Origin: a virus
DNA: 20,890 nucleotides
Reading direction: 5' to 3' (one strand)
Virus record (IMG/VR): IMGVR_UViG_3300049224_000020
Coordinates: 1 to 20,890 of that record
Position 1 is the stretch's first letter. Every line of letters starts with the position of its first letter. Shown in pieces: positions 1 to 20,890 of this stretch. Both the position numbers and the translations under genes were made by a program. The notes beneath the pieces were generated by a model. That model ran no database searches. It was given only the letters and a program-made list of their open reading frames with translations, and had not been told where the DNA came from.

Positions 1-281
1 AAACCAGATAAGGATACATTACCTGAACCTTCAGTGGCTACTGTGCCTAGAGCTAATGTTGCACTAACAGCATCTAAAAGAAAACTTGCATCGCCACTAA
101 AAGCAATCGTTCCAAGATGCGTAGTTAATACTTGACTAGGTAAAACTACATTTGTTGCACCCTGTACTGTAACTGAACCTAAAGATAAGGTAGCAGATAC
201 AGAAGCTAGTGTTACATTAACACCTGCACTTCCTTCACTTGAAAAGGAATCTTCACTAAATGACAGTAAGCCAAATGACAT
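1..281 (-). CDS. Repeat-rich putative virion/tail protein, N-terminal part (truncated by window edge)
   Basis: ATG at 281 follows GAGGAAATAAA, a good ribosome binding site that overlaps the stop of the LamG protein upstream. The 93 visible residues start MSFGLLSFSEDSF and then become a low-complexity Val/Ser/Thr/Gly/Leu stretch. From residue 28 there are about three units of 21-23 residues, two of them opening VSATLSLGSV and VSATLALGTV and the middle one VLTTHLGTIA. This alternating hydrophobic and small-residue pattern suggests a repetitive beta structure such as a fibre shaft. Its place directly after the fibre and LamG genes fits a tail or host-contact role, but that is inference. The C-terminus lies outside the window, so size and function are unknown. 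Alternatives are a capsid-surface fibre or a secreted adhesin. Confidence 0.75.
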   Translation of the reverse strand, partial: MSFGLLSFSEDSFSSEGSAGVNVTLASVSATLSLGSVTVQGATNVVLPSQVLTTHLGTIAFSGDASFLLDAVSATLALGTVATEGSGNVSLSG

Positions 282-293
282 TTTATTTCCTCA

Positions 294-3200
294 TTAGAAT
301 GGAACAAACTTAGTAGCAATTGCATCATTTCCTATGACCAGAGTATAATTATTACTACTTGCATCTGTAATTGCACCAGTAGAATTTTGGCATGTTAAGA
401 GTTGTGTATTAGTTATTGCAGTCAATGCACTAGTTGGTGCTGTAAAACTACTATCTCCAGAGGTATAAACTGCTGAACCTACAACTACTCTAAAATTAGA
501 TATATATCCATTGTGTGCAAAAGTGCTATGATTAGTTTGTTTAACACCAATCGTTACTTTTTGTTGAGTATAATTAGTAGTAGAAGCATGACTTCCATCA
601 TTAGATGCAGCTCCAGATGAAGAAGTAATCATTACACCATTTTGATAACATCTTAATTGCCCACCATTTCTAACTAATGCAACATGATACCACGTGTTTT
701 CTTGCATCAAGGGTGCAGTTCCAGTTCCATCATTAATAAGTGTGTTACCCCCAGTTGCCCACACAAAGAGTTTACCATGATTAACATCGCCACCTCCACC
801 AATATATATGCCTATACCACCACCACTATAGTTTGTGTCGAATGGCATTATAGTTGCAGCCAAACTACCAGTATATACCCAAAATTCTACTGTAAAATTT
901 CCAGTACCAAATTGCAATGATGCGTGTGAAGGAGTTTCTACATAATCTCCAGTTCCATCAAATTTTGTAGATCCACCAGAAGGATTATCAAATGGACTTA
1001 CATAACTAAATGCCGTATTCCCATTTTCAGTAATCGAAAGACTTGAAGCACTCTCATCAGAAGTTGCAAGTTCAATATTTCTTGTATCTGTTGTTGGACT
1101 TCCTTGAGCGACACTAATAGTTTTATTAGTACCACTATTGTCCACTGTAGGATTACCAGTGCCATTTTGAGCCGTTAGCAATACTGTACCACTTACGGCA
1201 GTTAAAGGTGCTGTTGGTCTAGCAAACCCTGCTGCTGATGTATTTAAAGCTGTACCTTTTACAACTCTAAGATTACTTAATAGCAATCCATTTGAAAGAC
1301 CATATCCACCAGAATAACCTCCTCCAATACGAAGAGCATCATTAGATGAAGGGTTATGATCATAACTATTCCCTGCAACAAAGGACTGACCTGTCGTAAT
1401 AATATTACCCCTAGCACTAGAGTTACCAGAAGCGTATGCTTCATAGCAATTACCATCAAGAAACTGGTAGTGATTAAGCCCATGACGTACATATCTTACA
1501 TGATACCATACATTATTTGTAGGTACTCCAAGAAGCCCATAAAAACCTCCACCAGAGAAATCCCAAAAAGTTAACTGTCTATTAGAAGGAAAATATACAT
1601 GAATACTTTCGGTATTATCTGAAGCATTACTAGGCCCGAAGAATAACAACCATTGATTGCTTCCAGTATTCGCTAATAATTTAAACCAAAAATCTATAGT
1701 CCAATCGCCAGTTCCAAATGACATATCAGAATGTGATACTAATAAATTTTCACTGCTTGCATTAAATAAGTATGAACCATTTGTTACAGTAGTAGCATCA
1801 GAATTTGATCCAACCAAAAGTTTCGTGTTCGTTATAGCAGTTAGGGGTTTAGTTGGAGTAGTAATAAAATTAGAATATGGTTTTGTTGTACTGCCTGCAA
1901 GAGAGCCACCTGTAACCATAGTATAATTTTGATCACTATTATCTGATATAGTTGATCCAGAAGTTGTTTGATTTGTAAGCAAATACGTATGGGCAGCTGG
2001 GAATGATGTATTGACATTTGTAGTAGAAGGATACGTTCCACCAGTTTTTGTAAGTTTATCAGAAGGTGGAGTAAAAGCACCACTATAAACAGATGTACCA
2101 ATTACAAGTCGTGTGTCAGACATATAGCCTTTTGTTTGCCAAACAGTATCACCTTGTGACATCATATGAAGTTGTCCAGATCCATTAGGAAAAATTGCTG
2201 TATTAGCAGTGCCACTAGCAGTTTGAACACCATCTATAAAAACTTTTATAGAACCAGAATTATTAGATAAAGCAATGTGATGCCATTGATTTAAATTAAT
2301 TGTTCCACTGCCAGGAGTATCTGCAAACCCACCTACATAATATACATCTAATGTACCACTTGATCTTCTAGCAAGATATCCAAAATTATTACCATTAGGT
2401 TTTCCCTCAAAAAATACATTATAACTACCATTATTAGTCATGTATACCCATGTTTCTAATGTCCAAGTAGTTCCCCAATTCGGTAAAGAAGTAGGAGTTG
2501 ATAACAATCCAGTAGTTGCAACTGCTGAAGAACCAACATTAGGAGTAGTTGGAGTATAAACAGCAGTGCCTTTTACAATTCTTGCATTTGAAATATAACC
2601 ATTCCAACTTCCACCAGTACCAACAACTCCTCCACCAACTGTTACAGGCGAAGAGGGATTATTAAAATTGTTATTATTACTAACAGAAAAATCTTCAATC
2701 CCATTTACATATGATTTTATAGTTCCACTAGATCTTTGCACAGCAACATGATACCATTTATATAAATCTAAAGTTATTGATCCTGTATGACTAGTTAGTG
2801 TAGTTCCACCATGCACAGTATAAAAATCTAATTCAGTACCAACTGTTTCTAAAACAAAAGAGTTATTTGCATTACCACCATTTTGAGGCCATTGAGCTAT
2901 GATACCATTATAACCATTAGCAAAAGAGTTAGAATAAACCCATGCCTCTAATGTAAAATCACCAGTGCCAAAATGCCAATCATCACTGTCTGCTATTGAT
3001 AAGTAATCGCCAGTTCCATCAAAGTAAAGTGAACCTGAAACTGCAAATGCTAAAGCAAAATTTTGTACTGTTGTGGCAGCATTTGTACCATCAGATATTG
3101 AAAATTGAAGTGAAAAACTACCCTGATGGTCAGTATTTGTAGTTGGGGTTACTTTAAAAAATCTGTTAGTTGTTGATGCTCCTGCTGCTAGTGCAGAATA

Positions 3201-3815
3201 TGTACCATTAGATGTAGCACTGCTTGTTACTGTTGCTGTTGTGCCACCACCATTTGTAAGTGAACCAGTAGACACAGTATATGAATTTTGTAAAACTGTT
3301 CCTTCATCTGCATCTGTAGCTACAAGCTCAATAGATGCGGCAGCACCATCTGTAGCCATTACAATATCTGTTCCTGTTGCAGGGCTTACCAGTGAAGGAG
3401 AAGTATTTACTGTTGCAATTTTGTACCACCCAGATCCATTATAAATGTAAAGACCTTTATTTGCAGTAACTAAAGCTTGTGATCCTGCTGCAGGGGAAGA
3501 TACAGCAACCATAGCAGCAATGTTTGCATAGACAGTTGTACCTGATCCACTGCTACTGTCAGACGAAACTTCACTATCTGTTGTTGAAGATCCATCTGTT
3601 GTTTGCAGTTGAAGCTTTCCATCTGAACTACTTCTTTTGAGAATAACTTTATCAGAGCCAGTACCTATGTGAACTTCACTAGCAATTAATTTCTTAGTAT
3701 TATTACTGGTGTCTTGAACTGTTAAATCATTATTACTATCGGTAACAAGTTTTGTGCTACCAATTTGTATAGGGTCTGATCCTGCTCTTTGACTGCGGTC
3801 TAATGCTTTTGACAT
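294..3815 (-). CDS. LamG (concanavalin A-like) repeat protein, candidate receptor-binding tail protein
   Basis: This 1173-residue protein carries four laminin-G/concanavalin A-like lectin domains at about residues 263-423, 437-580, 681-865 and 949-1120. Three open with F(D/N)-type strands such as YFDGTGDYLSI and KFDGTGDYVET. All share the core pattern GTGxFTxExWVY, WYHVAL, VNG and a closing YISNxRVVxGxAVY. Residues 1-90 are Ser/Thr/Asp-rich and may be the virion-attachment part; residues 91-260 look like an Ig- or cadherin-like beta segment. LamG folds bind sugars or proteins, so host-surface binding is a reasonable inference but no ligand can be named. Domain 2 lacks the opening strand and its preceding linker. 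The start has AGGAAAGAATAA before the ATG, and the upstream gene's TAA touches it. A secreted enzyme is unlikely because no catalytic residues are evident. Confidence 0.9.
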   Translation of the reverse strand: MSKALDRSQRAGSDPIQIGSTKLVTDSNNDLTVQDTSNNTKKLIASEVHIGTGSDKVILKRSSSDGKLQLQTTDGSSTTDSEVSSDSSSGSGTTVYANIAAMVAVSSPAAGSQALVTANKGLYIYNGSGWYKIATVNTSPSLVSPATGTDIVMATDGAAASIELVATDADEGTVLQNSYTVSTGSLTNGGGTTATVTSSATSNGTYSALAAGASTTNRFFKVTPTTNTDHQGSFSLQFSISDGTNAATTVQNFALAFAVSGSLYFDGTGDYLSIADSDDWHFGTGDFTLEAWVYSNSFANGYNGIIAQWPQNGGNANNSFVLETVGTELDFYTVHGGTTLTSHTGSITLDLYKWYHVAVQRSSGTIKSYVNGIEDFSVSNNNNFNNPSSPVTVGGGVVGTGGSWNGYISNARIVKGTAVYTPTTPNVGSSAVATTGLLSTPTSLPNWGTTWTLETWVYMTNNGSYNVFFEGKPNGNNFGYLARRSSGTLDVYYVGGFADTPGSGTINLNQWHHIALSNNSGSIKVFIDGVQTASGTANTAIFPNGSGQLHMMSQGDTVWQTKGYMSDTRLVIGTSVYSGAFTPPSDKLTKTGGTYPSTTNVNTSFPAAHTYLLTNQTTSGSTISDNSDQNYTMVTGGSLAGSTTKPYSNFITTPTKPLTAITNTKLLVGSNSDATTVTNGSYLFNASSENLLVSHSDMSFGTGDWTIDFWFKLLANTGSNQWLLFFGPSNASDNTESIHVYFPSNRQLTFWDFSGGGFYGLLGVPTNNVWYHVRYVRHGLNHYQFLDGNCYEAYASGNSSARGNIITTGQSFVAGNSYDHNPSSNDALRIGGGYSGGYGLSNGLLLSNLRVVKGTALNTSAAGFARPTAPLTAVSGTVLLTAQNGTGNPTVDNSGTNKTISVAQGSPTTDTRNIELATSDESASSLSITENGNTAFSYVSPFDNPSGGSTKFDGTGDYVETPSHASLQFGTGNFTVEFWVYTGSLAATIMPFDTNYSGGGIGIYIGGGGDVNHGKLFVWATGGNTLINDGTGTAPLMQENTWYHVALVRNGGQLRCYQNGVMITSSSGAASNDGSHASTTNYTQQKVTIGVKQTNHSTFAHNGYISNFRVVVGSAVYTSGDSSFTAPTSALTAITNTQLLTCQNSTGAITDASSNNYTLVIGNDAIATKFVPF

Positions 3816-4031
3816 TTATTCTTTCCTAATTTCCATTTCTTTTTCTAGTTTAGCACTAAATACTTCTTTCATTGCCAGGACTTGATCCATTGCAAATTTT
3901 GCATTTTGTTCTTTCTTTTGTATATCTAAAAGATGTGCAAATAAATATTTTTGTGTATCAGTTAAGTCTTCTTGTTTGTATTCTTTTTCGTTCCAAACAA
4001 TTGTTGGTAAAGGTTTTGTTTCTTCAGTCAT
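3816..4031 (-). CDS. Small acidic coiled-coil protein of unknown function
   Basis: This 71-residue protein starts at an ATG preceded by AGGAGAAATA, and its TAA abuts the ATG of the LamG gene. It opens with a short strand-like segment (IVWNEKEYKQEDLTD, residues 11-25) and continues as one charged, probably alpha-helical stretch. Residues 40-70 have heptad-like spacing of hydrophobics. Short proteins of this design (extended N-terminus with a Tyr-Asp/Glu-Leu turn, then a coiled coil) are common beside fibre genes in environmental phages, and the DUF6447-type family is a possible match that I cannot verify. It could be an assembly factor or small structural partner of the neighbouring adhesins; this rests on position only. 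Confidence 0.8.
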   Translation of the reverse strand: MTEETKPLPTIVWNEKEYKQEDLTDTQKYLFAHLLDIQKKEQNAKFAMDQVLAMKEVFSAKLEKEMEIRKE

Positions 4032-4048
4032 TATTTCTCCTATATTAT

Positions 4049-4420
4049 CTATACTCGTGGCCCAAATCTTTCTCTATTCCATTTTTCATCTTTGCCTGGC
4101 TCATTAGGAAAATCATCATCCTCTAGATTAGGCCAATTTTTATGAGTTGGTAAATCTCTTAGAGCTTGTCTATAAGTTTTCCACTCATCAGAAACACTAC
4201 CTCCAGACTCATTGGCAACCGAAACAACATAATCACTTTTTCCTAATGTTTCATTACGTATTTGCCTCCACACAGTTGCCTTGTCTTTTTCTATTGCTTC
4301 TTTAATTTGTTCTTCTGTAAGTGGCTCAACCCAATCAGGACTGTCCTCATCAATAGTTACTCTTGTCATTGTTCCATCTACTGCAATAACTGTACCTGTC
4401 TGTGTTCTTTTTTCTGTCAT
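4049..4420 (-). CDS. Phage tail assembly chaperone-like protein
   Basis: This 123-residue protein is preceded by AGGAAACTACA. Its centre carries the pattern typical of the small tail/fibre assembly chaperone-like family (Phage_tail_APC type): WRQIRNETL at 51-59, SDY at 62-64, then DEWKTYRQALRDLP at 78-91. Residues 1-40 form a short beta-rich lead with a TRVTIDED segment. The tail from 95 is acidic and Pro-rich. In known phages such proteins are encoded next to fibre genes and help fibres fold or attach, which agrees with its place between a 1036-residue fibre and a LamG adhesin. The motif match is read by eye, so the family is fairly secure but the exact client is inference. Confidence 0.82.
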   Translation of the reverse strand: MTEKRTQTGTVIAVDGTMTRVTIDEDSPDWVEPLTEEQIKEAIEKDKATVWRQIRNETLGKSDYVVSVANESGGSVSDEWKTYRQALRDLPTHKNWPNLEDDDFPNEPGKDEKWNRERFGPRV

Positions 4421-4429
4421 TGTAGTTTC

Positions 4430-7400
4430 CTATATATCCTTTAATCGCATAATCCTAAATTTACCATAGAACCCACTGTTGATGTATTGCAAAGTAGAAA
4501 CTCTAATTTTATTTATAAAAGTAGCATCAGTTGAAGACCCTGATGTTCCATCAACTTGAAGTTTCTGAATCCCAAATTCTCGTCTATAGTTATTAGTAAA
4601 TTCAATTTTAAATATGGGGTTATTCGTACCACCACTACTACCTAGTCTTGCAGGTTGATAATATTCAAAATTACCATAGGAAGCTCCATAACCACTGCCA
4701 GTATCACCCATTCCACTAAGACTATACCAACCTGTTGAGCCAGAACTATTATCAGCATCTCTTTCTGCACTTCCATTATAGGAAGCTTGGCTATTGCCCC
4801 CAGTATAATGCCAACCTGCCCAACCTTGTCCAGTTATGTAATTATTATTATGATCTTTCTGTAAGCCATTAGTATAATTGTTAAACCTAATATCCCAATT
4901 TCTTGAACCACCATTATTTATTTGTACATCCCAAAAATAAACTTTATAATAATAGCCTCTTTCCACAGTAATTTCCCAATATAAATCACTACCATTTCCT
5001 TCATATGTAGTAACGTGTTCCCACCCTGATCCTCCTGCATCTTGCCATGTTGGCCTACTACCCCCATTTGATGTAAAAACTTGACCAGATGTGCCAGAAT
5101 TTCCATCACTTTGTAATGTACCTAGTAGATTTAAATAATTAAGTTTTGAAGTACTAGCAGGATCAACTAAATAAGTACTACTATTAATATCAACAAATTG
5201 AGTTGCATAAATTGAGCTTTGTGAATAGACCTGTCCTGTTCCAGTAATCCTAAATTGTTCTGCACCACCTCCAACTACACGAAATGCATAACTAGCACCA
5301 GTTGCTACACGTATATCTTGTGCATATTCACCTGCTGAAGCTTTATCTATAATAAGACCCCAATCATTATTATTGGTAGCAGTTACATATAAAGTAGCGT
5401 CAGTACCATTGTTTGATGTTCCACCATCTATAGAAACTCCTGCGCCAGTACCAGATACAGTTAAAAAATTATCTACAGTTAAAGCACCATTAAGATAAGT
5501 AGTTCCATTGTTGTAAAAGTCATAGCTTGTGTTTGTTGCTCCAACATACATACCTTGACAATGCACATCTTTGTATCGACCCCCACTAGCAAGTCCTAAA
5601 TCTATCTGTTCATTTCTTAACGCCCCACTAGCAGGATTAAGTGGCACAAGTGCATCAGCACTTTGATAAAATCCTATGCCTACATCTCCCCCACCAATGT
5701 GTATTGAACCTGACTCTAGTCCAATATACCCTACAGTGCTGCCATCGTCAGCAAAACGTATCATTTCACCATCGTTACCAGTAAGATTAACAATTAATTG
5801 GGGGCTAGTTTCTGCTGCAATAGTTAATTCATTACCAGGCCGATATACTAAACCACCACCAGAAGTATTGTTGTAAAGAGAAGTATCAAGCGTTCCCACC
5901 AATAAATTCCCAGAGCCATCTAGCCTCATAGCTTCGTTACTGCTACTATCTCCATATCCTGTAAATACGTGCTGATTAGCAATGTATTCTTGTGTGATGT
6001 AAGCACTGGCATTTCTTGCCATTAAGTATACTTCACCTGAAGCAAAAGATACCTGATGCCTTTCTGTTCCATTAGAAACGTCAAGTTTTGTAGCAGGGGT
6101 TATTCCAATGCCAACATTACCACCATTCGTCACAGTTAATCTATCATTCCAAGCACTTGACGCAAAAGTTTGTAAAATTATAGGTTGGCTTTCTGACCTA
6201 ATAACACTTTCACTGCTATCTTGGGTTAAATAAAAACCACCATTTGATCCTGCATTTATTGTGGTTGTTGCAGTTACAGCACCAGTAATATTTAAAGACT
6301 TGTTCATATTCCAAGATGTATCAGCATGAGTATAATTAAAGGTTGCCCCTGCACCCCCTATGGTAATGCCTGCACCATTAGCCGCGGCTGAATCAGCTGC
6401 ATCTGTAGCAATTGAAAAGTTCAAATCATCAATAGCTACTGTTGTGGAATTGATCGTTGTTGTTGTGCCATCTACCTGAAGATTACCTGCAATCACTACA
6501 GTTCCTGTGTTATCGCCATGTGCTGCAGGGTCTATTGTAAAACTTGAGGGGCCACGTAAGTATCCAGATAAAGTTGCGTTAGTTCCTGAAATCGCTCCTG
6601 TAAAGGTAGCCCCTGCTAATGGGGCATAAGTAGATGATGCAGTAGAGCTTGTGAGATAAGAGCTTAGATCAACTTCAGCCCAAGTCAGACCACCAGTATT
6701 ACCAGACTGTGCTTGTAAAAAATAATTGTTAGTGGGAGTGTTGCTTACTTGAAGGATTGCTTCATTAACAGTATTGAGTGCCATACTTGGTTGAGCAACT
6801 TGAGACAAAAGTGCTAATGACCCAAGCCCAAGATCACTTCTAACTTCACTAGCACTCCTACCTTCCACAGATGTACCATCAATCTTGAGAAAGTCATTAT
6901 CAGCTACACCACTAGTAAACACAGGAACTTTACCACTAGTTATTCCTGTAGTTGCTGTAGTTAAAGGTGTAAAAGTAATAACCTCTACTATGTCATTTAG
7001 AGTAGCACCTGCAGTAAGCGTAACTGTAGTGCCACCTGACAATGCATAGTCAGTTGTTTCTTTTAGAAATATACCATTTAAAAATACGTGAGAAGTAGAA
7101 TTAACAGCTAGTGTCGGGCCACTGCTATCTGCAGCTCCACTAAATGCCGTTTGATTGCTACTAGCTGTTTTTGTCCATCTTTGTTGTATAGTACTAAGAG
7201 GAGTATTATTAACAACCAATTCATTGCTTGCATCTAGATATGCAGCTTTACTTGCAGGCTGTGTTACAAATACTTTTTGATTACCTGTGCAAGATATCTT
7301 AGTTGTATTACCTGCAGATGTTTGAAGCACTGTTGTTCTAGCTAAAGTTGTACCACTAGCAGTATACGTACCTATACCTACTTCAAAGTTATTTCCATCA

Positions 7401-7540
7401 GTAATACAATAATATGTTGTATTAGTATTACCTATGTCGGCAAAGGTACGAAAACCATCAACAGCACCAGTTAGGGTAAGTGTACCCTGACCTGTGGTAT
7501 TTGATGTTTCTTTAATTCTGTCTTTTAAGACTAGAGCCAT
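4430..7540 (-). CDS. Tail fibre-like structural protein
   Basis: This is a 1036-residue protein whose ATG overlaps the upstream stop by one base (TAATG), with AGGA just upstream. Residues 1-112 resemble a fibre N-terminal attachment domain (DRIKETSNTTGQGTLTLTGA, then ARTTVLQTSAG). Residues 125-190 hold a module seen repeatedly in phage fibres, with HVFLNGIFLKETTDYALSGG. Residues 355-415 carry the DGTTTTINSTTVAIDD beta-repeat pattern common in marine phage fibres. The middle is Gly/Ser/Thr/Asn-rich and repetitive. Residues from about 830 to the end are aromatic-rich (WEHVTTYEGNGSDLYWEITV) and look like a distinct globular head. No C-terminal S74 peptidase chaperone signature is visible. It presumably trimerises on the virion and contacts the host; the receptor is unknown. 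Confidence 0.88.
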   Translation of the reverse strand: MALVLKDRIKETSNTTGQGTLTLTGAVDGFRTFADIGNTNTTYYCITDGNNFEVGIGTYTASGTTLARTTVLQTSAGNTTKISCTGNQKVFVTQPASKAAYLDASNELVVNNTPLSTIQQRWTKTASSNQTAFSGAADSSGPTLAVNSTSHVFLNGIFLKETTDYALSGGTTVTLTAGATLNDIVEVITFTPLTTATTGITSGKVPVFTSGVADNDFLKIDGTSVEGRSASEVRSDLGLGSLALLSQVAQPSMALNTVNEAILQVSNTPTNNYFLQAQSGNTGGLTWAEVDLSSYLTSSTASSTYAPLAGATFTGAISGTNATLSGYLRGPSSFTIDPAAHGDNTGTVVIAGNLQVDGTTTTINSTTVAIDDLNFSIATDAADSAAANGAGITIGGAGATFNYTHADTSWNMNKSLNITGAVTATTTINAGSNGGFYLTQDSSESVIRSESQPIILQTFASSAWNDRLTVTNGGNVGIGITPATKLDVSNGTERHQVSFASGEVYLMARNASAYITQEYIANQHVFTGYGDSSSNEAMRLDGSGNLLVGTLDTSLYNNTSGGGLVYRPGNELTIAAETSPQLIVNLTGNDGEMIRFADDGSTVGYIGLESGSIHIGGGDVGIGFYQSADALVPLNPASGALRNEQIDLGLASGGRYKDVHCQGMYVGATNTSYDFYNNGTTYLNGALTVDNFLTVSGTGAGVSIDGGTSNNGTDATLYVTATNNNDWGLIIDKASAGEYAQDIRVATGASYAFRVVGGGAEQFRITGTGQVYSQSSIYATQFVDINSSTYLVDPASTSKLNYLNLLGTLQSDGNSGTSGQVFTSNGGSRPTWQDAGGSGWEHVTTYEGNGSDLYWEITVERGYYYKVYFWDVQINNGGSRNWDIRFNNYTNGLQKDHNNNYITGQGWAGWHYTGGNSQASYNGSAERDADNSSGSTGWYSLSGMGDTGSGYGASYGNFEYYQPARLGSSGGTNNPIFKIEFTNNYRREFGIQKLQVDGTSGSSTDATFINKIRVSTLQYINSGFYGKFRIMRLKDI

Positions 7541-7986
7541 TAGCTAATCCTGATAATTGCTGTACTCGTTCCTGCTGCTGGCATTGTTACTGTAAATGTA
7601 CCATTGTCTGATGATTGTGTTGATCCAAAACTAATAATAGCTACAGCTTTATTACTCTCTGAAGAGTTATATATGATGGCTCCATTAGCGTCTATAGTAG
7701 CCGTAGTAAACTGAACATCAGCAAAGTCTACATAAGCAACTGATGCACTTGAACCGCCTGTTACTGTAACTGATGTTAAACTTGCACCACCTGCACTATA
7801 GTTACCTGTGTTGCCTATCTCATCACTATTGCCTGTGACTGCAGAATAGTTAGCTGTAGTTGCATCATATGTTCCTGACTCACCAGATTTAATTAAAGCT
7901 AATTTAAATGTATCTGTTCCAAATGTATGGATACCTTGCAATAACTCTTTTTTAAAAGTATTACAGAGTGCCGTTGTTATTCCCAT
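7540..7986 (-). CDS. Small virion structural protein (unknown precise role)
   Basis: This 148-residue protein is preceded by an excellent AAAAGGAGACTACT ribosome binding site. The N-terminus MGITTALCNTFKKELLQGIH leads into TFKLALI, and then a beta-rich Gly/Thr/Ser domain with VDFADVQFTTATIDANGAIIYN at about 80-101, which must sit in a beta-sandwich-like fold. This 'TALCNTFKKELL-G-H' type protein is frequent next to capsid and fibre genes in environmental phages and is usually annotated only as structural. It lies just after the hairpin at 8009-8036 and one base overlaps the fibre gene, so it may be co-translated with the fibre. A head fibre, a tail tip or a small decoration protein are all possible. 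Confidence 0.8.
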   Translation of the reverse strand: MGITTALCNTFKKELLQGIHTFGTDTFKLALIKSGESGTYDATTANYSAVTGNSDEIGNTGNYSAGGASLTSVTVTGGSSASVAYVDFADVQFTTATIDANGAIIYNSSESNKAVAIISFGSTQSSDNGTFTVTMPAAGTSTAIIRIS

Positions 7987-8008
7987 AGTAGTCTCCTTTT
8001 ATATACAG

Positions 8009-8036
8009 TAAGAGGGCAAGTTTCCCTGCCCCCTTA
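8009..8036. terminator. Hairpin between capsid-decoration gene and next structural gene; weak terminator or attenuator
   Basis: Read on the minus strand, the arms TAAGGGGGCA and TGCCCTCTTA pair over 10 positions with one G-T wobble around an eight-base loop. It lies in the 65-base gap 7987-8051, downstream of the 159-residue gene and upstream of the ribosome binding site of the 148-residue gene. No U-tract follows directly (CTGTATATAAAA), so it is a poor textbook terminator. It more likely causes partial termination or protects the 3' end of the capsid transcript. Confidence 0.55.
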
Positions 8037-8051
8037 ACTAATACTAGCTAA

Positions 8052-8531
8052 TTATGCTAACATATCTCTGACAACTATATCAGCGGTCATGTCACCCATG
8101 TCACTAACATCCATTAGCATTGCCCATACACGAATAGATCCTGCAGTAAAAGATGCACCTCCACCTGTTAAAGTTAAATCTAATGTGTCGGCAGTGCCGA
8201 TGATTAAGTCATCTGCAACTGCAGCACAAGGAGCATAAGCACCATCAGCAGCCCCATCAATATCAAAAGCAGCGACATATTCATTGTCATCTGCCCCTGT
8301 ACCAAGGATAGCTGTGGCGTTAGTACCTGTGTTCATAGTTGCACTAGACATAACCTGCATACCTGCCGCCATAATTTTAGTGTGGGCAGGAATAGTGAGA
8401 CATTGAACAACGTCACCATTTGGGTTAATACTGTTTTTCGTTAGATCAACAGTAGTTTGCACCATGTAAGGGTTTCTACCGATAGAACCATTACCATGTG
8501 CAGCTTCAAGCGTTGCTGTAATTGTAGCCAT
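8052..8531 (-). CDS. Probable capsid decoration/head structural protein
   Basis: This 159-residue, Ala/Gly/Thr-rich, acidic protein has no charged clusters or membrane segments. It lies ten bases after the major capsid gene, with GGGGGTGAATC before its ATG. A central strand-turn pattern (QCLTIPAHTKIMAAGMQVMS, about residues 43-62) and a C-terminal RVWAMLMDVSDMGD segment suggest a compact beta fold. Small Ala/Gly-rich proteins directly after the capsid gene are typically head-decoration or head-stabilisation proteins, and shared transcription with the capsid (promoter at 9780-9807, hairpin at 8009-8036) fits a high-copy virion component. No specific family is recognised; a minor tail protein remains possible. 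Confidence 0.75.
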   Translation of the reverse strand: MATITATLEAAHGNGSIGRNPYMVQTTVDLTKNSINPNGDVVQCLTIPAHTKIMAAGMQVMSSATMNTGTNATAILGTGADDNEYVAAFDIDGAADGAYAPCAAVADDLIIGTADTLDLTLTGGGASFTAGSIRVWAMLMDVSDMGDMTADIVVRDMLA

Positions 8532-8541
8532 GATTCACCCC

Positions 8542-9600
8542 CTATATCAAGTTGTATTTACAGTTGACAAGACTCTCAGGTCTGAGAATCTTTCTTCCGT
8601 ACAGATGCATGCCACGAACAATATCTGCAAATGAATCAGGATCACGATAAGTTTCGGTCTTGTTTATTTGCTCGGCTGTTGCGACTGCTGAAGAATGTCC
8701 TGCAACAATCATTCCATAGTTACTAGCATTTGTGCCACCTGTGGTAGCAGGGCCAGTTCCTATTGAAGGTAGATTGTTTGACATGTAAACTTTAAAACCA
8801 TGTAGGTTGTTAAGTACTAGACCATTTTGTAGTCCTGAACCACCAAAGTCTGAGTTAAACAATCTTGAGTCCTCATCTTTTAATAATTCACAGAATACTG
8901 GATCTACAACTAACCATCTACCTTGTGTGTCCACATTTTGTTGGTCAAGTTTACGAGCCATTCTTGCTATAACAGTTAATGGATTAGCTGTTGCCGCAGC
9001 AGTTGGAGCAGCTTCAGATCCTCTTGGCTTTAAGCCAACAGAACTTCCACCAGAACCACCAGTGCCAAAATCTGTTGCATCTAGTTTCATTGATCCTAGA
9101 AGTTCATCAGATCCTGCACCTGCTACAGCTACTGTACCATTAGTTGTTGTGTTTGCAGTATTAGGATTACCATGCATAGCTCCTTGCTTGAAGCCTGTTA
9201 AGTAACCTAGTACGTCTTGGTCAAATTGATCACCTAGTCGATAGGCAGCACGATCACTGGCAAGTGAGCCAAAGTTGATGTGACTGTGAGCTTCTTCTAT
9301 GTCATCGACTTTAAATGCAAAATAGTTTGCTTTGTCGATGGTAAGAGAGAACTCTTCATCGTCTAGATCTTGAGGAGTGATTTGCGTACCACGTGCATAC
9401 TCCTTTACTGTGATTTCAGGCTCTTTGATGATTTTCACCGAATCGCCCATATTTGCGATCTCTCCAAAGTAGTCAGAGTTTGTAATCGCTTCAACAATAG
9501 ATGACTTACGAAACGCAAGTTGCACCTGTTTGCTGTAGATAATAGGACTAAAATTACCATTAGGTAAATTTCCGTGTCCTGCAGCTTTTTGAAACGCCAT
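8542..9600 (-). CDS. Major capsid protein
   Basis: This 352-residue protein has a strong AAGGAG nine bases before the ATG. Residues 25-110 read like the N-terminal part of an HK97-fold coat protein: QVQLAFRKSSIVEAITNSDY, then GDSVKIIKEPEITVKEYARG (E-loop region) and LTIDKANYFAFKVDDIEEAHS (spine helix region). A Gly/Ala/Thr-rich insertion around 140-200 probably is a surface domain, and the protein ends RKILRPESLVNCKYNLI. It follows the scaffold gene, as expected for a capsid, and is the only gene in the window with its own recognisable promoter and leader. Its length is close to T7- and P22-type coats, but I cannot assign it to either subfamily. There is no obvious delta-domain or protease cleavage site. 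Confidence 0.9.
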   Translation of the reverse strand: MAFQKAAGHGNLPNGNFSPIIYSKQVQLAFRKSSIVEAITNSDYFGEIANMGDSVKIIKEPEITVKEYARGTQITPQDLDDEEFSLTIDKANYFAFKVDDIEEAHSHINFGSLASDRAAYRLGDQFDQDVLGYLTGFKQGAMHGNPNTANTTTNGTVAVAGAGSDELLGSMKLDATDFGTGGSGGSSVGLKPRGSEAAPTAAATANPLTVIARMARKLDQQNVDTQGRWLVVDPVFCELLKDEDSRLFNSDFGGSGLQNGLVLNNLHGFKVYMSNNLPSIGTGPATTGGTNASNYGMIVAGHSSAVATAEQINKTETYRDPDSFADIVRGMHLYGRKILRPESLVNCKYNLI

Positions 9601-9773
9601 AATTAAATTCTCCTTAGTAGTTTCAAAACAGATACAAACTACAAACTATATAAAGAGGCCAACAGTTTAAGGTAGATATAAACGGCTTAAACTTATTTGG
9701 ATAGTCCATAAGTATTTTGTGTTTGTTGAATATAAAGTGTTAGTGTCGTTTCCGGGTAACACTTTACCTAGTA
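9601..9773 (-). promoter_or_regulatory. Long 5' leader of the major capsid mRNA
   Basis: Starting from the predicted transcription start near 9773, about 170 bases precede the capsid ATG. This is by far the largest untranslated stretch in the window. It holds a stem-loop near its 5' end (9733-9766) and the capsid ribosome binding site at 9610-9615. A 28-codon ATG frame at 9623-9709 lacks a ribosome binding site and is probably not translated. No riboswitch class is recognised. Confidence 0.5.
9733..9766. promoter_or_regulatory. 5' stem-loop in capsid leader
   Basis: The arms TAAAGTGTTA (9733-9742) and TAACACTTTA (9757-9766) form a perfect 10-base-pair inverted repeat with a 14-base loop. On the minus strand it would begin about seven bases after the predicted transcription start. 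A hairpin at a 5' end often blocks RNA decay, so a role in stabilising the abundant capsid mRNA is a plausible inference. No U-tract follows it, so it is unlikely to be a terminator for the scaffold gene. Confidence 0.6.
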
Positions 9774-9779
9774 CTTATA

Positions 9780-9807
9780 GTTATATCAATAACTATCTAA
9801 TTGTCAA
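9780..9807 (-). promoter_or_regulatory. Near-consensus sigma70 promoter upstream of the capsid gene
   Basis: On the minus strand TTGACA (9807-9802) is followed by 16 bases and TATAAC (9785-9780), preceded by TG to give an extended -10 (TGATATAAC). It begins four bases after the stop codon of the scaffold gene and points toward the major capsid gene. An eight-base inverted repeat (9777-9784 and 9789-9796) overlaps the -10 element. The host RNA polymerase would be expected to recognise it, giving extra capsid transcript over the rest of the late operon. Activity is not demonstrated. Confidence 0.75.
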
Positions 9808-9810
9808 GAA

Positions 9811-10680
9811 CTATCTTGCATTTCCTGACATATCATATATAAACTTTCCACTACGTATAGCTTCCATTATAATATCAGCATTCTTTTCGTATTCTTGTGC
9901 TGACATACTGTTTACATCTGATTCTCTAAACATCCCTTCAGATGCAGTGTTTGGACTAGCTTTAGTTGTTTTAGTCATTACACTTTTAGCAGCATCTTTG
10001 GATGTATTCTTTGTTTGCTTTGTAGCAATACCTGTATCAATTTTATACAAATCAATTGCTCTTGCAGCAGACTTAGCATCAGTTTCATTTTCATATAAAG
10101 CATCTTGAACCCATTTAGGTTGTTCATCTGCCCATTCGTGAAATGCATCTGTTTCCTTAATCTCATTAAAATCAGGATGTAGTGCTAGTAACTGTGCTTC
10201 AGCTTTCTCTCTATGTACATTAGACTGCATCTCATCAATCTCTCGTACACGTGACTCTAAGTGTTTAGCTTGTTCCTGTGCTTTTTTAATTGCAATTGTT
10301 TCTACTATTGCTGCCACATCAGGATACTTCTTTGCCCATGCTTCTATGTCTTCATCTGTCTTAGGAAGATTTATTTCTTTACGTGTGGCTTCGTCTAGTT
10401 GTTTTTTTAAATCATCAACCTGACTTCCAAATTCTTTTTCTTTATTCTGAAGATGCCTACGTAAATCGCCATAGCGTTTTTTAAATGTCTTTTCTTCTGC
10501 AGATAAATTTTTAGTATCTTCTTCAACCTCTGCTTCCTTGACTTCACCTTTCTGTTCATCTAAGAGTTGTTGTAATTCTTCTTCTTCTTTTTTCAACTTC
10601 TCTTCGTTGCTATACTTTCGATTGGTAAATGCCATTTTCTTTTCAGGTTGCATTTCACCTGCCACAGTTGCTTGTTCCAT
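9811..10680 (-). CDS. Capsid scaffolding protein
   Basis: This 289-residue protein starts at the ATG preceded by AAAGGAGAAATATCA, a near-perfect ribosome binding site; an upstream in-frame TTG at 10698 lacks one and is rejected. It is very rich in Glu, Lys and Gln and almost entirely predicted helix. Charged repeats run from about residue 25 to 125 (KLKKEEEELQQLLDEQK, FKKRYGDLRRHLQNKEKEF), with further helices (IDEMQSNVHREKAEAQLLAL) at about 165-190. This composition, with its place directly before the major capsid gene, is typical of phage scaffolds that guide procapsid assembly and then leave. The C-terminal 30 residues, which in other scaffolds bind the coat, read SAQEYEKNADIIMEAIRSGK here. 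Family membership is inferred from context and composition. Confidence 0.85.
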   Translation of the reverse strand: MEQATVAGEMQPEKKMAFTNRKYSNEEKLKKEEEELQQLLDEQKGEVKEAEVEEDTKNLSAEEKTFKKRYGDLRRHLQNKEKEFGSQVDDLKKQLDEATRKEINLPKTDEDIEAWAKKYPDVAAIVETIAIKKAQEQAKHLESRVREIDEMQSNVHREKAEAQLLALHPDFNEIKETDAFHEWADEQPKWVQDALYENETDAKSAARAIDLYKIDTGIATKQTKNTSKDAAKSVMTKTTKASPNTASEGMFRESDVNSMSAQEYEKNADIIMEAIRSGKFIYDMSGNAR

Positions 10681-10722
10681 TGATATTTCTCCTTTCAAGG
10701 GTCACTATATGTGAGTAGCTAA

Positions 10723-13488
10723 TTAGGATTTCTTTTGTACTAAAGTCTTCCTCTTGGGTGTTGGTTTCTTTTTAGGTTTAGTTACCATTGTTCCTGATGC
10801 AAATCCTCTATAATTACCTGTTTTTCTTCCTTCTTCAATGTTTCTAGAAGTTGCCTTTGCAACAGATTTATCTCTTTCTTTTCTTTCTCTTAATGCACTT
10901 TTATACCCTGTATCTCCTGCTTTTTTGCCCGATGAATCTGTTCTATTTTTTATAGCATTCTCTGAGGCAAAACCTTTATCTCCTTGATCTCTTCTATTTT
11001 CATTACTTTGAGAAGTTCTAGCATTTGCCATTGCTTGTCTTCCCATATTAGTACCGGGACTTGAATCATAACCATAGCGTGTTGCTAAATCATTTTTTCT
11101 TTTTTCTCTAGTAAGTGGGCCTGTGTACTTGTTTTTCATTCTATTTGCGGCACCTTGTTTTTCTGATGCAGTAGCTTGTCTGTCTCTATTAGGAACATTA
11201 GCAGAGTAAGAATTAGCTAAAGGATCAATATTACGTTTAGCTTTATCCAGACTTTGAATTGCTTGTTCATCTGTAGCTCCATCAGGACTAAATAAACCTG
11301 TAATCTTATCAAAGATACCGCCAAATAAACTACTTAAAAATCCACTGCCACCTTTCCATTCACCACTTTGTACTTGCCTTAAAACATCACTTGCTTTTTT
11401 AGTATCGGCTGTACCACCAAACAAGGCTTTCATTTCTTCTCCTGCTAACTCCATACGTGCAGACATAGGTAAACTAAAATAGTCATTAGCTGACAGTCCA
11501 AGTCTTTGTGCTGATGTTAATACTGCATTATATCCTTGCTCTGTCATGCTAATAGGATTACCATTCTTATCAGTAATCACATCTCCTTTAAACTTATCAG
11601 CAAGATATTCAGATGAATACATAGGATCAGGTTCAGCCTCACGCTCGTTATTAGATGTTTGTTCTGCAGGTGCAGGTTGAGTTGCTTCAATATCGTCAGG
11701 AGCTTTCTCAGGTTTTTTTGTTACAGGAGATCCATCTTCATTTAACATAAGCTTGTATCCAGATGGCACAGGTTCAAGTGGCTGTCCTCTATAGTCAGTC
11801 AGTATAGCTTTCATATCACCTGCATCATTTTTATAATATGCATATGTTTTAGCGTATTGTTTGTTTGCTTCTTTCTGTATATTAAAATACTTATCTGCTG
11901 CTTCAGGCCCTGCAGTTCCTTCTTGATATCCAAATACACCGCCTTGTGCTTTCTTTTCAACTTCTTCTTCTTCTTCCATATCACTCATAATAAGAATATC
12001 AGCAGCATCAAATGGAATATCATCAGGAAGGTCAGCATCTTCAGGATTACCTAACTGACCCATAGCTTCCATTTTCTTTAATCCCATCTTAGCATCTTGT
12101 CGCATTTCCATTAAATTATTTAAACCTATAAAGCGTGTTACATCTGCAGGAAAAATAAATTCACCTTCGCTAACCATAGCAGGCACATCATCTCGTACTT
12201 CTTTTGCCATTGATCCTGATGGTACATCATTTCCTGATACAGGATCTTTTTCCCCACCATCATCTTTCATACCACCTTCATCAAATAATTCCATTTGTTC
12301 TTCCATAACTGTACCACCTTCATTGAACGCCATTGGTTTACTGATTGTATTTCCCTGTCCTACAGGTTTATACTGTTTAAAAAAAGCATCTTCAAATTGT
12401 TTTTCTAGATTAGATTGTTGCATTGCTATGTCTTGACTTAAAGATGCATTGTTTTTTCCTACTTGTTGTTGTTCTGCCATTTGTAACGCATAAACAGTAT
12501 TCATTTGATTTTGAGCTTCTTTTGGATCAATTTGATTATTTTCAAGTTTAAATTGTAACTCAAGCAATTTAGGTTCATATTTTGCTTTTATACTTTCCAT
12601 TTTTTCTATCATAGGCATTGCTATGTTTCTGCCTTTTTGATCTAAGTTAAAATCCTTACTAAACTGTTGTACTAATTTAGCTCTATTGTTTTGATCTAAA
12701 TAATCTTGTAAGGTATTAGTTTTACCACTAAGAAACTCTTTAAGACTTGTATATTGTGGTTTCTGTTCTGCAGGTTGTGATGCTTTTCCTGTTGCTTCTA
12801 AGTTTGCTTGTGTCATTCCTCCTTGAAGTGGAGTACTGACTGTTGAAAAATCATAACTTTTAACAGGTTGACTACCATGAAGTCCTGAAGTATCATCATG
12901 TTTAACAAAATCTTCTGCAGGATCACCCATATCATTTTTAGTAAATACTTTATGCCCCCCATCTTGATGCGTTTGATCGTATGCACTCATAGGTTTTTCA
13001 TATATTACACTTTCTTGTCCTATATCGGCAGCTTTTTTTATCATAGGTGTTGTTATTTGTTGTGGTGGAATTGTGTTAGGATCAGTTAAAAAAGGATCAG
13101 CTATTGGGTTGGGATCAGATGGTGCTTGAGAAGTCTGTGGATAGACTATCTGACCATTTACTATTGTACCTTGATGTGCTTTTAATACTCCACCCTGTTT
13201 CAATTCCTTACTCCTTTTTTTTGTAGCTGCTATAGCTTCATTAAAATTGTCATGTTCACTAGTAGGAATCATACGATTATCTTCTACAGCTTCTTTTAAT
13301 TCATCTTCTGTATAATAATGACCATTATGTATACTAGGAATATTAATCCATTTACCATTTTTTAATTTAATAGTTCTAGAAAATTCTGAACGTCTTTCAC
13401 CTGTATCATCATCTATATATACAGGCCTACCTGATTTTGTTGTTTCTCCTGTGGGTTTGCCAACCTTCTTACGAGATTTCTTTAACAT
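10723..13488 (-). CDS. Large structural/internal virion-type protein with GG-motif repeats
   Basis: This 921-residue protein has an ATG that overlaps the end of the 74-residue gene by 20 bases. Residues 20-96 form a small domain (GRPVYIDDDTGE, KNGKWINIPSIHNG, EAIAATKKRSKEL) that recurs at the start of marine phage structural proteins. Residues 255-370 are Gln-rich helical. Residues 425-475 hold a conserved block, DDVPAMVSEGEFIFPADVTR followed by FIGLNNLMEMRQDAK. The C-terminal 140 residues are basic and disordered, ending KKKPTPKRKTLVQKKS. Short GG-centred segments recur: KQGGVLKAHQGT (98-108), FNEGGTV, FDEGGMK, AQGGVFGYQEGT (515-525). The position between portal and scaffold suggests an internal or ejected virion protein. 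No enzymatic motif is visible, and its function is unknown. Confidence 0.8.
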   Translation of the reverse strand: MLKKSRKKVGKPTGETTKSGRPVYIDDDTGERRSEFSRTIKLKNGKWINIPSIHNGHYYTEDELKEAVEDNRMIPTSEHDNFNEAIAATKKRSKELKQGGVLKAHQGTIVNGQIVYPQTSQAPSDPNPIADPFLTDPNTIPPQQITTPMIKKAADIGQESVIYEKPMSAYDQTHQDGGHKVFTKNDMGDPAEDFVKHDDTSGLHGSQPVKSYDFSTVSTPLQGGMTQANLEATGKASQPAEQKPQYTSLKEFLSGKTNTLQDYLDQNNRAKLVQQFSKDFNLDQKGRNIAMPMIEKMESIKAKYEPKLLELQFKLENNQIDPKEAQNQMNTVYALQMAEQQQVGKNNASLSQDIAMQQSNLEKQFEDAFFKQYKPVGQGNTISKPMAFNEGGTVMEEQMELFDEGGMKDDGGEKDPVSGNDVPSGSMAKEVRDDVPAMVSEGEFIFPADVTRFIGLNNLMEMRQDAKMGLKKMEAMGQLGNPEDADLPDDIPFDAADILIMSDMEEEEEVEKKAQGGVFGYQEGTAGPEAADKYFNIQKEANKQYAKTYAYYKNDAGDMKAILTDYRGQPLEPVPSGYKLMLNEDGSPVTKKPEKAPDDIEATQPAPAEQTSNNEREAEPDPMYSSEYLADKFKGDVITDKNGNPISMTEQGYNAVLTSAQRLGLSANDYFSLPMSARMELAGEEMKALFGGTADTKKASDVLRQVQSGEWKGGSGFLSSLFGGIFDKITGLFSPDGATDEQAIQSLDKAKRNIDPLANSYSANVPNRDRQATASEKQGAANRMKNKYTGPLTREKRKNDLATRYGYDSSPGTNMGRQAMANARTSQSNENRRDQGDKGFASENAIKNRTDSSGKKAGDTGYKSALRERKERDKSVAKATSRNIEEGRKTGNYRGFASGTMVTKPKKKPTPKRKTLVQKKS

Positions 13489-13693
13489 TTACTTCTTCCC
13501 TAAGTGAGTGTAGCTTTCTAAGTATAGCTAATGATCCTTGTGATCTTTTCCACAGATCTTGATTATCTGTCTGTTCCATTATTCTAGTATGATTTTGTAT
13601 ATGATATTCTAAATACTCAACAAACGCATCCCATAGCTTTGGATTATTGCATAGGGGTTTGAGGTGGTTGAGGAGTTCCTTGTGGTTGTGCAT
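13469..13693 (-). CDS. Small helical protein of unknown function between portal and virion protein
   Basis: The 74-residue form starts at the ATG at 13693, which overlaps the last 50 bases of the portal gene; AAGGATTTACAGGTA lies upstream. A TTG at 13729 would add 12 residues but has no better ribosome binding site. The product is helical and charged (HLKPLCNNPKLWDAFVEYL, then SQGSLAILRKLHSLREEVN). The pairing of NPKLWDAFVEYL with a downstream RxQGxxxxLRxL helix resembles short proteins often found right after phage portals, and it may be a portal- or head-assembly cofactor. No annotated family is claimed. Base composition and codon use match the neighbours. Confidence 0.7.
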   Translation of the reverse strand: MHNHKELLNHLKPLCNNPKLWDAFVEYLEYHIQNHTRIMEQTDNQDLWKRSQGSLAILRKLHSLREEVNVKEIS

Positions 13694-15737
13694 TACCTGT
13701 AAATCCTTGTTCTTGTGGGCCGGGAGCAACTCCTGTACCTATAGTACCCCCACCTGCTCCTGTTGGATCATTTGGGTTTGCTCCTGCAGGAGGCTGTCCT
13801 TGTGGTTGAGGTTGTTGCTGTTGAAAACTCTTCATTAGTTCAGCAGCTAACATTGCTTCTGCTTTATCATTTGTAACCTTCTCAGGATCAAGATCAAGTG
13901 ACTTAGCAATTTCACGTATGATATAATCCATCTTAGCAAAGGGTGCAAGTGCAGGATTAGAGGATACTTGCAAAAATTGCATAAGCCTTTGACTACGTAC
14001 TTCGTTAGCCATTAGGCTTTCTGTACCTCTTGCCTTTACTTCTAGATCTCCTTTTATCTCAGGATCAAAGTCAAACTGCATATTAAATCTAAACATACCT
14101 TCACCTAATGGTCTAAGTATATAGTCATCTATATTTTTAATAACAGTCTTAACCCCACCTGACGCAGCATTCATAAGCATAGAGATACCACTAGCTGTCC
14201 TACCTACACCTGATACACCTGTCTGTCCATGTGCAAAGGAAGGAAAGCCTGTAGACTCATCTGCTAAGACTCTAGCCTTATCAAAGAGTTGTAAGTTTTC
14301 GTTTGATACATTGGGAAATTTAGTTCCAAAGATAGCCTGACCGGGAGCGCCGCCCTGTCTACGAAAGACTTTACCGGGATATACACTAAGGTCTTGGCCG
14401 GGAACTAAGTTAGTTTCATCTACCTCAATAAGTAGATTGCCTGATAGTACAGCATTATCTACAGCCATACGCATAAAACCATTCATTAAAGTCTGTGTAT
14501 CATCCATGTTTTCAGCAATACCTATACCAAAAAAGCTATAAGGATTAAGCTCATAGGGTGCAGACATGTATGGTATCTTCATAGGTTTAAAAGGATTAAC
14601 AACAAGTCTTAGTAATCTATCATTACATATCCACGCATTAACCTGTACTTCATCGTAGGCTTTTAGTTCTTTAGGTATATCTAAACCATGTTCTTCTAAC
14701 ATTTCTACATCTAGCATACCCCAGTATTCAAATACTTCAAATCTATTAATCTCTTCAGAATTAGTGTAATCAGATAGATCATCTTCCCAAGATTGTTTTT
14801 GGTAGTTCTCTCCCATAGTAACACAATCATCAATAGCTTGAGATATAAAGTAGGGTCTTTTCTTTAGTCCACGCAGTTGAGATCTAGACATTTTATGTCG
14901 CTCAAATACGTATTGTGCTTCTTCCATATTGTTTGCGTCTGGATCTGGAAAGAAGTTCCATATAGATACATGGGATACTAAAGGTACAGTTTTAAATAAT
15001 GGCTCATACTCACCTTCATCAGACCAATTAGGATATTCTTTATCTAAAGCAAATGGGCCTTTAATAATACCTGTTCCAAATAATGCCATTTCAAATGCGG
15101 TATTTCGTAAATGTGTATTGGCATTTGATTCTTGTAACTGATCATGTATTTTCTTTTCCATCTTCTTAGCTGCAATCATTGCAGGATGAAAGGTTATAGC
15201 TGTGGGAGTTTTACCTGCCCCTTGCTCTAGCCCTTCTACATCTTTTAACTTTTCACTCAGGGGGCCTAAGTTATCCATTAGAGTTTGTTCTGTTGCACCT
15301 GCAGGTATATCTTTACCATCTCCTGCAAATCCATAAGGACTCTCGTTAGGATCACGTTTAACTTGTTCAGGCTTTTGAGGATCAAGACTAACACTTTCTA
15401 TAACTCCTTCAGGTAATTCTGTAGGCTCTATAGTAATAGGAAACTTATTCGCAGCAAATAAAACATCAGCTATCTGTCCATAGGCTGCTAGTGTCTTGGT
15501 CTTAGTAACTTTAATAAATATTCTTGACTTTTCAGCCTCAGTAAATTGTACATCGGAATCATACAAACCTCTATAATTTTTATAAGACTTTAACCATCGT
15601 ATCTCATCTTGTTCACGATTAGTTTCTGCCTTTTTATACTTATCCATTATATGATAGATTACTTTGATATTACTATCTTCAGACTCTTCTAGAGCCATTG
15701 ATGTATCATCAACTAAAACTTCGTCATTATCTTCCAT
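13644..15737 (-). CDS. Portal protein
   Basis: This 697-residue protein starts at the ATG at 15737, one base after the large terminase stop, with GGG upstream; a TTG at 15749 would add four residues without support. The N-terminus is acidic, then a helical segment (ETNREQDEIRWLKSYKNYRG, about 34-53) begins the portal body. Characteristic features are PYSFFGIGIAENMDDTQTLM followed by NGFMRMAVDNAV, the region where portals show 'GxGxxxxxxDxQxxxNxxxR', and a GKVFRRQGG segment. The last 60 residues are Gln/Pro/Gly-rich and disordered. Its length is similar to P22-type portals. Twelve copies would form the DNA channel at the capsid vertex and dock the terminase. The position after terL and before scaffold and capsid agrees. 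Confidence 0.9.
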   Translation of the reverse strand: MEDNDEVLVDDTSMALEESEDSNIKVIYHIMDKYKKAETNREQDEIRWLKSYKNYRGLYDSDVQFTEAEKSRIFIKVTKTKTLAAYGQIADVLFAANKFPITIEPTELPEGVIESVSLDPQKPEQVKRDPNESPYGFAGDGKDIPAGATEQTLMDNLGPLSEKLKDVEGLEQGAGKTPTAITFHPAMIAAKKMEKKIHDQLQESNANTHLRNTAFEMALFGTGIIKGPFALDKEYPNWSDEGEYEPLFKTVPLVSHVSIWNFFPDPDANNMEEAQYVFERHKMSRSQLRGLKKRPYFISQAIDDCVTMGENYQKQSWEDDLSDYTNSEEINRFEVFEYWGMLDVEMLEEHGLDIPKELKAYDEVQVNAWICNDRLLRLVVNPFKPMKIPYMSAPYELNPYSFFGIGIAENMDDTQTLMNGFMRMAVDNAVLSGNLLIEVDETNLVPGQDLSVYPGKVFRRQGGAPGQAIFGTKFPNVSNENLQLFDKARVLADESTGFPSFAHGQTGVSGVGRTASGISMLMNAASGGVKTVIKNIDDYILRPLGEGMFRFNMQFDFDPEIKGDLEVKARGTESLMANEVRSQRLMQFLQVSSNPALAPFAKMDYIIREIAKSLDLDPEKVTNDKAEAMLAAELMKSFQQQQPQPQGQPPAGANPNDPTGAGGGTIGTGVAPGPQEQGFTGNAQPQGTPQPPQTPMQ

Positions 15738-15738
15738 A

Positions 15739-17295
15739 TTAATACCCAAATGTTTGATCTGCTATCTGATGCCCATGATTTTGTTTATTAGGTTCATAGT
15801 CAAAAATACTAAATCGTGGTCTTGACATTATACCATATCTTAATGCATCATACAAGTGATCTTCTGATTGTGTGTCTATATCTTCTGAATTTTTTTTATC
15901 TAAAGGAATTGAGGGAAGTTGAGAAACTATATTTGTACAGTTATTAAAAAATACTAATCTTGGTTCTTCTGTAAAGTCATCAACTTGTAATCGTCTATGT
16001 ATTTCATTCTTACCTGCTACTCTACTTCCCTTACTCCTATCTGATGGCCGCCATCTACATCCTCTTTGAATCATCTGTTCTGCGAGTGATGGGCCAGTAT
16101 CACCACGCCTATGCCAAAGAGAACTATCAAGCACACCGTAATTAATAGTTCCGTCATGTTGTTCTACCTCCAATATCATATCGGCTAAGTCAGTAGCTAA
16201 TACTTTGGAAACATACAACTCCCTATATACAACAAGCTGCTCGTCAGGAGAAATAGCAAACCATACAACTGCAGATTTACTTCCGTATCCATAGTCACAT
16301 GCCCGAAACTTTGTCCAAGCTGTCGGTATATCAAAAGGTTCGATGACATGTATATCACGATTAAACTCTGTAAACGCAGCACCTTCTTTGATATCCCAAT
16401 CTCCATCAAGAAGTTGTCTTCTTTGTTGTTCAGGCAAGGACAAGAGCATAGACTCGTAATCACCTTGCTCTGCAAGATAAGGATTATCAAATAGTCTCGC
16501 AGGAATAAACCTGCGTTTAAATAGTGGTTGACCTTCTTTTGAATGTCCTGTGGGGTAACTAAGTGTTTCATTTGTTTCAATATCTGTTGCCCAAAATGAA
16601 TTACCTGCAGGTGCAGGATCAATAAACATTTTCTTTACCCAAGCATGCCCTCTTCCACCGGGGTTTGTTGTTGCTCTCATAAAGATAGGTAAGTTAGAAC
16701 TTGCAGTACGTAAACGTGATCTTAAATAGTTCCAAGCAAAAGGTGTAGGCCACTGTGTAAGTTCGTCAAAGCCTATCCATGTAAATGCTAAACCCTGATA
16801 ACGTAATACATCTTCTTCTCTATCTAAATAAGAAAACCACAATCTACCACCTGAAGGTGTAACCCATTGCATTTTTCTCTCTGACCATTTTATATTTGGT
16901 ATAACTTTAGGGTATAGTTCTTGTGACTTCCACACAAGTTCTCTAAGTTCTTCTGTTGTATGTCGTAAAAGTAGTCCACTAAATTGTGGGTGTTGTAAAT
17001 ACCTTAGTGGATCAGCTAACATTGCATAACTCTTGCCGCCACCTGCACTTCCACCATAAAGAACTTCTCGTTCACCACTCGCTAAAAAATTAGTTTGAGG
17101 CCCTTCGTTAGGCTTAAACACTACATTGTGTTTCTCTTGAACCTTTACCTCATCTCTTTTAATTACTGGCGTGGTCTGTACTTTCGCTTGCACCTGTTCT
17201 TTTGGCTTCGATCTCTTTCGCTTTGGTGATCGCCTTTTCTGCATACTCTGCCCACTTGCGTAGGCTTCTAGCTTTGTTTTTACGCTGTCGTTCAT
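15739..17295 (-). CDS. terL: Terminase large subunit (ATPase/nuclease)
   Basis: This 518-residue protein packages DNA using an N-terminal ATPase and a C-terminal RNase H-like nuclease. Walker A is GGSAGGGKS at 81-89. Walker B is WIGFDE at 173-178, with catalytic E178. The coupling motif is ATTNPGG at 208-214. The nuclease shows acidic residues D334 (RACDYGYG), D390 (GVLDSSLW) and D483 (HLYDALRYG). The conserved core begins only near residue 58. Residues 1-57 form a strongly basic extension (QKRRSPKRKRSKPKEQ) encoded within the end of the upstream gene, where the overlap is 137 bases. No in-frame ATG downstream of codon 18 would keep Walker A, so the overlapping start is preferred, though its ribosome binding site is weak. 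Confidence 0.95.
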   Translation of the reverse strand: MNDSVKTKLEAYASGQSMQKRRSPKRKRSKPKEQVQAKVQTTPVIKRDEVKVQEKHNVVFKPNEGPQTNFLASGEREVLYGGSAGGGKSYAMLADPLRYLQHPQFSGLLLRHTTEELRELVWKSQELYPKVIPNIKWSERKMQWVTPSGGRLWFSYLDREEDVLRYQGLAFTWIGFDELTQWPTPFAWNYLRSRLRTASSNLPIFMRATTNPGGRGHAWVKKMFIDPAPAGNSFWATDIETNETLSYPTGHSKEGQPLFKRRFIPARLFDNPYLAEQGDYESMLLSLPEQQRRQLLDGDWDIKEGAAFTEFNRDIHVIEPFDIPTAWTKFRACDYGYGSKSAVVWFAISPDEQLVVYRELYVSKVLATDLADMILEVEQHDGTINYGVLDSSLWHRRGDTGPSLAEQMIQRGCRWRPSDRSKGSRVAGKNEIHRRLQVDDFTEEPRLVFFNNCTNIVSQLPSIPLDKKNSEDIDTQSEDHLYDALRYGIMSRPRFSIFDYEPNKQNHGHQIADQTFGY

Positions 17296-17575
17296 TCTCT
17301 AATCTTTTTCTCAAACCTACGTGAGAAATGTACCTATCAGTTTCTTTACTAAGCCAGTTTGATACTTCTCTATATGAATACTGGTCTACATACTTACGTG
17401 CCATTTCTAACTTATTTAGTTGATCCTCTATAGGAACAAGTAACTCAAGATCGGTTTCATCTTGTTTATATCCAAAGGGTATAGTCCTAGCTATTCGTGG
17501 TATTGGTTGCCACTCATTATCTTCTTTAATATCGGTAGGCTGTGGTAACTTCCATTTGCCTAATGATCGGTTCAT
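17159..17575 (-). CDS. Helix-turn-helix-like protein preceding terL
   Basis: This 138-residue protein starts at an ATG that overlaps the preceding stop as ATGA. Residues 64-91 (QYSYREVSNWLSKETDRYIS, then HVGLRKRLENE) read like a helix-turn-helix of the resolvase-tail type, in which an 'S-x-R-E-V-x-x-W-L' helix is followed by a recognition helix. A basic helix (RKNKARSLRKWAEYAEKA) follows. The N-terminal half includes RIARTIPFGYKQDETDLELLVPIEDQL. It shares its last 45 codons with terL in another frame. Its place between two packaging genes suggests DNA binding in terminase assembly or pac/cos recognition, or late-gene regulation. No family is claimed and the role is inferred. Confidence 0.78.
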   Translation of the reverse strand: MNRSLGKWKLPQPTDIKEDNEWQPIPRIARTIPFGYKQDETDLELLVPIEDQLNKLEMARKYVDQYSYREVSNWLSKETDRYISHVGLRKRLENERQRKNKARSLRKWAEYAEKAITKAKEIEAKRTGASESTDHASN

Positions 17576-18084
17576 TTTTTCTTTTTAGCTTGTTTAAATT
17601 TACGTACGTCATCTTCGTATTTAATAGTTTTATTTAACGTATATAGTTTTTTAACACTAGGATCATTCGGGTTTAACTGACGAAATCTTTTTACCGACAT
17701 TCCTGCTTTTTTAGCTTTCTCTCTGATTGTAGCTTGCACTGCGTACAATGCTCTTACTTTATCAGGGCCACCCTTTCCCATCGACAATGCGACTGCAGGG
17801 GGTTCTTTTGCCATAGGTTTCTTTTTAGGTGCAGGTCTAGGCCCACCTGTCATTGCCGTTTTAGGTTTAGGTTTACCATATTTTGCAGCAAGTTTTGCTA
17901 ATTTGCTTTTTCTCATTTCATCTGTTAAAGTCATCTGACGTACTTTTTTTACTTCCGATTCATAAGTTGCAGGAGTCTTTGTCTTAGCACGTTTCAATTC
18001 TCTAGCTTTTTTCTCTACTGCCGATAGGGGCTTCCTACCCTTTAGACCTTTTTTTAACCCTTTTGCTATTCCTCGTATCGCCAT
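17572..18084 (-). CDS. Highly basic protein of unknown function in the packaging module
   Basis: This 170-residue protein is very rich in Lys, Arg, Pro and Ala. GAGGATTAATAA precedes its ATG, three bases after the small terminase stop. Residues 1-75 hold repeated basic helical segments (KGLKKGLKGRKPLSAVEKKA). Residues 77-105 are Pro/Lys-rich (GGPRPAPKKKPMAKEPP). Residues 115-165 (RALYAVQATIREKAKKAG, then MSVKRFRQLNPNDP) look helical and more ordered. The C-terminus is KQAKKKK. No family is recognised. A strong positive charge and a location among terminase genes suggest nucleic-acid binding, for example DNA condensation or a terminase accessory role, but this is inference from composition alone. 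Confidence 0.75.
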   Translation of the reverse strand: MAIRGIAKGLKKGLKGRKPLSAVEKKARELKRAKTKTPATYESEVKKVRQMTLTDEMRKSKLAKLAAKYGKPKPKTAMTGGPRPAPKKKPMAKEPPAVALSMGKGGPDKVRALYAVQATIREKAKKAGMSVKRFRQLNPNDPSVKKLYTLNKTIKYEDDVRKFKQAKKKK

Positions 18085-18087
18085 TTA

Positions 18088-18456
18088 TTAATCCTCTTCA
18101 TTATTCTTAGGTGGCATTAATATAACCCCACCACTTGCTTCAACCTGTACCTTCTCGGTTTTAATTAAACCTGTACGATCTAATAGCTCTTTAGCTGCTG
18201 ACAGCTTATCTCTTATACCCAGTTGTGTAGGATCAGATAAACTACCTGCAATCGCAACGGCAGCTTGTGGTGCGTTACGTGCTAAGTATAGCTGTGTCGC
18301 TTCTAGGATTTCATCCTTTAAGCCCTTGGTAATATCGCTAGTACTGCTTGACTCAGAATACCCTGCAAGTTTTTTAGCGGTAACAACATTACCACCTGCT
18401 TCTTCAAACAGAACATCAAGAAAACGTTGTTGCATTTCAGTTAACTGTCTAGCCAT
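18088..18456 (-). CDS. terS: Terminase small subunit
   Basis: This 122-residue protein has an ATG that overlaps the previous stop as TAATG, with AAAAGGAAAAG upstream. Residues 1-35 (ARQLTEMQQRFLDVLFEEAG, then AKKLAGYSESSS) form the classic small-terminase N-terminal helix-turn-helix seen in phages: 'LT-xxQ-xFLD-LF-EA-GN-xxAAxxAGYS'. Residues 55-110 form oligomerisation helices. It would recognise the packaging site on concatemeric DNA and present it to the large subunit, whose gene lies two genes downstream. The C-terminal tail VILMPPKNNEED resembles the acidic tails of other small terminases. Confidence 0.88.
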   Translation of the reverse strand: MARQLTEMQQRFLDVLFEEAGGNVVTAKKLAGYSESSSTSDITKGLKDEILEATQLYLARNAPQAAVAIAGSLSDPTQLGIRDKLSAAKELLDRTGLIKTEKVQVEASGGVILMPPKNNEED

Positions 18457-18683
18457 TATATATCTTTTCCTTTTGCTTCTTCTGGTAATACTATATTAGG
18501 TACAACTTGACACATTGGTTTAGCCTGAAAGACTTGAGGACTCTTCATAGCAATCTTTGCTTTGCCTACTGAGTTTGCAAAACATTGTTCTTTTGTTTTT
18601 ACTAACTCATTTCCTGTTATTACTACACAACTTTCTGCATAGGGTGCAGAACATAGTAGTATTATTGGCAACCATAATCCCAT
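18456..18683 (-). CDS. Small secreted Cys-containing protein next to endolysin
   Basis: This 75-residue protein starts at an ATG that overlaps the endolysin stop as TAATG and is preceded by GGAGATAAACTA. Residues 2-16 (GLWLPIILLCSAPYA) form a hydrophobic signal-like segment with a likely signal-peptidase cut after Ala16. The mature part has Cys19, Cys34 and Cys58 plus Lys-rich stretches. A canonical lipobox is not present, although Cys11 sits in the core. A periplasmic protein following the endolysin could be a lysis accessory or an unconventional spanin, but no coiled coil or proline-rich outer-spanin pattern is clear. The function is not recognised. Confidence 0.75.
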   Translation of the reverse strand: MGLWLPIILLCSAPYAESCVVITGNELVKTKEQCFANSVGKAKIAMKSPQVFQAKPMCQVVPNIVLPEEAKGKDI

Positions 18684-19156
18684 TAGTTTATCTCCAATTG
18701 AAAATGGGGGCCATCTATAAAAGGTTTTCTACCTTGGCTACGCCGCAAATCAATATACTCATTCATCAATTCTTCAGATGTGTCTTTCCAATCATTAAGT
18801 TTCTTGTGCCATGCACCACCCCATGTTACAGGATGACCCTGTATAACTGCCGCAGCTTTGATTGCATCAGCAATATCATCATACAGATTTAATTCCCAAC
18901 TTCCCCTTGAACCAATGTAGGCCATAAGATCCACAGCATGTGACTTACCTGTAGATGCTTGTATCATGTGTTTGCTATTCATTGTTTTCGATGCACCTGA
19001 CTGAACTAACGCAGCTTGTTCACTGTGTGTCCGGGTGCCGCAAATCACTCCAAAGTCTACCTTAGTCAGGGTTATTGCTTCTTTTACGATACTCACTAAG
19101 GATTCGTGTACGCCTTCTAATTTGCTCAAGCTTCTTGAACTTAATGTATAACTCAT
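18683..19156 (-). CDS. Endolysin, M15-family peptidoglycan peptidase
   Basis: This 157-residue protein has AGGAAAGAAGAAC before its ATG. It matches the L-alanyl-D-glutamate / D-Ala-D-Ala M15 (VanY-like) endolysin pattern. The opening SRSLSKLEGVHESLVSIVKE segment leads to FGVICGTRT (R42, substrate contact). Zinc-ligand candidates are H63 or H73 with D76 in SKH...KSHAVDL, and H151 in the closing GPHFQL. ITWGG-like residues appear as VTWGGAWHKK at 110-119. Against the usual SxHxxGxAxD spacing there are about six extra residues between H63 and D76. Length fits this family, with no cell-wall-binding domain. It would cut peptide cross-links after the holin opens the inner membrane. No signal peptide or SAR segment is seen. 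Confidence 0.92.
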   Translation of the reverse strand: MSYTLSSRSLSKLEGVHESLVSIVKEAITLTKVDFGVICGTRTHSEQAALVQSGASKTMNSKHMIQASTGKSHAVDLMAYIGSRGSWELNLYDDIADAIKAAAVIQGHPVTWGGAWHKKLNDWKDTSEELMNEYIDLRRSQGRKPFIDGPHFQLEIN

Positions 19157-19274
19157 GTTCTTCTTTCCTTTTCTTTACCCACTGGCTTGTGTGCTTCAAG
19201 CTTTCTAGTGGGTATCTTCTATTGCCTATGTATTCAGGCTTGTACGAGATTAAATGCTTTTTTTCTGTAGACAT
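19062..19274 (-). CDS. Possible small basic protein overlapping endolysin and membrane-protein genes
   Basis: This 70-residue ATG frame (weak GGTG ribosome binding site) fills the otherwise empty stretch 19157-19233. It overlaps the endolysin start by 95 bases and the upstream two-TM gene by 41. The product is basic and helical (WVKKRKEEHELYIKFKKLEQ, then RRRTRILSEYRKRS) with no membrane segment. Long overlaps like this are unusual, yet the large terminase gene shows a similar one. It may be a real charged lysis-region gene or a chance frame; no family is recognised. Confidence 0.4.
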   Translation of the reverse strand: MSTEKKHLISYKPEYIGNRRYPLESLKHTSQWVKKRKEEHELYIKFKKLEQIRRRTRILSEYRKRSNNPD

Positions 19275-19455
19275 AATAAGACACCATTGGTAATAGTACT
19301 AGATATAATCCAAATGCATTTTTCTTTTCATTCCAAACTAAATAATCTCCATAGCCATTCATATCAATAATAACAGCCAACAACATCATTATAAAAAAAT
19401 TTATAAATAGTATTAACACTATGTATAATATAATGTTACTTACTTTTTCTACCAA
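19234..19455 (-). CDS. Small two-TM membrane protein in lysis region
   Basis: This 73-residue frame overlaps the end of the holin gene by 20 bases and begins at a TTG, with only a loose GTGAG upstream; a GTG at codon 13 is an alternative start. Residues 7-31 (NIILYIVLILFINFFIMMLL) form a strong hydrophobic helix and residues 48-60 (FGLYLVLLPMVSYYV) a second. The tail YRKKAFNLVQA is basic and likely cytoplasmic. Together with the upstream 28-residue TM peptide and 3TM holin, it may act as a holin regulator or second holin. No family is recognised. The start codon is uncertain, but the hydrophobic coding pattern is clear. Confidence 0.55.
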   Translation of the reverse strand: MVEKVSNIILYIVLILFINFFIMMLLAVIIDMNGYGDYLVWNEKKNAFGLYLVLLPMVSYYVYRKKAFNLVQA

Positions 19456-19804
19456 AAAACTTACTCACAGATCGTATCCCAAACGATGCGGCCACTATCG
19501 CTCCCAAGCTTATCTGATACCAATCAGGCATCTGTTGCAGTGAAAGAAACCCATCATGCACGATCTGTCTTCCCCAATCACCACAGAATGAAAGGATTAA
19601 TGGTAGTGTAAAAATTATAGTTAACCATTCATCTTTCCACGAATTTTGTGTCGCTCTTATAGCAGCAAGCTCCCAATCAATTTCACCTGTTGCTTCCTTC
19701 ATACGAATCTGTGCTTCAGCCTTTTGTACCGCAGTCTTCCCATCTATCCAAGATGTTGCGAGTCCACCGACTGAACTTAGTATTGTTGTTAATCCACTAA
19801 TCAT
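19436..19804 (-). CDS. Holin, 3TM 'GTA-type'
   Basis: The preferred start is ATG at 19804, giving 122 residues; a TTG three bases upstream would add one residue. Residues 1-20 are a hydrophobic or amphipathic start (GLTTILSSVGGLATSWI), residues 30-50 a charged helix with KAEAQIRMKEATGEIDWELA, and residues 57-60 read KDEW. TM segments cover about 61-76 (LTIIFTLPLILSFC) and 95-112 (WYQISLGAIVAASFGI), with a basic tail SKFFGRKSK. The layout (charged helix, then KDEW before TM, then PxIxxF) matches the GTA_holin_3TM family by eye. It would form the membrane lesion that releases the downstream M15 endolysin. It overlaps the 28-residue TM gene by eight bases. Confidence 0.8.
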   Translation of the reverse strand: MISGLTTILSSVGGLATSWIDGKTAVQKAEAQIRMKEATGEIDWELAAIRATQNSWKDEWLTIIFTLPLILSFCGDWGRQIVHDGFLSLQQMPDWYQISLGAIVAASFGIRSVSKFFGRKSK

Positions 19805-19883
19805 CAAATAACCATATCCAAGCTAATACTGCTACCATATAAACTAACGCTACATAATATATAATGATAAAAGTTGTAATCAT
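19797..19883 (-). CDS. Micro-gene encoding 28-residue single-TM peptide
   Basis: An ATG at 19883 touches the TAA of the preceding gene and has GGAAG six bases upstream, a good ribosome binding site. The frame ends at TAG 19797-19799, overlapping the holin ATG by eight bases. The peptide opens MITTFIIIYYVALVYM and ends AWIWLFDD. It is one hydrophobic helix of about 20 residues with an acidic C-terminus. It is too short for default gene calling. Its place directly before the holin suggests an antiholin, pinholin-like or holin-modulating role. No homologue is known to me; position, ribosome binding site and tight spacing are the evidence. Confidence 0.6.
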   Translation of the reverse strand: MITTFIIIYYVALVYMVAVLAWIWLFDD

Positions 19884-20168
19884 TTAACACTTCCATCTTC
19901 TCCTTGCTTGTCTTAATCTACTATTTGGATCTTTAGCTGCTTTAGGAAACTTCTTCATTTGTCCTGCAGATCTAGCACAATAAGACTTTCTTCGGGTAGC
20001 TCTCTTACCTGTGGGTTTAGATTCTGTTACTGCAGTCTTTAACTTTGAACCAGGGTTATCTTTACGATATTTAGCTACCCCTTTAGCTGTCATACCTGCA
20101 CCTGACTTGGTAGGGCGTTTGTGTCCACCACCTATTGTGTGTCCTTTCATGCTACCCTTTTTTGGCAC
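19884..20168 (-). CDS. Small basic protein of the GGHKRPTKSGAGMT type (DUF6321-like)
   Basis: This 94-residue protein is strongly basic. The GTG start at 20168 has GAGGAG eight bases upstream; an ATG at 20150 also has AAAAGGG, so the true start is unsettled between the two. Residues 12-40 (GGGHKRPTKSGAGMTAKGVA, then KYRKDNPGSKLKTAV) and the C-terminal RRKSYCARSAGQMKKFPKAA followed by DPNSRLRQARRRWKC form a pattern I recognise from marine and giant-virus proteins (DUF6321-like). Two Cys lie in YCAR and at the very end. The function of this family is unknown. Basicity suggests nucleic-acid binding; it is probably a virion or DNA-associated protein, by inference. Confidence 0.8.
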   Translation of the reverse strand: MPKKGSMKGHTIGGGHKRPTKSGAGMTAKGVAKYRKDNPGSKLKTAVTESKPTGKRATRRKSYCARSAGQMKKFPKAAKDPNSRLRQARRRWKC

Positions 20169-20406
20169 TGGTGCTTCTCCTCTTTTTTCCTGATGCAGTT
20201 ACAGACCACTTAACTCTTTTAGGGCCTGTCTTCTTACTCGCTTCAGACTTAGTAATCTTTTTAGCTACAGCAGCAGGTCTACAGGCAGGGTATGGTCTAC
20301 CTTTGTCTTTCTTACCAGACCGACCACACTTCTTACCTGTCTTTACATCTCGCCAATCTTCAGCAAACCATTTAGTTAGGCCGCCCTTTTTAAGGGCCTT
20401 ACGCAT
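20152..20406 (-). CDS. Small basic protein with CGRSGKK / YPACRP motifs
   Basis: The ATG at 20406 overlaps the upstream gene's stop by eight bases (ATGCGTAA); a GTG at 20418 would add four residues without a ribosome binding site. The 84 residues include KKGGLTKWFAEDWRDVKTGK, then KCGRSGKK and GRPYPACRPAAVAKKITKSE. The WF..DWxDxKTGKxCGRSxKxxxxxYPxCRP pattern is a recurring small-protein family in environmental phages and large DNA viruses, with two conserved Cys that may bind metal. Its function is unknown. It overlaps the next basic gene when that gene uses its GTG start, so the products are likely made together. Confidence 0.8.
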   Translation of the reverse strand: MRKALKKGGLTKWFAEDWRDVKTGKKCGRSGKKDKGRPYPACRPAAVAKKITKSEASKKTGPKRVKWSVTASGKKRRSTSAKKG

Positions 20407-20653
20407 AACCACCGCCACGTGACTTGTAAGTTTTTACAAGCCAAGCATTAGCATAGGCACTTGGATATACTTTAAACTTTTTTTTAGCTTCAGATTTAAC
20501 TGACGCATATAGTTTAGGATTGCTAGGTTTAGATCCTGATTTCTTTTTAACAGATCCACCTTTCTTCATGTATCCCATTTTATTACGTACAGTAGTCGGT
20601 AACTTTTTTAATCCCTTTTGAATTGGTGTTGGTTTTTTTAAGGCCATAGCCAT
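20399..20653 (-). CDS. Small basic protein with GGGY C-terminus (DUF5872-like)
   Basis: This 84-residue protein starts at ATG 20653 with AAGGAG five bases upstream. Residues 1-45 are Lys/Gly/Ser-rich and disordered (MGYMKKGGSVKKKSGSKPSN). Residues 45-84 form a compact pattern: NPKLYASVKSEAKKKFKVYP, then SAYANAWLVKTYKSRGGGYA. The 'xPxLYxxVKxEAKxKF..xPSAYAxxxxVxxYKxRGGxY' form is familiar from small proteins in marine phages and algal viruses, where a DUF5872-like label is used; I cannot confirm the label here. The function is unknown. The same short motif also appears in the adjacent gene (KKGGL), suggesting related use. Confidence 0.8.
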   Translation of the reverse strand: MAMALKKPTPIQKGLKKLPTTVRNKMGYMKKGGSVKKKSGSKPSNPKLYASVKSEAKKKFKVYPSAYANAWLVKTYKSRGGGYA

Positions 20654-20655
20654 AC

Positions 20656-20760
20656 CTACTCCTTATCGTAAGTTTTGCACTTATTGCCATCTCTGCATTC
20701 TACATGAGTCTTACAAGATGGACAAGGAATTGGATAAGGCCATTTAGGTGAGTTTATCAT
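20656..20760 (-). CDS. 34-residue four-cysteine mini-protein (zinc-ribbon-like)
   Basis: ATG at 20760 overlaps the preceding stop as ATGA and is preceded by AAGGATGTAACTGCAA. It ends two bases before the next ATG, and its last codons supply that gene's AAGGAG. The peptide has Trp/Pro-rich residues 5-12 and then CPSCKTHVECRDGNKC (13-28). Two Cys pairs in this spacing suggest a small zinc-binding knuckle. Its size and overlaps on both sides argue that it is translated. It is not a known family to me, and its function is unknown. The preceding membrane protein also ends with a CxC tail. Confidence 0.6.
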   Translation of the reverse strand: MINSPKWPYPIPCPSCKTHVECRDGNKCKTYDKE

Positions 20761-20890
20761 TTGCAGTTACATCCTTTACTATTACTTCCTGTGACATATC
20801 CTGCCACGATACCTACGACACCTACAAGAGCATTATTCAGTAGGGCTAAGATGCCCTCATCGAATTTACCACCATGCTCTGCAGCTATCA
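20757..20890 (-). CDS. C-terminal part of small membrane protein (truncated by window edge)
   Basis: An open minus-strand frame enters from beyond 20890 and ends TGA at 20757-20759, overlapping the next ATG. The visible 43 residues comprise a hydrophilic segment (AAEHGGKFDEG), one probable TM helix (ILALLNNALVGVVGIVAGYV) and a short tail GSNSKGCNCK with two cysteines. The start lies outside the window, so size is unknown. No holin family is recognised from this fragment. It could be a small membrane structural or lysis-related protein. Confidence 0.6.
   Translation of the reverse strand, partial: IAAEHGGKFDEGILALLNNALVGVVGIVAGYVTGSNSKGCNCK

Follow-up and report, generated by a model that had tools for sequence, protein, structure and literature searches.

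A phage adhesin gene in which Laminin G domains are probably nested within one another

Results

The adhesin gene and its surroundings

The window analysed here, by which we mean the whole stretch of DNA, a virus record of 20,890 bases, carries at 294..3815 on the minus strand an open reading frame (ORF) of 1173 aa (coordinates including the stop codon) that encodes a putative LamG adhesin. A profile search placed four Laminin_G_3 domains in this ORF, at 38.3–76.8 bits against a family cut-off of 27.6, in agreement with the first-pass annotation, which had described a tandem LamG adhesin with four domains. The whole protein was found with 100% identity on three more IMG/VR contigs (L001–L003), so the short junction between two of its cores, described below, is not an assembly error of a single contig. 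A truncated ORF with repeated short motifs (3–281, minus strand) adjoins the gene.

A single gene separates the adhesin gene from that of a tail fibre assembly chaperone (4049..4420, minus strand; PF16778, phrog_4912), and the adhesin region matches tail, baseplate and virion structural families of PHROG. The 1036-aa protein encoded at 4430–7540 had no Pfam match and no PHROG match. A phage virion adhesin is the best explanation of the protein, and because of its gene context and because Laminin G3 domains occur in phage virion proteins, as passages of PMC7824862 describe, a role in host binding appears plausible. The portal/terminase region (13686–17556) has 72.5% DNA identity over 3.9 kb to Roseobacter phage CRP-345, on the basis of which a host among the Rhodobacteraceae may be guessed. 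The CRP-345 record has endolysin and spanin genes nearby.

Cores and tails of the protein

The protein begins with an N-terminal domain (residues 1–256; 3048..3815, minus strand, as are all features of the protein) that is common to relatives of both strand orders described below. The usual LamG tail has two parts, an L half (FTPPTxPLTAITNTxLL) and a D half (DxSxxNxT..PF), which together with the core, C, were scored as tokens. The core of domain 1 (C1, residues 257–420; 2556..3047), placed by profile, tokens and an AlphaFold2 (AF2) model, ends on VKGTAVYT at about residue 420, and the next core match begins 16 residues later by HMM, whereas most linkers elsewhere are 60–90 aa in length. The first-pass annotation was thus right that the linker after domain 1, TPTTPNVGSSAVATTG, is short (residues 421–436; 2508..2555). 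This C1–C2 junction contains the start of the opening strand of domain 2, a strand that the same annotation had held to be lacking; AF2 predicts it at residues 430–439, and its motif, GSSAVATTGLLSTP, is divergent.

Domain 2 with its own tail occupies residues 421–650 (1866..2555; tokens and AF2 model), its core lying at 428–577, L2 at ~610–614 and D2 at ~625–648. Two tails follow core 2 in series, YLLTNQTT..DNSDQNYT at ~610–648 and then ITTPTKPLTAITNTKLLVGSNSDATTVTN at ~651–679, the second of which has no DNSxxNYT half. The latter is the strand segment L1, the candidate second piece of domain 1 (residues 651–679; 1779..1865; alignment, tokens and AF2). After it comes domain 3 with its own tail (residues 680–908; 1092..1778; tokens and AF2 model), and in the linker that follows domain 3 one D half, DNSGTNKT at 892, is succeeded by another, DESASSLSITENGNTAFSYVSPF at ~921–943, which lies within the half-tail D1, the candidate third piece of domain 1 (residues 909–945; 981..1091; alignment, tokens and AF2). 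Core 4 is followed by one L and one D, and domain 4 (residues 946–1173; 297..980) is by profile and tokens a plain core-L-D unit, for which model confidence is partly low.

The motifs from which the first-pass annotation had argued are all in place, with FNASSENL at 684 and FDGTGDYV at 952 opening domains 3 and 4, and the linker motif LTAxxxTxLL at 658, 871 and 1131, after domains 2, 3 and 4. Its inventory of linkers was correct on the short junction and overlooked both the second tail after domain 2 and the extra D after domain 3. Scored on the identical L040 protein with HMMs whose training was restricted to plain arrays of other ORFs, the token string reads C, CLDL, CLDD, CLD, which is four C, four L and four D. 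For each of domains 2 and 3, a full set of C, L and D tokens is present and the corresponding strands are predicted.

Pairing of displaced tail pieces across a family of adhesins

We collected 292 loci with 238 non-redundant ORFs containing a LamG core, and defined a family as those ORFs that match the window's N-terminal domain, have both ends inside their contig and extend at least 35 aa past the last core. The family comprises 27 complete ORFs, 24 of which are multi-core. A search with one doublet in genome contigs gave 14 loci, none of which entered the family set. Linkers shorter than 38 aa made up 25 of 70 in the family versus 5 of 506 in the other collected LamG ORFs. These short junctions of the family lie at the first (15), second (2), third (1) and fourth (7) positions of the array, and the counts that follow are not phylogenetically independent, since related proteins share ancestry and 15 of the 25 are first junctions.

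Within family ORFs, the linker following a short junction contained at least two L tokens in every case (25/25), and none of the 45 other linkers did. An L left open in this way was followed by an extra D in the next linker in 20 of 25 cases, versus 0/45 otherwise, at a threshold of 3 bits; stricter thresholds gave 17/24 (4 bits) and 16/24 (5 and 6 bits), versus 0/45 or 0/46. Fully balanced token strings were obtained for 15 of the 24 multi-core proteins at 6 bits, whereas 5000 within-protein permutations at the same threshold averaged 3.8 and never exceeded 9; at other thresholds the number was 13 (4, 5 and 8 bits) or 14 (7 bits). The nine strings that are unbalanced at 6 bits read, by eye, as cases of missed or spurious tokens. 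The family test was made with retrained HMMs; an initial set of HMMs had yielded balanced strings at 4 bits for just 8 of 139 ORFs, since the majority of these have the L-D-C order and variant tails fall short of the thresholds.

Both L1 and D1 motifs are present in an alignment of 15 sequences, D1 being unaligned in the row of L010 6856–10989. In that protein three levels of nesting can be made out by eye, domain 4 in domain 3 in domain 1, with HMM tokens that are partly spurious. Short junctions outside the family set occur in L128 (two junctions), L270, L172 and L053 16–3309. By reading, L053 16–3309 fits the family rule and L172 a mirror image of it, L128 breaks the rule, and L270 is unclear, perhaps owing to a mis-called core. 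The L128 ORF (2573–13780) encodes 3736 aa and includes, besides 15 LamG cores, several additional L-D hairpins that depart from the rule.

Strand orders and a relative free of domain 2

The same N-terminal domain is found on two strand orders, one with L-D before each core, in ORFs that end on a core, and one of core-L-D, in ORFs that end on a tail. The single-domain relatives L061 5552–6973 and L064 6998–8266 have the order C-L-D, with the D half at the C-terminus. A further protein, L061 679–2805, has the string C C L D L D, which allows a nested parse only, if pairings do not cross. In L172 6659–8392, a protein with an unrelated N-terminus, two L-D heads precede the first core and a spacing of 17 aa separates two cores, which reads as a mirror nesting for the L-D-C order. 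Three or four LamG genes with differing nesting patterns stand side by side at L006:1841–12766, L053:16–13545 and L061:679–6973, and in Synechococcus phage S-H9-1 (L189:4516–9132) a 494-aa block with no core match lies between two LamG cores.

A natural comparison is provided by L043, with four cores, and L050, with three, whose two flanks share 91.6% identity (855 nt) and 94.5% identity (3058 nt). In L050 one different core replaces core 1 and domain 2, and the two sequences become similar again where L1 begins, so that a single core leads straight into L1 and domain 2 is absent. The chain at this join reads VKGTAVYTGNFSVPTSPFSAGVTNTKLL, a motif that in the window is split between VKGTAVYT and TTPTKPLTAITNTKLL. 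Since core 1 of L050 is another module, the pair represents the exchange of a core plus insert for a plain core, rather than a pure excision, with L1 and D1 left intact.

Modules exchanged among relatives

Different parts of the window protein have different closest relatives. Core 1 shares 91% identity with L008, 74% with L005 and 41% with L004, whereas for domain 3 the values are 89% with L004, 56% with L008 and 67% with domain 5 of L005; those for domain 2 are 77% (L004) and 66% (L008). These discordant identities of core 1 and domain 3 indicate that whole modules are exchanged as a mosaic among relatives, and the domain shuffling proposed by the first-pass annotation is supported at the level of sequence comparison. 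Its more specific suggestion of recombination between the gene's own repeats fared less well. With units compared at the DNA level, the LamG cores of the gene are 58–62% identical, which makes the repeats old and recent recombination between them unlikely. Variation among relatives, to which it had also looked, was seen in the number of domains; the junction is common to 14 of 15 aligned proteins (the window's included).

The module of domain 2, of the WGTTWT type, is also present in L004, L008, L042 and L006 4749–8735 and carries the divergent opening strand there too, so that the divergence of this strand in domain 2 is a property of the module type. In several relatives, other modules with FDG-type openings are found at the same kind of short junction.

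Predicted structure

AF2 was applied to residues 257–1173 with the 15-sequence alignment and gave a model with a mean pLDDT of 74.1 and a moderate pTM of 0.62, in which some stretches of domains 3 and 4 score under pLDDT 50. Without an alignment, residues 253–762 gave a pLDDT of 30.7. The model places a strand at 664–668 in L1, in a block with a mean pLDDT of 90, and strands at 928–931 and 935–937 in D1. Compared with the PDB by VIA-align, it matches a jelly-roll fold of LamG/pentraxin type. Single pentraxin or LamG chains cover approximately model residues 1–688 with 187–210 aligned residues and Z of 16–21, the best matches having an rmsd of 2.6–3.0 and Z up to 21.1. These include 8a7d_C (202 residues, rmsd 2.8, Z 21.1, model 4..687), 4dqa (194 residues, Z 21.1, model 3..687), chain 1..217 of the Limulus pentraxin 3flp_A (192 residues, Z 19.4, model 1..688) and 1sac_A (187 residues, Z 17.4, model 3..686). 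Most top matches end at model residues 677–692, in D1, 5 of 50 end at 894–913, and matches to CBM40 such as 6er3_B end at 397–400, at L1.

The output of VIA-align consists of the first and last aligned residue only; since core 1 has 164 model residues and the matches are longer, the remaining aligned residues must come from beyond core 1. L1 and D1 probably fill the rest of these single-chain matches, and the case that they fold onto core 1 is strong but indirect, depending as it does on the predicted model.

Other comparisons bear on the fold to differing degrees. A phmmer search of PDB sequences with the window protein returned nothing up to 0.01, while a profile of 28 plain L-D-C units matched 27 PDB sequences up to 0.001 (best 7e-17), some of them beginning at profile position 4–5 and hence including L and D. 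A BFVD structure search returned mainly LamG-type phage proteins with low TM-scores and was uninformative on nesting. Direct coupling analysis of 411 plain units gave plausible strand contacts, and plain tails of the family preferred their own preceding core over random cores in 0.68–0.72 of comparisons (19 tails). When the displaced L1/D1 of 12 proteins were compared with the cores of the same protein, core 1 came first in 2 or 3 of 12, depending on how many pairs were used, and so was not singled out; D1 had been misplaced in about half of the rows.

Discussion

Taken together, we consider it highly probable that the window adhesin is built of nested LamG domains. One LamG domain would consist, in order, of a core C, a strand segment L and a terminal half-tail D. 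Domain 1 would be discontinuous, comprising approximately residues 257–420, 651–679 and 909–945, with a complete domain 2 inserted between core 1 and L1 and a complete domain 3 inserted between L1 and D1. The window protein would then parse as C1 {C2 L2 D2} L1 {C3 L3 D3} D1, followed by C4 L4 D4, in which domain 4 is a plain unit after the nested domain 1. For the family as a whole, the rule would be that a domain is made of C, any number of domains, L, any number of domains, and D. Such a unit could sit in a loop of another, leaving the fold unbroken, because both of its ends presumably lie close together, and recombination at these loop sites would add, remove or swap whole modules. The domains may bind a ligand, and their exchange may influence the choice of host.

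A broader reading, which we advance tentatively and rate a little below an even chance, is that this architecture is recursive in marine phages. Each LamG module would have two permissive loops open to further LamG modules, with no limit on depth; adhesins would then grow and recombine in the manner of branching trees, exchanges that keep the C-L-D order would stay foldable, and a mirror form would exist in the order seen in L172.

Among the alternatives to nesting, it is very unlikely that the domains are plain beads on a string with variable spacers, in which the extra L and D pieces are free hairpins belonging to no domain. The tail motifs are indeed short and weakly scored, and linker lengths vary. 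The strict compensation of L and D tokens speaks against free hairpins, however, as do the confidently predicted L1 strand and the single-domain templates that match core 1 through D1.

We regard as extremely unlikely the proposal that the short junction is a deletion scar, left when recombination between repeats deleted domain 1's tail together with the strand that opens domain 2; this is the fusion of domains 1 and 2 by linker loss that the first-pass annotation had put forward. A short junction, a divergent opening motif and modules that do recombine between relatives are what such a scar would lead one to expect. The supposedly lost tail was nevertheless found later in the protein after 25 of 25 short junctions, and in the predicted structure the displaced pieces probably complete domain 1. 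In addition, the junction is kept in nearly all aligned proteins with no sequence loss relative to relatives, an opening strand is predicted for domain 2, several relatives have FDG openings at their short junctions, and the repeats are too far diverged, at the DNA identity given above, to favour such an event.

Comparably improbable is another nested pairing, in which the protein's last tail would close core 1, leaving L1-D1 to core 4 as in the classical L-D-C order. This pairing is also balanced for the window string, and other phage arrays have the L-D-C order. It is at odds with the C-L-D order of the single-domain relatives, with L061 679–2805, which permits only the parse preferred here, and with the top VIA-align matches, most of which end in D1, though the five that end at 894–913 do not. 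Least probable of all is strand exchange between chains, with L1 and D1 completing core 1 of a neighbouring oligomer subunit: virion adhesins are often oligomers and sequence balance alone cannot distinguish chains, but the monomer model appears to form domain 1 within one chain and single-domain members close on themselves.

If nesting within single chains is true, it would explain how module swaps spare the fold, and the C-L-D rule would predict which arrangements should occur. It would also mean that linear domain annotation misassigns pieces, as in the window protein, where Pfam shows four tandem domains. Searches of open-access PMC papers turned up no earlier description of nested LamG domains. 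Domain insertion as such is already known; self-insertion of one family at fixed sites, with exchange of modules, would be an unusual way of building an adhesin.

The closest known fold is that of Laminin_G_3 (PF13385) and pentraxin-like domains, such as the LamG domain of PAPP-A, the Limulus SAP-like pentraxin and PTX3, to which the window protein is linked by its four profile matches and by the single solved chains that cover the predicted domain 1 at Z 16–21. Those domains are continuous, whereas domain 1 of the window would be in three pieces, interrupted by two members of its own family. Tandem LamG arrays in structural proteins of cyanophages and other phages (Synechococcus phages, phage DSL-LC04) share the domains and linker motifs, but most of the collected tandem arrays are plain repeats with L-D before each core, and short junctions account for the 5 of 506 linkers noted above. 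The nearest parallel in principle is domain insertion generally, for example the insert domains of RNA polymerase (PMC11515920, PMC7824862), where a complete domain likewise lies in a loop of another. The window adhesin would differ from such cases in that host and guest are of the same family, that insertion takes place at two sites and repeatedly, and that the modules are swapped between relatives.
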